64,000 nucleotides of DNA from Nitrososphaerota archaeon (lineage in GTDB: Archaea; Thermoproteota; Nitrososphaeria; Nitrososphaerales; Nitrosopumilaceae). The position numbers were made by a program, and so were the translations under genes. The notes beneath the pieces were generated by a model that saw only the letters and a program-made list of their open reading frames with translations, did no database searches and had not been told where the DNA came from. The stretch covers positions 186,001 through 250,000 of the forward strand of contig VHBH01000001.1 in assembly GCA_016872055.1 (NCBI GenBank). Reading direction: 5' to 3'. The number at the start of each line of letters is the position of its first letter. The stretch's first letter is position 1. Shown here one piece after another: positions 1 to 64,000 of the stretch.

Positions 1-712
1 TAAATACAAGATACGAATCAATCTCGGAATAATCTAAAATTTCATCGACTAGATTTTTTGATATCATGTCATCGGTTGCAGTAATGCTCCAACGTGTTGG
101 TACTAGCTTGCGGTATTTGCCAAACATTCCAATGGAGAAGCATTTTTGGATCTTTGAAACCTCTATTCCGGAATTATACAAGACTAAAACTGCATCTTGG
201 GCCTTTAGGTCTCTGTCATAGTAGGCTTTTTCAACTGGCTTGGATGTTGACATACCTGAAAATTTTGCCGATTTTATCTCACCTATTGGGCCAAATGGTG
301 CAGACTCGCCGTCAATAAATGTAGTAGGTGTAGTATTTTTGTAAAATGTGATTTCAGAGTCCGGTGTGTTTGACGACATTGCAAGCTCTTGTAGATTCTC
401 AATGTAGCGACCTTGAGGATTACTCACAGAAACATTTTGAGTTCCACGAACCAGATTTAGTCTAAAGTTCACAATTTCCTCCAAGGTTTTTCCAAGCCAT
501 CGCTCTGGCGAATCAAGCAGGCTTGTGTCTCCATGAATTGGAGGAACCATCGGGCCTACACCCACTTTTGGATAGTCAAAAGACCCTACAAAGACAGAGG
601 GTGGACTGGAACCAGAAACTGAACTGGATGAAAACAGATTCCCATATTTAGAGAGATATTCATTCCAGTTTTTTTCTATTGACTTGCGAATGTTTGCTGC
701 GGTTGGCTCCAC
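1..712 (-). CDS. nreA: Nre-family DNA repair protein (NreA-like), C-terminal end cut off by window edge
   Basis: The complement strand reads open from a GTG at 712 to the window edge, giving about 237 codons without a stop. The family signature is visible near residue 38: PPSVFVGSFDYPKVGVGPM, followed by a DSPERW segment and an arginine-rich EIVNFRLNLVRG helix. This matches the archaeal Nre proteins (COG1602), which are linked to repair of DNA damage. The GTG is the first usable start after an in-frame TAA. Many Nre proteins carry an N-terminal zinc finger, and none is seen here, so this version is short at its N-terminus or the start is misjudged. The C-terminus, where euryarchaeal members carry a PCNA-binding motif, lies outside the window. 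Confidence 0.78.
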   Translation of the reverse strand, partial: MEPTAANIRKSIEKNWNEYLSKYGNLFSSSSVSGSSPPSVFVGSFDYPKVGVGPMVPPIHGDTSLLDSPERWLGKTLEEIVNFRLNLVRGTQNVSVSNPQGRYIENLQELAMSSNTPDSEITFYKNTTPTTFIDGESAPFGPIGEIKSAKFSGMSTSKPVEKAYYDRDLKAQDAVLVLYNSGIEVSKIQKCFSIGMFGKYRKLVPTRWSITATDDMISKNLVDEILDYSEIDSYLVF

Positions 713-803
713 GAGGCGTTTTAGGATGCGTATTATTTAGCATGATTCGTTGATGTAGTGCTACCCAAAAACGACATATTGTAGATTTGATTCAATCATA
801 TCA

Positions 804-1727
804 ATGAGGATTGTCTCTTTTCTTCCAAGCGCAACTGAGCTTGTCTTTGAGCTTGGAGCTGGAGATGAACTGGTCGGGGTCACACACGAGTGTAATTATC
901 CAGAGGAGGCAAGACAAAAGCCTCGCGTTATCAGATCCGTCTTTGATCCAGAGATAATGACTAGTCGCCAAATCGACGCAAAGGTAACCGAGCTTGCAAA
1001 GACGGACGCGCCAATTTTTCTAGTGCATGAAGACAATATCAAAAATGCCAAACCCGACCTCATAATAGGTCAGGGAACATGTGCCGTGTGTTCTGCATAC
1101 ACAAAAGAGGTGAATCGAGCGCTAGAGATTTTAGAAAAAAGGCCAGAGGTAGAAGTAATTGATCCACACAGTATTGATGATATCCTATCCAGTGTGGATA
1201 CAATTGCAAAAAAGATTGGCCGGGAAAGTCATGGAAAGGCACTAATCGAGTCACTCCAAAAAAGAATCAATCGAATCAAAGATCAAAGCTATACCACAAG
1301 GCCCAAGGTGTTATGCATAGAGTGGGTAGAGCCGTTTTTCACGTCAGGTCATTGGGTCCCGCAAATGGTGCAAATTGCAGGCGGCACAAATCTGATAAGC
1401 AGTGCTGGCGAGCACTCTAGAAAAATGACATTAGATGAAGTAATATCAGCAGACCCAGACATCATAATCATGATGCCCTGCGGATTCGACACAAAAAGGA
1501 CCATATCGGAATGCACTACAAGTCTGCAAAAAAACCCAGGATGGCGAAATCTCAGGGCGGTAAAGTCAGGCAAGATCTATGCAGTTGACGCAAACTCGTA
1601 TTTTTCCAAGCCAAGCATCAGAACCATAACAGGAATAGAAATACTCTCAAAGATAATCCACATGGAGAAGTTTGCAGGGCTAGTTACGCCAGACGGTGCA
1701 TTTGCTAGGATCAAGTCATGGGAATAA
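804..1727 (+). CDS. Cobalamin-binding-type (BtuF-like) substrate-binding protein
   Basis: The 307-residue product begins MRIVSFLPSATELVFELGAG, the typical opening of the helical-backbone periplasmic-binding fold shared by BtuF and FecB proteins (COG0614). A CAVCSAY segment lies near residue 93 and a GHWVPQMVQIAGG segment near residue 185, as in cobalamin-binding members. No signal peptide or lipobox is present, so the protein is probably cytoplasmic or exported without a classical signal. No ABC permease or ATPase gene lies beside it, so a transport role is inferred only from the family. Soluble homologues of this kind are common in archaea that use vitamin B12. The gene stands alone, divergent from the NreA gene. 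Confidence 0.8.
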   Translation: MRIVSFLPSATELVFELGAGDELVGVTHECNYPEEARQKPRVIRSVFDPEIMTSRQIDAKVTELAKTDAPIFLVHEDNIKNAKPDLIIGQGTCAVCSAYTKEVNRALEILEKRPEVEVIDPHSIDDILSSVDTIAKKIGRESHGKALIESLQKRINRIKDQSYTTRPKVLCIEWVEPFFTSGHWVPQMVQIAGGTNLISSAGEHSRKMTLDEVISADPDIIIMMPCGFDTKRTISECTTSLQKNPGWRNLRAVKSGKIYAVDANSYFSKPSIRTITGIEILSKIIHMEKFAGLVTPDGAFARIKSWE

Positions 1728-1814
1728 TCATCATCAGAGTCTAGGATGTTCTTTGAGGGCTACCTCCTTTGTGCATATCTCGTGTCTTTCCCTTCATGTA
1801 TGATTCACACGATT

Positions 1815-2291
1815 CTAATTTTTAATACTACAATTGTTTCGTAAAGACTTCGTTGTTTGATAGTAGGCAAGACCCAATATTCCAAGCGAAAGAATCCTCA
1901 GAGGTACCTCATAGGTGGTCAGAAATGCAGTTGCAGTCCCACCAATTGTGCCAAATGTCGATATTATTGAAACCCCCACAGGACCACAACTACATGCTCC
2001 GGCAGATGCGCCAATAATGGAACCTATGACTCCACCACTTGCGCGCTTTACTTTTTGTACCAATTTTATCAAATAGACATTCATTGGTATGACAAGTGAG
2101 GACATACTTGAAACCCCGATTACTAGTGCAAAGCTGAGTATTCGATCATCCGGAATGTAAAAAATAAAGTACGGCTCAAAGAATACAAACTCCGACAGGG
2201 TAGACAACACCATGAACATTACAATAAAGACCATACCTGAAAGGCCAATATACCCATAATTTGAAAAGACCAATCGTAGTGAATTTGCCAT
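1815..2291 (-). CDS. Conserved polytopic membrane protein, function unknown
   Basis: This 158-residue protein has about four or five hydrophobic segments: near residues 14-32, 53-75, 87-120 and 128-145. The third long segment is rich in Gly and Ala and contains a GACSCG cysteine pair that could bind a metal or form a disulfide. The C-terminus is basic and cytoplasm-like. It resembles no transporter family that I recognise. A 29-residue CxxC peptide gene lies just upstream on the same strand. Coding is supported by continuous helix-like composition over the whole frame and by a plausible ATG start. Confidence 0.65.
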   Translation of the reverse strand: MANSLRLVFSNYGYIGLSGMVFIVMFMVLSTLSEFVFFEPYFIFYIPDDRILSFALVIGVSSMSSLVIPMNVYLIKLVQKVKRASGGVIGSIIGASAGACSCGPVGVSIISTFGTIGGTATAFLTTYEVPLRILSLGILGLAYYQTTKSLRNNCSIKN

Positions 2292-2332
2292 TTTTGGAAT
2301 ATTCTTAAAATAAGTTAAAAGGGTTCTTCCAA

Positions 2333-2422
2333 TTATTTTTTCCTGAAGAGTCTTGCAATCATTTTTGGTATAGAGTCAAGTGGGCAGGACTCGCAAGCGA
2401 CCTTGTCTGTTTTTTCTTCCAT
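2333..2422 (-). CDS. Microprotein with a CxxC pair (29 aa)
   Basis: A clean ATG-to-TAA frame on the complement encodes 29 residues, with CESCP near residues 10-14 and a basic amphipathic end, KMIARLFRKK. The two cysteines could form half of a zinc site or a redox pair. The gene lies 41 bases upstream of the membrane protein that ends at 1815, on the same strand, so the two may be co-transcribed. The call rests on composition, the start codon and context. The peptide is too short to be sure without conservation data. Confidence 0.45.
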   Translation of the reverse strand: MEEKTDKVACESCPLDSIPKMIARLFRKK

Positions 2423-2500
2423 GATACAATATCAGCACTATACCATATAAGAAATTCCTAGAAAAGACAATCCTAAATATCAAAAATTCCCCATAAAACC

Positions 2501-2773
2501 ATGCTTGACAAGATCATAACAGGATTGTTTGTCGGAGTTCTTGGGACATTGTGGTTTTTTACAAGAAGATGTGAGCTTCCACAGCCATACAGACTAGTCA
2601 TATACGACAAGCTTGGAAGGCAAGCAAATTTGGATCTTAGAACGATATTCCACACACACACTGCAGCAGTAAGTTTTGCCAAGCATTATCGAGTATTGTT
2701 TCCCCAGTACGATTTTGTCCTAGAATCTGGCATTCCCCACCTTAGGCGCAAATTTCTGGTTCATCAGAAATAA
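2501..2773 (+). CDS. Small single-pass membrane protein, unknown function
   Basis: The 90-residue product starts with an N-terminal membrane segment (about residues 4-21, ITGLFVGVLGTLWFF), followed by a mixed soluble domain ending in a basic tail. The soluble part contains a YRLVIYDKLGR strand-turn and a YDFVLESGIP strand, suggesting a small alpha/beta fold of about 60 residues in the cytoplasm. No family is recognised. Its 3' end overlaps the convergent zinc-finger gene by 10 bases. Confidence 0.6.
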   Translation: MLDKIITGLFVGVLGTLWFFTRRCELPQPYRLVIYDKLGRQANLDLRTIFHTHTAAVSFAKHYRVLFPQYDFVLESGIPHLRRKFLVHQK

Positions 2774-3132
2774 TGTATTTTCATGTGGTTTTGCAATAAC
2801 ACTTCGTATGGGGTAACGTAACCGCAATGACTGCATGAGAACATAGAGTTTGCAGGCTTTTCTTTTTTTATTGTCCCCTCATGGATTGATTTTATCATGA
2901 TTATCTCGTCTTTTGGCAATACTCCATAGTTTGAGGTCTCGCCTATTGAGGCAAAAAACTCCCTTATTGCCTTGACCACGGATTCTGAGTATAGTTTCTT
3001 GTCATCCATGGTGCTGACCACGAATTCGTGAAGCTTCATGGTCGGAATTGCTCCTAGCCAATCAGATACGAATACTGCCATTTCGTGCATGAGGTGCTCT
3101 GCCTCACGGCAGTCAATTGTTATCAATGCCAC
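2764..3132 (-). CDS. Small protein with a C-terminal C2H2 zinc finger
   Basis: This 122-residue protein has a helical N-terminal region and ends in a classical C2H2 finger: C100 and C103, then H116 and H120, in CX2CX12HX3H spacing with a GYVTP linker and a hydrophobic core. Such single-finger proteins occur in archaea and usually bind nucleic acid or a protein partner. The N-terminal 90 residues match no domain I know. The C-terminal bases overlap the convergent gene ending at 2773. A DNA-associated role is inferred from the finger only. Confidence 0.7.
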   Translation of the reverse strand: MALITIDCREAEHLMHEMAVFVSDWLGAIPTMKLHEFVVSTMDDKKLYSESVVKAIREFFASIGETSNYGVLPKDEIIMIKSIHEGTIKKEKPANSMFSCSHCGYVTPYEVLLQNHMKIHYF

Positions 3133-3243
3133 GGATGCAATTGCGGCGTATTTTTAGATGTGGTTTTGTGATTTCCTAGACTCAGGGATTAATCACAAGT
3201 CCTGTCAAGAGCTAAATACAAAATCAAACACCACGTGGGATTG

Positions 3244-3339
3244 ATGGCAAGAAGCCTGATTGCGTGTTCTGTGTTGCTGATCTTTTTTATGATCATTGGT
3301 ACAGTATTCCCATCTTTGCAGACAAATCAAAACATCTGA
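3244..3339 (+). CDS. Possible single-pass membrane microprotein (31 aa)
   Basis: An ATG frame of 31 codons encodes a peptide with a basic start (MARS), one strongly hydrophobic stretch at about residues 5-22 and a short polar tail. This is the usual make-up of a small inner-membrane peptide. There is no other gene between 3133 and 3401, and the frame is free of rare features. It has no recognised family. A longer overlapping frame starting at 3264 looks less protein-like and was not chosen. Confidence 0.4.
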   Translation: MARSLIACSVLLIFFMIIGTVFPSLQTNQNI

Positions 3340-3401
3340 TTAAATCAAGAAAAATCCCACAATTATGGATACATTTGATGAGAAAGGTAAGATTTCGTGA
3401 A

Positions 3402-4682
3402 CTAGTGAATAGATTTTTCCGACAATCTGTGGCTCAAATAGAACCTAAAGAGGATTACTGATCCAAGCAAGATAACCGATGACACAATGAAGGTCATTGT
3501 ATAATCAAAGGCCGTAGCCACAAATCCCGCAGTCAGAGCACCTCCAAAGACACCCATTCCTACCATGGAGCTGTTTACACCCAGATACGTACCCTCAAAA
3601 CCTTTTGGGATTGCATTGAAGAGTAAAACCGAGTTTGCAGTGGTAAATATGGAAAACCCAATCACCATCAGGCACATCGAAAATATTGCAAATGATAACA
3701 AGACATGGCCAGAAAACATTGTGATAAAAAATGCCGCAACCAAAACACCTGCGATCCTTGGCAAATAAGCAAGCATTGTGGCTTTTTCCTCGCCAAGCCT
3801 TGAGATAATTTTGGGCGCTACAAAAAAGATTGCAGCCATCATGGATGTCTGTATAAGATATAAAGTAAATACAGTCGAGTCCGAAAGTTTTAGTGTTTTA
3901 AGAAATGGAGTCAGCGCCGTAAAGTAGATGTTGCTTCCAAAATAAAACAAAAAGTTTGCCAAAAATAGAAATCCGATCTCATGTGAAACTTTGCCCTTTA
4001 GGATAGACAGAATATGCTTGTAGTCATGTATGCTTGGGGTTTTTGGAAAAACAAAGTGGTGATGTAACCTAAAGTGGCCAAAAGCATGCTGTACGCCATG
4101 TACCGAGTAAGCAATATTGTGTAGCTCTATGTGAAAATGTGTCTTGCTGATTTGCGTACAAATACCAAGTGCTACTGCGCTTGCAATCGCACATATTACA
4201 AAGTATTGCCGGCTATCAAAATACAGGCTCCACACAGCGCCAATTAGCATTGCGCCAAGGCTACCAAACGTGGAAAGAATAGACGTTCTAGCAAACAACC
4301 TGCTCCACTGATTGTTCATGCTAGTTTCCATCACGAGCATCTGAGTTACTGGACTGCGTGCAGTCAAAAAGAACCCAGAAAGTGGAGCCACAATGTAGAG
4401 CGGTCCAAGATCATTTGTAAAATACAGCCACATGCAGCACAAAATTATGACAGAAAAAGACACAAGTAGGACTGCCTTTTTTGCATGATACCTGTCAAGA
4501 ATTTTGCCCCAGAGAATCGAGCCAAGTGCAGCGGCCCCATAATGAATTGCAATCATAATAGAGACTTCACGAATCCCCCCGCCCAATTGTATAACAAAGA
4601 GTGGAATTGCCGTATGTAGTCCTTCGGCTGCTATGTTAATGGGAGGGATAAACCAAATCCATTTTTTGCTTATCGTGGGCAA
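3402..4682 (-). CDS. Major facilitator superfamily transporter with a His-rich central loop
   Basis: The 426-residue product has twelve predicted membrane helices and the loop 2-3 signature GKILDRYHAKKA (about residues 59-70), which is the degenerate MFS motif A. The translation starts at TTG 4682. Between the two six-helix halves, residues 182-223 contain eleven histidines, including an HHH triplet. This is unusual for MFS and suggests metal binding or metal sensing. The substrate is not identifiable from sequence. A TATA-like box lies about 50 bases upstream. The gene is monocistronic, with a decayed reading frame behind it and small genes in front. Confidence 0.85.
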   Translation of the reverse strand: MPTISKKWIWFIPPINIAAEGLHTAIPLFVIQLGGGIREVSIMIAIHYGAAALGSILWGKILDRYHAKKAVLLVSFSVIILCCMWLYFTNDLGPLYIVAPLSGFFLTARSPVTQMLVMETSMNNQWSRLFARTSILSTFGSLGAMLIGAVWSLYFDSRQYFVICAIASAVALGICTQISKTHFHIELHNIAYSVHGVQHAFGHFRLHHHFVFPKTPSIHDYKHILSILKGKVSHEIGFLFLANFLFYFGSNIYFTALTPFLKTLKLSDSTVFTLYLIQTSMMAAIFFVAPKIISRLGEEKATMLAYLPRIAGVLVAAFFITMFSGHVLLSFAIFSMCLMVIGFSIFTTANSVLLFNAIPKGFEGTYLGVNSSMVGMGVFGGALTAGFVATAFDYTMTFIVSSVILLGSVILFRFYLSHRLSEKSIH

Positions 4683-4731
4683 TCCAAAGTCTGGCCAAGA
4701 GTCAAACTAATCTATGATGCATTAAAAATTC

Positions 4732-4740
4732 TTATATAGA
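4732..4740 (-). promoter_or_regulatory. TATA box of the MFS transporter gene
   Basis: The complement reads CTATATAAG, close to the archaeal TATA consensus. It lies 50 bases before the TTG at 4682, which would give a leader of about 20-28 bases. The box is nearly symmetrical and could also fire rightward into the gap that follows. Confidence 0.5.
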
Positions 4741-4807
4741 ATTGTGGATTAGTTTACACCCATTTCTATGGATTCACAAAGATCAATGGTGTGATTTTGT
4801 GGGGTGT

Positions 4808-4988
4808 TTATGTGCTGTTTCCAGAGGATGTGCTCTCTTCTACCTCAACTTCTTCTAGTTCCGTTACCACCAGTGTCGTTGTGATAGCACATCATTGTTT
4901 GATTCTATGATGCACGAAGGTATTGCAATTATACCAAATAACAAAGCAGTGTCAGTCCTGCATTGATTAATCTGAATTGACTTTTCAT
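4808..4988 (-). pseudogene. Decayed gene for a small secreted or anchored protein (two frameshifts)
   Basis: The 358-base gap between 4683 and 5040 holds no intact gene. On the complement, three consecutive short frames together look like one protein. The first is a basic start with the beginning of a hydrophobic core (ATG at 4988). The second frame continues as LLFGIIAIPSCIIESNND. The third is an acidic Ser/Thr stalk ending ELEEVEVEESTSSGNST at the TAA at 4808. Joined, they would give a signal peptide followed by a short acidic extracellular stalk of about 60 residues. Two frame changes are needed, so the gene appears broken. The reading is suggestive, and chance is possible. Confidence 0.35.
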
Positions 4989-5040
4989 TCAACCCTTTTT
5001 ATAATTATAGAATAAGTGATGAATCTATGGAATCAGTATC

Positions 5041-5427
5041 ATGAAGATGGACTCAGAGACATTTGGCATAGAAGATGGATACGGCCAAGAAGCAATTGAC
5101 TGGCTAAACGAGGAGGCAAAAAAAGATAAACTCAAATTCGAGGCAAGGTTATACGGCGAAGAAATAGAGACACAGAACTTCGGCACCTTTGAGATGTTTT
5201 CATGGATTGGTGATGTTCAGGTTGCCAGAAAACTGGTAATCAAGGCAAGTAAAAGATTCAAAATCAAGGTAATCGAGGGCGGCTACAAAACCAAAGACAA
5301 AATCTTCAAAATGTCAAAGCAGGACTATGGCTTAGTAAGAAAGGGAGATAAAGTAATCGGACGCCTAGCATTTACTGCGCCAATGTTGGGCGGTAAATGG
5401 AAGGTATCCGAGGAAGAGCTTCGCTAA
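5041..5427 (+). CDS. Small conserved soluble protein, unknown function
   Basis: The 128-residue product is soluble and charged, with no signal peptide, membrane segment or cysteine motif. It starts at ATG 5041, about 35 bases behind an AT-rich TTTTTATAATTATAG stretch that can serve as its promoter. It contains a WIGDVQVARKLVIKASKRF helix near residues 57-75, followed by alternating strands. It sits directly upstream of the dehydrogenase gene (32-base gap, same strand), so the two may form a unit. No family is recognised. Confidence 0.6.
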   Translation: MKMDSETFGIEDGYGQEAIDWLNEEAKKDKLKFEARLYGEEIETQNFGTFEMFSWIGDVQVARKLVIKASKRFKIKVIEGGYKTKDKIFKMSKQDYGLVRKGDKVIGRLAFTAPMLGGKWKVSEEELR

Positions 5428-5459
5428 AGCACAAATAATCTAGTGCTTCAATTTTTCTT

Positions 5460-6323
5460 GTGCGAGTAGGAATTGTCGGCACTGGTCTTTTGGGGAATGC
5501 AGTCGGCCTAAATCTTTTGAAGCGAGGACATACAGTTACTGCATACAACAGAACAAGATCCAAGACAAAAGAATTGGAAGAAAACGGTGCAAAAATTGTG
5601 GACTCGCCAAAAAAAGTCTCAGAGAATTCCGATGTTGTGTTTAGCATTGTAAAAAACGCAGATGCCGTAAGAAAGGTTGCATTTGGGGACGAATGCATTG
5701 CGTGCGGAAAGCATGACGGCCTGATTGTGTGTGATATGAGCACAATAAACCCAATAGCGTCAAAAGAGATCGCGCGGGAATTTGCAGGTAGGGGAATTCC
5801 GTTTTGTGACACGCCAGTGATGGGGGGCCCAAACGTTGCAATCACAGGTGACCTAGTAATAATGGTGGGTGGAGAAAAAGCGACATTTGAGAAATGCGAA
5901 AAACTTTTCAGTGATATTGCAAATAAGGTCTTTTACCTGGGTCAAAACGGCACGGCTCATTCTGTCAAGCTTGCAATGAATCTACAGATAGCAATGCTTG
6001 CGCTGGCAATATCGGAGGGAATTACGCTTGCGCGAGCATCAAAAATGAAACCTGAGACCTTTCTGGAGATTCTCAACTCGACTTATTTTAAGACGGGAAT
6101 GAGTGAGAACAAGGCCTACAAGATGCTAAAGCATGATTATTCCCCGACATTTACGCTGTCAAATCTAAAAAAAGACCTCGACACAATCAACGAGGCGGCA
6201 AAATCATTTGGAGTAAATCTTCCCATGGCAACAAAGGCAAACCAGATTTATCAAGAAGCCGAAGAGGAATTTGGTAGTCTAGACTATACTGCAATACTGG
6301 AATACCTATCTAAATCAAAATGA
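5460..6323 (+). CDS. NAD(P)-dependent beta-hydroxyacid dehydrogenase (HIBADH/GLYR family)
   Basis: The 287-residue protein has an N-terminal Rossmann fold starting at GTG 5460 with GIVGTGLLGN (the dinucleotide-binding GxGxxG). It then shows the family substrate signature DTPVMGGP near residue 120 and the catalytic lysine in GTAHSVKLAMN near residue 170. The C-terminal all-helical domain is of normal length. Members reduce 3-hydroxyisobutyrate, tartronate semialdehyde, succinic semialdehyde or glyoxylate; the substrate cannot be told from sequence. In this phylum a succinic-semialdehyde-type reductase would be of interest for the 3-hydroxypropionate/4-hydroxybutyrate cycle, but nothing here proves that. 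Confidence 0.88.
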   Translation: MRVGIVGTGLLGNAVGLNLLKRGHTVTAYNRTRSKTKELEENGAKIVDSPKKVSENSDVVFSIVKNADAVRKVAFGDECIACGKHDGLIVCDMSTINPIASKEIAREFAGRGIPFCDTPVMGGPNVAITGDLVIMVGGEKATFEKCEKLFSDIANKVFYLGQNGTAHSVKLAMNLQIAMLALAISEGITLARASKMKPETFLEILNSTYFKTGMSENKAYKMLKHDYSPTFTLSNLKKDLDTINEAAKSFGVNLPMATKANQIYQEAEEEFGSLDYTAILEYLSKSK

Positions 6324-6437
6324 AGGATCGAGTTTTTTCTTTGCAAGATATGCGCGATATGATATGCCGGTAACTAAAAAGAAAACGCCAGTAATGGTAC
6401 ACCAGATAATGAACGGGGCTGCTTGTAGTTCTGCCAT
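6315..6437 (-). CDS. Single-pass membrane microprotein (40 aa)
   Basis: On the complement, ATG 6437 to TGA 6315 encodes 40 residues: a short polar start, a hydrophobic helix at about residues 9-27 (FIIWCTITGVFFLVTGISY), then a basic tail ending KKKLDPSF. The positive-inside pattern puts the C-terminus in the cytoplasm. The last 9 bases overlap the convergent dehydrogenase gene. The composition is strongly protein-like for so short a gene. No family is recognised; it resembles accessory subunits of membrane complexes in size only. Confidence 0.6.
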   Translation of the reverse strand: MAELQAAPFIIWCTITGVFFLVTGISYRAYLAKKKLDPSF

Positions 6438-6476
6438 GGTATGATTTACCACACAATAAATAAATAGATTTGAAGG

Positions 6477-6695
6477 TTGAGCAGCTACATGCTAGAGATA
6501 ATCTGCAAAGACTGTGGAAAGAAAATGTTCCATGAAAACGAGGATACGCTCAAAATAGAAGAGGCAATCCACAAAAAGTTCTGCAGAAAAAGGCAAGGCG
6601 AAGGACACAGCTACATGCACCGCGATTCCAATCACATGTCCACATTTGATGAAGAGCGTTCAGCCGATCAAAAAGGCAAGCAGCTACTAAAATAA
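6477..6695 (+). CDS. Small Cys/His-rich protein, probable zinc binder
   Basis: The 72-residue product begins at TTG 6477 or at the ATG four codons later. It has a CKDCG knuckle near residue 10, an HE pair near residue 19 and a further cysteine near residue 36 (KKFCRK), then several histidines. This looks like a small treble-clef or zinc-ribbon protein. It is followed without a gap by the TPR gene: its TAA at 6693-6695 is directly followed by the next start. The two are therefore almost surely co-transcribed. Function unknown. Confidence 0.62.
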   Translation: MSSYMLEIICKDCGKKMFHENEDTLKIEEAIHKKFCRKRQGEGHSYMHRDSNHMSTFDEERSADQKGKQLLK

Positions 6696-7175
6696 TTGGA
6701 TATTTTCGATTCTGCAATCATCGAGTTTAATCTTGGCAATTTCAAAAAGGCACTCGTATTATTTGATCAAGTGCTACTGCTAGAGCCATTCCATGTGACA
6801 GCACTGATCAAAAAAGGAAATATTTTGGGCAAGTTTGCCAGATATTCCGATGCCATAAAATGCTATGACAAGGCACTAAGTGTGGAGGCGAATAATGCAC
6901 TTGCCCTCATAAACAAGGGCCTTGCACTGCATTATTTGGAAAGATATGCAGAGGCAATTGAATGCTATGATATCATATTACAGCATAAGCCAAACAGCGT
7001 ACTGACCCTATACAATAAGGCATCAAGCCTAATTCGAAACTACCAGATATCGGAAGGCCTCGAAGTTCTAAAAAAGGTAACCAGCATTGATTTTTCCTAC
7101 AAGTACAAGGCATGCGCTGATGTGGATTTTGAACAAATACAAAAGGTGCCGGAATTCAAAAGGCTAATTTTGTAA
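6696..7175 (+). CDS. TPR-repeat protein
   Basis: The 159-residue product carries three to four tetratricopeptide repeats of about 34 residues, with the usual W/LG-Y-A-A-P spacing. Examples are KALVLFDQVLLLEPFHVTAL, then SDAIKCYDKALSVEANNALA, then AEAIECYDIILQHKPNSVLT. TPR arrays are protein-binding scaffolds, so a partner is expected but not identifiable. It starts at TTG 6696 immediately after the preceding stop. No signal peptide is present, so the protein is cytoplasmic. The geranylgeranyl-reductase-like gene follows after 18 bases. Confidence 0.82.
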   Translation: MDIFDSAIIEFNLGNFKKALVLFDQVLLLEPFHVTALIKKGNILGKFARYSDAIKCYDKALSVEANNALALINKGLALHYLERYAEAIECYDIILQHKPNSVLTLYNKASSLIRNYQISEGLEVLKKVTSIDFSYKYKACADVDFEQIQKVPEFKRLIL

Positions 7176-7193
7176 AAATATAATATTTGCAGA

Positions 7194-8426
7194 TTGTTGC
7201 GGTTAGTATTGGTCAGAGAGATAAACTATGATATTGTTATAGTGGGAGCAGGTCCTGCTGGATCGTCTGCCGCATTTTCTGCCGCAAAGACTGGTGCCCG
7301 CGTGGCATTGCTGGAAAAAGAAGAAACAGTAGCACAGACTGTTCGCACAAGCGGAGTTACCTGGATGGACAGCATACGAGAATTTGAGATCCCGGAATAC
7401 TGTTATAATCCGGTCAAAAATTACGGATTTTGTTCACCTGGAAACGAGGTCGTCGTATCATCCAATATCCCAATGGCCGCGGTGCTAGATGTTCGAAAGA
7501 CATACCGATGGCTTGCTGAAAAGGCAAAAAAGCAGGACGTCGAACTATACACAAGCACTGCAGTAACAAATGCAATTCGAAATCCACATGGAATAACATT
7601 ACACACGACGTCAAACAAGGAAGAGGTTTTGTTTCATGCAAAAATCGTAATTGATGCTAGTGGATTTCAAAGCGTTGTTGCAAAGTCATTAGGATTGGTA
7701 ACGCAGTGGAAGCGGTTTGGCGCCGGCGCAGAGTACGAAGTCGAAGTGGAAAATGCAGACCCCGACACTTGGTGGCTCATGGTTGGTCAGGACTATTCTC
7801 CTGCAGGCTATGCGTGGATTTTCCCAATGGGTGGTAAAATTGTGCGAATCGGAGTAGGTATTGGAAAGCCAGAATCCACAATGGACCCAACTGAGCGTCT
7901 AGAACAAATAATGCAAAAAAAACTCGGGCCAATTTCCAAGCTTGGCAAAATCACACAGATAGAATTTCATTATGGATTGATTCCAAACGACGGACTAACA
8001 AGAAAAACAGTATATGATAATTTGATTCTAGTGGGAGATACAGCAGGGCAGGCAAACCCGCTAGTGTTAGAAGGAATTCGCTATGCAATACGATTTGGTA
8101 GGGTTGCAGGAGATGTAGCAGCCAATGCAATTCTAAGCGGCGATCTGTCAGAAAAATCCCTAAAGCCATACGAGGAAAACTGGAAAAAGGCAATCCAGAA
8201 AAAAATAGAGTCGGCATCAAAGGTCCAGGCTAGATGGATTAGACTCTCTGACAAAGAATGGGACGAGGAACTAGACATCATAAAGGAGCTCAGCATGGAC
8301 GAGTTTTTGGACTTTATCAAGGCGGATTTCAGTCTTACTAGTATAATCAAGATGGCAGTCAGTCACCCGAAGATGGCAGTTCGGCAATTATTCAATATTG
8401 TCAAGAGTACTGGAAAATCATCTTAA
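7194..8426 (+). CDS. Geranylgeranyl reductase-family FAD-dependent oxidoreductase
   Basis: The 410-residue flavoprotein opens with an FAD-binding DIVIVGAGPAGSSAA at about residues 13-27 and an acidic strand-end LLEKEE. It shows the GWIFP-like family segment as AGYAWIFPMGG near residue 208 and the second FAD motif LVGDTAGQANPL near residue 283. This is the pattern of the archaeal digeranylgeranylglycerophospholipid reductase family, which saturates isoprenoid chains of membrane lipids or quinones. Whether lipid or menaquinone side chains are the substrate cannot be decided here. TTG at 7194, 7197 or 7209 could be the start; all leave the FAD site intact. It is probably in an operon with the TPR gene. 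Confidence 0.82.
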   Translation: MLRLVLVREINYDIVIVGAGPAGSSAAFSAAKTGARVALLEKEETVAQTVRTSGVTWMDSIREFEIPEYCYNPVKNYGFCSPGNEVVVSSNIPMAAVLDVRKTYRWLAEKAKKQDVELYTSTAVTNAIRNPHGITLHTTSNKEEVLFHAKIVIDASGFQSVVAKSLGLVTQWKRFGAGAEYEVEVENADPDTWWLMVGQDYSPAGYAWIFPMGGKIVRIGVGIGKPESTMDPTERLEQIMQKKLGPISKLGKITQIEFHYGLIPNDGLTRKTVYDNLILVGDTAGQANPLVLEGIRYAIRFGRVAGDVAANAILSGDLSEKSLKPYEENWKKAIQKKIESASKVQARWIRLSDKEWDEELDIIKELSMDEFLDFIKADFSLTSIIKMAVSHPKMAVRQLFNIVKSTGKSS

Positions 8427-8722
8427 ATCTGGGTTTTCAAATCTATAGCGAGTTGTCTTTCTAGTATTTCCAATTAAGCAAACCATTCTTTTCCATATTT
8501 TATCAAATAGATCATGTTCAGTTCAAATGTGATTCCAGTACCGCATCAATCTAGAATGTTGTGGGTTTGGATGTTATTTGTGACATGGTAAAGACTAAGC
8601 TACCAGAGAAGTGCACATACCTTCTTTATCTCAACCCAGCACAATTTTTTAGGTTAATTCACTGGAAATTATTTTTGCGATTTTTGATATAAGGTTGCTT
8701 TAGAATTTTTATGAATGAAATA
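8427..8722. other. Intergenic gap with one possible 25-aa ORF
   Basis: This gap of about 296 bases separates convergent genes. The only notable item is a short plus-strand frame at 8514-8591 (ATG to TAA) encoding 25 residues rich in Trp and Met (QSRMLWVWMLFVTW at the end). It has an AT-rich stretch just upstream, but the spacing is too short for a normal leaderless promoter. It could be a membrane peptide or a remnant. No structured RNA was recognised. Confidence 0.35.
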
Positions 8723-11182
8723 TCAGTGGCTTGTGCGCGACTTACGTGATTTTCTAATATATAGAATGACTGCTACAATTATTGCGCCAAGTATGATGGA
8801 AATTATCCCATAGTTGTTTTGAGCCTCTGGTTTTTTTGATTCTATGATGGTTTCAGTGTAGGTCTCGTCTATTTTGTCCACCGCAGAGAAGCTCGTCAGG
8901 TAAATGTCAGGCCTGAAAACAGAGTCAGATATAGCATAGATTTTGATGTCGTGGCCTCCAATCATCATTGTATTGGTAATTTCAGAATCAACCAAGATCT
9001 CTGTAGATCCATTTTGAATTTGTGTTATACCGCTTGTGATTTCTGTGCCGGACGCGTCATTTACAAAATAATATAGATCAGTCGAGTGTTCTGTATTAAT
9101 TGGAATTGTAATGTCTTGCCCGCGTATTATTTTGTCTGGTACATCAATTGATGTTATTTGCGGCAGGCTTACATGCTCAAATTTACTCCAATGTCCTACA
9201 GAAAACGGATAGGACTCATCATCAAATGCATGAATAGTAATTGTCCTTGCCTCTGGAGAATAATTGTCCAAGTAGAATGGGCCATTGCTTATTACTGCGT
9301 GGTTTTTCTCCTCTATCCAAAATATGGTACTCTGGTACCTAGAGTCATAGTATTGCGCAGTATTGGCAAATTTTTCCAGCGCAGGCGGCACATAGCCAGA
9401 CTCTGAAAATTCCTTTAGGTATTTCGATATTAGTTTTGCATCACGTGGAATAATCATGGAAAACCAGTTGAGGTTTTTTGCTTGGGCGTCAGTTCTCGAA
9501 AACGAGGCCTTACCATCAATTACTGCCCGCTCCATTGCCGCCATTGGCTCCCAGGGCATTGTCACCCAGACTCCTCCCCAGTCGGCAATCTCGGTTTCAT
9601 CAAAGTGCCAATAGTCAACATAAACTTCGATGGTATTATCATCAATTGGTCTGACAGCAACTAGTGTCTTTGCTGCCTGGCTTGCAGTGGGTGTGTATTC
9701 AGGATCAAATGTCTTGTCGTTTTGTGTTTGTGCAGAGCCCCATTCCTGTGTGAAATAAAGAGAATACAGGACATCATTCATGTCCATTTTTTGACCATTG
9801 TGCCAGTTTGACCAGAGAAGATCATATGTTACCTTGCTTTTTGCCTTTTTACCTTCAGCGGATTGCCATTTTTGTAGTGTCGGGTCCCAAAATATTGCAT
9901 CGTCTGGCACATCTAGTTTTCCTGTAGGTCCTGCTGTTTTCACATTCCATTCTTGTCTGACTGCAAAGTTTTGGCCAGAATATGGATTTTTGAACATCCC
10001 GGGATCATACAGCACGTCCCAGATGTTCTTGGAGTATGCGTCTGCCAGACCCCGCACTGGATTCCACGCACCCTGATAGATTTGCTTGACGCCAATTTTG
10101 AGTGTATTATCGTTTGTCCTAGAGTTGATTGGTGTAAATCTGGTTTGTATTCCTCCCCCAAAATCATTGATTATACCATCTACGTTTTTGTTTACAACAA
10201 ACGGATCCACCTTGGCTGCTAGAAATATTCTCACAGACTCGTTTACACCAAGAATTGTTGCCTGACGAATCAGCTCGGCTCGCTCAACATATGTAGTATA
10301 ATTGCTTGAATAGATTTTCTGTGTAAGATCATCAAGTTTTTCGTTTTTGTAGTTCCAGTATTGTGGATTGTTAAAGCCAGGCATGTTTGAATACCACGGA
10401 GAATACATTTGTGCTAGACCTAGAGGATCATATTTTACAAATGCAGACCGTCCGGCATAGCCTTCGGTGTATAGACTCCATTTGAGTTCAGCAGGATCAG
10501 AACCATACACCAAAACATACGCCTTGTTCAAATCTCCAAAGTCTTTTCTCACAGTAAAGCCTAACTTTTCAAGCTCGGATGATATTACTTCGCCAATGGA
10601 TTTTCTTACTGGATCATCATTTCTAATAAAAAACGTCACATAGACTTTTTTCCCATTATACATCCACTTGTCGTCGATTTTTTGTGCTCCTGCTTCTATC
10701 ATTATCTCCGATATCATGGAATTTGCAAGTTCTGGATTATATCTAAAGTGGAACTTTTCAAGCTCGGATACAATATTTAGAAAGTCGGGATCAAATGGTC
10801 CATAATTTGATGTCATCATGACCCCCTGACCAGACATTAGTTCATCTACGATTAGCTTTCTGTCAACTAGATAATTCAATGCAAATCGCACTTTTTGATA
10901 GTAAAATGGATTGAACTCGTCTCCTTGTGCTGGATTTACAAGTAAGCTAAACGACCCGCCGGTCGTGTAAAATATTTTCAGGTCGCTAGTGTCTGTATCC
11001 GATATAAGCTCTGCTGGAATTCGCGAATAGTAAATGTCCAGGTTTTTCTTTTTTACCTCTTCGATTGCGGTGCTCTCATCTAGATACTGGATGAATTGTA
11101 TGCTATCAACAAATGTGCCTTTTTCTGCAAACGCAATTCCAAACCCAGAGACAATTAATGCTGCAAAGAATAATACTTTCAC
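8723..11182 (-). CDS. Membrane-anchored family 5 (oligopeptide-type) substrate-binding protein
   Basis: The 819-residue product has an N-terminal signal peptide (residues 1-19, ending AFA), a long SBP_bac_5 body with the ALNYLVDRKLIVDE segment typical of the family near residue 105, then an Ig-like region. A single membrane helix near residues 793-810 and a basic tail complete it, so it is held on the outside of the cell. The family binds peptides or other solutes for ABC import. No permease or ATPase genes are nearby, so it either pairs with a distant transporter or acts as a surface binder. It is longer than ordinary members (500-600 residues) because of the C-terminal anchor and beta domain. 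Confidence 0.82.
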   Translation of the reverse strand: MKVLFFAALIVSGFGIAFAEKGTFVDSIQFIQYLDESTAIEEVKKKNLDIYYSRIPAELISDTDTSDLKIFYTTGGSFSLLVNPAQGDEFNPFYYQKVRFALNYLVDRKLIVDELMSGQGVMMTSNYGPFDPDFLNIVSELEKFHFRYNPELANSMISEIMIEAGAQKIDDKWMYNGKKVYVTFFIRNDDPVRKSIGEVISSELEKLGFTVRKDFGDLNKAYVLVYGSDPAELKWSLYTEGYAGRSAFVKYDPLGLAQMYSPWYSNMPGFNNPQYWNYKNEKLDDLTQKIYSSNYTTYVERAELIRQATILGVNESVRIFLAAKVDPFVVNKNVDGIINDFGGGIQTRFTPINSRTNDNTLKIGVKQIYQGAWNPVRGLADAYSKNIWDVLYDPGMFKNPYSGQNFAVRQEWNVKTAGPTGKLDVPDDAIFWDPTLQKWQSAEGKKAKSKVTYDLLWSNWHNGQKMDMNDVLYSLYFTQEWGSAQTQNDKTFDPEYTPTASQAAKTLVAVRPIDDNTIEVYVDYWHFDETEIADWGGVWVTMPWEPMAAMERAVIDGKASFSRTDAQAKNLNWFSMIIPRDAKLISKYLKEFSESGYVPPALEKFANTAQYYDSRYQSTIFWIEEKNHAVISNGPFYLDNYSPEARTITIHAFDDESYPFSVGHWSKFEHVSLPQITSIDVPDKIIRGQDITIPINTEHSTDLYYFVNDASGTEITSGITQIQNGSTEILVDSEITNTMMIGGHDIKIYAISDSVFRPDIYLTSFSAVDKIDETYTETIIESKKPEAQNNYGIISIILGAIIVAVILYIRKSRKSRTSH

Positions 11183-11263
11183 GGGTTTGCTATGGCACCA
11201 TCTAATTTAAAGCTCCAATGATGTTTTGTATAATATTATATTGGTACAAATCACATGCAATCC

Positions 11264-11273
11264 TTTTAATTTA
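11264..11273 (+). promoter_or_regulatory. TATA-like box for the PD-(D/E)XK gene
   Basis: TTTTAATTTA is centred about 27 bases before the TTG at 11295. This is the right spacing for a leaderless transcript starting at that codon. It supports the TTG over the in-frame ATG at 11226, whose extra 23 residues are Asn/Gln-rich and look untranslated. Confidence 0.45.
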
Positions 11274-11294
11274 CAAAACACAAAACAAAACAAA

Positions 11295-11933
11295 TTGAGT
11301 ACAAGATCATGGCTTGACGGAATCGACGGAATAATACCGGGCGGAATATCAGTTGAGGATTTTGCAATTGTATCGAAGACAGATAAAAATACAGCAAGGC
11401 GCATGATTCAGGAGCTTGCCGCAAACGAAATTGGGAGCTTTGACGGAAAAATAATAGAATTTGAGGAAGGTGACAAGCTGCGAGCGGTAATTGTTGCCCT
11501 AAGTAAGGGGGTTTTGGTAGACGAAATAGCAAAACACTTGGACTGGAAGGATTTTGAGGGGCTGGCAGCAAAGATACTTGAAATTCACGACTTCGCCACA
11601 ATGCGGAATCTAATCCTTACAAACCCCCGCATGGAAATCGACGTTGTAGGAATCAGACTTGGTATTGCGATGTTAATTGACTGCAAGCATTGGAAAAAAA
11701 TGACGCCATCAGCACTAGATGAAATCGTCCAGAAGCAAATAGAGCGCACAAAACACTATGTCACAAAGACAAAGGGCGTAATTGCGGCCCCAGTCATAGT
11801 GACACTATACCAGGACAGGGTTAGCTTTGTGGACAAGGTCCCAATTGTTCCCATTTTCCAGCTTGGGAATTTTTTGGACGAGTTTTACGGGAACTTGGAA
11901 AATGTAGAAACTATAGGAAAAGAGAACCAATAA
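11295..11933 (+). CDS. PD-(D/E)XK nuclease-like protein with N-terminal winged helix
   Basis: The 212-residue product (TTG start) has a helix-turn-helix-like N-terminus. KTDKNTARRMIQELAANEIG at about residues 28-47 resembles a recognition helix. A restriction-endonuclease-type core follows. The core shows DFEGLAAKILE near residue 86, then EIDVVG with D116, then DCKHW with D129 and K131, which fits the D...(D/E)xK active site. Archaeal proteins of this type are annotated as Mrr-like or Holliday-junction-like nucleases. No methylase is present, so restriction is unlikely and a housekeeping nuclease is more plausible. The 3' end overlaps the convergent DUF2070 gene by 23 bases. Confidence 0.72.
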   Translation: MSTRSWLDGIDGIIPGGISVEDFAIVSKTDKNTARRMIQELAANEIGSFDGKIIEFEEGDKLRAVIVALSKGVLVDEIAKHLDWKDFEGLAAKILEIHDFATMRNLILTNPRMEIDVVGIRLGIAMLIDCKHWKKMTPSALDEIVQKQIERTKHYVTKTKGVIAAPVIVTLYQDRVSFVDKVPIVPIFQLGNFLDEFYGNLENVETIGKENQ

Positions 11934-13653
11934 AAATTAGGAAACTTCCAATTGCAAATCCCTTGGTCAAAAGCAGCGACTTGTCTAGTGCTTTGGAGAA
12001 ATCTTCGATGACTGCAGTACCCATAACTTTGACCTCCGCTTTGTGCTCTAGGATCTCAAAAGATGTTGGCTCAAGTTTGGAATCTGCCTGCTTTGCTATT
12101 GTGTAATACCAGTTTGTCAGAGTTTCTGGCGTTGTGATTTTGCCAAACGGATAGTAACCAGTTCTCGTGCGTACCACAATAGAGGCAAAGTGTGTATCTG
12201 ATGTGCACAATTCCACTAGCACCATACCATTTTTTGCAAAATAATTCACTACGTGCTCGCGCACGCCATTTTCCATATTATTAGAGTCAGACCATCCAAA
12301 AAAGAACTTCTTGCCATTAATTTTCAGGCATAGCACTCCCAATCCACCAGGACCAAGATCAGTTGATTTTACGTCCATGCCGCTAGAATTTGCATAGCCA
12401 AACTCTAGGGGATAGGATTCTTTTGTAACCAAGGATTCGAGTGTTGCTTTTGCCGCCTTGAGCATGTCTTGCGAGTCTTCTTGACCAATTTCCGCTCCCA
12501 TAGCGTTGTGGCAATCCACTATGAGGATTCTCTCAAAGTCGCGATTACTTGCAAGCTGCTCTATTTCCTTTTTGATGTTGCTTGGGACATCCTCCATTCC
12601 GTGTGGCGATAGCGACAAAAATAAGATTGTGGTTTTATCAAAGAGTATACCGGTTACGCGTGCCTTGTTCACAGTAACCGTTACGGGCTCTGTACAATTA
12701 GATCCTTTTTTGAGAACCACATTGGTTGAAAATGTTCCAAGGTAATCGTTTACCGCATTCTGCGACGGTAAATTCAGTGTGTGGTCAGAGACACTGTGCA
12801 TTACCATTGCAGACGAGTTTAGCGTCTTGTAGATTCTATATGTGATATTGCTTCCTCCAATTGGATGGTATGGTCCTGGATGAACCTCTGGCAAGACCAT
12901 CCTAAAGTCTCCATTATTTGACTGGAACCTAATTTGTGATGTCAGAACATTTGATGGATTTGAGCGCGACTCGATTATGGATTCTACTTCTTCATAGTTT
13001 TCTCTACCCCTAGATGCCAAATATGCCTGGATTAGCTCGTGTGTGCTTTTGACTTCTGGGCGGCCCGCTCTATCTGTAAGATACGACCAGACAGACGCAA
13101 TTGCCAAAAACGTGGCACCTATTGCCATTACAATTGGGTCTATTAGTGAAGATATCCAGAGCTCCTGAGGAATCAAAACGAGATACATTGCAGCTGGTTG
13201 GACAAAGCAAATTACCCATGCCTTAGTCATCGATAGTCCCAGAGTTGTTGTGAGCAATCCGATTCTAAAGCTGGTAAAAATCAGCATTCCTTGTGTTACA
13301 TACAACAATGACAATTCGGGTTTTCCCAAAATGAAAAATGCCACCATTCCCATTAGCACAATTGCAAGCCACGACATGTTGCCAAAAAGCGACATATGTA
13401 GCGCCTTGGAGTATTCCCTATTTCGAATTAGCCTTGCGTCGATTTTCTGTGTTATTAATAGAACTCCCATTAGGATCGGCAGGCGAAATATGAGCTCGTC
13501 TTGTCGCTCAAGATATGTTGTCAAAATTAAATATCCAGTTATTGCTGCAATAATTCCAGAAAATATCAGTGAATGGTATTTTGATGACGGTGTAAGTAAT
13601 GTCAGGGAATAACGCTTGTGTATTTTAGATACATCATCGTATGATTCGGTCAT
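11911..13653 (-). CDS. DUF2070 membrane protein with a His/Asp-rich soluble domain
   Basis: The 580-residue protein has six to seven N-terminal membrane helices (residues 28-195), a large soluble domain (about 200-555) and a final membrane helix at the C-terminus. This is the layout of the archaeal DUF2070 family. The soluble domain contains clustered polar signatures: HPGPYHP (258-264), SDH (289-291), SPHG (349-352), DCHN (380-383), SDSNNM (455-460) and DTH (486-488). These look like a metal site, so a metallohydrolase is my inference. It lies 9 bases downstream of the Sec61-beta gene on the same strand, so the two are surely co-transcribed. The family's function is not known to me. Confidence 0.75.
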   Translation of the reverse strand: MTESYDDVSKIHKRYSLTLLTPSSKYHSLIFSGIIAAITGYLILTTYLERQDELIFRLPILMGVLLITQKIDARLIRNREYSKALHMSLFGNMSWLAIVLMGMVAFFILGKPELSLLYVTQGMLIFTSFRIGLLTTTLGLSMTKAWVICFVQPAAMYLVLIPQELWISSLIDPIVMAIGATFLAIASVWSYLTDRAGRPEVKSTHELIQAYLASRGRENYEEVESIIESRSNPSNVLTSQIRFQSNNGDFRMVLPEVHPGPYHPIGGSNITYRIYKTLNSSAMVMHSVSDHTLNLPSQNAVNDYLGTFSTNVVLKKGSNCTEPVTVTVNKARVTGILFDKTTILFLSLSPHGMEDVPSNIKKEIEQLASNRDFERILIVDCHNAMGAEIGQEDSQDMLKAAKATLESLVTKESYPLEFGYANSSGMDVKSTDLGPGGLGVLCLKINGKKFFFGWSDSNNMENGVREHVVNYFAKNGMVLVELCTSDTHFASIVVRTRTGYYPFGKITTPETLTNWYYTIAKQADSKLEPTSFEILEHKAEVKVMGTAVIEDFSKALDKSLLLTKGFAIGSFLIFIGSLFL

Positions 13654-13662
13654 TTTCGGTCT

Positions 13663-13833
13663 TTATTTTATTAAGAATAGGTCAAGCATCCAAGATACTA
13701 CAATTAGGCCGACTGGAATTGCAAGGACGATTCGTGGATCGAGTCTGTATCCTTTAGTTTCGTCTTCAAAGAAGCGCAATAAACCTGCAGATGATGCGGG
13801 TAATGGTGCGCTTTTCTTTTTACTACTGCTCAT
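13663..13833 (-). CDS. secG: Sec61-beta (SecG) subunit of the protein-conducting channel
   Basis: This short gene (56 residues) is easy to miss. The product has the archaeal Sec61-beta pattern: a Ser/Lys-rich start, the conserved PLPASSAGLLRFFEDETKG segment (residues 11-28), the LDPRIVL link and a single C-terminal membrane helix (about residues 35-51). It is the small tail-anchored subunit that associates with SecY and SecE. ATG 13833 is the only sensible start. The stop is 9 bases from the DUF2070 gene, forming a two-gene operon that links DUF2070 with protein export. Confidence 0.92.
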   Translation of the reverse strand: MSSSKKKSAPLPASSAGLLRFFEDETKGYRLDPRIVLAIPVGLIVVSWMLDLFLIK

Positions 13834-13961
13834 TTGATTGTGAAGCTAGGCACTAAAGATAAAAACTTTATCATTTGAGGCCTCATTCGTTATCAATAAG
13901 TAGTGATGATGTAACTTTTGGTCAACGTTTAATGATGCAGAATATCCAAGACTACACAATC

Positions 13962-14288
13962 TCACTTTTGCAACTTGGATACAGTCTCCAATAGCGCATT
14001 AATCGACTTTAGTATTTGTTGTTGTTTTTCATGGTCTTTTTCCACCTCTAGTTCCTTTGTGAGAACTTCCAGCTTTTTGTTCATAGAGTTCAGGATTGAG
14101 TTTGCTGGCTGATCTATTTTCGGCGGTTCCACAACCTTGTTCTGGTCAGGTTCTTTGCCACAGCTGACACATAGGGCATTACCGTCCTTCATTACGCGGA
14201 CTCCCTTGCAATACGGACATGGCTCTGCAAGAAGTGTTGCGCCCTTTAGCAACAGATCTACTGCCTTTTTTCGAAGATTCTCCGACAT
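13962..14288 (-). CDS. Sjogren/scleroderma autoantigen 1 (p27)-family zinc protein
   Basis: Starting at ATG 14288 (MSENLRKKAVDLLLKGATLL), the 108-residue product has the family's leading helix. A zinc ribbon follows, with EPCPYCKG and CVSCGKEP (two CxxC knuckles 17 residues apart), and then a coiled-coil C-terminus (residues 60-108). Upstream in-frame ATGs would add a less likely 16-residue leader. The domain is widespread in archaea and in a eukaryotic mitosis-associated antigen; its molecular role is unknown. It is divergent from the aIF1 gene. Confidence 0.82.
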   Translation of the reverse strand: MSENLRKKAVDLLLKGATLLAEPCPYCKGVRVMKDGNALCVSCGKEPDQNKVVEPPKIDQPANSILNSMNKKLEVLTKELEVEKDHEKQQQILKSINALLETVSKLQK

Positions 14289-14379
14289 GATATGATACAC
14301 CAAGTCTTTCATAAAAAAACTTGCAAGAAATCCCAATAAGGCTTAATAGTCGGCTCAAGGAAATTGTTTTAGTAAAATA

Positions 14380-14688
14380 ATGGCAGTAATTTGCAACACA
14401 TGTGGACTACCTGAAGATTTGTGTGCTTGCGGCGATCTTAACAAAGAATCAACTAAAATTGTTATTAGGCTAGAAGAGAGGCGATTTAAGAAAAAGGGCA
14501 CGATGATTGATGGACTTGATTCGAAGCTAAACGACCTAAACGGAACGCTATCTGAACTGAAACGCAAGTACGCCTGCGGAGGTACGACAAAGGATGACTA
14601 TATTTTCCTCCAAGGAGACCACCGCGATACCATGAAAGAAACTCTAGTCAGATTAGGATTTTCCGAATCAAGTATCGAAGTCCACTAA
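14380..14688 (+). CDS. Translation initiation factor aIF1 (SUI1 family)
   Basis: The 102-residue protein has the archaeal SUI1 layout. An N-terminal zinc knuckle has CNTCGLPEDLCACG (residues 5-18). The core includes IRLEERRFKKKGTMIDGLD near residues 29-47, LKRKYACGGTTKDD near residues 60-73 and the terminal QGDH strand. The basic loop and the CGGT turn are the ribosome-contact signatures of eIF1. It acts on the small ribosomal subunit to control start-codon choice. The protease gene starts immediately at the next base, so they are one transcript. Confidence 0.93.
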   Translation: MAVICNTCGLPEDLCACGDLNKESTKIVIRLEERRFKKKGTMIDGLDSKLNDLNGTLSELKRKYACGGTTKDDYIFLQGDHRDTMKETLVRLGFSESSIEVH

Positions 14689-15672
14689 ATGCAAGACCAC
14701 AAAATTCTGCAAGGTTTAGCAATTCCATATTCCGCACTAGTATCAGTCATTTTTGGGCTGATGATACTCTCATTTCCAATAGGTGCGTATTTGTTTTTCA
14801 ACTCCCAGATAGGAAAAAGTATTGACTATGCATTACCAGTAACAGAGATTGATTTTCTGAGTGGGCAGGACTGGTTTGGTTGGCTTGGAATCGGAGATGT
14901 CTTCATTGCCGCCTGGGCCGTATTCCTGGTTTTATTTGTAATATCCAGCATGGGTCCAAAAAAGAATTTTCTCAAGGTATTATCCCCCATTATGGCTGGC
15001 TCGTATGAGTCCCAGGACGGGAGCTACCTAGTCCAGATTATCAAGTGGTTCTCAATTATTGTTGTACTATCAGCACTAATCGATATTATACAACAGATGG
15101 TAGGAATAACAATAACGCCACCTGTCTTTGAGAACGACCTGACGGGATTTTTAGGAATCGCAATTGCGCCAATAATTGAAGAGTTAGGATTTAGAGTAAT
15201 TCTAGTCGGCATTCCGTTGTTTTTTTTATATTCACGAAGGGCATCTGCAAAATTGTTCTTCAAGTCACTGTGGAACCCATCTGTAAATCTGCCAATTACC
15301 AGCCCAAAAAAGGCAATCATACTTGTCGTAGTGGTTGGTGTGATGTTTGGCGCAGCCCATGTTTTATCAGATCAGTGGAGCAATGGCAAGTTTGCTCAAG
15401 CGGCAATGGCAGGAATCATAATCGGCTGGGTATACTATAGGTATGGCTTTGTTGTGGCTTTACTAATCCATTGGGCGATAAACTATGTAGTGTATTCTTA
15501 TGCGTATTTGGTGTCCAGCGTCAACGAAATAAGAGTGATGGACTCTTTTTCACATTCTTTAATTTTGACAATAGAGATACTTTTGCTTTTGACAGGCATA
15601 CTGGCAATTACACTAAGTGTACTAGAGTATAGAAAGAACAAATTGGCAAAAAATTCAGAATATCTAAGTTAG
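14689..15672 (+). CDS. CPBP (CAAX protease/bacteriocin-processing) family intramembrane metalloprotease
   Basis: The 327-residue polytopic protein has the family's three signatures: EELGFR at residues 164-169 (the paired glutamates and arginine), a GAAHVLS motif near residue 220 and an HWAINY segment near residue 263. These supply the metal and catalytic residues of CPBP proteases (ABI family). About eight membrane helices are visible. Substrates in archaea are unknown. It abuts the aIF1 gene without a gap, which implies shared transcription rather than shared function. Confidence 0.87.
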   Translation: MQDHKILQGLAIPYSALVSVIFGLMILSFPIGAYLFFNSQIGKSIDYALPVTEIDFLSGQDWFGWLGIGDVFIAAWAVFLVLFVISSMGPKKNFLKVLSPIMAGSYESQDGSYLVQIIKWFSIIVVLSALIDIIQQMVGITITPPVFENDLTGFLGIAIAPIIEELGFRVILVGIPLFFLYSRRASAKLFFKSLWNPSVNLPITSPKKAIILVVVVGVMFGAAHVLSDQWSNGKFAQAAMAGIIIGWVYYRYGFVVALLIHWAINYVVYSYAYLVSSVNEIRVMDSFSHSLILTIEILLLLTGILAITLSVLEYRKNKLAKNSEYLS

Positions 15673-15679
15673 AAATTTT

Positions 15680-16981
15680 CTAAGATGGTTTCCAGCCTTT
15701 AGGCATAGAGCCGCGGCTTGAGCTTGGCTTTGATTCGTCCTTTGGCTTGTCATATCCTGCTGGAAGTGAGCCACGTGTAGAACCTTGGTCATAGACACTA
15801 GTGTGTTGCTTATAGGATGAATCATCAGATATGAGTTCTGCTTCTCCTCTGTTGGTCTTGTATCCGCCAGATGCCTCGCTAGTATCAACTCCTCGTAGAT
15901 ATTTCGGGTCAATTCCAGTCTGGATGAGTTCAGAATCTTTCTTTGCTTTTTTGTTGCTCCACCAAAAGAATCCACCTGCGCCGGCTGCTGCCATGCCGGC
16001 CATTCCATATACGATGAATATTGGGAACGAGCCAGAAGATGTCTGCGCTCCAGTCGATGGGGTCGTAGGTGATACGCCCAGTACTTCGCCACCATTTAGT
16101 TGGTCAGGTGATGCATAGCCTGCGATGAAAATGTTTCCCGAGTCGCCAGACTCGATTGTTCTTATGTGATAAGTTTTATCGGAAGTAAATGTTGCCTCAA
16201 ATTCCTTTTCCTTGATTTGTCCCTCACGGAAACTGCTCTCACCCATTGTAAACGACGATACTACTACTTTGGCGCCAGAAAATCCGTACTTGCTAGTCTC
16301 TGCAACAATGCCAGTCGGGTCTGCCAAAAAATGCCAGTTGCCAATTCCTAGTCTGCCAATACCTGATGCATCAATCAGTGGAATGTTCATTACATTTCTT
16401 GCCTCGCCAGTCATCTGGGCTGCAACTTCGGGATAGTTTTTCTCGTAGAATGAAATTGGTTTGTTTATTTCAACGTCGCCGTATTCTTCTGTGGTAATTA
16501 CAATAGAGTCATTAACTTGTATTCCTCTCCACAAAATGTCAAAGAGTGCCGGAGAGCCTTCAGTGTACGGCTTGATCAGGTAGCCGTCAATTTTTGGAGT
16601 CAGAATAATTCTATAGTCAACTGATGTATTCTCACCTCTTCCAAAGAGCGATGCGTGATAGTCGATAGTGATATCAGATATGCGTGCTGAACTTTGTAAT
16701 TCCTGTAAATTCTCATTTAGTTTTTCAATCAGCATATTGACACCGGGGGCAGACTTGTCTACGGTAAAGTCGATTGACTTTGATTTTCCTCTCAGTGCCT
16801 CTGCTATTGCACCCCCTTCCTCGTATTCAATGTAGGCAGTTCGCTGGAACTTGAAGTGTGGGACTTCGGCAGTTTCTGGGGTTTTTGCATCCCAGTTCAA
16901 CTGAGCTGCAAATACCGGAGAGACAGAACCTGTAACCAAAATAGACAAAACTAAAAACGCTAATAGTGAACCCCTATTCAC
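15680..16981 (-). CDS. Exported, C-terminally anchored protein with a GSLPxG cytoplasmic tail
   Basis: GTG 16981 gives a 433-residue product with a classical signal peptide (residues 1-25, ending VFA). It continues with a beta-rich extracellular domain, a membrane helix near residues 322-345 (FIVYGMAGMAAAGAGGFFWW) and a tail of about 85 residues. The tail carries RGSLPAGY and the C-terminal RGSMPKGWKPS. The same motif ends two other proteins in this window (54669-55544 and 55731-56384). By topology the tail is cytoplasmic, so the motif may dock a cytoplasmic partner. A longer start at 17038 would place a polar leader before the signal peptide and is less likely. No domain family is recognised. 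Confidence 0.72.
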   Translation of the reverse strand: MNRGSLLAFLVLSILVTGSVSPVFAAQLNWDAKTPETAEVPHFKFQRTAYIEYEEGGAIAEALRGKSKSIDFTVDKSAPGVNMLIEKLNENLQELQSSARISDITIDYHASLFGRGENTSVDYRIILTPKIDGYLIKPYTEGSPALFDILWRGIQVNDSIVITTEEYGDVEINKPISFYEKNYPEVAAQMTGEARNVMNIPLIDASGIGRLGIGNWHFLADPTGIVAETSKYGFSGAKVVVSSFTMGESSFREGQIKEKEFEATFTSDKTYHIRTIESGDSGNIFIAGYASPDQLNGGEVLGVSPTTPSTGAQTSSGSFPIFIVYGMAGMAAAGAGGFFWWSNKKAKKDSELIQTGIDPKYLRGVDTSEASGGYKTNRGEAELISDDSSYKQHTSVYDQGSTRGSLPAGYDKPKDESKPSSSRGSMPKGWKPS

Positions 16982-17140
16982 GATGGTACGCTTGTCTGCG
17001 CAGTAATAAATCTTGTCTTGGATAATGAAAATCGACAAGAAATTTTACAAAACAAATTTTCTTTGAATTTTTTACAGTTTTTCTTTGAGTTTATTGTTTT
17101 GTGTTGTTTTGGTACATTATTGAAAAGGTAATATTGATCC

Positions 17141-18082
17141 GTGGCATCATACAAAAAGGGTTTTATGATAACAATTCTGGCTGGTGGCACAGGTTCTGTT
17201 AAGCTTGTCCGTGGTTTGATCTCGCAGACCCGCGACGTAAATGTGGTGTGCAATGTTGGAGACAATTACTGGTTGTATGGACTCTATGTATGTCCTGACA
17301 TTGACACAATAATTTATGGTCTGGCAGATATTTTGGATTATGAAAAAGGATGGGGAATTAGAAAAGACACCTTTGGATTTTTGCGACAAATGGAAATCTT
17401 TGGCGAAGAGACATGGTTTAGAATCGGCGACAGGGATGCAGCGACCCACCTAATTAGAACAAACATGTTAAAGAACGGCAAGAACCTAGGAGATATCACT
17501 AAGTGGATGTGTGAGAAATTCGCAGTAGAGGCAAAGATAATGCCTGTAACCGATAACACCATTGAAACCAGAATCACTACAGAAAAAGGAGAGATGCATC
17601 TGCAGGAGTTCTGGGTAAAGTACAAGGGCAAGGACAAAGTCCAAGGAATACAGTACATCGGTGCAGATAAGGCAAGGCCAAACCCAGAGGCAGTTAATGC
17701 AATTCATGATTCAGAACTGGTAGTTATCGCGCCGGGTAACCCCCTGACTAGCATAGGCCCCATGCTTCAGATAAAGGGAATTAGAAAAGAGCTCTCAAAG
17801 AACAGACGCAAGGTAATCGCAATAAGTCCAATTATTGGCAACAAGGCATTTTCTGGTCCGGCTGCAGAATACATGGAAGCAGCCGGAATTGAAGTCTCTC
17901 CATACGGCGTTGCACAAATGTATTCAGACGTTTGCGGAAGCATTGTAATTGATTCAAAGGATAAACTGCTGACGAAACGAATTCAGAATCTAGACATGAA
18001 GGTCTTTGACACTAGCATCAAGATGACTAATAAAATAGCAGAAGATGCATTGGCATCATTTGTTCTCAAGAACTCAAGATAG
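17141..18082 (+). CDS. cofD: 2-phospho-L-lactate transferase (coenzyme F420 biosynthesis)
   Basis: The 313-residue enzyme shows the CofD N-terminal signature MITILAGGTGSVKLVRGL, the NVGDNYWLYGLYVCPDIDT segment (about residues 46-64) that binds Fo and phosphate, and WFRIGDRDAATHL near residue 97. It moves the phospholactyl group from its guanylyl-activated donor to Fo in the cytoplasm. GTG 17141 and ATG 17165 are both possible starts. The cofC gene follows after one base, so the two consecutive F420 steps are encoded together. Confidence 0.93.
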   Translation: MASYKKGFMITILAGGTGSVKLVRGLISQTRDVNVVCNVGDNYWLYGLYVCPDIDTIIYGLADILDYEKGWGIRKDTFGFLRQMEIFGEETWFRIGDRDAATHLIRTNMLKNGKNLGDITKWMCEKFAVEAKIMPVTDNTIETRITTEKGEMHLQEFWVKYKGKDKVQGIQYIGADKARPNPEAVNAIHDSELVVIAPGNPLTSIGPMLQIKGIRKELSKNRRKVIAISPIIGNKAFSGPAAEYMEAAGIEVSPYGVAQMYSDVCGSIVIDSKDKLLTKRIQNLDMKVFDTSIKMTNKIAEDALASFVLKNSR

Positions 18083-18083
18083 A

Positions 18084-18710
18084 TTGCAAATAGCATCAAT
18101 CATCCCAGTAAAGACATTTTCAAAGGCAAAAAGCCGACTGGGATTATCGCAAGACAAAACAGAACAACTATGCAAAATAATGCTAGAAGAGGTATTGTCC
18201 GCAATTTCCCAGTCCCAGATAAACAAGACAGTCATTGTATCGCGCGACGAATCAGCCTTCGAGATAGCAAAAAAATACAACACAATCCAGATCTATGACG
18301 AATTGGAAAATGGGGTAAACGCCGCAGTGGCACTCGCAGAAAAATACCTGCTTGAGAATAATTTTGATGTATCGGTTGTCTTCCCGCAAGACATTCCTCT
18401 GATTAGAGCCCAAGACATCAATGAACTTCTAAGATACCAAAAAACACCACATCTGATTGTTGTGCCATCAAGAAAATTTGACGGCACAAACGCGCTTTTG
18501 CGTAGTCCGATTAACATAATGGAGACTCATTATGATGAGGACAGCTATAAAATTCACCTAACCACTGCCAAGTCCCGCAATATTCCAACCACGTTTGCTC
18601 TAATTAGCAGAATAATGTGGGATGTGGATGACCAGTCCGACATAGAGTTTATCATGAGTAATATTGAAAAACCAGTTCTCGCAAACAAGCTCAAAAATGT
18701 ACTAGGATAA
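18084..18710 (+). CDS. cofC: 2-phospho-L-lactate guanylyltransferase (coenzyme F420 biosynthesis)
   Basis: From TTG 18084, one base after the cofD stop, the frame reads LQIASIIPVKTFSKAKSRL, the nucleotide-binding opening of CofC. It continues with the PQDIPLI acidic metal site near residue 108 and a GTNALLRSP segment near residue 137, for 208 residues in all. It activates phospholactate with GTP to make the substrate of CofD. An upstream in-frame ATG at 18045 would overlap cofD by 38 bases and adds a non-conserved leader. Tight spacing indicates translational coupling. Confidence 0.9.
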   Translation: MQIASIIPVKTFSKAKSRLGLSQDKTEQLCKIMLEEVLSAISQSQINKTVIVSRDESAFEIAKKYNTIQIYDELENGVNAAVALAEKYLLENNFDVSVVFPQDIPLIRAQDINELLRYQKTPHLIVVPSRKFDGTNALLRSPINIMETHYDEDSYKIHLTTAKSRNIPTTFALISRIMWDVDDQSDIEFIMSNIEKPVLANKLKNVLG

Positions 18711-18713
18711 ACC

Positions 18714-19448
18714 ATGATACAACTAATTGGAATATTTTTGACAGTGATGCTTCAGGCAAGCACGGTACTAGTGCCAGGAGGAACAGTCACATTCTTTTTG
18801 CATGACGATGATCTCAACAAGTCTCACCGAGGAATTGATGAAGTCTCTACATTAGGATTGTTGGAATTCAAGCTTGCAGGAACTAGTATTTCCGGACCAT
18901 CTAAAATTGTAGAAACAGGTGTTAATTCAGGGGTCTTTCTAGGCAAGGTCTCAATTCCCACCACAATCAATGGCCGCGACATAACGCAGGGCGACGTTCT
19001 AGTGATAACATACAATGACGAATCTGATGCATCAGGCAACTCCCAGACAATATCAAAGTCAATCAAAGCAAAAAAATCAACGGCGTCACTAGAGACATCG
19101 CAAAAAAATATCCGAATAGGTCAAACATTTCAAGTCAGAATCTATGATCCAGACTTTAATCTGGATTCAAGGGCTGCTGACAACATTTCACTCAGCCTAA
19201 TAGAGTTCAGGGGTGAAAATGGAATCCGAACTACTTTGAGAAATTCGGCATTTGAGGCAAAGACATCAGCATTAAGAGAGACGGGTGATAACACAAACCA
19301 GTTCATAGTAACATTAAAGATGCCAAAGGAAATTGACGGCAAAATAGTAAAGATTGGCTCTACTGCCCAGCTCAAATTCACGGACAATACGTCTCCTTCT
19401 GGTACAACTGAAAAGCTAAAGATCAACATCAGGATTGGTTTGAAATAA
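18714..19448 (+). CDS. Secreted beta-sandwich protein, S-layer-like repeats
   Basis: The 244-residue product has a short N-terminal hydrophobic signal (residues 1-17). Two related domains of about 110 residues follow, each with a bulge of Asp residues (FFLHDDDLNKS; RIYDPDFNLDS), a long beta stretch and an ETG-N-x-G/Q-x-F strand (VETGVNSGVFLGKV; RETGDNTNQFIVTL). This repeat pattern occurs in thaumarchaeal surface-layer-type proteins. The Asp-rich turns could bind calcium. It starts three bases after cofC and may be co-transcribed with it, although the functions look unrelated. Confidence 0.7.
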   Translation: MIQLIGIFLTVMLQASTVLVPGGTVTFFLHDDDLNKSHRGIDEVSTLGLLEFKLAGTSISGPSKIVETGVNSGVFLGKVSIPTTINGRDITQGDVLVITYNDESDASGNSQTISKSIKAKKSTASLETSQKNIRIGQTFQVRIYDPDFNLDSRAADNISLSLIEFRGENGIRTTLRNSAFEAKTSALRETGDNTNQFIVTLKMPKEIDGKIVKIGSTAQLKFTDNTSPSGTTEKLKINIRIGLK

Positions 19449-19451
19449 AAT

Positions 19452-19732
19452 TGCGTGCTGGCCATAACCCTCCTTCTGTTTGTAAACGACATTTCGCTTT
19501 GCAGCCTACCTGAACCATAGGTGCAGAACCCGGCTCTGTTTGGCTTTTCTCTGTGTGGGGCAGATTTTTCATTCCATCTGCTGGAAATCTCAGGGATTCC
19601 CATCATAGTGCTCCAGTTCGGATTTTTTTCTGTTCTGTTGCCTACCATCTCTGGCTTTGCGTCACCGCAACACACATCTGCATTGAGGGAGGAGTTTCCT
19701 CTGCTTTCGCAGTAATCGTCCACCAGCTCGCA
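19452..19732 (-). ncRNA. rnpB: RNase P RNA
   Basis: The complement of this otherwise empty stretch folds like an archaeal RNase P RNA. Its ends pair as P1: TGCGAGCTGG at the 5' end with CCAGCACGCA at the 3' end, nine of ten positions matched. The conserved AGAGGAAACTCCTCCC core follows about 28 bases in. Near the 3' end lies AACAGAAGGAGGGTTATGG, whose GGAGGG pairs with CCTCCC to form P2/P4-like helices. An inner ACAGAA also occurs. At about 281 bases it is compact but normal for archaea. It cleaves 5' leaders from tRNA precursors. It sits 29 bases downstream of the permease gene on the same strand, and an AT-rich GTAAATATC box precedes it. Confidence 0.88.
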
Positions 19733-19761
19733 TTGTGTTGTGGTATAATCAGATATTTACA

Positions 19762-22110
19762 CTATTTGAACTTGGAATCAAAGTATTCCTCATCATACTT
19801 ATGGGTGCGCTTTTCCTTAATGACGTAGCCAAGGTGTGCAAAGTCGACATAGATTTTGTAAAGATGTCTGTTTTCCCTCATCCTAGACGAGATTATTCTC
19901 CAAAATCTTCGGGTATTGAATTCTGAGAACTGGTGGTCGCGAATTACAAGGAGTGATTTTTTTGTCTTGTCTACTACCTCCAGTGTTTTTGGGGAAAATG
20001 CCGAGTCTGCCTGGTTGCCTGCACCCAAAATTATTGTCTCGTCCTGTATTTTAGAAAAGCTCTCAAGCAGTACTGGTGCAACATTTTTTGTTTTTGGGTA
20101 GACCTTTTCAAATTGGATCTTTTTGATGTCAAGATCAAACATAATCTCATTAATTCTGTTCATGATTTCAATTTCGGTTTCTGGCTTTTCCACAACACCG
20201 CGAACTATACGAATTCTAGACGAATGTACCCGGGAAATTGCATGTGCCACTCGCAGCCCGAGATCAGAGTGTCTCCCTTTATCATATGACACCACAAGAT
20301 TTGCCAGATCCTGCTCAAAATTAGTACCAAGCCGAACACCAATAAAGTCACAGGTCGAAAGGGAAAGGAGTTTTCTGTTATTTCTCAAAAACGCGAAGTC
20401 AATTATGACCAGATTGATTCCCTGCTCTTCCACAGTAGAGAGTATTGCGTCGGTTTCATCGTGAGAGATGCGAACCAAATATCGGTGCCGAATGGATTGC
20501 GGAATTTGCTGCTTGAGTTCATTGAATTCTTCTATTTCTGATTCGGCAACCTTGTTTGTGGCATCAAGTGGTAGGTGCACTGGAATCTTTACTACACTCA
20601 AAAATGAAATTTCGCCTTGTTTTTCTTGGATGATGGAATTTGCTATTTTGTAATAATTGTTAACATATTTTGGGTGATAGACGATTAGAGTTCGATATTC
20701 CTTTCGCTCTTTGGGTCCCTGGTTGTACACAAGCGGGGCATAGTGCTGTATTTCTTTTTTTGAGGTGTAAGATTTGTAGATAACAAATCCAGATACAATC
20801 CAAATTATTGCAATTACCCATGATTCAGGCTCTGTAAATAGTAAATATACAGACAGCCCAATTGCGGACAAGATTCCAAGCGTTGGAATAATTGGGAAAA
20901 ATGGCGTTTTGAAAGAATAGTCCAGCTTTTTTCCATATAGTCGACGTATTGTGATTGCCGCATAGTTGACTTGGGCAAACAAGAACAAGAACATGACACT
21001 TGCAGCAATTGCAAGGCCTGTCAGGTCTAACGACAATGCCATCACAAGCATTATGATCCCAGACGCAATAGTGGAAATCGCAGGAGTTTTGTACTTTGGA
21101 TGAATCTTGCCAAAAAAGTGTGGGAGATTGTAATGAGTTCCCATGGCATATGAGACCCTGCTAGACGAGTACGTAGTTGCATTTAGCGCAGCAAGCGTAG
21201 AGACAAACCCTCCTGCTAGCACAAGCATTGCTCCAAATGGCATAAAGTTCTTTGCAGCCTCCAGTATTCCTAGCTCACCAAAGCTTCCAATGAACTCCCA
21301 AGATGGTTGGCCTACCTTGTCCGATGATAGTCCGCCAATGAATGAAAACGTAAAGAGAATGTAAATTGCAATTACGACAAACAGTGAAATGAAGATTGCC
21401 CTTGGGAGATTCTTCTTTGGGTTTTTGAGTTCGTTTCCCGTTTGTGCTATGACCTCATATCCCTCAAACGCAATGAAGGTCAGACCCATTGCTATTACAA
21501 GACCGGATATTCCATGCGGGAAAAAGTCTGAAAAGTTCGACGGCCATGTAGGATTTACAAAAGCCATTGCAAATAATGCTGCGACAATCAATACGCCAAT
21601 TATCGTTATTTGCGTTATCGTGATTACATTTCCAACTTTGCTGGTTGGAGCAGTTCCACGAACATTGATGAATGTGAAGATCACCACTGCCATTGCCGCA
21701 AATCCTTTTTCTACCAAGTCGGATGATTCCAAAATCCCCGCCATGTCCAAAAGGTGGGCAAAAAAAGATGCAAATGCCACCGCGTAAAGACTGCCGGCTA
21801 TGGTATGTGCAAACCAAGACATCCACCCACTCAAAAACGCATTAGGCCTGGGCATTCCTTCCCGAACCCAGCGATATCCACCCCCGGCGTCTGGAAGTGC
21901 AGAACTCAGTTCTGCATATGTGAAAGCAGTAAGGATTGTGATTATTCCGTTAAGTAAAAAGGCGAGCATTAGTGCTGGTCCTGCCTCGCCCATTCCTGGA
22001 CCGACAAGGACAAAGATGGCGCCACCTATCATCGCGGCAACGCCCACCATAATCACATCTAACAGGCCTAGATTACGCGTAAATCCCGCATTTTGTACTT
22101 CATTTCCCAT
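19762..22110 (-). CDS. Amino acid permease (APC family) with C-terminal USP-like domains
   Basis: The 782-residue product has twelve membrane helices in residues 1-430. The APC signatures are the unwound helix 1 GVAAMIGGAIFVLVGPG (about residues 18-34) and FAYAELSSALP-like FTYAELSSALPDAGGGYRW in helix 2. The last 320 residues are soluble and resemble two universal-stress-protein folds (RTLIVYHPKYVNNYYK...; LVVSYDKGRHSDLGLRVAHA...), with a GAGNQADSAFSPKT ATP-site-like end. This transporter-sensor fusion occurs in archaeal cationic amino acid permeases. The substrate is unknown. The USP part probably gates transport by nucleotide binding. Confidence 0.87.
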   Translation of the reverse strand: MGNEVQNAGFTRNLGLLDVIMVGVAAMIGGAIFVLVGPGMGEAGPALMLAFLLNGIITILTAFTYAELSSALPDAGGGYRWVREGMPRPNAFLSGWMSWFAHTIAGSLYAVAFASFFAHLLDMAGILESSDLVEKGFAAMAVVIFTFINVRGTAPTSKVGNVITITQITIIGVLIVAALFAMAFVNPTWPSNFSDFFPHGISGLVIAMGLTFIAFEGYEVIAQTGNELKNPKKNLPRAIFISLFVVIAIYILFTFSFIGGLSSDKVGQPSWEFIGSFGELGILEAAKNFMPFGAMLVLAGGFVSTLAALNATTYSSSRVSYAMGTHYNLPHFFGKIHPKYKTPAISTIASGIIMLVMALSLDLTGLAIAASVMFLFLFAQVNYAAITIRRLYGKKLDYSFKTPFFPIIPTLGILSAIGLSVYLLFTEPESWVIAIIWIVSGFVIYKSYTSKKEIQHYAPLVYNQGPKERKEYRTLIVYHPKYVNNYYKIANSIIQEKQGEISFLSVVKIPVHLPLDATNKVAESEIEEFNELKQQIPQSIRHRYLVRISHDETDAILSTVEEQGINLVIIDFAFLRNNRKLLSLSTCDFIGVRLGTNFEQDLANLVVSYDKGRHSDLGLRVAHAISRVHSSRIRIVRGVVEKPETEIEIMNRINEIMFDLDIKKIQFEKVYPKTKNVAPVLLESFSKIQDETIILGAGNQADSAFSPKTLEVVDKTKKSLLVIRDHQFSEFNTRRFWRIISSRMRENRHLYKIYVDFAHLGYVIKEKRTHKYDEEYFDSKFK

Positions 22111-22170
22111 GTCTAACCGACCCCAAAGAGTGTTTGAATAAATCTTTACCCTGAATAGCTTATTTGCTAC

Positions 22171-22674
22171 TCAGTCAATATTTTGTACAATTCCGTATTC
22201 TGCAAGCAGGGGCGGGATCTGCTCTTCTAGTTCTAGCTTGGAATAGTCTACTAGCAGCTCGGAATTTAGCTCATAAAATGTGTGGCCCCAGTTGAACTTT
22301 GATAGTAACTCCATTGCAAGGGCATCATATCGCAAAATGAATGCGGCACCTGCAATTGCCTCAACTGTTGTAAGCTTGCCAAGCTTGGCATAGTTTACGG
22401 GATTGCCTGCCAAAAGCGGTGGCAATTTTCTTGGAATTCCTCCAAATCTTTTTTTAAATGTTGTATCTGCCAAGTTCCATGAACAGTCAATTCCTGTAAT
22501 GGAGTCGGCAATGTTTGCGTCATGGTACAATAGGGTTTGTTTTGCAAAAGGATCCAGTATGATTGTGTTTTGCGCCATCCTTGTGACAGATTTTGCCAGA
22601 TTGAACTTTACCAGCTTAGCAGCAGTGCATTTTTTTGGATCATCTTGGTGAAACATCAGTACCTGGACGTTCAT
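22171..22674 (-). CDS. tsr3: Tsr3-family rRNA aminocarboxypropyltransferase
   Basis: The 167-residue protein matches the Tsr3 family: MFHQDDPKKCTAAKLVKF near the start, GIDCSWN near residue 60, and the LPPLLAGNPVNYAKLGKL-TTVEAIAGAAFIL block near residues 83-115. The family transfers the aminocarboxypropyl group of S-adenosylmethionine to a modified uridine in the decoding region of small-subunit rRNA. It is slightly short but complete. It lies between the permease and the large surface-protein gene on the same strand. Confidence 0.9.
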   Translation of the reverse strand: MNVQVLMFHQDDPKKCTAAKLVKFNLAKSVTRMAQNTIILDPFAKQTLLYHDANIADSITGIDCSWNLADTTFKKRFGGIPRKLPPLLAGNPVNYAKLGKLTTVEAIAGAAFILRYDALAMELLSKFNWGHTFYELNSELLVDYSKLELEEQIPPLLAEYGIVQNID

Positions 22675-22705
22675 AATGCCGAATACAAAACAGGGAAATA
22701 TCTTC

Positions 22706-25700
22706 CTACTGGACTTGTTTGTAGACTATCTCATAGTATAGTTTGGCAGACGGAACATGATTTTCGACTTGGATTATCCATGCAGAATCTGGAATGATGC
22801 CATTGTCTTGCTCTGGAGAAATGCTGAATTTCTCTAGGATTGGATTAGGACCTGAATATGTAACCTTGTAAGGCAGCCCTGCAATTGTCACAATTTGGTA
22901 TACTGCATCTTTCGTCTTGGTGGGTTCTGAGATTAGGCATTCTTCTGCCTGTCCTATGATGCATGTTCCATCGTCAGCCAGAATTGTGAGGTTGGTAGTC
23001 TTTTCAGCCCCCCTTGACACAGCCATGGAGCCCTGTAGTGTATTTGGTGCAAGCACTAGATCATCTTTTATCTGCTCTACTAGGGCAACTTCCACTATTG
23101 GGTCAGTGATTCTGTTGAATTTTTCAGATATCTTCACGTTACTGGTTACCTTTTTGGCCAACTTTTCTACCACCTCAAAGGTAGTCTTGAAGGTGCCAAA
23201 ATCCGTATCTGCGATCACTTCGTATGTTCCAAGTGCCGAGTTTGCCGGAATTTTATAATCATACGAGTAAAATCCGTTTTTATAACTTCGGGAAATATCG
23301 ACTTTTTTATTGCCTAGACCACAGTAGAACGATCCACAGTCGATTTTGTCATCTTTTTTGTGTTCCACTAACAAGTCAAGTTTGTCCAAGTACAGAATCC
23401 TGTTAGTGGTACCGGTAATGTATGCAGTATCTCCCGGAAGATATGCGTCCTTATCTGTGGTAATTGTTAGCGTGGTTTTACCCGTGACTCCAAGAGGAAC
23501 GTTGTTTTTGACTTCAAATGTGGCGTCTGCTAGTAGCTTTTGGTATGTTGCAACAATCTTGTATTTTCCATCCTTGAATATATTCAGTGGAAGATCGTAC
23601 GTTGTCTTGAATGCGCCTCCATTGTCCAAATCTAAACTAGAGTTAAAGATGATCTTGTTAGACATTGATCGTACCTCAACGTTTACTCTCTCAGGTACCC
23701 CACCATATATGGTGCGAGTATCATCTTGTCTTTTAATCACAGTACCAGTCACTTCTAGCTTTTCGCCGGGACGATAGACTGCCTTGTTTGACTTCACTTC
23801 AATTGGTTTTACCTCCAATGTGTCCTGTGAGGGATTCCCAGATAGTTTGAAGAACAAGTCTATACTCTGCGAGGTTGCAATTACAGAGATTTTGTATGTT
23901 CCAAATACGGTTGGACGTGCCTGCCTTTGGTCCCTAATGTCTGCCAGATCAAAGTCCTTTGTTGGCGTAGTCCAGCTCCAAGTGAATTTGCTATTGTATA
24001 TTTGTGCTCCACTGCCCACTGTTTTGCCATCAGGCTTTGTTATGACAATTTTGACTTTGTTTTGTCCACTGACTAGTGTTCCCTCCAGATTTACTGTTTC
24101 GCCTAGGCCGTAGACTTCCTTGTCTAATGTGGCTAGAATTTCCCTGTTTTTGACATCAATGTCTTTGTCCACCACAAATGTGGTCTCAAAGATTCTAGTG
24201 TCATACATTCCTCGAATTGTATACACACCAGGGGTAAACGATGACTGATTTATCTTAAAGTCAAGCTTGAAATTTCCTACAGCATCAGGAATTGCAGTAA
24301 ACGAGTAAGTAGCTGCCTTAGTCACTACCTTGTCTTTGACTAGCTGTTTGGTGCCAGGAAGTGACACCTTGATTTGCTGGCCCTTGTCATTCATGACAGA
24401 TATCGATATTGGTGCTGCCTCAAAGCTACTACGCGGTCTAAGCTCGACGTGTCCGTTGACTAGTACAGTTTCTCCTGGGACATATCGCTCCTTGTCGGAT
24501 TTTACAAAGTATTTTGGGGTCGCCAAATATTCTTCTGGATTTTCTACTATTTTGAAATCAGTTGTCGCCTTGCCAAATTCTTTAGATACTGTTACTGTGA
24601 AATCACCAAGATTGATTTCTCCTGCTGGGATTTTGAGCTCGTACCTAAATGTGCTGTCACCCGCAAGCTTTACTTGGTCTTTGATTTTGAAGATATTATT
24701 TACGGTATTGCCAATGGAGCCAGTGCCTGTCTGAATCACTTCCAGGTCCAGTGCAACTACATGTTTGTTGCTCCTACCGGAAATTACAATTGGCTCGCCT
24801 GGTGCATATGCATCCTTGTCAGTTACCAGAATTATTTGCTCGGGATTTTTTTCGTCTTTTGCAAGCTCAAATGATGTTTCAGTGTGTTGCTTGCCATAGT
24901 CGGCCACAATATCTAGAGTGCCATAGACTGGCTTGGTTGGACTCATGTAGAAATTACCAGTGAATTCGCCGAACTTATCTGGGAATAGATTACCAGAAAA
25001 TATCTGGATTCCATTTGGATCATATACCGTATACTTGAGGCCCGCCCCTGGAATGATATTATTAGTAGAGGCAGAAATCTTGACTGTTTGTCCTGGAATG
25101 TATGTAGACTTATCAGTGGAAATTGAAAGGTCCGATATTTCTTGTTCTAGGTCTGCTATGACTTTTTCTCCTACTGAGAATATTGTCGAGTCAGTCACAT
25201 CCCCGTACTTTACATCAACGCGATATGTTCCTGCAACTGCACCGAGGACTCGGTCTAGTTTTATCTGGGTTTTGTATTCCAAATTCAGGTCAGGATAAAT
25301 TGTAATTGTTTTTGTGAATTTGCCTGGACCGTCAATGTCTATTCGTAGTTGTTGTTGTGAGAAGAATGGTTTTTCCTGTGATACTCGCTTTGATACGTTT
25401 CCAGAGATAATTGCGACCTCCTCAAAAATGTAATTTTTCTTGTCCGACTTAACAAATACAGTTAGTTCTGTTGATTTTGTTCCAGCGCCAGGAATCTTGC
25501 CGTTAGAAGAGCCTGGAGACGACGACTTGAAAATCCAGACGTTTGCTTCAGATACTACGCCGTCGTATTTTCTTTGCCAAGACTGGAAATCATTTTTCTG
25601 ATCAGTGATTACCTGGGTTTCATCAATGATTTCGCCATCCTTGTTCTTTAGCTGGACTTTTTCTGAGACATCAGTAAACCACATGCTTTGGTGAGAATAG

Positions 25701-25984
25701 ACCAGGAACTGGCCTGGCTTTATCATTGTTCCAAATGGCAGAGTTAGGGTCTTTTTTGTGACAGTGGTTGATGCGATTTTCCATCCGCCAACATTCACCG
25801 TTTCATCTGTTGGGTTGTACAGCTCGACCCATTCTGAAATTGTTTTTGAGTCATCGCCTGCAGGATTCGTGTCTACCTCATTAATTACGACGTGGTTCGC
25901 CAAATCCTCTGCACCATATGATACTCCGATTATTCCAACGAATAGTAAAGCTGCAAATACGCCAGCTAGGGGCAAAGTCCTCAT
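22706..25984 (-). CDS. Large secreted lamin-tail protein with Ig-like repeats
   Basis: The 1092-residue product has a signal peptide (residues 1-24, ending SYG). A lamin-tail domain follows (about 30-155), with VVINEVDTNPAGDD and WVELYNPTDETVNVGGW. Six or more beta-sandwich repeats of about 90-120 residues come next, each opening with a variant of TDKxxYxPGExVxIxG, for example TDKDAYAPGEPIVISG and SNKAVYRPGEKLEVTG. No membrane anchor is seen, so it is exported or bound to the surface layer. Lamin-tail domains in prokaryotes occur on secreted proteins and often bind polymers or membranes. A single copy of the same repeat occurs in the gene at 29895. Confidence 0.83.
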   Translation of the reverse strand: MRTLPLAGVFAALLFVGIIGVSYGAEDLANHVVINEVDTNPAGDDSKTISEWVELYNPTDETVNVGGWKIASTTVTKKTLTLPFGTMIKPGQFLVYSHQSMWFTDVSEKVQLKNKDGEIIDETQVITDQKNDFQSWQRKYDGVVSEANVWIFKSSSPGSSNGKIPGAGTKSTELTVFVKSDKKNYIFEEVAIISGNVSKRVSQEKPFFSQQQLRIDIDGPGKFTKTITIYPDLNLEYKTQIKLDRVLGAVAGTYRVDVKYGDVTDSTIFSVGEKVIADLEQEISDLSISTDKSTYIPGQTVKISASTNNIIPGAGLKYTVYDPNGIQIFSGNLFPDKFGEFTGNFYMSPTKPVYGTLDIVADYGKQHTETSFELAKDEKNPEQIILVTDKDAYAPGEPIVISGRSNKHVVALDLEVIQTGTGSIGNTVNNIFKIKDQVKLAGDSTFRYELKIPAGEINLGDFTVTVSKEFGKATTDFKIVENPEEYLATPKYFVKSDKERYVPGETVLVNGHVELRPRSSFEAAPISISVMNDKGQQIKVSLPGTKQLVKDKVVTKAATYSFTAIPDAVGNFKLDFKINQSSFTPGVYTIRGMYDTRIFETTFVVDKDIDVKNREILATLDKEVYGLGETVNLEGTLVSGQNKVKIVITKPDGKTVGSGAQIYNSKFTWSWTTPTKDFDLADIRDQRQARPTVFGTYKISVIATSQSIDLFFKLSGNPSQDTLEVKPIEVKSNKAVYRPGEKLEVTGTVIKRQDDTRTIYGGVPERVNVEVRSMSNKIIFNSSLDLDNGGAFKTTYDLPLNIFKDGKYKIVATYQKLLADATFEVKNNVPLGVTGKTTLTITTDKDAYLPGDTAYITGTTNRILYLDKLDLLVEHKKDDKIDCGSFYCGLGNKKVDISRSYKNGFYSYDYKIPANSALGTYEVIADTDFGTFKTTFEVVEKLAKKVTSNVKISEKFNRITDPIVEVALVEQIKDDLVLAPNTLQGSMAVSRGAEKTTNLTILADDGTCIIGQAEECLISEPTKTKDAVYQIVTIAGLPYKVTYSGPNPILEKFSISPEQDNGIIPDSAWIIQVENHVPSAKLYYEIVYKQVQ

Positions 25985-26117
25985 TTTTTCTACCTATGTA
26001 ATTTCGAGCCGGATATCATTTTAGATCTAAATTGAGCAAAAGTTGAGTAAGTGGTGAATTGGGGGTACATTTTATCCATTTTGGGCTTTAATTGGTAAAA
26101 AAGAATGCGTATGATTC

Positions 26118-26360
26118 CTATTTTGCATTATCACAGTTTGGGCACTTGCCACCAGCGATTTTTGCCCCGCAATGAACACAGATTCCCTCTGGAATTTCTT
26201 TTTGGAGTTTGAGATTTTTCCGACCTACATACGCCTTGATACCAACGTATATTGCAACTGCAATCAGTACTGAATAGATTAGAGGAAGTCCTGCGCCAAG
26301 AAGACCAATCATAAAAAACAAAATTCCGGCTATTAGAATCCATTCGCGTTTTGCGCCCAA
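26118..26360 (-). CDS. Two-helix membrane protein with C-terminal zinc ribbon
   Basis: The 80-residue product has two close membrane segments (about residues 8-23 and 25-45), a basic loop and a compact zinc ribbon with CVHCGAKIAGGKCPNC (residues 61-76). Zinc ribbons of this size on membrane hairpins are common in archaea and of unknown role. ATG 26360 gives a good positive-inside start. It is adjacent to the tRNA-Pro gene on the same strand. Confidence 0.7.
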   Translation of the reverse strand: MGAKREWILIAGILFFMIGLLGAGLPLIYSVLIAVAIYVGIKAYVGRKNLKLQKEIPEGICVHCGAKIAGGKCPNCDNAK

Positions 26361-26404
26361 TGACTCAGTATAAAAAATCTCAATTAAAAATGATTTTATT
26401 AAAG

Positions 26405-26478
26405 TGGGATCGGCCGGATTTGAACCGACGACCTCAGGTACCCAAAACCCGAATCATACCAAGCTAGACCACGATCCC
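26405..26478 (-). tRNA. tRNA-Pro (anticodon UGG)
   Basis: The complement folds as a 74-base tRNA: acceptor GGGATCG with CGATCCC plus A73, a D-arm GTCTAGCTTGGTATGAT region, anticodon stem CGGGT/ACCTG around loop TTTGGGT (anticodon TGG), and T-arm GTCGG-TTCAAAT-CCGGC. No intron and no encoded CCA are present. UGG reads proline CCA/CCG codons. Confidence 0.95.
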
Positions 26479-26520
26479 GCTTGTGTGTGCAAATTTTTTG
26501 CCCCAATTTAAGATGTATGA

Positions 26521-26530
26521 TTTTAAATAA
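26521..26530 (+). promoter_or_regulatory. TATA-like box for methionine aminopeptidase
   Basis: TTTTAAATAA is centred 27 bases upstream of the TTG at 26553, consistent with a leaderless transcript. It supports that start over the in-frame TTG at 26481, which would run over the promoter and next to the tRNA. Confidence 0.5.
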
Positions 26531-26552
26531 GTATTCCAGTCCAGTCCACCTA

Positions 26553-27443
26553 TTGCAATTAGATGATTACATCAAGGCAGGTAAAATAGCGTCTGAGGTT
26601 CGCGAGCTTGCAAGGGCCAAGGACTGGGTTGGAAAAACACTCTATGAAATCTGCGAAACAGTCGAATCTGAAATCAAGTCCCGCGGAGGAAAATGCGCAT
26701 TTCCAGTAAACACAAGTCTAAACGAGATTGCAGCTCACTATACTGCAGAGCCAAACGACCCCAAGGTTCTGACCAGCTCGGATCTGATCAAAATAGATCT
26801 TGGAGTCCAGATAAACGGGTACATTGCAGACACAGCAGTATCTGTGTCTTACGATCCGGAATCCTCCATTTTGGTAGAAACCGCAGAAGAGGCACTCAAG
26901 GCAGCAATGACAATGGTAAAGGAGGGAACCAAATCAAGCGACATTGGAAAGACAATACAAAAAACAGTAACGCAGTACAATCTCAAGCCAATTGCAAACT
27001 TGTCAGGTCATTCCCTAGAACAATACACAATTCATGCGGGAAAATCAATCCCAAACATGTGGTCAATTGGCTCATTTGCATTATCTACAAAAGAAGCATA
27101 TGCCTGTGAGCCATTTGTCACCACGGCAAAAGGGTTAGGGTTTGTCAGGGAGGGAAAGACAAAGAACATTTTTGGCCTCGTCTCGCGCAAAAAGACAAAG
27201 AATGAAAATGCAAACAAGCTAGTCGACTTTATCTGGGATAACTTCAGCACACTACCATTTGCCCTCAGATGGATAGTAAGGTCATACGAGGAAAAAGAAG
27301 CAAGAACACTGCTTGAGGAATTGATAAAAAACAAAATCGTTCGCGCATATCCAGTGCTCAATGAGGCTAACGGTCAGCGAGTAGCACAGGCAGAGCACAC
27401 GTTCATCCCCAATGCAACTGGCGCAATAGTAACTACTCTATAG
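26553..27443 (+). CDS. map: Methionine aminopeptidase, type II
   Basis: The 296-residue enzyme (TTG start) has the pita-bread fold with its metal ligands visible. These are IKIDLGVQINGYIADTA (the first Asp pair, around residues 82-97), GHSLEQYTIHAG (His near 150) and the terminal glutamate in AQAEHTF near residue 283. An insert between residues 195 and 260 marks the type II, archaeal/eukaryotic class. It removes the initiator methionine from new proteins in the cytoplasm. It is convergent with a zinc-ribbon microprotein gene that overlaps its last 11 bases. Confidence 0.93.
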   Translation: MQLDDYIKAGKIASEVRELARAKDWVGKTLYEICETVESEIKSRGGKCAFPVNTSLNEIAAHYTAEPNDPKVLTSSDLIKIDLGVQINGYIADTAVSVSYDPESSILVETAEEALKAAMTMVKEGTKSSDIGKTIQKTVTQYNLKPIANLSGHSLEQYTIHAGKSIPNMWSIGSFALSTKEAYACEPFVTTAKGLGFVREGKTKNIFGLVSRKKTKNENANKLVDFIWDNFSTLPFALRWIVRSYEEKEARTLLEELIKNKIVRAYPVLNEANGQRVAQAEHTFIPNATGAIVTTL

Positions 27444-27612
27444 GCTGACCAAAAATCTTTGATATGTTAGTCGGGATTTTGCAGGAAGTACATTCCAAAG
27501 TAGGCGCAAAAAGGCAGTCACCTTCCTCAAATTTCCTTTTGGTCTCCTTTTTGCAAGATTGACATTTTTGCACAGTAAATGCAACTAGTGGTTTTTCTTT
27601 TTTTGAGAACAT
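27433..27612 (-). CDS. Small zinc-ribbon protein (59 aa)
   Basis: This short complement-strand gene encodes 59 residues with two CxxC knuckles: QKCQSCKK (about residues 15-22) and ECTSCKI (about residues 41-47). This is a complete zinc-ribbon spacing. Its ATG at 27612 overlaps the TAA of the DUF1512 gene (TAATG), so it is translated by re-initiation from the same mRNA and probably works with DUF1512. No family name can be given. Confidence 0.72.
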   Translation of the reverse strand: MFSKKEKPLVAFTVQKCQSCKKETKRKFEEGDCLFAPTLECTSCKIPTNISKIFGQPIE

Positions 27613-28733
27613 TATTGCGAGACACCTAGTGTGTTTCCAACGCCTACTACCAATACGGATTGGCCTTGCTTTGTATTTTCTTTGATCATTGCGTATACTT
27701 GGGATTCCACTTCGTCTGCCTTGTCTGCAATTTCTTTGGTCATTAGTGTGATTGCTTCCTTGATCGATTGTTTAATGACAATTGCATAAACTGGAATATT
27801 GTGTTTTGTTGCGACTTCTTCTATTTGGAATCTGTCTGTTCCAATTCCCCCAATTGCCGCACCAAAGCCATGCGCCACAGTGCCTGAGGTTTCTCCTTCC
27901 AGTTTTAGTCCGGCATCAACCATGATTATTAGGTCTAGCTTTTTTTCTGCAACCAGAATCTCTACTGCATCTCCAGGCCTGCCCACAGTAGCAGAAGGAC
28001 CTTCTGCCTTGAGTAGAACTAGCTTTCTTCCCTCAAAGTCTGACTCTGCATAAACTGTCTCTAGACCTATTGGTATTTTTTCTGATTGCAGCATCATTTT
28101 TCCTATCACCATCGGGCCTATTCCGTCACCAAGTGGCTGACCTGACTTTATTGCCTGAACTGCTCCCCTGAGTGCCTCTGCCTGCTCCATCACAAATGGA
28201 AGCATCATTTGGAGCGGTAAGATAAGCGGAAAATTGTTTTGCTTTTTTGCTGTAAGGAAGAGATGTCTTACTATTTTGTGCAACAGATTCAACGATGTTA
28301 CTACCTCCAATAGATTTTGAATTTTGCTTACCTCAAGCGGTGTGAGGTTTTGCGCAAGTGATACGACTTGGGCCCTAGTGTAATCCTCTCTAGAACGCAA
28401 CAGGTGCTTTATTTTCAGCATTATTCCGTTTGGGTCGATATCCACCGGCATTATAGTAAAGTATTCCAAATAGCCATCAATTTTTTTTGTGACATCGTCT
28501 GAGGATTTCTTTTGCAAATAATCAGTGAGTTCCTTTCTCGTTTCATCCTTGTATCGGTTTAGCTTTTCAATTCCCTTTTTTATCTCACCAGATGTGACCA
28601 TAAGCTGAATTCTCTGGCCGTAAAAGACAAAGATCACGATAGGTACTATCCAGATCAACCACATTATTGGATTTGATGAGTCGCTATTACTGCCAAACAG
28701 ATTATCGAATGAAAATATCTCAGTATAGTTCAA
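27612..28733 (-). CDS. DUF1512 archaeal protein, membrane-anchored
   Basis: The 373-residue protein has one N-terminal membrane helix (about residues 22-40, IMWLIWIVPIVIFVFYG), then a helical region. The conserved C-terminal domain has GDGIGPMVIGKMM near residue 200 and VDAGLKLEGETSGTVAHGFGAAIGG near residue 270. The layout and motifs fit archaeal DUF1512. The Gly-rich motifs suggest nucleotide or phosphate binding, which is inference. It is followed by the coupled zinc-ribbon gene and lies divergent from TBP. Confidence 0.8.
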   Translation of the reverse strand: MNYTEIFSFDNLFGSNSDSSNPIMWLIWIVPIVIFVFYGQRIQLMVTSGEIKKGIEKLNRYKDETRKELTDYLQKKSSDDVTKKIDGYLEYFTIMPVDIDPNGIMLKIKHLLRSREDYTRAQVVSLAQNLTPLEVSKIQNLLEVVTSLNLLHKIVRHLFLTAKKQNNFPLILPLQMMLPFVMEQAEALRGAVQAIKSGQPLGDGIGPMVIGKMMLQSEKIPIGLETVYAESDFEGRKLVLLKAEGPSATVGRPGDAVEILVAEKKLDLIIMVDAGLKLEGETSGTVAHGFGAAIGGIGTDRFQIEEVATKHNIPVYAIVIKQSIKEAITLMTKEIADKADEVESQVYAMIKENTKQGQSVLVVGVGNTLGVSQ

Positions 28734-28843
28734 TTACACTGCAAGCCTTGGTTTGCCAAATTAATGGATTGTGTAAGGCGTACATAGAACCTGTGCGGAA
28801 TTTCAAAGAAATTGGCTGTCGGGTTAACAAATAGAAAGTGCTC

Positions 28844-28851
28844 TTTATATA
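28844..28851 (+). promoter_or_regulatory. TATA box of the TBP gene
   Basis: TTTATATA lies about 30 bases before the ATG at 28877, an almost ideal archaeal TATA box giving a leaderless or near-leaderless mRNA. Since the gene product binds such boxes, autoregulation is possible. Confidence 0.7.
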
Positions 28852-28876
28852 GCCTAGATAAGTCAAATGCTAACGT

Positions 28877-29437
28877 ATGCCACAAACAAAGCCGATAGTA
28901 AGCATCGAAAACGTAGTTGCTTCTGCTTCAGTGGATCAGAAAATGGACCTTAACGAGATTACTCGTAATTTTCCAGATGTAGAGTATCATCCAGATCAGT
29001 TTCCAGGACTTGTCTTCAGACTAAAGAGTCCAAAGACTGCAACTCTGATTTTCACATCAGGTAAAATGGTCTGCACTGGCGCAAAATCTGAAGAGATGGC
29101 ACGTAGTGCAGTAAAGTCGGTTGTTCAAAAGCTCAGAAAAGGAGGTATCAAAGTCAAAAAGGACGCAGTAGTTGATATCCAAAACATTGTTGCATCAATT
29201 AACTTGGGTGGAAAGATTCACCTCGAGCAAGCAGCAAGAACTCTACCACGTAGCATGTACGAGCCAGAACAATTTCCGGGTCTGATTCACCGAATGCTTG
29301 ACCCAAAAACGGTAATCCTGCTTTTCTCATCAGGAAAGCTGGTTTGTACTGGAGCTAAAAAAGAACCAGATGTATACCGTTCTGTTAACAACCTGCATTC
29401 GTTGCTTGAAGAAAAGGACCTAATGATCTACGACTAG
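28877..29437 (+). CDS. tbp: TATA-box-binding protein
   Basis: The 186-residue protein is the archaeal TBP saddle made of two direct repeats (about residues 7-90 and 98-181). Each has the IENVVAS/IQNIVAS opening, a Y-x-P-E/D-Q-F-P-G-L strand, and the LIFTSGKMVCTGAK or LLFSSGKLVCTGAK DNA-contact strand. It recruits TFB and RNA polymerase to promoters. No acidic C-terminal tail is present. Both repeats are intact. Confidence 0.97.
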   Translation: MPQTKPIVSIENVVASASVDQKMDLNEITRNFPDVEYHPDQFPGLVFRLKSPKTATLIFTSGKMVCTGAKSEEMARSAVKSVVQKLRKGGIKVKKDAVVDIQNIVASINLGGKIHLEQAARTLPRSMYEPEQFPGLIHRMLDPKTVILLFSSGKLVCTGAKKEPDVYRSVNNLHSLLEEKDLMIYD

Positions 29438-29442
29438 ATCTT

Positions 29443-29766
29443 TTATTTTATTTTAGTACCCAAAGGAATTGACTCATCTACCGTCAACCAATACGGTTTG
29501 TCGTCCAGATCAGCTGCCAAAAGCATCGCATTTGACTCTACGCCACCAACCGTCTTTGGTTCGAGATTTGTAATTGCAATTACTGTTTTTCCCACCATTT
29601 CTTCCAGTGTGAAATATTGTGCGCCACCGATTATGAGACTTCTTGTTTCCTCGCCAAGGTCGATTGTGCCCTTTATGATCTTGGTTTTTCCCGGTATACT
29701 CTCCGTTGCGATGATTTTTGCCACTCTTATCTCGAGTTTGGCAAAGTCATCATATGTAATTACCAT
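29443..29766 (-). CDS. tRNA-binding (EMAP/CsaA-like) domain protein
   Basis: From ATG 29766 the 107-residue product is a single OB-fold tRNA-binding domain. It has FAKLEIRVAKIIATESIPG at residues 8-26, GGAQYFTLEEMVGKTVI near residue 47 and the NLEPKTVGGVESNAMLLAA block near residues 67-85. The domain occurs at the C-terminus of methionyl-tRNA synthetases and alone as CsaA. Here it is free-standing, so it probably binds tRNA in trans for a synthetase. An upstream in-frame ATG would add an unrelated 31-residue leader. It is convergent with TBP, five bases away. Confidence 0.85.
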   Translation of the reverse strand: MVITYDDFAKLEIRVAKIIATESIPGKTKIIKGTIDLGEETRSLIIGGAQYFTLEEMVGKTVIAITNLEPKTVGGVESNAMLLAADLDDKPYWLTVDESIPLGTKIK

Positions 29767-29894
29767 AGGAAGAGTTCTTTGGTAGCGCTTAAAATGAATT
29801 TCGACATCTAGGCGTAGTTTTGTAAAACAATCTTTGGTAGATTGGCAATATTGCCACACAGTTAATTTATCTGAAAAGAATTCACAAAATCCGT

Positions 29895-30587
29895 ATGGGT
29901 CAGTTCTTTACAGACGACATCGACTCACTCCTCAAGTCGGGCCACGGAGATTCTGCCCGCCTAGCCAATATAAGAGAGGAATTTGTTCGTACTAAGCTAG
30001 TATCAATCGATGATAGAAAATACGTAGAAGGCTTGCTTGCAAGATATTCACAGACTGTCGAGGTAAAACAGGAAAAAATAAAAGAGTCCCGCATAGTCCC
30101 TCCTCCACCGCCGCCAAGAAATCCACCAACACTATTAGAAGTAAAACAGAAACCAAAGAAAGCGGAATCAATTCCAAAACTTCAAGGCGGCAAGACAAAG
30201 CTGCGAAATGTCGTAATTTCGGTTTGCGCCACAGTATTTGCTGTTCTGGTAGTATCGTTTGTTGCAATGAGTCAGGATTTGGAAACAGGCATCGTTGCGC
30301 CAAGTGTTATCAAGGTACTGGAGTTAGATTCTTCATCATATGTTAGAGGTGACATAATTTCAATCTCCGGCAAGACAAAAGAGGCGACAAGCATTGCAAC
30401 ATTATCCATTACAAATCCAGCGGGAAAACAAATTTGGACTGAGGTAGTCACTGTCAAGCCAAGCGGTACATTTGCCACACTTGTAATAGCTGGCGGAGAA
30501 GGATGGGATCAACTCGGAACACACACTGTTTCGGTGTCATATTCTGGCAATTCTGATACTGCCAAGTTTAGTTTTGATCCTAGCTAA
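29895..30587 (+). CDS. Single-pass membrane protein with an external Ig-like module
   Basis: The 230-residue product has a soluble helical N-terminus (residues 1-55), a proline-rich linker with PPPPPPR near residue 70 and a membrane helix at about residues 104-125. A beta-sandwich domain (residues 135-230) opens LELDSSSYVRGDIISISG. That opening matches the repeat unit of the lamin-tail protein at 22706-25984. The N-terminus should be cytoplasmic and the beta domain outside. A sensor or surface-organising role is possible. The promoter region is AT-rich and the gene stands alone upstream of the SRPBCC gene. Confidence 0.68.
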   Translation: MGQFFTDDIDSLLKSGHGDSARLANIREEFVRTKLVSIDDRKYVEGLLARYSQTVEVKQEKIKESRIVPPPPPPRNPPTLLEVKQKPKKAESIPKLQGGKTKLRNVVISVCATVFAVLVVSFVAMSQDLETGIVAPSVIKVLELDSSSYVRGDIISISGKTKEATSIATLSITNPAGKQIWTEVVTVKPSGTFATLVIAGGEGWDQLGTHTVSVSYSGNSDTAKFSFDPS

Positions 30588-30622
30588 TCAAGACTAATAT
30601 TTGCCGATCAAAAAATCACACC

Positions 30623-31039
30623 ATGGCAACAATAGTGGTTGCAGTTAAAATTAATGCACCGGTAGATAAGGTCTGGGATGTTGTCTCTGATCTTGACGGC
30701 GAGCCAAAATTCTGGAAGGGGACAAAGTCGGTCCGAAATATTTCGAGGGACGGCAATACAATACAGCGCGAAATAATAATTGCATTTAGAGATTCCAAAT
30801 GCATGCAGACAGTATTACTACAACCAAAGCAGAAAATTCTTGCCACATTCACAGAAGGCATCATAAACGGAACAAAGACAGTCCAGATAATACCGGAAGG
30901 GCAAAAAACAAAGCTAGAGGTAATTTGGGACATCAGGATGACAGGTATGCTAGGCATGTTTACAGGCATGGTCAAAAAGCACATCAAGAGTGGAACCGAA
31001 CAAGCACTAGAAGCAATCAAGCAAGAAATCGAGAAATAA
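30623..31039 (+). CDS. SRPBCC/START-type ligand-binding protein
   Basis: The 138-residue protein starts MATIVVAVKINAPVDKVWDV. It has a DLDGEPKFWKGTKSVRNI strand-helix near residues 27-44 and a C-terminal long helix (GMVKKHIKSGTEQALEAIKQ), the helix-grip fold of polyketide cyclase/START-like proteins. These carry hydrophobic ligands such as lipids or isoprenoids. It is followed three bases later by a membrane glycosyltransferase, so a lipid-linked substrate is a reasonable inference. Confidence 0.8.
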   Translation: MATIVVAVKINAPVDKVWDVVSDLDGEPKFWKGTKSVRNISRDGNTIQREIIIAFRDSKCMQTVLLQPKQKILATFTEGIINGTKTVQIIPEGQKTKLEVIWDIRMTGMLGMFTGMVKKHIKSGTEQALEAIKQEIEK

Positions 31040-31042
31040 GTC

Positions 31043-32242
31043 ATGATTTTAGATGCAATAAACTATGTTTTTGTGGTAATCCTAATCGGAATTTGCTTTG
31101 CATGGATTACGCTGATGAAATCCATGGTTGACTCGTTCAGATACACGCCGATTTTGGATAAATTCCATGCAAAGACACATCACATACCGCGAGTCTCAAT
31201 AATACTTCCTGCAAGAAACGAGGAAGGATTCATTGCAAAATGCCTTGATTCCCTGATATCACAGGATTATCCCAATTACGAAATAATAACAATTGATGAC
31301 TCCTCAGAAGATTCCACTGGAGAAATAATTTCAAAATATGCAGAGAAAAACTCCAAGGTCATTCATGTCACTGCCGGGCCAAAGCCTGAAGGGTGGATGG
31401 GAAAAAACTGGGCCTGTATGGATGGGTACAAAAGGGCAACAGGTGAATTGTTGTTATTCACAGACGCAGACACCGAATTTGAGAAAAATGTAATATCATT
31501 GGCAGTCTCACATCTGGAATCTTTAGGCCTAGATGCGCTGACAGTAATCCCAAAGATGGTCTGCCTTGATGTATGGACAAAAATCACACTTCCTGTGATT
31601 TCGACATTTTTGCACACACGGTTCTCCGCAATACGGGTAAACGATCCTACAAAAAAGACAGGCTACTTTTTTGGCAGCTTTTTCATCATCCGAAAGACAA
31701 CGTACGATTCCGTTGGAACCCATGAGGGAGTAAAGCACGAAATCATAGAAGACGGGGCGCTGGGCAAAAAAGTCAAAGAAGGTGGATTTAGGATGAAGAT
31801 GGTTCGAGGAGACCACCTAATTGAGGCGGTTTGGGCTCGCGATTGGTCAACATTATGGAATGCATTAAAGCGACTGATGATTCCATTGTTTTTGCAGAAC
31901 GGCAGAATAGCAGTAGGCATATTCTTTGCGGTTTTATTTTTGCTCTTTATGCCGTACGTGTTTTTACTCTATTCCATACCGTTTGCGGCTAGTTCTGCAT
32001 CGTTTTCTGCTGTCTTTGTGTCATCTGTAGTATCGTCTGCATTGTTGTTCTCAGCATGTGTAATAGATGCCAGAGCACTGCAAATCAAGATGAAATATGC
32101 CATTTGTGCACCTCTTGGAAGTCTAGTGGTTGTTGGCGGATTTTTGGTAGGCCTCATCCAGGCAAAGAGCAGCTCAGCAGTGTCATGGAGAGGAAGAACT
32201 TATTCCATGAAAGACCACACCCCAGACTTTATCAATATCTAG
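31043..32242 (+). CDS. Membrane-anchored family 2 glycosyltransferase
   Basis: The 399-residue protein has an N-terminal membrane helix (residues 7-27). A GT-A catalytic domain follows, with VSIILPARNEEGFI near residue 52, a TIDDSSEDSTGE acidic site near residue 85 and the DADTE metal-binding motif near residue 138. Two or three C-terminal membrane helices (residues 290-375) complete it. The layout matches GT2 enzymes that glycosylate lipids, including carotenoid-type glycosyltransferases. The sugar donor and acceptor are unknown. Tight coupling to the SRPBCC gene suggests a shared lipid substrate. Confidence 0.84.
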   Translation: MILDAINYVFVVILIGICFAWITLMKSMVDSFRYTPILDKFHAKTHHIPRVSIILPARNEEGFIAKCLDSLISQDYPNYEIITIDDSSEDSTGEIISKYAEKNSKVIHVTAGPKPEGWMGKNWACMDGYKRATGELLLFTDADTEFEKNVISLAVSHLESLGLDALTVIPKMVCLDVWTKITLPVISTFLHTRFSAIRVNDPTKKTGYFFGSFFIIRKTTYDSVGTHEGVKHEIIEDGALGKKVKEGGFRMKMVRGDHLIEAVWARDWSTLWNALKRLMIPLFLQNGRIAVGIFFAVLFLLFMPYVFLLYSIPFAASSASFSAVFVSSVVSSALLFSACVIDARALQIKMKYAICAPLGSLVVVGGFLVGLIQAKSSSAVSWRGRTYSMKDHTPDFINI

Positions 32243-32278
32243 GCAAGGATTATAGGCGCACCAAAAAGAAACGAGTCA

Positions 32279-33454
32279 TTGAGTAAATCAGCTGTAATTT
32301 TTGGAGGATTGCTTGCAACCGTGATTGTTCTGGTATCATACAGCATTTTTCTAAATCCTCCAAATCAAACCCCCACAATAGAAGACATTTCAGAGAATAC
32401 AAAAAATTCAGTAATTGCGCAAGACAAAAAAGACCTATCATTGATTGAATTATTTGAAAAAAGCGAGGCAGGAGTTGTTCGACTAAACGTAAAGAGGCCT
32501 GCAACCGATATAAGAGGAATGGGTGGAGTCGGCTCTGGCTTCGTCTACGATTCCCAAGGGTACGTCATAACAAATGAGCACGTAGTGAAGAATGCGGAAA
32601 AGATCACAGTTACATTTTTGGATGGACGATCATACAAGGCCAAAGTAATAGGTCAAGACCTATACACAGACTTGGCAGTTGTTAAGGTGAATGCAAGCTC
32701 TGATGTTTTAGTGCCATTGCCTGTTGGGAACTCTTCAAAGCTTCGAGTAGGCGAACCAATTGCGGCAATTGGAAACCCGTTTGGATTATCAGGCTCCATG
32801 AGTTCTGGAATAGTAAGCCAGGTTGGAAGGCTGTTGCCATCCCAGGATAGTGGATTCCAAATCCCTGATATCATCCAGACGGATGCTGCAATAAACCCTG
32901 GAAACTCCGGAGGTCCACTCCTCAACATGCGAGGTGAGGTAGTTGGAATCAACACTGCAATACAATCAGAATCTGGCGACTTTGCAGGAGTCGGATTTGC
33001 AGTACCATCAAACACGGTTCAGAAAATCATCCCAGTTTTGATAGAAAACAAGACATACCACCACCCCTGGGTTGGAATCTCTGGAAGAGATATTGACCCA
33101 GACTTGGCAGACATTCTAAATCTCAAGGACGCCAGAGGATTCTTGATAATCAATGTAATAGACGACAGCCCAGCGCAAAAGGCAGGCGTACGAGGAACTA
33201 CGGAAACAAGGGAGGTGGACGGAGTTCGACACCAAATAGGCGGAGATATTGTTTTGGGGATTGATTCCAAGACTGTTAGAAAAATTGATGATATTTTGAT
33301 TCACTTGCAGCGAGAGAAAAAAGTCGGAGATGAAATGGTCTTGCAGATTTTGCGGGACGGCAAAGTAACTGATATTGTAATTACACTACACGAGAGGCCG
33401 TCATCTATACTTGCACTAAACACAACAAGCGCAACAAATTCAACGCAAAGATAA
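32279..33454 (+). CDS. HtrA/DegP-type trypsin-like serine protease with PDZ domain
   Basis: The 391-residue protease starts at TTG 32279. It has a signal anchor (residues 5-25) and a complete catalytic triad: His101 in TNEHVV, Asp131 in TDLAVV and Ser210 in NPGNSGGP. A PDZ domain lies at about residues 275-375 (GISGRDIDPDLADILNL...). It acts outside the membrane in protein quality control. The anchor keeps it at the cell surface. It is followed by cofG after 22 bases. Confidence 0.92.
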   Translation: MSKSAVIFGGLLATVIVLVSYSIFLNPPNQTPTIEDISENTKNSVIAQDKKDLSLIELFEKSEAGVVRLNVKRPATDIRGMGGVGSGFVYDSQGYVITNEHVVKNAEKITVTFLDGRSYKAKVIGQDLYTDLAVVKVNASSDVLVPLPVGNSSKLRVGEPIAAIGNPFGLSGSMSSGIVSQVGRLLPSQDSGFQIPDIIQTDAAINPGNSGGPLLNMRGEVVGINTAIQSESGDFAGVGFAVPSNTVQKIIPVLIENKTYHHPWVGISGRDIDPDLADILNLKDARGFLIINVIDDSPAQKAGVRGTTETREVDGVRHQIGGDIVLGIDSKTVRKIDDILIHLQREKKVGDEMVLQILRDGKVTDIVITLHERPSSILALNTTSATNSTQR

Positions 33455-33476
33455 ATACAACAATCAAAGATTAGCC

Positions 33477-34649
33477 TTGTTGAGTGATCTGGTGCTGACA
33501 TGCGAGCCGCTAAATCATGTTCTAGATGGAAAAGATATTTCAAAAAAACAGGCCTATGAAATTTTCGAACAGACCAAAAATAATACCACGGAATTATACA
33601 AGACTGCAAGTCTTCTGCGAAACAAGCATAAATCCAACAATGTTACATTTTCAAAAAAGGCATTTTTCAATTTGGTGAATCTGTGTAGGGATGTCTGTGG
33701 ATACTGCACATACAAGGCAGAACCAGGAGAGCAGAAACTCTCCCTTATGAGCAAGAAAAATGTGCATGAGCTGGTAGAATTGGCAAAAAAATACCATTGC
33801 ACTGAAGCACTGTTTGTGACGGGCGAGCGACCAGAAGAAAAATACAGCCTAGCAAGGGAGTGGCTCAGAGAAAACGGATTTTCAAGCACCGCTGAATATT
33901 TGGTTCATGCATCTGAAATCGCACTTGCATCAGGTCTATTCCCTCATACAAATGCAGGAAACCTCACAAAATCTGAAATCAACTCACTCAAAAATACAAA
34001 CGTAAGCATGGGGTTGATGCTAGAAAATTCCAGTGAAAGGCTAACAGAGAAAAAAATGCCGCACAATTTAGCGCCAAGCAAAAGCCCCAAGGCAAGACTC
34101 CGTGTATTGGAAAATGCCGGCGAGCTTGCAATGCCAATGACAACTGGAATTTTAGTCGGAATCGGCGAGGAGCCATATGAAATAATTGATTCATTATTTG
34201 CAATAAAGCAGCTCCATGACAGATTCGGTCACATCCAAGAGATAATTTTGCAAAATTTTCAGCCAAAACAAGACACCATGATGAAAAATACACCATCTGC
34301 GGAGGAAAACTATTTCAAAACAATGGTTGCCCTAGCAAGAATAATCATGCCTCAAATGAACATCCAGATCCCACCTAACTTATCGCCGGACTCGTACCAG
34401 TACTTTTTGGATGCCGGAATAAACGATTGGGGTGGAATATCTCCGCTTACTGCAGATTATGTCAATCCGGAATTTGGTTGGCCGCAAATAGACTTTGTAG
34501 AAAAGCACACAAACAATTCAGGATTTACGCTCAGGGCAAGATTTCCCGTATATCCAGAAATGATGGAGATGATTCCATCAGAACTATATCAAAAAATGAC
34601 ACCAATAATGGATAAAGATGGGTTTGTCTCAGAGGAATATTGGAGATGA
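33477..34649 (+). CDS. cofG: FO synthase subunit 1 (7,8-didemethyl-8-hydroxy-5-deazariboflavin synthase, CofG)
   Basis: The 390-residue radical SAM enzyme has the CX3CX2C cluster at C70, C74 and C77 in LCRDVCGYCTYKAEPGE. It continues with VTGERPEEKYSLAREWL near residue 122, characteristic of CofG. With CofH it joins the flavin precursor and tyrosine-derived fragment to make Fo, the chromophore of F420. It starts at TTG 33477. The stop overlaps the cofH start as ATGA (34646-34649), a clear sign of translational coupling. Confidence 0.95.
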   Translation: MLSDLVLTCEPLNHVLDGKDISKKQAYEIFEQTKNNTTELYKTASLLRNKHKSNNVTFSKKAFFNLVNLCRDVCGYCTYKAEPGEQKLSLMSKKNVHELVELAKKYHCTEALFVTGERPEEKYSLAREWLRENGFSSTAEYLVHASEIALASGLFPHTNAGNLTKSEINSLKNTNVSMGLMLENSSERLTEKKMPHNLAPSKSPKARLRVLENAGELAMPMTTGILVGIGEEPYEIIDSLFAIKQLHDRFGHIQEIILQNFQPKQDTMMKNTPSAEENYFKTMVALARIIMPQMNIQIPPNLSPDSYQYFLDAGINDWGGISPLTADYVNPEFGWPQIDFVEKHTNNSGFTLRARFPVYPEMMEMIPSELYQKMTPIMDKDGFVSEEYWR

Positions 34650-35893
34650 ATCTCGACTCGCTTCTAAAACACGCAGACCCGCTTATTGCAGAAGCCTTGG
34701 ACCATGCATTGTCTGAAAAAGAAGTCACCATATCCGAGGCACTACGACTGTACGGGGCACGTGGTCTTGACTTTCACTTGGTTGGAATGGTGGCAGACGA
34801 GCTTCGAAAAAGGCGCGTAGGCGACATTGTGTCATTTGTGGTAAATAGAAACATCAACTTTACAAACGTCTGCATCAAGCAGTGCGGATTTTGCGCATTT
34901 AGCCGCGACTATAGAGAGGAGGAAGGATACTTTTTGCCAATAGAGGAAATTGTACGGCGCGCAAAGGAAGCCCACACACTTGGAGCAACAGAGGTCTGCA
35001 TACAGGCTGGCCTTCCGCCAGACATGGACTCTAAAACATACGAGGACATTTGTCGTGCAATAAAATCAGAAATACCCGACATTCACATTCACGGATTTTC
35101 CCCAGAAGAAGTATTGTATGGTGCGACACGATCCAGTGTTTCCGTAAAGGAATATCTGATGCGACTAAAGGATGCTGGAGTCAACACCCTGCCCGGAACT
35201 GCAGCAGAAATACTTGACCAGGACATGCGCGATAAAATATCTCCAGGCAGAATCAGTGTAAATGACTGGATTGATGTAATAAAAACTGCGCACAGACTTG
35301 GAATCCAGTCGACATCCACGATAATGTTTGGTCACATTGAAACACCGGAAGACAGAGTGCGACACATTGCAAAGATTAGGGAAATCCAAAAGGAGACAGG
35401 TGGGTTTACCGAGTTTGTCCCGCTTAATTTCATTCATTCAGAGGCCCCAATGTACAAGCATCGGCTGTACGAAGAAATCAGTGATGGTGCATCGGCAAAC
35501 GACGTTTTGTTAACACATGCAATATCTCGAATAATGCTAAACAACCACATCAACAACATCCAAATGTCGTGGGTAAAGGAAGGCCCCAAAATGGCACAGG
35601 TTCTCTTGATGTGGGGCGCAAATGATTTTGGCGGCACGTTAATCAATGAGTCCATTTCCACATCTGCTGGTGCATCGCACGGTCAGCTGTTGCGGCCAAA
35701 GGAAATGAGAAGGCTGATTCGAGAGATAGGTCGAATTCCCGCGCAGAGGAGCACTTCATATGACATACTAAAAACCTACGATTCCGAACCGGAGGAAGAG
35801 GAACTGGATAGAGTTGATGCATCCAAATTCGGGTCTTACTTTGAGCTAGTCAAGCTGGACAAGTACAGGTACAAAAGTCCAAGGACAAGCTAG
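34646..35893 (+). CDS. cofH: FO synthase subunit 2 (CofH)
   Basis: Using the ATG that overlaps the cofG stop, the product is 415 residues. The radical SAM motif is at C76, C80 and C83 (NVCIKQCGFCAFSRDY). ETGGFTEFVPLNF lies near residue 252, and the MWGANDFGGTL block near residue 325 is shared by CofH and MqnC/MqnE. It makes the tyrosine-derived radical adduct used by CofG. A TTG two codons earlier is also possible. It is directly followed by the TldE-like gene. Confidence 0.95.
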   Translation: MNLDSLLKHADPLIAEALDHALSEKEVTISEALRLYGARGLDFHLVGMVADELRKRRVGDIVSFVVNRNINFTNVCIKQCGFCAFSRDYREEEGYFLPIEEIVRRAKEAHTLGATEVCIQAGLPPDMDSKTYEDICRAIKSEIPDIHIHGFSPEEVLYGATRSSVSVKEYLMRLKDAGVNTLPGTAAEILDQDMRDKISPGRISVNDWIDVIKTAHRLGIQSTSTIMFGHIETPEDRVRHIAKIREIQKETGGFTEFVPLNFIHSEAPMYKHRLYEEISDGASANDVLLTHAISRIMLNNHINNIQMSWVKEGPKMAQVLLMWGANDFGGTLINESISTSAGASHGQLLRPKEMRRLIREIGRIPAQRSTSYDILKTYDSEPEEEELDRVDASKFGSYFELVKLDKYRYKSPRTS

Positions 35894-37240
35894 TTGTCCA
35901 TTTGTAGTGACATAATTTCTCGGGCGCAAAAAATAGACTTAGATGAATGCGAATCTGTATTTTGCACCAAAAAAACAATCACAGTACGAATCACAGATTC
36001 TGAGATTGCTGAAATCAAGGAGAATTATGGCAGTTCTGTTGGGATTCGTCTAGTCAAGGACAAGAAAATTTCATCTGCGCAGTCCAATGCTACAGATTAT
36101 GACAAAATAATTGAAGAGGCATTGCACGCAGGAAAAAACCTCAGTCGTAGGGAATTTTGGAAATCATATCCTGTCGGATCTAAAGATATACCAATAGAGA
36201 AAACAAACGATTCCAAACTTTGGGAAATGGACTCTGCTAAAGCAATTGAGCTTGCACAATCCATGATAGACTCTGCTCTTCATCAAAAAATTACGCGAAT
36301 ATCAGGCTCTCTGAATATCGTATGCGACGATTTTGAAATAGCAAATTCATCCGGCCTGCAAAAGTCGGAAAAAGCCACATACATTTCAGGTCTCATCAAT
36401 GCAGACTCTGAGACGGGAATTCCAGTATCAGGAATTGGCCAGACAAACTCTAGGGTATTGGACTTATTTGATGTTACAAAAATAGGCGCAGACGCCCGCC
36501 AAATGTGTGTAAATTCGATAAATCCAGACACCATACAAAACAAGATAACTAGCATAATCTTTGAGCCGCAGGCGGTAGGGGAACTGCTGTACTTTGTCTT
36601 GGGTCCGAACTTTAATCTCAAGACATTTTCTGAGGGGAGGAGTTGTTTTTCCGAGATTGGCGAAAAAATTGCAATTAATGGTTTTAGTCTGGTCGATGAT
36701 CCGCATGTGCCAAACAGCCTTGGCGCAAAATCATTTGATGATGAGGGAGTGTCGACAAATCAGAGACATTACATCAGAGATGGAATATTGGAGGGGACGT
36801 ATTCGGATACATATAACGCACTAAAAGAAAACACAATATCGACTGGAAATGCGTGCAGATTTGGTGTGCCGCTTGGACGATCTACAGACCCAATTCCAGT
36901 TTCTGCACCGCATAATCTCTCCATTGTACCAGGCAACCAGACTCGGAATGAAATCATACAAAACACTCAGGATGGAATTTTGGTCGGAAGACTCTGGTAT
37001 ACGTATCCGGTAAACCCAATCAAGGGCGACTTTTCATGTACAGCACGTAGTGGAATTTTTCAAATAAAATATGGCCAAATAAAACCAATCAAATCAGTTA
37101 GAATAATCCACAATTTGCCGATATTATTGAAAAACATTTCTGCAATCGGTAATGATTCCAAGGTAGTGTTACCCTGGGCCGGCCTGCCAGTGACATGTCC
37201 CACAATAAAGTGCGACGGAATTGCAGTCTCTTCAATTTAG
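35894..37240 (+). CDS. TldE/PmbA-family metallopeptidase-like protein
   Basis: The 448-residue protein shows the PmbA/TldE layout. The N-terminal domain has the GSSVGIRLVKDKKISSAQSN segment (about residues 45-64), and the C-terminal domain has FNLKTFSEGRSCFSEIGEKIA and an LGRSTDPIP block. TldE normally lacks the metal-binding HExxxH of TldD, and none is seen here, in agreement. The TldD/TldE pair degrades or matures peptides. It begins at TTG immediately after the cofH stop, so it belongs to the cofGH transcript. The partner tldD is not in the window. Confidence 0.85.
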   Translation: MSICSDIISRAQKIDLDECESVFCTKKTITVRITDSEIAEIKENYGSSVGIRLVKDKKISSAQSNATDYDKIIEEALHAGKNLSRREFWKSYPVGSKDIPIEKTNDSKLWEMDSAKAIELAQSMIDSALHQKITRISGSLNIVCDDFEIANSSGLQKSEKATYISGLINADSETGIPVSGIGQTNSRVLDLFDVTKIGADARQMCVNSINPDTIQNKITSIIFEPQAVGELLYFVLGPNFNLKTFSEGRSCFSEIGEKIAINGFSLVDDPHVPNSLGAKSFDDEGVSTNQRHYIRDGILEGTYSDTYNALKENTISTGNACRFGVPLGRSTDPIPVSAPHNLSIVPGNQTRNEIIQNTQDGILVGRLWYTYPVNPIKGDFSCTARSGIFQIKYGQIKPIKSVRIIHNLPILLKNISAIGNDSKVVLPWAGLPVTCPTIKCDGIAVSSI

Positions 37241-37276
37241 GACAAGATTAATTATTGAATTGCATTGATTGGACTC

Positions 37277-37375
37277 ATGTGCGAAACCATGGATGAGATC
37301 CACGCAGCCCAGCTTGCAAATATAATTGCAAAAAGACGCAGGGCAAAGCAGGCACAGCAAATCGCAGCTGCCTAG
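37277..37375 (+). CDS. Possible 32-aa helical microprotein
   Basis: ATG 37277 to TAG 37373-37375 encodes 32 residues that would form one continuous amphipathic helix rich in Ala, Lys, Arg and Gln (MDEIHAAQLANIIAKRRRAK near its centre). Codon use looks like that of the neighbouring genes and the stretch is free of stops on its own terms. It may be a nucleic-acid or ribosome-associated peptide. The call is tentative because of the length. Confidence 0.42.
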   Translation: MCETMDEIHAAQLANIIAKRRRAKQAQQIAAA

Positions 37376-37669
37376 ACTTTCTTTATATCGCCAAATGGAG
37401 TTTACTGGGGGGTTTGAGAAAATGCCTCATTTGCTCATACCCTAAAATGGAAAATAGTGGTGAATTTTTAGCAAAACACAACTAGGCAGAACTAGGCAGC
37501 TTTGTGCGTGTTTTGGTGGTCTTGTAATTTAACATCGGTTTTGTAGGGGTTAAACTGGACTAGTGTCGCCTTATGGTTTAACCACTAACCTAGCTCAAAA
37601 AAATTTACTGCAAATCAAAAAAAACGCAAACTAACCTTAATTAAGGTAAAGTACGGTACCATACAGTAC
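37376..37669 (+). promoter_or_regulatory. Regulatory gap upstream of a winged-helix gene: inverted and direct repeats
   Basis: No gene was found here, but the stretch is structured. It contains a TATA-like TTTATAT at 37382-37387 and a perfect 10-base tandem repeat AACTAGGCAG at 37480-37499. There are inverted arms GGTTAAAC (37548-37555) and GTTTAACC (37576-37583) separated by 20 bases. A perfect 14-base palindrome ACCTTAATTAAGGT lies at 37634-37647, 22 bases before the winged-helix start at 37670. The palindrome could be an operator for that regulator. The first TATA-like box might start a small RNA. Confidence 0.45.
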
Positions 37670-38014
37670 ATGAAAGCACGCCTCACATACATACCCCTTG
37701 AAGTAGCCGATCAGCTTGGCGACTTTATCATATCGCGCGATGTACAAGTAATGGACGCAGTCAAGGCTCGTGCGCGCGATTTCAGCACGCTGACTGTCAT
37801 AAAACTACTGTACCAGCTGAGCTGCCGTCCGCTTACATTCTCAGAGCTCTATGAATCATCAAAAATTCGAATGAAGAGATCGTTTCTAAATTATCTGCAT
37901 TTCTGCCTTGATTACAATTTCATAAAAAGAGAAACCGTCAATGATTCCGTGTACTATACCATTACGGAAAAGGGTAGAATCATGCTTGGGTTGTTTTTGC
38001 AGAAAAGTAATTAG
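37670..38014 (+). CDS. Winged-helix transcription regulator
   Basis: The 114-residue protein is basic and helical. It has the winged-helix core at residues 38-105: LTVIKLLYQLSCRPLTFSEL, a recognition helix KIRMKRSFLNYLHFCLDYNF, and the wing DSVYYTITEKGRIML. Such proteins are frequent in thaumarchaea as local regulators. A 14-base palindrome 22 bases upstream suggests autoregulation. The neighbouring PAC2 gene, 24 bases downstream, may share its promoter. Confidence 0.75.
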   Translation: MKARLTYIPLEVADQLGDFIISRDVQVMDAVKARARDFSTLTVIKLLYQLSCRPLTFSELYESSKIRMKRSFLNYLHFCLDYNFIKRETVNDSVYYTITEKGRIMLGLFLQKSN

Positions 38015-38038
38015 AGACGCAAAAAACCTAAAAAACAA

Positions 38039-38764
38039 TTGGTAAGAAAAATTCTGGATGAGTCAGTCCACGAAATAAAAAAAACCCTGGTAAAAAGCCC
38101 GATAATATTTGCAGGCTTTGTAGGCCCAGGTCTTGCAGGCCCGCTTGCCGTCGGACATATGATAGAAAAATTGAAAATGTTAGAAGTTGGATATTTGCGA
38201 TCAAAATATCTGCCACCAGCTACTGTCTTCATTCAGGGGAGATTGCGACACCCGTTTCGATTTTACTCTAACAGAAAAGGAAACATTTGCTGTGTAATAT
38301 GCGAGGTTCCACTAAAGGCAGAAGGCCTGTATAATATCGCATCCATAATTTTGGACTGGGCTCAGACAAAGGGATGTAGAGAACTCGTGATATTGGATGG
38401 GGTTGCATCTGAAGAGCACGATTCCAAGACGTTTTGTGCGGCAGAAGAAGACTTGTGCCGAATAATGCAGGACAAGGAAATATCGATGATTTCTCAGGGC
38501 TTTATCTCTGGCATTCCTGGCAGCATTCTAAACGAATGCATTATCCGCAAAATACGCGCAATTACTCTACTAGTCAAGGCAAGTCACGCCCATCCTGACC
38601 CGCTAGCTGCTGCCACCCTGATTGACTCTGTGAATAAAGTCTATGGCACGGTTATTGATACTGTAGACCTTAGAAAGCAAAAGGAGAAAATCGGAACAGA
38701 ATTTCACGAGATGTCTGAAAAATATAAGGAGCACAGACAGGCGGATTCTGGAATGTATATGTAG
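38039..38764 (+). CDS. PAC2-family protein (proteasome assembly chaperone-like)
   Basis: The 241-residue product begins at TTG 38039. It shows the PAC2 fold: IIFAGFVGPGLAGPLAVGHM at about residues 22-41, YLPPATVFIQGR strands, a CRELVILDGVAS segment near residue 116 and a PGSILNECIIRKI region near residue 161. Archaeal PAC2 proteins are ATP-grasp-adjacent or proteasome-chaperone homologues; the exact role here is open. A TGTATATG box inside its 3' end (38754-38761) is well placed to drive purM. Confidence 0.8.
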   Translation: MVRKILDESVHEIKKTLVKSPIIFAGFVGPGLAGPLAVGHMIEKLKMLEVGYLRSKYLPPATVFIQGRLRHPFRFYSNRKGNICCVICEVPLKAEGLYNIASIILDWAQTKGCRELVILDGVASEEHDSKTFCAAEEDLCRIMQDKEISMISQGFISGIPGSILNECIIRKIRAITLLVKASHAHPDPLAAATLIDSVNKVYGTVIDTVDLRKQKEKIGTEFHEMSEKYKEHRQADSGMYM

Positions 38765-38785
38765 AGAGGCCCAAGATACAACACC

Positions 38786-39793
38786 ATGATAACCTACAAG
38801 TCCACAGGAGTTGACGTTTCTAAAATCAAGAAAAGCCAATCGGCAATCGGAAAAATAATTGCATCAACTCACTCTGGAATTGTAAAATCTGGATTTGGTC
38901 ACTATGCTGGCCTTGTTGGGATTCACGGCGGAAAATACCTGGCAACGCACACAGACGGTGTTGGGACTAAGGTATTGATTGCAAATTTGCTAAAAAAATA
39001 CGACACCATTGGTATAGACTGTGTCGCAATGAACGTCAATGATATTATTTGCATTGGTGCAAAGCCGGTATCATTTGTTGACTATATTGCCGCAAACCGC
39101 AACAACGAGTCCGTGTTTAAGGAAATCGCAAAAGGATTAGCTTCTGGCGCAAAAAAATCCGGCGTTCCAATTGTCGGCGGCGAAACCGCAATCATGCCGG
39201 ATTTATTTGAGGAACAGAAATTTGCGTTTGACCTGGCAGGAATGGTTGCAGGTCTAGTCGACAAAACTAAGATAATACTTGGAAACAAGATCATGTCAGG
39301 TGACGCAATAATCGGAATTGCGAGCACTGGAATCCATTCCAATGGCTATTCACTGGCAAGAAAGGCCCTGCTGAAAAAATATTCAGTTTCTGACAATGTC
39401 AGGGGAGTGGGCAAAATTGGCCATGCAATGCTGACGCCAACAGAGATCTATGTCAAGCCCGTTTTGGATATCATATCAAGCTGTCAAGTGCACGGTCTAG
39501 CAAACATCACAGGTGGCGCATTTACCAAGCTTTTGAGGCTAAAAAAGACTGGATTTGTGCTTGACATGATGCCAGAGCCGCCAAAGATAATGGAGCTAAT
39601 AGAAAATCTTGGAGTGTCATACGAGGAAATGTACAAGACATTCAACATGGGGGTGGGATTCTGCATCATAGCGCCAAAAAACCAGGTAAACAAGATAATG
39701 TCGATTTGCAAAAAGCACAGACTAGTATCATATGAGATTGGCCACATTTCTGCAAAAGTCGGCGTCTTTTTGGACAACAAAAAGCTGGCATAG
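38786..39793 (+). CDS. purM: Phosphoribosylformylglycinamidine cyclo-ligase (AIR synthase)
   Basis: The 335-residue enzyme has the PurM features: STGVDVSKIKKSQSAIGK at the start, the HTDGVGTKVLIA loop near residue 53, the CVAMNVNDIICIGAKPVSFVD block near residue 75 and GGETAIMPDLF near residue 131. It closes the imidazole ring in purine synthesis using ATP. Length and motifs are standard. It stands at the end of a run of same-strand genes with its own likely promoter. Confidence 0.95.
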   Translation: MITYKSTGVDVSKIKKSQSAIGKIIASTHSGIVKSGFGHYAGLVGIHGGKYLATHTDGVGTKVLIANLLKKYDTIGIDCVAMNVNDIICIGAKPVSFVDYIAANRNNESVFKEIAKGLASGAKKSGVPIVGGETAIMPDLFEEQKFAFDLAGMVAGLVDKTKIILGNKIMSGDAIIGIASTGIHSNGYSLARKALLKKYSVSDNVRGVGKIGHAMLTPTEIYVKPVLDIISSCQVHGLANITGGAFTKLLRLKKTGFVLDMMPEPPKIMELIENLGVSYEEMYKTFNMGVGFCIIAPKNQVNKIMSICKKHRLVSYEIGHISAKVGVFLDNKKLA

Positions 39794-39846
39794 CGTCAGA
39801 TGTGTAATCATTTTTAATCTTGTATATTTTAATTAATTAAGGGAAA

Positions 39847-41058
39847 ATGGAATCGCATTTTGTTCAGGTTATTATTTCTGTGTGTGTTTTGCTTTTTGCC
39901 GCCAAGCTCATGGCGGAATTATTTGTCAGGATACGACTACCAATAGTACTTGGAGAGTTGCTTGCAGGAATGATAGTAGGGCCGTTTGCAATCGGCGCAT
40001 TTTTGGTTTTCCAGGGGGAACAACTATTCGTACTCACGGAGGAGGTAAAAATTCTGGGCGAAATTGGTGCAATTGTGATTTTGTTCATGGCCGGTCTGGA
40101 GATGACCCCAAAGGAATTCATCCGAGGTGGCAAGGCGTCATTTACCGTCGGAACGTTAGGTGTTGTGGTTCCGTTCTTTGTAGGGTTTTTGGTATTCCAG
40201 TTCTTTGGCTTTAATGCATTACAAGCAATGCTGGTGGCAACTGCACTCACCGCAACAAGTATTGCAATTTCGGTCCAGGTGCTAAGCGAGTTTGGTAAGC
40301 TAAAAACTCCCGAAGCCCGACTTATCATAGGAGCTGCTGTAATTGACGATATTTTGGCAATTGCGGTATTGTCTGTTGTGACATCAATTGGAGGAAGTGG
40401 AACCGAAGTGGACATCACCGATGCCGTCTTTACAATATTCAAGGTCCTGGCGTTCTTTGCAGCCATGGCAATTGCCGCAATATTTCTGGTTCCCCGCATG
40501 GTCAACTCGGAAATGTGGAAGGCAAGCGGAAGCATAGAAGGAATCGTGACTGCAGCGTTCTTTGGTGCTGCGGGCATTGCTGCATGGATTGGCCTCTCGC
40601 CGATTTTAGGTTCGTTTGTTGTAGGCATGGCGCTATCCACTACGAAAGTCTTTGAGAGAGTTGAGCACTATATTGGAAAACTGGGTCTGATATTTGCGCC
40701 ATTGTTCTTTGCAATAATCGGTGCCCAAGTTGATTTCCGTGGAATAAATTCAGAGGTAATGTTAATTGCAGCAGTAATAATCGGTGTTGCAATTGCTACC
40801 AAGCTGTTGGGATGCGGTCTGCCCGCAATGCTGTTTTTGAAAAATAAGGCCCAGTCAAGGCGGGTCGGAATTGCGATGATTTCCAGAGGAGAGGTTGGCC
40901 TCATCGTTGCAGGCGTTGGCCTGTCCAGTGGTGTATTGATGCCAAACATCTACACCACTATCGTAGTTATGGTGGCAGTAACGTCGCTAATTACACCGAT
41001 TTGGCTCAAGTTGGAATATCGAAAAGACATACAGCAAAGTACTGGTACTCAGAATTAG
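39847..41058 (+). CDS. CPA2-family cation/proton antiporter
   Basis: The 403-residue membrane protein has about twelve helices. The antiporter signatures are IRLPIVLGELLAGMIVGP near residue 27, a GAIVILFMAGLEM helix near residue 73, TALTATSIAISVQVL near residue 132 and the conserved GAAVIDDILAI aspartate pair near residue 160. This is the Kef/NapA-type fold without a regulatory RCK domain. It likely exchanges Na+ or K+ for protons. The ion is not decidable from sequence. The gene is alone, with an AT-rich promoter stretch before it. Confidence 0.9.
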   Translation: MESHFVQVIISVCVLLFAAKLMAELFVRIRLPIVLGELLAGMIVGPFAIGAFLVFQGEQLFVLTEEVKILGEIGAIVILFMAGLEMTPKEFIRGGKASFTVGTLGVVVPFFVGFLVFQFFGFNALQAMLVATALTATSIAISVQVLSEFGKLKTPEARLIIGAAVIDDILAIAVLSVVTSIGGSGTEVDITDAVFTIFKVLAFFAAMAIAAIFLVPRMVNSEMWKASGSIEGIVTAAFFGAAGIAAWIGLSPILGSFVVGMALSTTKVFERVEHYIGKLGLIFAPLFFAIIGAQVDFRGINSEVMLIAAVIIGVAIATKLLGCGLPAMLFLKNKAQSRRVGIAMISRGEVGLIVAGVGLSSGVLMPNIYTTIVVMVAVTSLITPIWLKLEYRKDIQQSTGTQN

Positions 41059-41109
41059 ATCGCCTATTATTGACAGATATTAAATTAGAGTGGTCAAGTC
41101 TCTCAATAA

Positions 41110-41481
41110 TTGGCTGATGAAAACTTTGTAGACATGTGCGCCGTCTGCAACCAAGGCGTTCCAAAAGTAACCATGGTTTACCAGAAGGGTCGAGTCTTTC
41201 ATCCGCAGTGCTTTGAGTCCCAGGGAAGCGCATTTCCGGTAATAGACCTAGACTTGGCTCAACTATCTGCCAAAACCCGAATCGAGCTGGTGCAGATGAA
41301 AAACCTCAAGGTAAGATTAGATGATGGATCGCTATCGCCACCCAAGCCTGCAAATAAGAAGCCATCCAAGAAAGCCAAGAAAAAGACAAAGAAGGTAAAG
41401 AAAACCAAATCAAAGAAATCCAAGCCAAAGCGCTCAACAGCAAAAAGTTCCAGGAAACTAGCCTCGAACAGACGACGCTAG
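41110..41481 (+). CDS. Zinc-finger protein with a Lys-rich tail
   Basis: The 123-residue product starts at TTG 41110. Its first 40 residues form a compact zinc site: CAVC, then H and C in FHPQCF, as in half a LIM domain. A short helical middle follows. The last 50 residues are almost only Lys, Ser, Pro and Arg, resembling histone-like or ribosome-associated tails. It probably binds nucleic acid. No family name can be given. Confidence 0.68.
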   Translation: MADENFVDMCAVCNQGVPKVTMVYQKGRVFHPQCFESQGSAFPVIDLDLAQLSAKTRIELVQMKNLKVRLDDGSLSPPKPANKKPSKKAKKKTKKVKKTKSKKSKPKRSTAKSSRKLASNRRR

Positions 41482-41520
41482 TTATAAGAAATTTAAGGCC
41501 AGATTCGCATTTTCAAGACA

Positions 41521-43095
41521 ATGCCCAGCGCAATATTTTCACAAGCCTGCGTAGAGATTTCGCAAAACCTGCTCTCAATACAGGATGCTACAAAGGACCA
41601 GATCAAATCACAAATAAAAAGAATCTGCACAAAATATGCGCTGGAGAGAATCCCAAAGAACCACGAAATTTTATCAACGGTTTCCGGAAATGATTACATC
41701 AAACTCCAAAAAGTATTGCTAAAAAAACCAGTCAAGACAGCATCTGGTGTTGCAGTAATTGCATTAATGCCAAAGCCATATGCATGTCCGCACGGCAGGT
41801 GCACATATTGCCCTGGTGGAATTGAATTTAATTCTCCAAATTCCTATACCGGCAATGAGCCATCAACTATTAATGCAATTGAAAACCAGTATGATCCAAA
41901 AAAACAGATTACAAACAAGCTTGACAAGTTGGTAGCATACGGCCACGATCCATCCAAGATGGAATTGGTTATTGTAGGTGGCACATTTCTTTTCATGCCA
42001 AAGGACTATCAGACAAATTTCATAAAATCATGCTATGATGCTCTAAATGGATTTGACTCTGCAACGCTGGAGGAGGCAAAGCAGGCAAACGAAAAAGCGC
42101 AAATTCGTAATGTCGGGTTTACCATAGAGACCAAGCCGGACTATTGCAAGGAAGAACATGTCGACATGATGCTGGACTATGGCGTCACCAGAATTGAAAT
42201 TGGCGTGCAGAGCCTGCAGGAATCTGTGTATAAAATTGTCAACCGTGGTCATACATATTCTGATGTTGTAGAATCGTTCCAGATTTCAAAGGATGCAGGT
42301 TACAAGATAGTAGCTCATATGATGCCAGGTCTGCCCACAGTCAGCCCAGAAGTTGACATTGCGGATTTTAAGAAACTCTTCTTAGATGATTCGCTAAAGC
42401 CAGACATGCTCAAGATTTACCCGTCATTGGTGTTGCAGCACACGCCAATGTACCAGGACTATCTTCAGGGAAAATACACGCCATACTCCGATGAGGACAT
42501 GATTCACGTACTAATGGAACTTAAGAAAAACATACCAAGGTGGGTAAGAATAATGCGGGTCCAGCGAGAGATTGGCCCAAATGAAATCATTGCTGGTCCA
42601 AAATCAGGCAACCTGAGGCAAATAGTGCTTGAGAGACTCAAAAAGCACGGCATGTCCTGCAAGTGCATTCGATGTCGTGAAGTTGGATTTACTACACAGC
42701 CACAACAGGAGGCCAGGCTCCAACGGGAAGACTATACCTCATCCGGCGGAGAAGAAGTGTTTTTGTCATATGATGATTCACTAGACAGAATCTACGGATT
42801 TTTGAGATTGCGTAAGCCAAGCCCCAAGGCCCACAGAAAAGAAATATCGCGAGACTTTTGTATTGTGCGGGAGCTGCACGTATATGGAAAATCACTCAAA
42901 ATAGGAGAGCGAGAAAACGGACAGATACAGCACTCTGGTCTTGGAAAGAACCTGATGAGTGAGGCAGAAAAGATCGCGCGCGAAGAGTTTGATGCCAAAA
43001 AACTCTTGGTAATATCCGCAGTCGGCACCCGGGAATATTATAGAAAAATTGGATACACTTCGGATGGCCCATATATGGCAAAAAAACTAGAGTGA
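41521..43095 (+). CDS. elp3: Elp3-type tRNA uridine-34 modification enzyme (radical SAM + GNAT)
   Basis: The 524-residue protein has the radical SAM cluster C89, C94, C97 in CPHGRCTYCPGG, the MELVIVGGTFLFMP segment and ETKPDYC, then a C-terminal GNAT acetyltransferase domain (residues 400-524) with QHSGLGKNLMSEAE for acetyl-CoA. The domain order is exactly that of Elp3. It starts the carboxymethyl modification of wobble uridine in tRNA. The stop overlaps the GTG start of lysS, so translation is coupled between two tRNA-related enzymes. Confidence 0.96.
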   Translation: MPSAIFSQACVEISQNLLSIQDATKDQIKSQIKRICTKYALERIPKNHEILSTVSGNDYIKLQKVLLKKPVKTASGVAVIALMPKPYACPHGRCTYCPGGIEFNSPNSYTGNEPSTINAIENQYDPKKQITNKLDKLVAYGHDPSKMELVIVGGTFLFMPKDYQTNFIKSCYDALNGFDSATLEEAKQANEKAQIRNVGFTIETKPDYCKEEHVDMMLDYGVTRIEIGVQSLQESVYKIVNRGHTYSDVVESFQISKDAGYKIVAHMMPGLPTVSPEVDIADFKKLFLDDSLKPDMLKIYPSLVLQHTPMYQDYLQGKYTPYSDEDMIHVLMELKKNIPRWVRIMRVQREIGPNEIIAGPKSGNLRQIVLERLKKHGMSCKCIRCREVGFTTQPQQEARLQREDYTSSGGEEVFLSYDDSLDRIYGFLRLRKPSPKAHRKEISRDFCIVRELHVYGKSLKIGERENGQIQHSGLGKNLMSEAEKIAREEFDAKKLLVISAVGTREYYRKIGYTSDGPYMAKKLE

Positions 43096-44693
43096 GTGAC
43101 TTGTCAGAGGAAGAAAAAATAATCATTGGCAGGGGAACCTGGATTGACAAGCTCGCATCAGAGATGATAGAGCGGGAAAAACAGTTGGGGCGAGAAACAA
43201 AACTCCTCAAAGTGGAATCAGGCCTTGGTGCGTCCGGCATTCCGCACATCGGAAGTCTGGGTGATGCAGTTCGAGCCTATGGGGTGAAGCTTGCACTGGA
43301 AAATCTAGGTTACAAGTCTGATTTGATAGCATATTCCGATGATCTAGATGGCCTCAGAAAGATTCCAGAGGGCTTGCCAGATACACTATCAGAGCACATT
43401 GCAAAGCCAGTGTCACTTATTCCGGATCCGTTTGGGTGCCATGACTCTTATGGAATGCACATGAGTAGTATTCTGCTTGATGGGTTGGACAAATTAGGAA
43501 TAAAGTATAATTTCATTCGGGCTCGAGACGCTTACAAAAACGGCCTGCTTCGCGACCAAATCCATACAATTCTGATCAATTCTGAGAAAATAGGAAATAA
43601 GATAGCAGAACTGGTAGGACAGGAAAAGTACCAGAAATTTTTGCCGTACTATCCGGTTTGCGCAAAATGTAACAGGTTATACACTGCACAATCATACGAG
43701 TATGACCAGGAAAGAAGGGTTGTAAAATACAGATGTGTCGGAGCTGAAATAGGATCAAAAATGCTCAAGGGTTGCGGCCATGAGGGAGAAGCAGACATTT
43801 CAAAGGACTTGGGTAAGCTTGCATGGAAGGTAGAGTTTGCCGCAAGATGGCATGCATTTGACATCAGGTTTGAGGCATATGGAAAAGACATTATGGATTC
43901 AGTCAAGGTAAACGACTGGGTATCTGAGGAAGTGCTAGGCCATCCGCCACCGCACCACGTAAAATATGAAATGTTTTTGGACAAGGGCGGTAAGAAGATA
44001 TCAAAATCTGCAGGAAATGTCGTCACATCACAGAAATGGTTCAGGTACGGAACACCAAAGTCCATGTTACTATTACTATACAAGAGAATCACAGGTGCAC
44101 GAGAGCTAGGCTTTGAGGACATTCCAGCATTAATGGATGAATACAATGAGATAGAGGACATTTATTTTGGAAAGATGAAACTTGACAATGAGGCAAAGTT
44201 ACTTAAGACCAGAGGACTGTACGAGTACACAAATTTGCTAAATCCGCCAAAGACTCCTCCAATGCATGTCAATTTCAGGCTGCTAATAGAATTGTGTAGA
44301 ATCTTCAAGGATGACAGGATAGGACTGGTGACAAAAAAGCTCATCGACTATGGCTCTATCAAAAACTCCGAGCCCCACATTGAGCAGTTAATAGAGCTTG
44401 CAGGAAATTACGCTGACGACTTTGAGGATGAAGAGTCTGTAAAAATTGAAATCAATCTTGAAACCAAGGCGGCTCTGTCCAAACTTGTCACAATATTAGA
44501 ATTAGACCAGGATCCTGAAGACTTGCAGAACACAATTTATAACATTGCCAAAGAGAACAATGTCCAGCCAAAGGACTTTTTCATGATATTATACCAGATA
44601 ATAATCAACGCAAGCCGCGGACCAAAAATCGGGCCATTCATAATGGACATTGGGAGAAAAAAAGTCGCGCAAACAATATCAAAGCACATCTGA
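43092..44693 (+). CDS. lysS: Lysyl-tRNA synthetase, class I
   Basis: The 533-residue synthetase has class I signatures: GIPHIGSLGD (HIGH motif, near residue 49) and KKISKSAGN (KMSKS motif, near residue 299), with a zinc-binding CAKCNRLY region near residue 193. This archaeal-type enzyme replaces the class II LysRS of most bacteria. It starts at GTG 43092, overlapping the elp3 stop by four bases. It ends next to a two-helix microprotein gene. Confidence 0.95.
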   Translation: MSDLSEEEKIIIGRGTWIDKLASEMIEREKQLGRETKLLKVESGLGASGIPHIGSLGDAVRAYGVKLALENLGYKSDLIAYSDDLDGLRKIPEGLPDTLSEHIAKPVSLIPDPFGCHDSYGMHMSSILLDGLDKLGIKYNFIRARDAYKNGLLRDQIHTILINSEKIGNKIAELVGQEKYQKFLPYYPVCAKCNRLYTAQSYEYDQERRVVKYRCVGAEIGSKMLKGCGHEGEADISKDLGKLAWKVEFAARWHAFDIRFEAYGKDIMDSVKVNDWVSEEVLGHPPPHHVKYEMFLDKGGKKISKSAGNVVTSQKWFRYGTPKSMLLLLYKRITGARELGFEDIPALMDEYNEIEDIYFGKMKLDNEAKLLKTRGLYEYTNLLNPPKTPPMHVNFRLLIELCRIFKDDRIGLVTKKLIDYGSIKNSEPHIEQLIELAGNYADDFEDEESVKIEINLETKAALSKLVTILELDQDPEDLQNTIYNIAKENNVQPKDFFMILYQIIINASRGPKIGPFIMDIGRKKVAQTISKHI

Positions 44694-44694
44694 T

Positions 44695-44880
44695 ATGGCG
44701 CATAGCGAACACAATAGAACAAGAAAGAGTCGTGGGTTTTTCCTGATAATACTTGGCGCACTGTTGTTCTTTATCGCACCGACTTGGTTTTCCGGTGAGC
44801 CACAAACCGGAATTGCACTAATTGTGGTCGGGTTCATAGTGGGCGGCCTTGGTTTTTACCTCCGGTTCATCCGTAAATAG
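44695..44880 (+). CDS. Two-helix small membrane protein (61 aa)
   Basis: ATG 44695 lies one base after the lysS stop. The product has a basic start (HNRTRKSR), two membrane helices (residues about 14-30 and 36-55) and a basic end. The tight spacing means it is read from the elp3-lysS mRNA. A longer in-frame start inside lysS is less likely. Function unknown. Confidence 0.7.
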   Translation: MAHSEHNRTRKSRGFFLIILGALLFFIAPTWFSGEPQTGIALIVVGFIVGGLGFYLRFIRK

Positions 44881-44914
44881 TAAAATTCATCTTTGTAATA
44901 CATGGTGATATCAC

Positions 44915-45751
44915 ATGGGACTCTTTAGGCGAAAAAAAGAAGAAGAAATCAGAATAGAAACACCAGAGCCAGTACAGGTAAAGAGTCCAGAGGCAATCCA
45001 AGTGGAGAAAATTGCATCCGATCTTGAACATCTAAACTTGGAATTACATTCAAAGGCAGAACACCTTAGGTCTGTATCTGAAAAACTTGACAAGGTAAAG
45101 GCAGAATATGAGGAATTAGTCGGTATGGTAATGGCGGCAAAAAAAGAGGCAAACATGAAAAAGTCAGAAATGGATGCTCAGCGAGTCCAACACCAACAAC
45201 TATTCAAGCAGATAGATGCCGCCAAGCTTGAATTGGAATCGACAAAAAGGCAGGCAGAGGAAAACAAGGCCATCCTATCAGAGGTAAATAGGACCAAGAC
45301 AGACCTGGAGATAGCAAGAACTGAATACCAAAAGTACAAGACCGAAACAGAAGAAATAAGGAAAAACCTGGATTCGGTTCAAATTTCATACGAGTCCAGC
45401 AGAAAGGCTCAAGAGGCTGCAAACCAAGAATTGCTTGAGACAAACCACCATCTAGAATCTGCCAGAATTGAAATAGATAAGATGCGGGCGGAATCCGAAT
45501 CAAAGAAAAAAGAAATAGAAAATGCAAAGCGCGAGCTTAAATTCATTGAAAATAAGATGTCGAACGCAGGCGGTCGGGCAGATCAAAAAAGCGTAGTAGC
45601 CGCGGCTAGTTCTGTAGTATCATCGCTTAACGCAAAAATCCAATCAATGCAAAAGGAAATGGAGATAATCAAAACCACTCTACAACGCGAGCGAATAGAG
45701 CACAAGCAGGTAAATGACCAGCTTAATGAAATACTAAAAAGAAAAAACTAG
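44915..45751 (+). CDS. Long coiled-coil protein
   Basis: The 278-residue protein is almost entirely alpha-helical with heptad patterning from residue 28 to the end, rich in Glu, Lys, Gln and Ala. It begins with a basic MGLFRRKKEEE that could touch the membrane or DNA. It has no globular domain. Such proteins act in chromosome or cell-shape organisation; the role here is unknown. It has no signal peptide. It follows the lysS unit after 34 bases and could be its last gene. Confidence 0.75.
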   Translation: MGLFRRKKEEEIRIETPEPVQVKSPEAIQVEKIASDLEHLNLELHSKAEHLRSVSEKLDKVKAEYEELVGMVMAAKKEANMKKSEMDAQRVQHQQLFKQIDAAKLELESTKRQAEENKAILSEVNRTKTDLEIARTEYQKYKTETEEIRKNLDSVQISYESSRKAQEAANQELLETNHHLESARIEIDKMRAESESKKKEIENAKRELKFIENKMSNAGGRADQKSVVAAASSVVSSLNAKIQSMQKEMEIIKTTLQRERIEHKQVNDQLNEILKRKN

Positions 45752-45756
45752 CGAAG

Positions 45757-46021
45757 TTATTTTAGAATCTTTTGTTTGATAAACAAGAATTCCTCATCCG
45801 ATAATGTTCTGGTGTCCTTGAGTACCACAATCTTTGCAAGCTATTCCACGATGTTGTCATTGATTGGGCGCCATGGGGAAGGGTTTAGAATTGTGTCTGC
45901 GCAAGTATTGCGCAAATATTCTGCGTATCGTATCTTTCGGCACTGATGATTCTCTATTTTATGTGCTCATTACAGAATTTGAATCCGGAATAGCTGCAAT
46001 TTGTCGGCAAATTGTTGTCAT
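45757..46021 (-). pseudogene. Decayed small gene with a SHOCT-like C-terminus
   Basis: The gap from 45752 to 46168 has no intact gene on either strand. On the complement, ATG 46021 opens a frame that stops after 19 residues (VMST). The next frame continues without a break as ENHQCRKIRYAEYLRN... through NPSPWRPINDNIVE. It meets an in-frame TAG, then reads LAKIVVLKDTRTLSDEEF and ends ...KQKILK at 45757. The last part is a textbook SHOCT-like short C-terminal domain. The total length of 265 bases is one more than a multiple of three. One frameshift and one nonsense codon therefore explain it, which indicates a recently broken gene of about 88 codons. Confidence 0.55.
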
Positions 46022-46168
46022 ATATGTAAAATATGCTCGTATTTGTCTTAGTCTTTGGTTGCGATAGGCTCAATCTCTGGCCGAAAATCCAGTGGATTAT
46101 TAAAATGAGTAGCTCGTCTGTGGCAAAATTTGGCTTTGTTTTTATGCAAAGACAGACAAATACCAGTC

Positions 46169-46306
46169 ATGTCGGCACTGGGCAAAATCTTCAGGGCTTT
46201 TGCTTTTGTTGTAATTGGAATTGTCACGATCATTGTAGGGGCATTTATGATCCGCGGAACAATGCACATGTGGGACAAGCCCAACGACGACCCAAAGGAC
46301 AAATAA
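46169..46306 (+). CDS. Single-pass membrane microprotein (45 aa)
   Basis: ATG 46169 to TAA 46304-46306 encodes 45 residues. They comprise a short basic start, a membrane helix at about residues 9-28 (AFAFVVIGIVTIIVGAFMI) and a polar Asp/Lys-rich end with HMWDKPNDD. It is followed 20 bases later by a Cys-rich small gene, so the two may be paired. The composition is clearly protein-like. Function unknown. Confidence 0.65.
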   Translation: MSALGKIFRAFAFVVIGIVTIIVGAFMIRGTMHMWDKPNDDPKDK

Positions 46307-46326
46307 TACATTTTGGTTAAGATGTC

Positions 46327-46500
46327 ATGGTAGGCCCGCAAGACGGAGGATTTGGCTTTGACCAGTCCAAAAAATACACTGAAGTTGAGAATCTGGAACA
46401 GATCTGTGTCCAGTGCCAGGCGGGACAGCACGCAAAATGCTTGGCAAAGGCAAAACAGATTCCTAATTGTGAGTGCGAGCACTGTATCATCTTTGGGTAG
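46327..46500 (+). CDS. Cys-rich small protein, probable zinc binder (57 aa)
   Basis: ATG 46327 to TAG 46498-46500 encodes 57 residues. The C-terminal half holds six cysteines and two histidines: ICVQCQ, GQHAKC, NCECEHC. Two interleaved zinc sites or one iron-sulfur-like cluster are possible. The N-terminus is Gly-rich and polar. It follows a membrane microprotein gene on the same strand. No family is recognised. Confidence 0.68.
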   Translation: MVGPQDGGFGFDQSKKYTEVENLEQICVQCQAGQHAKCLAKAKQIPNCECEHCIIFG

Positions 46501-46948
46501 GTATTCAGTTATCACTGCACTTCCTTGAAATAAAATTATACATACACAGGATACATCGAGTAAATAGATTGGACATATTGCTAGACTTTTTGGTGAATCT
46601 CATCTATTATTCATGAAACCTGAAACATAGAAAATAATCATAAATTTTCCAAAATAGTATAGAGAGCATAAAAAATCCAATGAAGAGTTTGTGAAAAGTT
46701 CAGAGTGACAGGAAGAATTAATGTGAGGATAGGCATTTGAGAAATATGATTTCGGATCGATTATAATGAATTTTAAACAATTATCAAAGAAATGTTTCAA
46801 ATTCATTCCAGATTTTGGGCTCCGATTCACTGAATCCGATCATCTTTGATCAAATCTCTAACTCTTCGTCATCGCCCAATCATGTGTAAAAAACGTAAGT
46901 TAAGAGTCTGCTGGAATGATTAAAAACAAAGACTGAGCAATCACATCC
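46501..46948. other. Gene-free AT-rich gap
   Basis: About 448 bases without a convincing gene on either strand. One 76-codon complement frame (46600-46830) exists, but its composition (Asn, Ser, Phe, Tyr, no domain) looks random. Near the end, TGATTAAAAAC lies about 30 bases before the ATG at 46949 and may be its promoter. No repeat or stable hairpin stood out. Confidence 0.5.
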
Positions 46949-47488
46949 ATGGAAAAAGAAGAGATTCGACAACTGATCATTCAAGAGCTGGAAAAGATTC
47001 GCACTCACAAAACTAAGCTTGGACAGGGATGCGCTGCATGCCATGTCATGTTTTCACTCAAAAATACACTGAACAGCTCAGAGCAGGACTGTGCTGATTT
47101 AGTTTCTCAAGTATTATCAGAAGACTTGAAGTTAAACGAGGAATTTATCGAAACGGTAGAGCAAATCCACATGACAGAGCGAGGCCTTGGCGGTGCATTT
47201 GCTATGCGAGAGCGTGAATCAAAGGACTCGTATTTGGATGTATACTTTGCAAATGTACTAGACGAGCTTGGAACAGACCTTGCGCAATACTCATCAGAGA
47301 TTCTACTTCGGAAGATTCTCCTGGCGTATCTGTCGTTGTATATCGCCCAGACAATCGGCGTTGATTATCACGCGGCAACAGAAGAACTGTATTATATTTT
47401 GCGTAAAAACGAAAAGAAAAACTTCCAGCTCGACGAGTTTATCGACAAATTACAGGACAGGATAAGGCGCACTAGCCGTCAGGCTTGA
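46949..47488 (+). CDS. Helical soluble protein with a CAACH motif, unknown function
   Basis: The 179-residue product is all-helical. It carries GQGCAACHVMFSL at residues 26-38. The CAACH looks like a c-type haem motif, but no signal peptide is present, so cytoplasmic metal binding is more likely. A further cysteine lies near residue 48. The rest is acidic and free of known domains. It is convergent with the DM13 gene and overlaps it by 17 bases. Confidence 0.62.
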   Translation: MEKEEIRQLIIQELEKIRTHKTKLGQGCAACHVMFSLKNTLNSSEQDCADLVSQVLSEDLKLNEEFIETVEQIHMTERGLGGAFAMRERESKDSYLDVYFANVLDELGTDLAQYSSEILLRKILLAYLSLYIAQTIGVDYHAATEELYYILRKNEKKNFQLDEFIDKLQDRIRRTSRQA

Positions 47489-48095
47489 CAAATTTGGCGT
47501 ATCCATAGTATAGCTCAAACGGCTTGCTGTAAATGACCAGAATGCTGTACGTGTCATGGTCGATTCCCGAAATGTCATAATTTTGGTCTCCCTGCGAGGC
47601 ACGTAGTGAGCCTATTTCTATTCCCGTATCTACTGTGCCGTCTTTGGTCAGGTATAGTTTTTGATCAATTCCGCTTGCTATCCCAAAGTCCTGCAATCTC
47701 AGAAACGTACTTTTGCCAGAGACATAGACAGCTGTCTGCCCGCCTGCATCGTACCCCTTTACACCGCTTATCGTGGTAAGTTTGATCATTCGGAGCTCGG
47801 ATGTTCCAGAGATTTCCGTCATGATGTCCTTGCTTTCTGCTGCAAAGCTTGGCCTGTCCCTTGCTTCTTCCAGTATAAGATTTCTTGTACTAGAAGGCAT
47901 TGTCTGAATTAAAAATGCCTTGGTGTCTTCGGATAGTACAATGAATTTCTCATATGTCAGGTCTTGACGTATTTCAGATAATGCCATGCCAAGCTTGTTT
48001 TGCTGCTCTGGTTGCACGTATGATGCCGCCACCACATAATACGAACCTATCAGAAATGTTCCAATTATTACTGATATGGTGACTGTCCTGAGCAT
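47472..48095 (-). CDS. DM13-domain exported protein
   Basis: ATG 48095 gives a 207-residue product with a signal anchor (residues 5-22). A helical region follows, and then a DM13 domain at about residues 110-205: STFLRLQDFGIASGIDQKLY, EIGSLRASQGDQNYDISG and PFELYYGYAKF. DM13 domains occur outside the cell and are proposed to take part in electron transfer or cell-surface redox chemistry. A GGGAGG ribosome-binding site lies six bases before the ATG, which supports this start over one 69 bases upstream. It is the third gene of a unit with the two membrane paralogues. Confidence 0.82.
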   Translation of the reverse strand: MLRTVTISVIIGTFLIGSYYVVAASYVQPEQQNKLGMALSEIRQDLTYEKFIVLSEDTKAFLIQTMPSSTRNLILEEARDRPSFAAESKDIMTEISGTSELRMIKLTTISGVKGYDAGGQTAVYVSGKSTFLRLQDFGIASGIDQKLYLTKDGTVDTGIEIGSLRASQGDQNYDISGIDHDTYSILVIYSKPFELYYGYAKFVKPDG

Positions 48096-48096
48096 T

Positions 48097-48645
48097 CTAG
48101 GCCTCCCTAGATAGTGTGAATTTTGATTTTGATTCCACTTGGACTGCAATTGCAAAGAACGCACCCATCACAAGGCCATATACCGCATGCAGTTCAACCG
48201 CGCTGATGAGGACAAAGTTAGAATTGGTAAGCATGAAGATTATTTCGCCATCAAGCCAGTATGTTTGTACTATTGGCATTATGACAAAAAGGCTGATTGG
48301 CACAAAAAACACTCCAAAGACTACAAGTCCTGTTATGATTCCTGCAATTGCACCATTTTTGATTGAATAGTTGTCTAGCTTTTTGTGCATCCCTGAGACC
48401 AAGCCAAAAAACGTGCCTATAATGCAGGCAGTAAGCATGTGCGATACCATTCCGATAAGCGTGGCCTCAAGGCCTGATGAGCCGACTGCTAAGCCTACGA
48501 TTTTATAAAAAGACCCCTGGGCAGCACCCAGTGAGAGGTCAATTATGAAGATGCTCACAAAAATCGCAAATCCGCCGACAAGCCCCGCTACGCACCCAAT
48601 CTGTGCCCTCTTTTTCAGAGAGACGACAGGATCAAAACTGATCAT
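48097..48645 (-). CDS. Polytopic membrane protein, paralogue of the next gene upstream
   Basis: The 182-residue product (ATG 48645) has five or six membrane helices. It opens with the segment GCVAGLVGGFAIFVSIFIID, which is nearly shared with its upstream neighbour. The two proteins align along their whole length (KIVGLAVGSSG versus QVVGMLVGLDG; HMLTACIIG versus HMLTAALIG), so they arose by tandem duplication. The start overlaps the stop of the upstream gene as ATGA. A membrane channel, or a partner of the DM13 protein, is possible. No family is known to me. Confidence 0.72.
   Translation of the reverse strand: MISFDPVVSLKKRAQIGCVAGLVGGFAIFVSIFIIDLSLGAAQGSFYKIVGLAVGSSGLEATLIGMVSHMLTACIIGTFFGLVSGMHKKLDNYSIKNGAIAGIITGLVVFGVFFVPISLFVIMPIVQTYWLDGEIIFMLTNSNFVLISAVELHAVYGLVMGAFFAIAVQVESKSKFTLSREA
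48102..48107 (-). promoter_or_regulatory. Ribosome-binding site for the DM13 gene
   Basis: The complement reads GGGAGG six bases before ATG 48095, inside the end of the upstream gene. It is a strong Shine-Dalgarno match and fixes the start of the DM13 gene. Confidence 0.65.
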
Positions 48646-49262
48646 GTAGATGGCCAGTGTTCGCTCTCTGTTTTTTCCCACTTTATTTTTTCTTCTTTCT
48701 TTGTTTTCCCTTTCATAGAATAATCCTCATACAGCATAAACGATGCAAACAGTCCCATTATACTTCCATACAGAACGTGTAAGATGAGCGCGCCCCACAT
48801 TATCTGGTCCGATGTTCCCATCAGGATTTGTGCGGTTTGTAGTTGCTCTGATGTCACCATGGAAATGCCTATTATCTGATCAGACAACATTGGAAATATC
48901 AAAAACAACGACACCGGCATGAAAAATATTGCAAAGACCTGAATTCCTGTGACTCCGCCTGCGATTATTCCCTTAGCGACTCCATTGATTTGTAGTAACC
49001 TATGCATAGTGGAGCATATGCAGAAGATTGACCCAATGAGCGCTGCAGTCAGCATGTGTGTAAAGAATCCAAATAATATTGCAGGCATACCATCTAGGCC
49101 TACAAGCATCCCAACAACTTGGTAGAACGTTCCAAATGGAACTCCCACGTCAAAGTCAATCCAGAAAAACGAGCTGAAAAGTGCGAATCCACCTACCAGT
49201 CCTGCAATACATCCTGTTTTTGCCATTCGATAGATTTCTGCACCGCTAGTTAATCTTATCAC
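48642..49262 (-). CDS. Polytopic membrane protein, first of a tandem paralogue pair
   Basis: The 206-residue product has five or six membrane helices and a highly charged cytoplasmic tail (GKTKKEEKIKWEKTESEHW) that its paralogue lacks. The matching opening GCIAGLVGGFALFSSFFWID and the HMLTAALIG helix identify the pair. It is the first gene of the DM13 unit. Its promoter must lie in the gap up to 49573, where a structured element occurs at 49400-49505, 138 bases before its ATG. Function unknown. Confidence 0.72.
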   Translation of the reverse strand: MIRLTSGAEIYRMAKTGCIAGLVGGFALFSSFFWIDFDVGVPFGTFYQVVGMLVGLDGMPAILFGFFTHMLTAALIGSIFCICSTMHRLLQINGVAKGIIAGGVTGIQVFAIFFMPVSLFLIFPMLSDQIIGISMVTSEQLQTAQILMGTSDQIMWGALILHVLYGSIMGLFASFMLYEDYSMKGKTKKEEKIKWEKTESEHWPST

Positions 49263-49399
49263 CTAAAGGAGCATTACGAATGCATGTAATTTTCAACGGT
49301 ATGATATCACATCAAACGAATATAATCATCATCATTTGAATTATGAAAATTTGTTTAATTCGTATTGATCATACTGAAAAATCATTCATATGAAATTTC

Positions 49400-49505
49400 A
49401 GGATAGTATCGCAAGCAATGCAATGAAACTTGGTTTCACGCCACAGACCCGGTACGAGCGCATCAGTGTTTGCTTGATACTACCCTTATAGTGTAATACT
49501 ATCCT
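49400..49505. ncRNA. Candidate structured RNA or regulatory leader with alternative pairings
   Basis: The gap 49263-49573 has no gene but holds nested inverted repeats. AGGATAGTAT (49400-49409) pairs perfectly with ATACTATCCT (49496-49505). The same left arm, as GGATAGTATC (49401-49410) plus AAGCAA (49413-49418), can instead pair with TTGCTTGATACTACC (49470-49484). Between them lies a perfect hairpin, TGAAAC-TTG-GTTTCA (49424-49438). Two mutually exclusive pairings of one arm are typical of attenuators and riboswitches, and also possible for a small inverted-repeat element. On the complement it would be the leader of the membrane/DM13 unit. The strand is not fixed by sequence. Confidence 0.45.
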
Positions 49506-49573
49506 AGAACAATAAAGCTGATCACACCTGATCTAAACATTTGTAATATTACAAAACAAATAACAAACACATG

Positions 49574-50368
49574 TTAAGGCTTGCCAAAGAGCGTTTTCTG
49601 CTTTTTATCGGTAAATGAGAGCTCCTCCATCCCTAACAACAGCCTAAGCTTGTTGGCAGTTGCAGGACCAAAGCCTTCGTATCGGTTATTTGCCATTATT
49701 ATTGCGTAGGAGATATTGTCTTGGATTTTTTGTATTTTTTCAATCCAAGACTTCATTTGTTTTGTCCTGTCATTTTGCAACTTGCCAAATTCTTTTTCCG
49801 GTATACTTCTATCACCAATTAATCTCAAATAGACAAAATCAGATGTGAGTGGCGCCGAGTTTTGTATTCCTGAAACGTCACTCCATACTAGACAGATCTT
49901 TTTGTCACCGAGATACTTTATTGCAGTGTCTGAAAACCAGGATTGGTGCCTTCCTTCTATTACATAATTATTATCCGGAAAATATGATTGTAGCTGTTCC
50001 AGATTTGGCCTTGCCTCTTCAAATGATAACGATGGTGGAAGCTGCACAACAGACAAGAGAAATTTTGTCCCAAGAGATTTCATTGATTGTAAAAACTGCT
50101 CCAGATATGGTGAGGGATTTGCCAACCTTTTATCATGTGTTATAATTTGTGGAAGCTTGGATGTGAACTTGAAATGGTTTGGTGTTTCCGAGTACCATTT
50201 TTTCACCATAACATCATTTGGTATCGCGTAAAATGTCGAGTTTATCTCGGTTACATCAAAAATAGTCGAATAATGCCTCAGAAAATTCGACCTTGAGAGG
50301 CTTTTTGGATAAAACGGTCCCTGCCAACCGTCATAGCCCCATCCAGTACAGCCCACATTGACTAGCAT
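49574..50368 (-). CDS. DUF72-family TIM-barrel protein
   Basis: The 264-residue protein starts VNVGCTGWGYDGWQGPFYP, the unmistakable DUF72 opening. It shows EINSTFYAIPNDVMVKKW near residue 40 and FVYLRLIGDR near residue 178. The family is a TIM barrel of uncertain enzymatic role, sometimes linked to DNA repair. Its ATG (50366-50368) overlaps the stop of the J-domain gene (TAATG), so the two are translationally coupled. Confidence 0.88.
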   Translation of the reverse strand: MLVNVGCTGWGYDGWQGPFYPKSLSRSNFLRHYSTIFDVTEINSTFYAIPNDVMVKKWYSETPNHFKFTSKLPQIITHDKRLANPSPYLEQFLQSMKSLGTKFLLSVVQLPPSLSFEEARPNLEQLQSYFPDNNYVIEGRHQSWFSDTAIKYLGDKKICLVWSDVSGIQNSAPLTSDFVYLRLIGDRSIPEKEFGKLQNDRTKQMKSWIEKIQKIQDNISYAIIMANNRYEGFGPATANKLRLLLGMEELSFTDKKQKTLFGKP

Positions 50369-51462
50369 TATTTTTTCTTGAACATCCCAAAGCCGAACCT
50401 AGAGCCGGGCTGTTTTTCTTTTTTGCCGAGGTTGTTCAAGGTTTCATATGTGATTTGCCTACCGTTTCCCACCATTTTTGATGTCTTAAGCTCACGGAAT
50501 TTGAATCGCTTACCGTTTTCCAAAATTATTGTTGCGTCATCAGATAAAGCAAAGCCAGAGCCCTCGTCATGAAATGTCATGGAACCGCCGTGCATTAAGG
50601 TGATTTCGCAGTTATAGTTCATTGTCGTTCCAAACATAATGAGGTGTTTTGCTCGGACCTTCACATTGTTTATCAGATTATTTACCACTACAGTTTCTGC
50701 ATCCAAGAATACGGTTTCCCTTGCGTTTGATATTACGACTTTGCCCTTTGGTGCGCGCAGCTCCGTGAAATGCTCTTTTGTAATGTATATCCCTACTCTG
50801 CCCTGAGGATCCTGCATTGTTTCCTTGATGCCAGTTACATTGCCTACCAGAATGTCGCCATTTTCTGCTGTTATTTTTACTCCATGTTCAATGATGAAAT
50901 TATTTTTCAGAGGATCAATTAGGACAAAGTTTCCGTTTGTTATCGTTATTCTGGTTTTGTTCTCCTCTGCATATGCAAAATACGGGCTAGTTATACTGCC
51001 TGACATATTAATCGCTCCATCATATGTGAGTGTACCTGCCCAGATTTTTCCCTTGATTGATAGATCCCCTGTCTTTTCTCGCGAAAACTCTACTTCGCCT
51101 AATTCTTTTGAGCCAAACAACCTAGAGCCTGCTGCATTGTCGTGTTGCAGTAATGCAATCCAGTCCTGAGCTACCTTCATCTCTCGCGCCACATCACCTG
51201 ATAAAACCAGGTTTCGCCTCTTTCTTTCCTCCTCAGAATCACCAGTGTATACCTTCGCTTTTTTGAGCCTTTCATCTTCCGTATCTGGATAGGCCTTACC
51301 TGCCTTGAGGTCCTCATATGCCTGAATAATTTTTTTTACGATTTCCTCGTCTCCACCCCTGTCGGAGTGATGGTCTAGGATCAGCTTGCGAAACGCATCT
51401 CTGATTTCTCTTTGAGTTGCGCTGGGCTTTATCCCCAAAATATCATAATTGCTTTCAACCAA
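50368..51462 (-). CDS. J-domain protein with altered HPD motif and a beta-helical body
   Basis: From TTG 51462 the 364-residue product begins with a J domain (residues 4-65: YDILGIKPSATQREIRDAF, then AYEDLK). The HPD tripeptide that activates Hsp70 reads HSD (residues 32-34). After a charged linker, residues 120-340 are a run of short beta strands with regular hydrophobic steps (VKITAENGDILVGNVTG, KGKVVISNARETVFLDAETV) that suggest a parallel beta helix. The end is basic. The altered HPD implies it may not stimulate DnaK. A longer reading to 51603 would overlap the upstream Cys-rich gene and adds a random leader. Confidence 0.75.
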   Translation of the reverse strand: MVESNYDILGIKPSATQREIRDAFRKLILDHHSDRGGDEEIVKKIIQAYEDLKAGKAYPDTEDERLKKAKVYTGDSEEERKRRNLVLSGDVAREMKVAQDWIALLQHDNAAGSRLFGSKELGEVEFSREKTGDLSIKGKIWAGTLTYDGAINMSGSITSPYFAYAEENKTRITITNGNFVLIDPLKNNFIIEHGVKITAENGDILVGNVTGIKETMQDPQGRVGIYITKEHFTELRAPKGKVVISNARETVFLDAETVVVNNLINNVKVRAKHLIMFGTTMNYNCEITLMHGGSMTFHDEGSGFALSDDATIILENGKRFKFRELKTSKMVGNGRQITYETLNNLGKKEKQPGSRFGFGMFKKK

Positions 51463-51503
51463 ACTATATTGTATCAATATGCTATGATTATGTATTTTTT
51501 GAG

Positions 51504-51857
51504 CTAGTCCTTCAACCCATAGCCGCCTATGACGGAATAGCAACCTTGGGCGCAGTCCTCGCATATTGGCTTTATGGAATCGCTTTCTGTGCTGCCAATG
51601 CAATATGGTCGTTTTTCCCTATCCATACAGTCCACTGAAAGAATTGACCAGGCGGGACAGTCGACTGGTACGGTTCCCCATCCTCCCCAGTTTTTCTTCA
51701 TTAGTTCCAGCTGGCTTGGGGGGTTTATGACATAGTCGCGGTTTTGTTCTGTATTGTAAGAATGGTATCGAACACCTTGGTACTCTCTGGGCCAAATGTC
51801 ATCAACCGTGGAACGCCATTTTAGGCGCAATTGTAACAATAATTGGTATCTAGGCAC
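51504..51857 (-). CDS. Cys-rich small protein, unknown function
   Basis: GTG 51857 gives a 117-residue product. From residue 20 it is rich in Trp, Tyr, Asn and Pro. The C-terminal half holds six cysteines (VDCPAW, VDCMDR, PYCIG, PICEDCAQGCY), a pattern of disulfide- or metal-stabilised small proteins. No clear signal peptide is seen, so the true start may differ. It precedes the J-domain gene by 41 bases on the same strand. No family is recognised. Confidence 0.58.
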   Translation of the reverse strand: MPRYQLLLQLRLKWRSTVDDIWPREYQGVRYHSYNTEQNRDYVINPPSQLELMKKNWGGWGTVPVDCPAWSILSVDCMDREKRPYCIGSTESDSIKPICEDCAQGCYSVIGGYGLKD

Positions 51858-51945
51858 AAAATCCGCGCCTTGTCAATGAGATTCAATGCATGAGTTCATA
51901 TGCAACATCCCATGGAGAGAATCTGACGAAGGTCACAAGGAAAGT

Positions 51946-51952
51946 GGAGGTG
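51946..51952 (+). promoter_or_regulatory. Strong ribosome-binding site of the TRAM gene
   Basis: GGAGGTG lies five bases before ATG 51958. The full match decides for this start over an in-frame ATG at 51886. A leadered, highly translated mRNA is implied, unlike the many leaderless genes here. Confidence 0.75.
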
Positions 51953-51957
51953 TAAAG

Positions 51958-52254
51958 ATGAGTTTTGACGATAATTCCGGACGACGTGATAACAGACGTT
52001 TCGGTGGCGGATACAGAGGAGGCGGAGGCGGCAGACGTTTTAACAACGACAGACAGTTTGACGACCGACCAAAACCAGTAGAAACTGGCAAAGAATACGA
52101 TGTATCAATTACTGAAACATCCAGACAAGGCGACGGAATAGCAAGAGTAGACGGATTTGTCATATTTGTGAAAGGCGGACAGCCAGGCCAAGAGACTAAA
52201 ATCAAGGTAACACAAGTTGGCAGACGATTTGCAACAGCTGAACTAGCACAATAA
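51958..52254 (+). CDS. TRAM-domain RNA-binding protein with an RGG-rich N-terminus
   Basis: The 98-residue protein has an Arg/Gly-rich disordered start (residues 8-35, including GGGYRGGGGGRRF). A TRAM domain follows (residues 43-98) with GKEYDVSITETSRQGDGIAR and FVKGGQPGQETKIKVTQVGR. Small TRAM proteins bind RNA and act as archaeal cold-shock-like RNA chaperones. The RGG stretch is similar to that of eukaryotic RNA-binding proteins. The strong Shine-Dalgarno sequence suggests high expression. Confidence 0.9.
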   Translation: MSFDDNSGRRDNRRFGGGYRGGGGGRRFNNDRQFDDRPKPVETGKEYDVSITETSRQGDGIARVDGFVIFVKGGQPGQETKIKVTQVGRRFATAELAQ

Positions 52255-52356
52255 ATTATTTCTACAGCAATGTAGGAAAAATTTAATGATTCGATTTTTT
52301 TAATATTTTTCTAATTTTCAAAACCAGTTTATACTGTGATTTTTTTGATATAATAC

Positions 52357-52668
52357 ATGATGTCTTTGTTTCAGCTCAGCACTCGTACCTATGATTCCGA
52401 GATCCCTCTGATTAGAAAGGCATTGGGGGAGCTGGAAATAAAATGTAATTTAAAGGACAGTTACAAAATTGGTACTCCGTTTAATCGAGCTGGCTGGACT
52501 TTTTTTGATCTGGAAATAAGCATGGAGCTTGCACACATGATAGAAACCAGTGGGATGTTAGAAGGTGCTTTGGGGTTTAGGATTGGGGAGCAGCTCAAAA
52601 ATTTCATTGGGCATTATTTAGAATCATTTGGAAGCCAGGTCAGAATAAAGCAAATAGAATACGACTAG
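52357..52668 (+). CDS. Small soluble protein, unknown function
   Basis: The 103-residue product has alternating strands and helices without signal, membrane segment or motif: TYDSEIPLIRKALGELEIKC, then GWTFFDLEISMELAHMIE. It starts at ATG 52357 or the next ATG. The end overlaps the convergent gene by four bases. Not recognised. Confidence 0.55.
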   Translation: MMSLFQLSTRTYDSEIPLIRKALGELEIKCNLKDSYKIGTPFNRAGWTFFDLEISMELAHMIETSGMLEGALGFRIGEQLKNFIGHYLESFGSQVRIKQIEYD

Positions 52669-52952
52669 AATCCTTCTGGTGGATTTTGTATAAAGACATT
52701 ACAAAATAAGGTATCTGTTTTTTTGTCACGATATTGTACGTTGCATGTGACAAATTTTCCCTTTAGTGCCTGCTCTAGGTCTTCTAGTGTTCTTTCTCTT
52801 TGTGGGGAAGGGTCGTTTTCTACTTTGACTATTTGGATTTTTTCCAGCTTGCTGTATTCTTCTGAATTGTCCTTTCTGAAATGAGTCACGTACATTCTAA
52901 ACATGTTGCCTGAAAGACAGTCCATTACTGGTCCACCGATTCCATCCCCCAT
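52665..52952 (-). CDS. Small soluble protein, unknown function
   Basis: The 95-residue product begins with a Gly-rich stretch, then MFRMYVTHFRKDNSEEY and a charged helix (RERTLEDLEQALKGKF) flanked by strands with two cysteines (FVTCNVQY; FCNVFIQNP). It looks like a small alpha-beta fold. Its last bases overlap the convergent gene. No family is recognised. Confidence 0.55.
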   Translation of the reverse strand: MGDGIGGPVMDCLSGNMFRMYVTHFRKDNSEEYSKLEKIQIVKVENDPSPQRERTLEDLEQALKGKFVTCNVQYRDKKTDTLFCNVFIQNPPEGF

Positions 52953-52988
52953 GAAATGATATCGAATTTACTTGTTATAATTGTAGAT

Positions 52989-53225
52989 TCATTGGCATTC
53001 TATAATGTCGGCTTTGTTATAGTATAGTGTGTTTTGTGCTACTTTGATTATTGCACCGGATCTAAAAGATAAAACCATCATGATGCCATTATAGTTTTCA
53101 AGTTTTACAAGCGCACCGTTGATTTGGTCGGGAGCTGCAGAATATAGATCATCTTCTCCTGGAAAAGGCAACCAATTCTTTCCCAGAGTGAGTCTATCGC
53201 ATTTAGTTTCAGATTTAAAGTCCAT
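52989..53225 (-). CDS. Small beta-rich protein, unknown function
   Basis: The 78-residue product is mainly beta, with GKNWLPFPGEDDLYSAAP followed by ALVKLENYNGIMMVLSFRSG and a closing strand pair. It may be an SH3-like or OB-like barrel. No signal or membrane segment. It lies between the previous gene and the tRNA-Arg gene on the same strand. Confidence 0.55.
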   Translation of the reverse strand: MDFKSETKCDRLTLGKNWLPFPGEDDLYSAAPDQINGALVKLENYNGIMMVLSFRSGAIIKVAQNTLYYNKADIIECQ

Positions 53226-53272
53226 GTTGTGGATTTACTACATAATTTTATTTTCTTTGCGAAATAACAAGG

Positions 53273-53347
53273 CGGATCCGGGGGGACTCGAACCCACGAC
53301 CTGACGCTCCGCAAGCGTCCGCACTATCCAAGCTGTGCTACGGACCC
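53273..53347 (-). tRNA. tRNA-Arg (anticodon GCG)
   Basis: The complement folds as a 75-base tRNA: acceptor GGGTCCG with CGGATCC (one G-U pair) plus G73, anticodon stem GACGC/GCGTC around loop TTGCGGA (anticodon GCG), and T-loop TTCGAGT in GTGGG...CCCCC. No intron, no encoded CCA. It reads CGC/CGU codons. Confidence 0.95.
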
Positions 53348-53387
53348 GCAAAAATAATTCAAAGTAAATCCGTAAAAAATGTTCTTA

Positions 53388-54095
53388 CTATGCAGCGCTA
53401 GTCTCTGCCTTTTTGACAAAGATATAGTGCATAATTAGTCCAGCTATTATTCCACCAATGATCGGGCCTGCCCAGTACATCCAGTGGAAATCCCAATAGC
53501 CAGACGCCAGAGCCGGGCCAAGTGTTCTTGCAGGATTCATTGAAGCGCCAGTGAGTGGAATTCCAACCAAGTGCAGCAAAAATATCATTCCGCCTATTAC
53601 TAGACCATACATTCCAGCGGGCGCCTTTTTGTGCACTGCCGTCATGAATATTACAGTAACCAAAAAGAACGTAAAGACCAGTTCTAGCGCAAAGCCAGAC
53701 ATTGCAGAGTTTCCAAGTAGCTCACTTGGCCCACCCTGCGTTCCAAATTTGACCTTGGCTCCAAGCACTGGAAATATCGCCTTTAGCGAAAATGCCGCAA
53801 TTATGGCACCAATACACTGGAATACAATATACCCAATGCCATTTACTATACTGATTCTTTTAGTAATCATCATTGGAATAGTAACTGCTGGGTTGATGTG
53901 TGCCCCAGATACATGGCCAAACGCATAGACCATCAGGCCGATTACGACTCCATGTGCCAGTGATATTATCAATAATCCTTCCAAATTCAGAGAATCGCCA
54001 AACATTGTAGATGACACTATGATAGACAAAGGTCCAAAGAAGACCAGTGCAAATGTGCACAGTGCTTCTACAAACCATGATCGTCCTGATATCAT
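53388..54095 (-). CDS. Aquaporin-family (MIP) channel
   Basis: The 235-residue protein has six membrane helices and two NPA half-helices: SGAHINPAVT (residues 64-73) and GASMNPARTLGP near residue 187, with the selectivity-filter arginine after the second NPA. It passes water and perhaps small neutral solutes such as ammonia. Pore residues cannot be assigned with confidence from sequence alone. A good TATA box lies 30 bases upstream. In an ammonia oxidiser, ammonia permeation is an attractive but untested idea. Confidence 0.93.
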   Translation of the reverse strand: MISGRSWFVEALCTFALVFFGPLSIIVSSTMFGDSLNLEGLLIISLAHGVVIGLMVYAFGHVSGAHINPAVTIPMMITKRISIVNGIGYIVFQCIGAIIAAFSLKAIFPVLGAKVKFGTQGGPSELLGNSAMSGFALELVFTFFLVTVIFMTAVHKKAPAGMYGLVIGGMIFLLHLVGIPLTGASMNPARTLGPALASGYWDFHWMYWAGPIIGGIIAGLIMHYIFVKKAETSAA

Positions 54096-54120
54096 CTAAT
54101 ATGTCGCCCCTTCCGATTTC

Positions 54121-54131
54121 AATATAAAATA
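54121..54131 (-). promoter_or_regulatory. TATA box of the aquaporin-family gene
   Basis: The complement holds CATATTTTATATT centred about 31 bases before ATG 54095, which fits leaderless archaeal initiation. Confidence 0.55.
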
Positions 54132-54187
54132 TGCGGTCGATCCATGGTTTCAAAAATAATTAATGTAGGGATGAAACCAAAACAATA

Positions 54188-54643
54188 ATGCTAGAAGAAG
54201 GAGAAAAAGTTCCAAGCTTTGAGCTACATGACGCAAATGGAGAGACGGTCAAATCCTCAGAGTTCAAGGGAAAAAAGTTCGTAGTCTATTTTTATCCAAG
54301 GGATTTCACGCCGGGTTGCACAATAGAAGCAGATGAGTTCTCTAAAGAATATAAAAAATTCCAAAAGATAGGCGCGACTATAATTGGAATATCGACTGAC
54401 AGCGTCGAGTCGCACAAAAAATTCGTAGATAAAATGAATATTCCATATGTATTGTTGTCAGATCCAGAGTCCGAGGTATCTAAAAAATTCGGAGTCTGGG
54501 GTAAAAAACAGTTCATGGGTCGAGAATACATGGGAATCCAGAGGAGTACGTTTCTTGTTGACGAAAAGGGCAAAATCTTCAAGGTCTATCCAAGTGTAAA
54601 GCCAAAGGGCCACGCAGAAGAAGTCCTAGCTGCCCTGAAATAA
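54188..54643 (+). CDS. bcp: BCP-type peroxiredoxin, apparently 1-Cys
   Basis: The 151-residue enzyme has the thioredoxin fold with the PRDFTPGCTIEADEF active site (residues 38-52), where C44 is the peroxidatic cysteine. The usual resolving cysteine five positions later is an aspartate, and no other cysteine occurs in the protein. It must therefore work as a 1-Cys enzyme with an outside thiol. It removes hydrogen or organic peroxides in the cytoplasm. The gene has its own AT-rich promoter stretch. Confidence 0.93.
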   Translation: MLEEGEKVPSFELHDANGETVKSSEFKGKKFVVYFYPRDFTPGCTIEADEFSKEYKKFQKIGATIIGISTDSVESHKKFVDKMNIPYVLLSDPESEVSKKFGVWGKKQFMGREYMGIQRSTFLVDEKGKIFKVYPSVKPKGHAEEVLAALK

Positions 54644-54668
54644 AAAGATAAAAGAGAAGTTTGGATTT

Positions 54669-55544
54669 TTAGAAGCCTTTTGGTAATGTGCCTTTTGGTT
54701 TTGCCGGTGCTGGAGGCGGTGTTGTCGGTTTGAATCCCGCTGGTAGTGAACCCCTATTCGAGTCATTTGGTTTTGGTGGTGGTGCAGTCTTTGTTTGTTG
54801 TTGCATTCTTGCAAGGTATTCTTTTTCATATGCCTCTAGCTGCTCCTTTCTTGACGCATTTTCATTTCCGCTAGAACCACTTGATTCTACCTGCTTGGTT
54901 CCAGCTGGTAGTGAACCCCGTGTTGGGTTTGGCTTCGGCGCTGGCGGTGGAGCCGTCTGTGTTTGTGCAGAACCAGTTGCTGTTGATTGTATACCGTATC
55001 CTGCAAAGTATTTTGTTCTAGGATGGTATGCGAGTTTTTCTCGTGTTGCAAAGTACTTGTTGGATGGTTGAGTGTATCCTGTTACCTTTGCCTTTTGTAG
55101 GTTCCAGTCGGATGTTGGAACGCTTGCTTGTACAACGTGCTTGCTTGCAAAGTATCGGTTTCCTGCTGGAGAGTATCCAGTTACCTTTGCTCTGTACGAG
55201 TGGAAGTCCGATGTTGGTGCGCTTCTCCATTGCTCCCAAGCTGGGACTACTTCTCCCTCTGGCTTTGGTGCTGGTGGTGGTGTTTGAACTTGTGGTTTTG
55301 GTGCTGGAGCTGGTGCCGGAGCTGGTTTGAAACCTGCTGGCAGAGTTCCTTGCGGTTTTGTTGTTGGCGCTGGTGCTGGTTTTGGTGCTGGTGGTGGTGT
55401 TTGAACTTGTGGTTTTGGTGCTGGTGGTGGTGTAGTTACTTGTGGTTTTGATTCAAATTGACTAGCTAGTTTTGCAAGTTTTTCTTCTAATTCTGCAATT
55501 TTTGCTTCTAAATCCTTTTTAGTTGACTTAGTAGTTCCAGACAT
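54669..55544 (-). CDS. Proline-rich repeat protein with GSLPxG motifs (long paralogue)
   Basis: The 291-residue protein has four parts. First is a short coiled coil (residues 7-30, DLEAKIAELEEKLAKLA). Second is a Pro/Ala/Lys linker built of TPPPAPKPQVQ-like units with one QGTLPAGFKP. Third is a core (about 115-195) containing two related units, PTSDFHSYRAKVTGY...NRYFAS and PTSDWNLQKAKVTGY...NKYFAT, plus a partial third (PRTKYFAGYG). Last is a tail with RGSLPAGTK, RGSLPAGFK and the C-terminal KGTLPKGF. No signal or membrane helix, so it is cytoplasmic. A shorter paralogue lies just upstream on the same strand. Function unknown. Confidence 0.78.
   Translation of the reverse strand: MSGTTKSTKKDLEAKIAELEEKLAKLASQFESKPQVTTPPPAPKPQVQTPPPAPKPAPAPTTKPQGTLPAGFKPAPAPAPAPKPQVQTPPPAPKPEGEVVPAWEQWRSAPTSDFHSYRAKVTGYSPAGNRYFASKHVVQASVPTSDWNLQKAKVTGYTQPSNKYFATREKLAYHPRTKYFAGYGIQSTATGSAQTQTAPPPAPKPNPTRGSLPAGTKQVESSGSSGNENASRKEQLEAYEKEYLARMQQQTKTAPPPKPNDSNRGSLPAGFKPTTPPPAPAKPKGTLPKGF
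54933..55450. repeat. Copy A of a near-perfect 518-base direct repeat
   Basis: This stretch of the long proline-rich gene matches 55770-56287 base for base as far as I can compare by eye, at a constant offset of 837. The flanking parts of the two genes are clearly more diverged. Copies this alike between two genes with diverged flanks point to recent gene conversion or duplication. An assembly artefact is unlikely because the flanks differ. Confidence 0.85.
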
Positions 55545-55565
55545 GTGTTTTCCTGACCCATAATA

Positions 55566-55579
55566 GTTTATTTACATTT
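55566..55579 (-). promoter_or_regulatory. Promoter element shared by the two proline-rich genes (copy A)
   Basis: The complement reads AAATGTAAATAAAC, ending 22 bases before ATG 55544. The same 14 bases precede the paralogue at 56408-56421 with 24-base spacing. It is probably a TATA box with flanking recognition element for a leaderless transcript. Confidence 0.55.
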
Positions 55580-55730
55580 TGTTCCCCGTTGTCAAAACAA
55601 TTTAGAACATTTTTTGCCAAACCGCATAATTTTGCAACAATAAAGCCAAAAATCCGCAATTCCAGACTTGGGCACCGATCTATTCAACATAGAATTTATT
55701 CAAAAAATATGTAAGAAAATATGGAATTTT

Positions 55731-56384
55731 TTAGAAGCCTTTTGGTAGAGAGCCACGAGAAGTATTCTTCTTCGGCGCTGGCGGTGGAGCCGTCTGTGTT
55801 TGTGCAGAACCAGTTGCTGTTGATTGTATACCGTATCCTGCAAAGTATTTTGTTCTAGGATGGTATGCGAGTTTTTCTCGTGTTGCAAAGTACTTGTTGG
55901 ATGGTTGAGTGTATCCTGTTACCTTTGCCTTTTGTAGGTTCCAGTCGGATGTTGGAACGCTTGCTTGTACAACGTGCTTGCTTGCAAAGTATCGGTTTCC
56001 TGCTGGAGAGTATCCAGTTACCTTTGCTCTGTACGAGTGGAAGTCCGATGTTGGTGCGCTTCTCCATTGCTCCCAAGCTGGGACTACTTCTCCCTCTGGC
56101 TTTGGTGCTGGTGGTGGTGTTTGAACTTGTGGTTTTGGTGCTGGAGCTGGTGCCGGAGCTGGTTTGAAACCTGCTGGCAGAGTTCCTTGCGGTTTTGTTG
56201 TTGGCGCTGGTGCTGGTTTTGGTGCTGGTGGTGGTGTTTGAACTTGTGGTTTTGGTGCTGGTGGTGGTGTAGTTACTTGTGGTTTTGGTGCTGATTCTAT
56301 TTGATTAGCCAATTTTGCAAGCTTTTCTTCTAATTCTGCAATTTTTGCTTCTAAGTCTTTTTTAGTGGATTTAACACTAGACAT
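55731..56384 (-). CDS. Proline-rich repeat protein with GSLPxG motifs (short paralogue)
   Basis: From ATG 56384 the 217-residue product repeats the layout of its neighbour: coiled coil (residues 5-27), proline-rich linker with QGTLPAGFKP, and the double PTSD-AKVTGY-YFA core. It ends soon after with RGSLPKGF, lacking the last 80 residues of the longer protein. An upstream in-frame extension to 56684 is antisense to another gene and is not used. It is cytoplasmic by composition. The close similarity of both copies suggests they form mixed oligomers through the coiled coil (inference). Confidence 0.8.
   Translation of the reverse strand: MSSVKSTKKDLEAKIAELEEKLAKLANQIESAPKPQVTTPPPAPKPQVQTPPPAPKPAPAPTTKPQGTLPAGFKPAPAPAPAPKPQVQTPPPAPKPEGEVVPAWEQWRSAPTSDFHSYRAKVTGYSPAGNRYFASKHVVQASVPTSDWNLQKAKVTGYTQPSNKYFATREKLAYHPRTKYFAGYGIQSTATGSAQTQTAPPPAPKKNTSRGSLPKGF
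55770..56287. repeat. Copy B of a near-perfect 518-base direct repeat
   Basis: This is the partner of 54933-55450. Just beyond the right end, copy B has a six-base insertion relative to copy A and then several substitutions in the coiled-coil codons. Confidence 0.85.
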
Positions 56385-56407
56385 GTAACTTTGGTGCCCG
56401 TTGCGGG

Positions 56408-56421
56408 GTTTATTTACATTT
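56408..56421 (-). promoter_or_regulatory. Promoter element shared by the two proline-rich genes (copy B)
   Basis: The complement reads AAATGTAAATAAAC, ending 24 bases before ATG 56384; see copy A. Bases around it differ between the two copies, so the element itself seems conserved by selection. Confidence 0.55.
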
Positions 56422-56447
56422 GGGTAAATCTCAGGCGGGCAAATCTG

Positions 56448-56873
56448 ATGAAAAAGTGGATCAAATTTAATACCAGCGTCAAGGTATATGCTCTGTTGGA
56501 CGATTTTGAAAAAGAGTATCCAGACTTTGACTGGAAAAACACTCCGGCATACAAGCACCCAGGAGGAAAGGACTGTCCGTGTCCAAAGCACGAATATATC
56601 AGAGAGCAGATCAACTTTGCAAAGACTGTAAACCAGACAAGCAAAGAGCCAACTAAGGTCACACTCAAGTTCTGCCCAGAACACTACAAAGTCTACATTG
56701 AAGAAGTCATACCATCTATGCCATTCAAGTACAAACTATTGACAAAAATCGCACTCAAAGTCGGCGCAATCCAGCTGGAAAAGCTCACCCACATGCAGTC
56801 TGATCTTTGCTTTTACTGCAAGTTCGGCTCCGGCGGACATGGAAGGAAAAGCGAGCTTCCGCCAATCCAATAA
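56448..56873 (+). CDS. Cys/His-containing soluble protein, unknown function
   Basis: ATG 56448 gives 141 residues. A polar N-terminal half carries GGKDCPCPKHE near residue 39. The C-terminal half has FCPEHYKVYIEEVIPSM near residue 73 and a CFYCKFGSGGHG knuckle near residue 124. The four cysteine groups could form two zinc or iron sites. An in-frame start at 56391 would overlap the neighbour's promoter element and adds an unlikely leader. It ends one base before a convergent zinc-finger gene. Not recognised. Confidence 0.62.
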   Translation: MKKWIKFNTSVKVYALLDDFEKEYPDFDWKNTPAYKHPGGKDCPCPKHEYIREQINFAKTVNQTSKEPTKVTLKFCPEHYKVYIEEVIPSMPFKYKLLTKIALKVGAIQLEKLTHMQSDLCFYCKFGSGGHGRKSELPPIQ

Positions 56874-56874
56874 C

Positions 56875-57105
56875 CTAGACTGGGCCGACCATTATCTTTG
56901 GCTTGTTAGGAGTATCATGGTGGCATCTTTTTCCGCAGACCGGGCACGTCTTTCTGTCCAGAAATATGCACTGGCAGATGTGGGATTTGAGGTAGCTCTC
57001 AGCAGATTTTGTATGTTCTCCTGAGCCGTTGCAAAATGGGCACTGTGTTCCAAGCAGTTCTATTGTTCCCTTGCCCTTGCAGACGGGACATTTTTGCTCA
57101 CTCAA
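56875..57105 (-). CDS. DnaJ-type zinc-knuckle protein (76 aa)
   Basis: The 76-residue product starts at TTG 57105. It carries CPVCKGKGTIELLGTQCPFC (residues 6-25), which is the CxxCxGxG repeat pair of the DnaJ central domain, and later CPVCGKRCHHD near residue 54. It lacks a J domain. Free-standing knuckles like this may act as thiol-binding or chaperone adaptors. It is divergent from the UbiD gene. Confidence 0.75.
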   Translation of the reverse strand: MSEQKCPVCKGKGTIELLGTQCPFCNGSGEHTKSAESYLKSHICQCIFLDRKTCPVCGKRCHHDTPNKPKIMVGPV

Positions 57106-57119
57106 TTTGATTCAATCCA

Positions 57120-58631
57120 ATGATGCTGATTAAAATGCCTTTGTCGCCCAGTCAAGCTTTATACAACATTTACATAAACCCAAACACATTGCCAATCGAA
57201 GACGTCTCAGAACTCATATCAGCATTAGAAAAAGCAGATCAGTTAAAGCGAGTAAAGACGCAGGTCGATTCCGATTTGGAGATTGCAGAAATCCTAAGGC
57301 GTGTAATGTATGCAAACGGCCCCGCAGTACTATTTGAGAATGTAAAGGGCTATGACATGCCGGTGTTGGCAAATGCTTTTGGCTCAATAAAGCGACTACA
57401 AATCGGCCTTGAAATGGACGACTTCACCGAGATTGGTCAGAGAATAGTTGACATGACAAAGATGGAGGTACCATCAGGATTTCTCAACAAGATCAAAAAG
57501 CTTCCAGAATTATCCAAGATGGGTGAGGTATTCCCAAAATTAGAAAAGTCCGGCCCGGTAACTGAAGTGATAGAGCAAAGTCCTTCATTTAGTAAGATTC
57601 CAATTTTGAAAACCTGGCACAAGGATGCAGGAAGATTCATCACGCTTGGATTAATCGCAACAAAGCACCCGGAGACAGGCGTTAGAAATCTTGGAGTGTA
57701 CAGGATGCAAATTATAGATGATACCCATGCTATGATGCACTGGCAAAAGCACAAACGCGGAGCACATCATGGAGACATTTCAAAAGAAAGGGGGCAAAAA
57801 ATTCCAGCTGCAATCATTATTGGGGCAGAGCCGGCAACTGTGTTTTCTGCAATTGCTCCTGTGCCGGAAGGGTTGGATAAGTATCTCTTTGCAGGTATTA
57901 CTCGAAAAAAGGGAATCAAGACCGTACAATGCAAGACGCAAGATTTGGAAGTTCCCGCAAATGCAGAGATCATCCTAGAAGGATATGTCGACCCATCAGA
58001 TATTCGAGACGAGGGACCATTTGGTGACCACACCGGGTATTACACGCCAGTTGAACCATATCCAACATTTACCCTAACTGGAATAATGAGAAGACAAAAG
58101 CCAGTGTACTTGACTACCATAGTTGGCAAGCCAATTTTAGAAGACGCCCATGTCGGCAAAGTAATTGAAAGATCATTTCTGCCACTAATCCGCATGTTCC
58201 ATCCTGAAGTGGTAGACTTTGCAATGCCAGCTGCAGGATGGTTCCAAGGAATGGCAATCATATCAATCAAAAAGCGTTATCCAGGGCAGGCAAAAAAAGT
58301 CATGATGGGGTTATGGGGCACCGGACAGCTTACAGTAACAAAAATGTTCATTGTAGTGGATGATGACATCAATGTCCACGATTTCAATGACGTAATCTGG
58401 GCAATCACAACCCGTGCAGATGCAGCGCGCGACTGTGTTATTATTAACAACACCCCAACTGACACACTAGACCCAGCATCACCTTTGGTGAATTTTGGCT
58501 CCAAACTAGGAATTGATGCAACACAAAAGACCCGTGAAGAAGGATTCACTAGAGAAATCCAGGAAAAGGTCGCAGTCGATGAGTCAACCAAGAATCTAGT
58601 TGATTCCAAGTGGTCTAGCTACGGTATTTGA
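57120..58631 (+). CDS. UbiD-family decarboxylase
   Basis: The 503-residue enzyme has the UbiD pattern. NVKGYDMPVLANAFGSIKRL lies near residue 75, and a mid-region RRMQ-like GVYRMQIIDDTHAMMHWQKHKRG follows. The active-site block is EGPFGDHTGYYTPVEPYP near residue 300, with the conserved Glu and Asp. It uses prenylated FMN to remove carboxyl groups from aromatic or unsaturated acids. With the MqnC gene just beyond, a role in menaquinone synthesis is likely, but UbiD enzymes have many substrates. Confidence 0.9.
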   Translation: MMLIKMPLSPSQALYNIYINPNTLPIEDVSELISALEKADQLKRVKTQVDSDLEIAEILRRVMYANGPAVLFENVKGYDMPVLANAFGSIKRLQIGLEMDDFTEIGQRIVDMTKMEVPSGFLNKIKKLPELSKMGEVFPKLEKSGPVTEVIEQSPSFSKIPILKTWHKDAGRFITLGLIATKHPETGVRNLGVYRMQIIDDTHAMMHWQKHKRGAHHGDISKERGQKIPAAIIIGAEPATVFSAIAPVPEGLDKYLFAGITRKKGIKTVQCKTQDLEVPANAEIILEGYVDPSDIRDEGPFGDHTGYYTPVEPYPTFTLTGIMRRQKPVYLTTIVGKPILEDAHVGKVIERSFLPLIRMFHPEVVDFAMPAAGWFQGMAIISIKKRYPGQAKKVMMGLWGTGQLTVTKMFIVVDDDINVHDFNDVIWAITTRADAARDCVIINNTPTDTLDPASPLVNFGSKLGIDATQKTREEGFTREIQEKVAVDESTKNLVDSKWSSYGI

Positions 58632-58788
58632 GATATTTTCTATTCTGTGCTACATAATACGAGACAGACCACTTGAGAAAATTAGTCTCATCCAGCCGTG
58701 TCTACCCGTTTGGTGATGGCAACGGTGGAATATCGTGTACTGAAAGTAATAAAATTATGTAATTTTTTAGAAAAACTATTGGTAATGC

Positions 58789-59928
58789 CTAGTGCATCTT
58801 GACTAGATTATAGAAATTATCTCGTTCTTCTGCAGCATATCCAATTTGGTGGATTGCATCGATAATTTTCTGGCCGGTAAGCTCCGTAGAGCGTGCACCA
58901 GTGCACGATACAACTTCTTCGCCAATCAGTGTTCCTCCAAAGTCATCTGCACCATATTGCAGTGCGATTTGTGCCATTCCGACTCCGTTTGTAAGCCATG
59001 AAGATTGGATGTGATTAATCAGTCCATCAAAGACCAGTCGAGAAATTGCAATCATTTTTAGTAGTTGCATTCCACCAACTCCAAATGTGACCAGATTTTC
59101 CCTTTGCATCAGTGTGTTGTTTGGCTCAAAGTTCCATGGAATAAACGCCATAAAGCCGCCAGTTTTTTGTTGAAGTTGTATGATTTTATCAAAATGATTT
59201 GCGACGTCTTCCTGAGACTCTACATGGCCATACATCATTGTGGCTGATGCAGGCAATCCAATTTTATGCGATTCTTCCATTATTCTCAGCCAGTCGGCAG
59301 AAGAGATTTTCTTTGGACTAATTACGTCTTTGACAGCATCAGATAGGATTTCAGCCCCTGCACCTGGAACCGACTGCAAGCCAGACTCTTTTAGTCTTGA
59401 TAGCACCTCCATTGTAGATGTCTTTTCTATTCTTGCAATCATGTCAATTTCAGATGCAGACAGTCCATGTACGCCGACCTGTGGGAACTTTGTCCTCATC
59501 ATCCTAAACGCATCCTCATAGTATTCAATGCCAAGGTTCGGATTATGTCCACCTTGGATCAATACTTGGCGTATTCCAAACATATCCCATGCAGTCTTTA
59601 CTCGCGTCTCAATCTGCTCAAGAGACAAAGTATACGATTCCGCATCACCCGGCGAGCGGTAAAACGCGCAAAACTTGCAGTCCGTAACGCAAACGTTAGT
59701 GTAATTGAGAATTATATTATTTACAAACGAGGCCTTTTTGCCAAATCTTTTGTTGGTCAGATTTCCTGCAACTAGACCCATCAGGTGCACATCGTCAGAT
59801 TTTAGCAGACGTAAAATATCGGATTTTGTGGGTCGAGCACCACGCAATGAATTTTCTAAAATGTCGCTTATCTGACTAGAATGAATCTGCTCCGTTATCT
59901 GGCTCAAGTGCCTTTGGTGGCCGGACAA
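58789..59928 (-). CDS. mqnC: Cyclic dehypoxanthine futalosine synthase-like radical SAM enzyme (MqnC)
   Basis: The 379-residue protein has the cluster C80, C84, C87 in NVCVTDCKFCAFYRSPGDAE. The CAFYR with GDAE-SYTLS continuation separates MqnC from CofH. It ends with the shared ALQYGADDFGGTL block near residue 324. MqnC forms the spiro ring in the futalosine route to menaquinone. It is convergent with the UbiD gene, with a 157-base gap that holds only a weak GAGAC/GTCTC inverted repeat (58661-58689). MqnE is the main alternative family, but the motif favours MqnC. Confidence 0.85.
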   Translation of the reverse strand: MSGHQRHLSQITEQIHSSQISDILENSLRGARPTKSDILRLLKSDDVHLMGLVAGNLTNKRFGKKASFVNNIILNYTNVCVTDCKFCAFYRSPGDAESYTLSLEQIETRVKTAWDMFGIRQVLIQGGHNPNLGIEYYEDAFRMMRTKFPQVGVHGLSASEIDMIARIEKTSTMEVLSRLKESGLQSVPGAGAEILSDAVKDVISPKKISSADWLRIMEESHKIGLPASATMMYGHVESQEDVANHFDKIIQLQQKTGGFMAFIPWNFEPNNTLMQRENLVTFGVGGMQLLKMIAISRLVFDGLINHIQSSWLTNGVGMAQIALQYGADDFGGTLIGEEVVSCTGARSTELTGQKIIDAIHQIGYAAEERDNFYNLVKMH

Positions 59929-60007
59929 TGTTATTTATTCCTGACTAGGCTGAGCAGCAAATTATCACCACGCTATTTTTATTTAGGGCAGCCAGACGAG
60001 ATCCGCC

Positions 60008-60796
60008 ATGGTCTCAGGCCTGCAAATAAGAATGGACAGAATTTTGCGAAAAGGCAAGATGCTTTGCATTCCAATGGATCACGGAATATCAAGTGGCCCA
60101 ATTGAAGGCCTAGAAAGTCCAGCAAGAATAATAGCACAATGCGAGACAAAGGGTTTGACCAGCGTTATAATCAATAAAGGAATTCTCAAGACATTACCAA
60201 AGCCAGCAAGAATAGGAATTCTAGTGCATTATTCATCTAGTACGTCACTTTCCATGTCGCCAAATCGAAAGATGTTATCTGGAACCGTAGAGGAAGCACT
60301 CAGACTGGGAGCAGACGGAGTATCACTCCACATCAATGTTGGAGGAAAGGAAGAGCCAGAAATGCTAGAACAATTAGGAATGACTGCATCGGAGTGCCAC
60401 AAGTGGAACATGCCATTGTTAGCAATGATGTACCCGAGAGGTGAGAATGTTAAAAATCCACACGACCCAGAAATTGTGGGCCACGTAGCAAGAATTGGCG
60501 CAGAGCTTGGGGCAGACATTGTAAAAACACTATACACTGGCGATATCGATTCGTTTGCAAAAATAGTCAAAAGTACACCAGTGCCGATTGTAATTGCAGG
60601 CGGGCCAAAAGCCAAGACAGACGAGGATGTACTCCAAATGACAGAGGATGCAATTAAGGCTGGAGCCAAGGGCGTAACATACGGCCGTAACATTTTTGCA
60701 CACAAAAACCCAGACAAAATAGTCGACGCTCTGGCTGGAATCATTTTCAGAAAGGAAACTGCAAAAGAAGCAGCAAAAAGAATTGCAAAAAAATAG
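60008..60796 (+). CDS. 2-amino-3,7-dideoxy-D-threo-hept-6-ulosonate synthase (archaeal shikimate entry)
   Basis: The 262-residue class I aldolase-like enzyme begins MDRILRKGKMLCIPMDHGIS. It has GVSLHINVGGKEEPEMLEQL near residue 103, the Schiff-base lysine in ADIVKTLY near residue 177 and VIAGGPKAKTDEDVL near residue 196, the pattern of the ADTH synthase first found in Methanocaldococcus. It replaces DAHP synthase at the start of aromatic synthesis. It is the first gene of a five-gene run; the next gene overlaps its end. Confidence 0.93.
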   Translation: MVSGLQIRMDRILRKGKMLCIPMDHGISSGPIEGLESPARIIAQCETKGLTSVIINKGILKTLPKPARIGILVHYSSSTSLSMSPNRKMLSGTVEEALRLGADGVSLHINVGGKEEPEMLEQLGMTASECHKWNMPLLAMMYPRGENVKNPHDPEIVGHVARIGAELGADIVKTLYTGDIDSFAKIVKSTPVPIVIAGGPKAKTDEDVLQMTEDAIKAGAKGVTYGRNIFAHKNPDKIVDALAGIIFRKETAKEAAKRIAKK

Positions 60797-61838
60797 AGAG
60801 CTAATCATCTTGCCAAAGGTAGGCAAGTCCGGATTATCCAAATTTCTATCAAGCCTAGAATCAGAGGGAGTCAGAGTCGTATACGCCGAACCCAAGGCAA
60901 TCCCGCCAAAGTCAAAGCTTGCCTCAATCTATCCTTCTTCTGCTGCAAATCTCGTAGTATTGGAAAAAGACGCTCAAAAACCCAAGGGCAAAAAAGCAGG
61001 TAAAAAATTCAAGGTACTATCAAACAGTGACATTGAAAAGATATTTTCCGAGGCAAAAAAAGGCCTAGACTTTGTTATAATTGAGGTGGTAGACTGGAAA
61101 ATAATTCCGCTGGAAAATATCATCGCAAAATTGCACAAAATCCATACTGAAATCTTTGCTCTTGCAAGGACACCTGAGGAAGTGCGCAAAATGTTTTCCA
61201 TTTTAGAGATTGGAGTGGACGGAGTAATATTCGAAGCAAGTACAATATCCGAAGTAAAAGAGGCAATGGTGTATCTTGGTACATCAACATTTGAAATGGT
61301 AGAGGCAAAGATAATCGAAATCAAAGAAGTAGGAGACGGTGAGCGAGTATGCATAGATACCGCATCAATGCTTCACAAAGGAGAGGGAATGCTGATTGGC
61401 TCTAGATCGAATTTCCTGTTTCTAGTCCATAACGAGTCAGTCGGTTCTTCATTTACATCACCTAGGCCGTTCAGAGTTAATGCGGGAGCTGTCCACTGTT
61501 ATACAATATCTCCTGACGGAACCACGAAATATCTCTCAGAACTAGAGACCGGTGCTGAGGTGTTGGTGATTAACTCTCATGGCAAGGCAAGACGTGCAAC
61601 CGTAGGTCGCTCTAAAATTGAGCGACGTCCAATGCTAATGATAAAAGCCGAAATAGGAGACGAGATAGGTGGAATTATAGCTCAGGATGCAGAGACAATC
61701 CGATTTGTAAGGCCGGGCGGAAACCTAGTCTCTGTTACTCACCTCAAAAAGGGCGACACCGTTCTTGTGCATGCAAAGAGTGCAACAGGCAGGCACTTTG
61801 GAATGGAAGTGGCAGACGAATACATTTTAGAAAAATAA
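60783..61838 (+). CDS. 3-dehydroquinate synthase II (archaeal type)
   Basis: The 351-residue enzyme contains VEVVDWKIIPLENIIA-like IEVVDWKIIPLENIIAKL near residue 101. It also has GDGERVCIDTASMLHKGEGM near residue 184 and FRVNAGAVHCYTISPDG near residue 231, the signatures of the archaeal type that converts the ADTH product into 3-dehydroquinate with NAD. TTG 60783 overlaps the upstream gene by 14 bases, and no better start is seen. It is second in the operon and works directly after the previous enzyme. Confidence 0.93.
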   Translation: MQKNRELIILPKVGKSGLSKFLSSLESEGVRVVYAEPKAIPPKSKLASIYPSSAANLVVLEKDAQKPKGKKAGKKFKVLSNSDIEKIFSEAKKGLDFVIIEVVDWKIIPLENIIAKLHKIHTEIFALARTPEEVRKMFSILEIGVDGVIFEASTISEVKEAMVYLGTSTFEMVEAKIIEIKEVGDGERVCIDTASMLHKGEGMLIGSRSNFLFLVHNESVGSSFTSPRPFRVNAGAVHCYTISPDGTTKYLSELETGAEVLVINSHGKARRATVGRSKIERRPMLMIKAEIGDEIGGIIAQDAETIRFVRPGGNLVSVTHLKKGDTVLVHAKSATGRHFGMEVADEYILEK

Positions 61839-62501
61839 ATGGCATACAAGACATGTGTTAGCATCGCAGAGACTAGACCAGTCAAGGTATTATCCATGCT
61901 CAAAGGCGCGCTGCAAAAATCTGACTATGCCGAGATTCGATTTGATTTTCTTGCCCCAAAAGACATCCCCAGAGCGCTGGAGATCACAAAAAAATACCAC
62001 AAACAATGCGTCTTTACTCTGCGCCCAAAAAGCCAGGGTGGAAGATTCCAGGGTACAGAAAAAGAGCGCATCTCCATTCTAAAATTAATCGCAGAATACA
62101 ACCCTTATTTTGTGGATTTGGAATTTTCTACAGCTAGTAAGGATCTAGTAGATTACATCAAAAAAACAAAGACACAGATTTTGGTGTCATGGCACGATTT
62201 TCATGGAACTCCATCTGCTGCAATACTACACCAAAGATATCAAAAAATGAAAAAGGTCTCTAAACACATCAAGATAGTAACTACTGCAAAGTCAATCAAG
62301 GATGCCGCAACGGTGCTGTCGCTGTACAAAAAACAAAGCGCGGGCCTAATCGCATTTGCAATGGGTGATCATGGCAGAATATCAAGAATTTTGTGTCTGC
62401 ATTTAGGTGCCCTATACACCTACGTCTCAATTGGCAAACCGGTGGCACCTGGCCAGTTCAGCTTAGATGAGATTAAATCGCTGCAATCCCTGCAGAAATA
62501 A
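61839..62501 (+). CDS. aroD: 3-dehydroquinate dehydratase, type I
   Basis: The 220-residue type I enzyme shows YAEIRFDFLAPKDIPRAL near residue 31 and FTLRPKSQGGRF near residue 59. The SWHDFHGTPSA block with the catalytic histidine lies near residue 118, and the Schiff-base lysine in IKIVTTAKS near residue 145. It dehydrates 3-dehydroquinate in the third operon step. It begins directly at the base after the previous stop, so it is translationally linked. Confidence 0.93.
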   Translation: MAYKTCVSIAETRPVKVLSMLKGALQKSDYAEIRFDFLAPKDIPRALEITKKYHKQCVFTLRPKSQGGRFQGTEKERISILKLIAEYNPYFVDLEFSTASKDLVDYIKKTKTQILVSWHDFHGTPSAAILHQRYQKMKKVSKHIKIVTTAKSIKDAATVLSLYKKQSAGLIAFAMGDHGRISRILCLHLGALYTYVSIGKPVAPGQFSLDEIKSLQSLQK

Positions 62502-62503
62502 CA

Positions 62504-63319
62504 ATGGTCAAAACATTCGCAGTGATAGGAGATCCAATAGAGCATTCGCTGTCACCTAGCATTCACAATGCTGCATTCAAGGCGCTAAACCTGGACTGCA
62601 CCTATATCGCATACAGAATTCCAAGGGGCGAGCTTAAAGAGGGAACCGAGTCATTGCGCCAAATTAAAATTGTTGGATTCAATGTTACCATTCCTCATAA
62701 AATAGAGATGATGCAGTATCTGGATGATACAAGTCCGGAATGCAGGATGATTGGCGCAACAAACACAGTATCCAATGACAACGGAAAGCTCACAGGCTAC
62801 AACACAGACATCGATGGATTCCTAGAGCCAATCAAGAAAAGAAATATTGGGATTTCCGGAGAGTCAGTCTTGGTACTAGGTTCAGGTGGTGCTGCTAGAG
62901 CAATAGTTGCAGGCTTTGCAAAGGAAAAGGCAAAAAAAATCACCATTTCAAACAGAACATTACAAAACGCGCAAGCCCTATCAGAATTTGCATCCAACCT
63001 CGGTATAGATTCTGATTATATCACACTGCAAAATATTGATGTCTCAAAATACAAGTTTGTCATAAACGCAACCTCAATCGGACTAAAAAACGAGTCAAGC
63101 CCCATCCCCACAGGTGCAATAAACGCAAATCACGTCGTATATGACATCATATACATGCCAATGAACACAGACCTGATCCAGCAGTCAAAGAAAAATTCCG
63201 CTACAATAATCTACGGATATGAGATGCTCCTAGCACAAGCTGTCCTAGCATTTCAAATATGGCACAAAGTCCAGGCTCCATACGATGCAATGAAAAAGGT
63301 CTTACTTGGAGGATTTTAG
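62504..63319 (+). CDS. aroE: Shikimate dehydrogenase
   Basis: The 271-residue enzyme has the SLSPSIHNAAFKALNLDCTY substrate loop near residue 17, the NVTIPHK catalytic lysine near residue 60, an NTDIDGF block and the NADP-binding VLGSGGAARAI near residue 124. It reduces 3-dehydroshikimate. It is fourth in the run, two bases after aroD. Confidence 0.95.
   Translation: MVKTFAVIGDPIEHSLSPSIHNAAFKALNLDCTYIAYRIPRGELKEGTESLRQIKIVGFNVTIPHKIEMMQYLDDTSPECRMIGATNTVSNDNGKLTGYNTDIDGFLEPIKKRNIGISGESVLVLGSGGAARAIVAGFAKEKAKKITISNRTLQNAQALSEFASNLGIDSDYITLQNIDVSKYKFVINATSIGLKNESSPIPTGAINANHVVYDIIYMPMNTDLIQQSKKNSATIIYGYEMLLAQAVLAFQIWHKVQAPYDAMKKVLLGGF
63308..63312 (+). promoter_or_regulatory. Ribosome-binding site of the shikimate kinase gene
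   Basis: GGAGG sits seven bases before ATG 63320, inside the last codons of aroE. It fixes the kinase start and indicates coupled translation. Confidence 0.65.
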
Positions 63320-64000
63320 ATGAAGGTAAAGGCAACAGTAAACGGCGCAATTTCGCTGGTAAATGCAATTGCCACATGGAAGGGTGCAACACTTGGGATA
63401 ACGGCAAAAGTAGAAGCGATAGTATCCACATCTGAAGGAAGAGGAATTGATTTACAGCTATACAACAAAAACACCAGCTCGCGTCTTGTAAACAAGGTAA
63501 TCGAACTTGTAGTGCCAAAAAAACAGCTGGAAAAAAACAAGATAACAATCGCACTCCAATCAGAAATTCCGACAGGATATGGCCTCAAAAGCTCCAGCGC
63601 AATTTCATCTGTGATATCGCTTGCATGCCACAAATTATTCAATTCAAATTACACGGATTCCCAAGTCCTAAACGCAGGCATTGACGCATCGCTTGCCACA
63701 AAGGTGAGCATGACTGGCGCATACGACGATGCATCTGCGTGTTATTTTGGCGGAATCCAGGTCACAGACAACAAGGCCCGTAAGATAATAAGATCAGACA
63801 AGACGCCGGCAAATCTTGTCGCAGTAGTGTTTGTACCAAAGTCAAGAAAGCGAGGAAATGTAAAGCAGCTCAAGGTGCTTGATACCATATTTGAGCGAGC
63901 GTGGAATTTTGCAAAAAACGGCGACTATTGGAATGCAATGACCCTAAACGGATATGCAACATCTGCTGTCCTAAACTCTGATCCAAAAATAATCTCCTTA
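63320..64000 (+). CDS. Archaeal GHMP-type shikimate kinase, 3' end cut by window edge
   Basis: About 227 residues are visible from ATG 63320. They show the GHMP kinase layout: AISLVNAIATWKGATLG near residue 10, the ATP-binding IPTGYGLKSSSAISSV near residue 87 and TGAYDDASACYFGG near residue 132. This is the archaeal shikimate kinase, unrelated to bacterial AroK. It is fifth in the operon, directly after aroE. Further aromatic genes probably follow outside the window. Confidence 0.92.
   Translation, partial: MKVKATVNGAISLVNAIATWKGATLGITAKVEAIVSTSEGRGIDLQLYNKNTSSRLVNKVIELVVPKKQLEKNKITIALQSEIPTGYGLKSSSAISSVISLACHKLFNSNYTDSQVLNAGIDASLATKVSMTGAYDDASACYFGGIQVTDNKARKIIRSDKTPANLVAVVFVPKSRKRGNVKQLKVLDTIFERAWNFAKNGDYWNAMTLNGYATSAVLNSDPKIISL

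Follow-up and report, generated by a model that had tools for sequence, protein, structure and literature searches.

A short motif shared by an ammonia monooxygenase subunit and unrelated proteins of ammonia-oxidising archaea is a putative docking motif

The window analysed here is a 64,000-nucleotide stretch of a Nitrosopumilaceae genome (contig VHBH01000001.1). Three of its genes encode proteins with recurring copies of a short motif, G[ST][LM]P[AK]G:

54669..55544, minus strand: P1, 291 aa, four motif copies, ends KGTLPKGF
55731..56384, minus strand: P2, 217 aa, tandem paralogue of P1 with two motif copies and the ending RGSLPKGF
15680..16981, minus strand: P3, 433 aa, with a signal peptide, an ectodomain of ~280 residues, one transmembrane (TM) helix (residues 321-348) and a predicted cytoplasmic tail

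P1 combines a basic coiled-coil start with proline-rich arms, the conserved core WNxQKxKVTGYTxPSNxYFATRxRLAYHP and an LxxYExEYLARx box. P1 and P2 (family A) are 95% identical over their common part, and an 84-residue core is 100% identical at the DNA level. The core DNA of the pair was 100% identical within nearly every genome tested and 63-97% identical between genomes. Judged from these identities, gene conversion homogenises the tandem genes in each lineage, with the N-terminal stretch and the tails staying different. An earlier note on this DNA had described three unrelated layouts in the window. Since P1 and P2 are tandem paralogues, the window holds two unrelated families, not three; across ammonia-oxidising archaea as a whole, the unrelated motif carriers number more than three.

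P3 (family B) was modelled with AlphaFold2 (pTM 0.64). The ectodomain is predicted confidently, much of residues 41-210 exceeding a pLDDT of 90, and the tail, which bears both motif copies, is predicted to be disordered (pLDDT < 50). Foldseek comparison of the model with the PDB gave no credible match (best E 0.0086, TM ~0.1). On this model, the ectodomain is possibly a new fold conserved in the family.

The motif occurs in frame eight times in the window: four times in P1, twice in P2 and twice in the P3 tail. All copies are on the minus strand:

54672..54692, minus strand: GTLPKGF, very C-terminus of P1
54732..54752, minus strand: GSLPAGF, 21 residues before the end of P1
54897..54917, minus strand: GSLPAGT, internal in P1
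55329..55349, minus strand: GTLPAGF, internal in P1
55734..55754, minus strand: GSLPKGF, very C-terminus of P2
56166..56186, minus strand: GTLPAGF, internal in P2
15692..15712, minus strand: GSMPKGW, P3 tail, followed only by KPS
15752..15772, minus strand: GSLPAGY, P3 tail, 24 residues before the end

These are the eight copies that the earlier note had counted, at the places it had given. When P1, P2 and P3 were shuffled with their composition preserved (20,000 times each), the mean was 0.0002-0.0007 motif copies and the observed count was never reached. The eight copies use seven DNA spellings, and the single common spelling lies in the near-identical part of P1 and P2. The motif is therefore a repeat at the protein level, which rules out a repeated DNA element as its source. 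The description of the motif as lying at or near the C-terminus holds for three of the eight copies, which are within the last 15 residues: two close their protein, and one has KPS after it. Two further copies stand 21-24 residues before the end, and the other three are internal.

Both families are widely conserved. Among the 151 genomes in the window's family, 137 have homologues of family A and 142 have homologues of P3, in all 22 genera. The genera among the relatives include Nitrosotenuis, close to the window, as well as Nitrosopumilus, Nitrosarchaeum, Nitrosopelagicus and Nitrosotalea. Tallies within families are given as protein counts and proportions, not as copy counts (each copy was matched about twice). 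Both members of the family A pair end exactly with [RK]G[ST]LPKGF, and the remainder is ~50% identical between genera. The motif ending was present in 65 of 73 distinct family A proteins. A pattern of LPKGF followed by a stop codon is only weakly specific, its reversed control being not negligible, so orthologue alignments were used instead.

The tails of P3 orthologues retain the motif, usually as the ending [RK]G[ST][LM]PKGWKP[SE]. Among 104 distinct P3-type sequences, 61 had the motif, 38 had a Cys-rich tail, none had both and five had neither. The need of P3 for the motif is thus not universal. The Cys-rich tail of some orthologues reads EEAACGCAASAEMGSECDCEMQGSCLCDATCGC... and the domain is probably metal-binding. 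Orthologues from other genera (L163-L168, L173, L174 and L103-L105) carry this domain in place of the motif tail.

The endings of the two families are exchanged in some lineages. P3 of L060/L444, L452, L457 and L460 ends with KGTLPKGF, the family A ending. Conversely, the P1 orthologues L014, L015, L016 and L024, from part of the window's genus, end with GSMPKGWKPS, the family B ending. If the proteins have a common partner, such swaps between non-homologous carriers are to be expected. In L452, the resemblance of P3 to the P1 tail goes past the motif, so exchange of tails at the DNA level may be one route.

Six genomes were searched at the codon level for the core [LM]PKG[FW]. In the 1.24-Mb genome from which the window comes, in-frame matches were confined to P1, P2, P3 and two proteins encoded outside the window:

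G000:C4:55932-56294: AmoX, 121 residues, begins MTLPKGFGSGG
G000:C18:3433-4857: coiled-coil protein with the motif

The earlier note undercounted the motif and misdescribed two of its carriers; the most telling ones, AmoX and the coiled-coil protein, were out of its view. By our own tally, 37 of the ~40 matches in credible frames over the six genomes belong to motif families; the remaining ones are one CheB-like protein and two others.

The 121-residue protein was identified as AmoX by its position between the genes for AmoC (PF04896, 1.7e-13) and archaeal AmoA (PF12942, 9.9e-115). AmoX is described in the main text of PMC10030591 as a proven subunit of the archaeal ammonia monooxygenase (AMO) complex. 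The N-terminus MTLPKG[FY] was present in 53 of 53 distinct AmoX sequences of the Nitrosopumilaceae and Nitrososphaeraceae types. The start is MTLPKGF in Nitrosopumilaceae and mostly MTLPKGY in f8, the Nitrososphaeraceae type. After the motif, these 53 sequences continue with variable Gly/Ser linkers that are 9-31 residues long and come in 42 different versions. That the motif is truly N-terminal is shown by several genomes in which no more than two or three codons separate the ATG from the preceding stop. With KMIGRRVEN ahead of the first TM helix, the positive-inside rule would place this N-terminus in the cytoplasm. All three distinct AmoX sequences of the Nitrosocaldaceae type (f2 and f3) begin without MTLPKG[FY], from which it follows that ammonia oxidation as such does not need the motif. 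The names Nitrosocaldaceae for f2 and f3 and Nitrososphaeraceae for f8 are our own assignments, that of f8 made partly from the form of AmoX.

The motif is carried by further families. With ATG as anchor, TLPKG[FY] was found in 49 of 61 f8 genomes, and the reversed control in 0 of 61. Besides AmoX, the f8 proteins that start with MTLPKG[FY] fall into several unrelated families: a soluble one of 87 residues, a repeat/helical one and a set of long disordered proteins. One MTLPKGY family was considered as phasin/PhaE and rejected for lack of a Pfam match. The 87-residue family, MTLPKGFG...SHEELKDWLHSGQVD (L405, L408, L411, L474-L477 and L480), shares its N-terminus with AmoX and has no Pfam match. 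Nitrosopumilaceae also have a coiled-coil family built around two GDxGRL...SDxxYL units, in which 28 of 31 sequences contain a single conserved G[ST][LM]PKGW at an internal position. In Cenarchaeum-type genomes, a 723-residue protein has 15 motif copies and a 1329-residue protein has ~22; these are almost pure motif repeats with P/E/K linkers. A box LxxYExEYLxRx is common to the long family A paralogue and the Cenarchaeum-type repeat proteins (L099, L100, L101, L102 and P0001). In G019, the start of one related protein resembles DUF3892 at a borderline score (21.6 bits against a cut-off of 22.3), and two further motif proteins end with DUF5679; apart from these, Pfam gave no family on the motif carriers. 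Three proteins of G019 (L127, L217 and L218) also have a short repeated box, GGPHAHDEKP or GGPHGHDEKP, alongside the motif.

The motif is carried by at least five protein families of ammonia-oxidising archaea, including a subunit of AMO, and its general form is the seven-residue [GAM]-[ST]-[LM]-P-[K/A]-G-[F/Y/W]. What stays constant is L/M-P-[K/A]-G, joined in single or terminal copies by an aromatic residue, which varies by family. Many of the internal copies in families A and B have Ala in place of the motif Lys. Three peptide types represent the motif: the AmoX N-terminus (MTLPKGYGSGG), C-terminal GTLPKGF (SRGTLPKGF) and C-terminal GSMPKGWKPE (NRGSMPKGWKPE). As in short linear motifs, which span 3-10 residues, the copies sit in disordered or flexible segments, namely the P3 tail, the AmoX linkers and the proline-rich stretches of family A and the repeat proteins. 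The carriers are also non-homologous: AmoX, P1/P2, P3, the coiled-coil family, the 87-residue family, and DUF5679 and repeat proteins.

P1, P2 and P3 gave nothing credible against Pfam and NCBIfam, and no NCBIfam sorting model scored above its cut-off. A PDB sequence search with AmoX, P1 and P3 found no relative. The earlier note knew of no such motif, and text searches of mostly open-access literature likewise returned no earlier description in archaea; the matches listed for the motif strings concerned unrelated human-virus peptides. The searched main text of PMC10030591 makes no mention of the motif or of its presence in other proteins.

The earlier note had read the motif as a docking or sorting tag for a common partner, located at the C-terminus. 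The first part gains support at the sequence level: the motif is on non-homologous carriers, is conserved beside variable linkers, stands on tails that are exchanged between families and, within the genome, is nearly confined to the carrier families. The C-terminal part was too narrow. The motif is N-terminal in AmoX and the Nitrososphaeraceae-type carriers and internal in the coiled-coil family, and the repeat proteins have up to about 22 internal copies. In place of the proteome-wide pattern search that the note proposed, enrichment was judged from DNA-pattern censuses with reversed-pattern controls and from alignments of orthologues. The occurrence of N-terminal, internal and C-terminal copies indicates a position-tolerant linear motif and rules out recognition of a free C-terminus.

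We propose, with a probability of roughly 0.6, that the motif is a short linear docking motif which tethers AMO to one cytoplasmic partner, together with an envelope protein and the multivalent coiled-coil proteins. The presence of the motif on an AMO subunit and on other families suggests that one partner gathers these proteins. Each copy would bind the same groove on a single abundant cytoplasmic protein. A replaceable Lys together with position tolerance fits a peptide lying in the groove of such a partner and speaks against end-group chemistry. AmoX would present the motif from every AMO protomer, on its N-terminal Gly/Ser linker, and the single-pass P3 would present it from the cytoplasmic tail. 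P1/P2, the SDxxYL coiled-coil family and the Cenarchaeum-type repeat proteins, with one to ~22 copies, would cross-link the partners; by their sequences, P1 and P2 look like cross-linkers, combining a coiled coil and a conserved core with disordered arms and more than one copy of the motif. The outcome would be a sub-membrane network that positions or clusters AMO and links it to the cell envelope. The partner may be among the proteins found singly cross-linked to AmoX. The main text of PMC10030591 leaves these single cross-links unexplained and puts them down to abundance; they fit the docking model and do not prove it.

The motif could instead be a self-associating sticker whose copies bind each other or the folded parts of the carriers, such as the family A core, and so form a homotypic network without a receptor. 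P1 and P2 do unite a coiled coil, a conserved core and several motif copies, gene conversion keeps their cores identical, as might suit co-assembling subunits, and the Cenarchaeum-type proteins consist of little but the motif. However, AmoX has a single copy. In addition, the family A core has no credible match outside Nitrosopumilaceae (one weak f8 match, E 6.5e-4, has an internal stop), yet the Nitrososphaeraceae-type AmoX retains the motif. The core is therefore not a general receptor, and as a universal receptor it was rejected; this is why a cytoplasmic hub is proposed. We regard self-association as unlikely.

More improbable still, the motif might be a modification or processing site (Lys acylation, methylation or cleavage by Lys-Gly) read by one enzyme. 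A short, invariant K-G that lies exposed in a disordered tail is the kind of site that enzymes typically recognise. Against this, the Ala variants rule out modification of the Lys as the common denominator, the range of positions misfits end-directed processing, and proteolysis would cut the multi-copy repeat proteins to pieces. Only marginally less probable is a role in targeting, with the motif directing its carriers to the membrane or into a protein shell, in the manner of cargo loading, rather than to a soluble hub. Encapsulation peptides are likewise short, terminal and preceded by flexible linkers, and the carriers include both soluble and membrane proteins; but AmoX and P3 are already anchored in the membrane, and an enzyme embedded in the membrane would hardly serve as shell cargo. 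Chance or low-complexity repetition, to which the repetitive surroundings of the internal copies in family A and the Cenarchaeum-type proteins might point, is refuted by the shuffles, the conservation over 22 genera, the empty reversed ATG-anchored control and the presence of the motif on AmoX and P3, neither of which is proline-rich, and it has hardly any probability left.

Should the docking model hold, a motif shared by AmoX and a few conserved families without an assigned function offers a direct handle for fishing out the partner with a synthetic peptide. It also gives a functional frame to conserved uncharacterised families, namely P1/P2, P3 and the coiled-coil family, and the motif-less AmoX of the Nitrosocaldaceae type provides a natural comparison.

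Several known systems resemble the motif in part. Encapsulin and carboxysome cargo peptides are also short terminal peptides that follow a flexible linker on unrelated proteins. They differ in sequence, and the archaeal motif is in addition internal, present in up to ~22 copies and carried by a membrane enzyme. PEFG/PGF-CTERM and LPXTG signals are conserved short motifs near the C-terminus, and L-P-x is common with LPXTG. In contrast, the archaeal motif lacks a subsequent hydrophobic helix and basic end, is apparently on the cytoplasmic side and is N-terminal in AmoX. It is the last element of the protein or is followed by KPS or KPE, and the TM helix of P3 (321-348) precedes the tail. Sortase or PEFG-like sorting was rejected on these grounds, the side being wrong and no TM helix following the motif. 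The likeness of L-P-x-G-[WF] to the start of WW domains (LPxGW) and to GYF-domain ligands (PPG-aromatic) is superficial, as the archaeal motif stands alone in disordered tails; a WW domain, which has three strands and about 35 residues, was rejected, with no Pfam WW match in P1, P2, P3 or AmoX.

The closest working analogue, by likeness of organisation, is the Rubisco-binding motif of the algal pyrenoid, which is carried by a multivalent linker as well as by membrane tethers (EPYC1, SAGA and RBMP; PMC10473203). In both systems a short motif recurs on unrelated disordered linkers, coiled-coil proteins and membrane tethers, and in the pyrenoid it gathers the key enzyme. Here, the multivalent P1/P2 and repeat proteins have one motif in common with the membrane proteins P3 and AmoX. 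The two motifs are unrelated in sequence. Rubisco is itself the receptor and is condensed by the linker, whereas in the archaea the enzyme subunit AmoX bears the motif and would dock on a separate partner. A dedicated motif code, in which one hub would bind AmoX N-termini, envelope tails and coiled-coil scaffolds into a sub-membrane assembly for ammonia oxidation with pyrenoid-like logic, is a tentative extension of this analogy.
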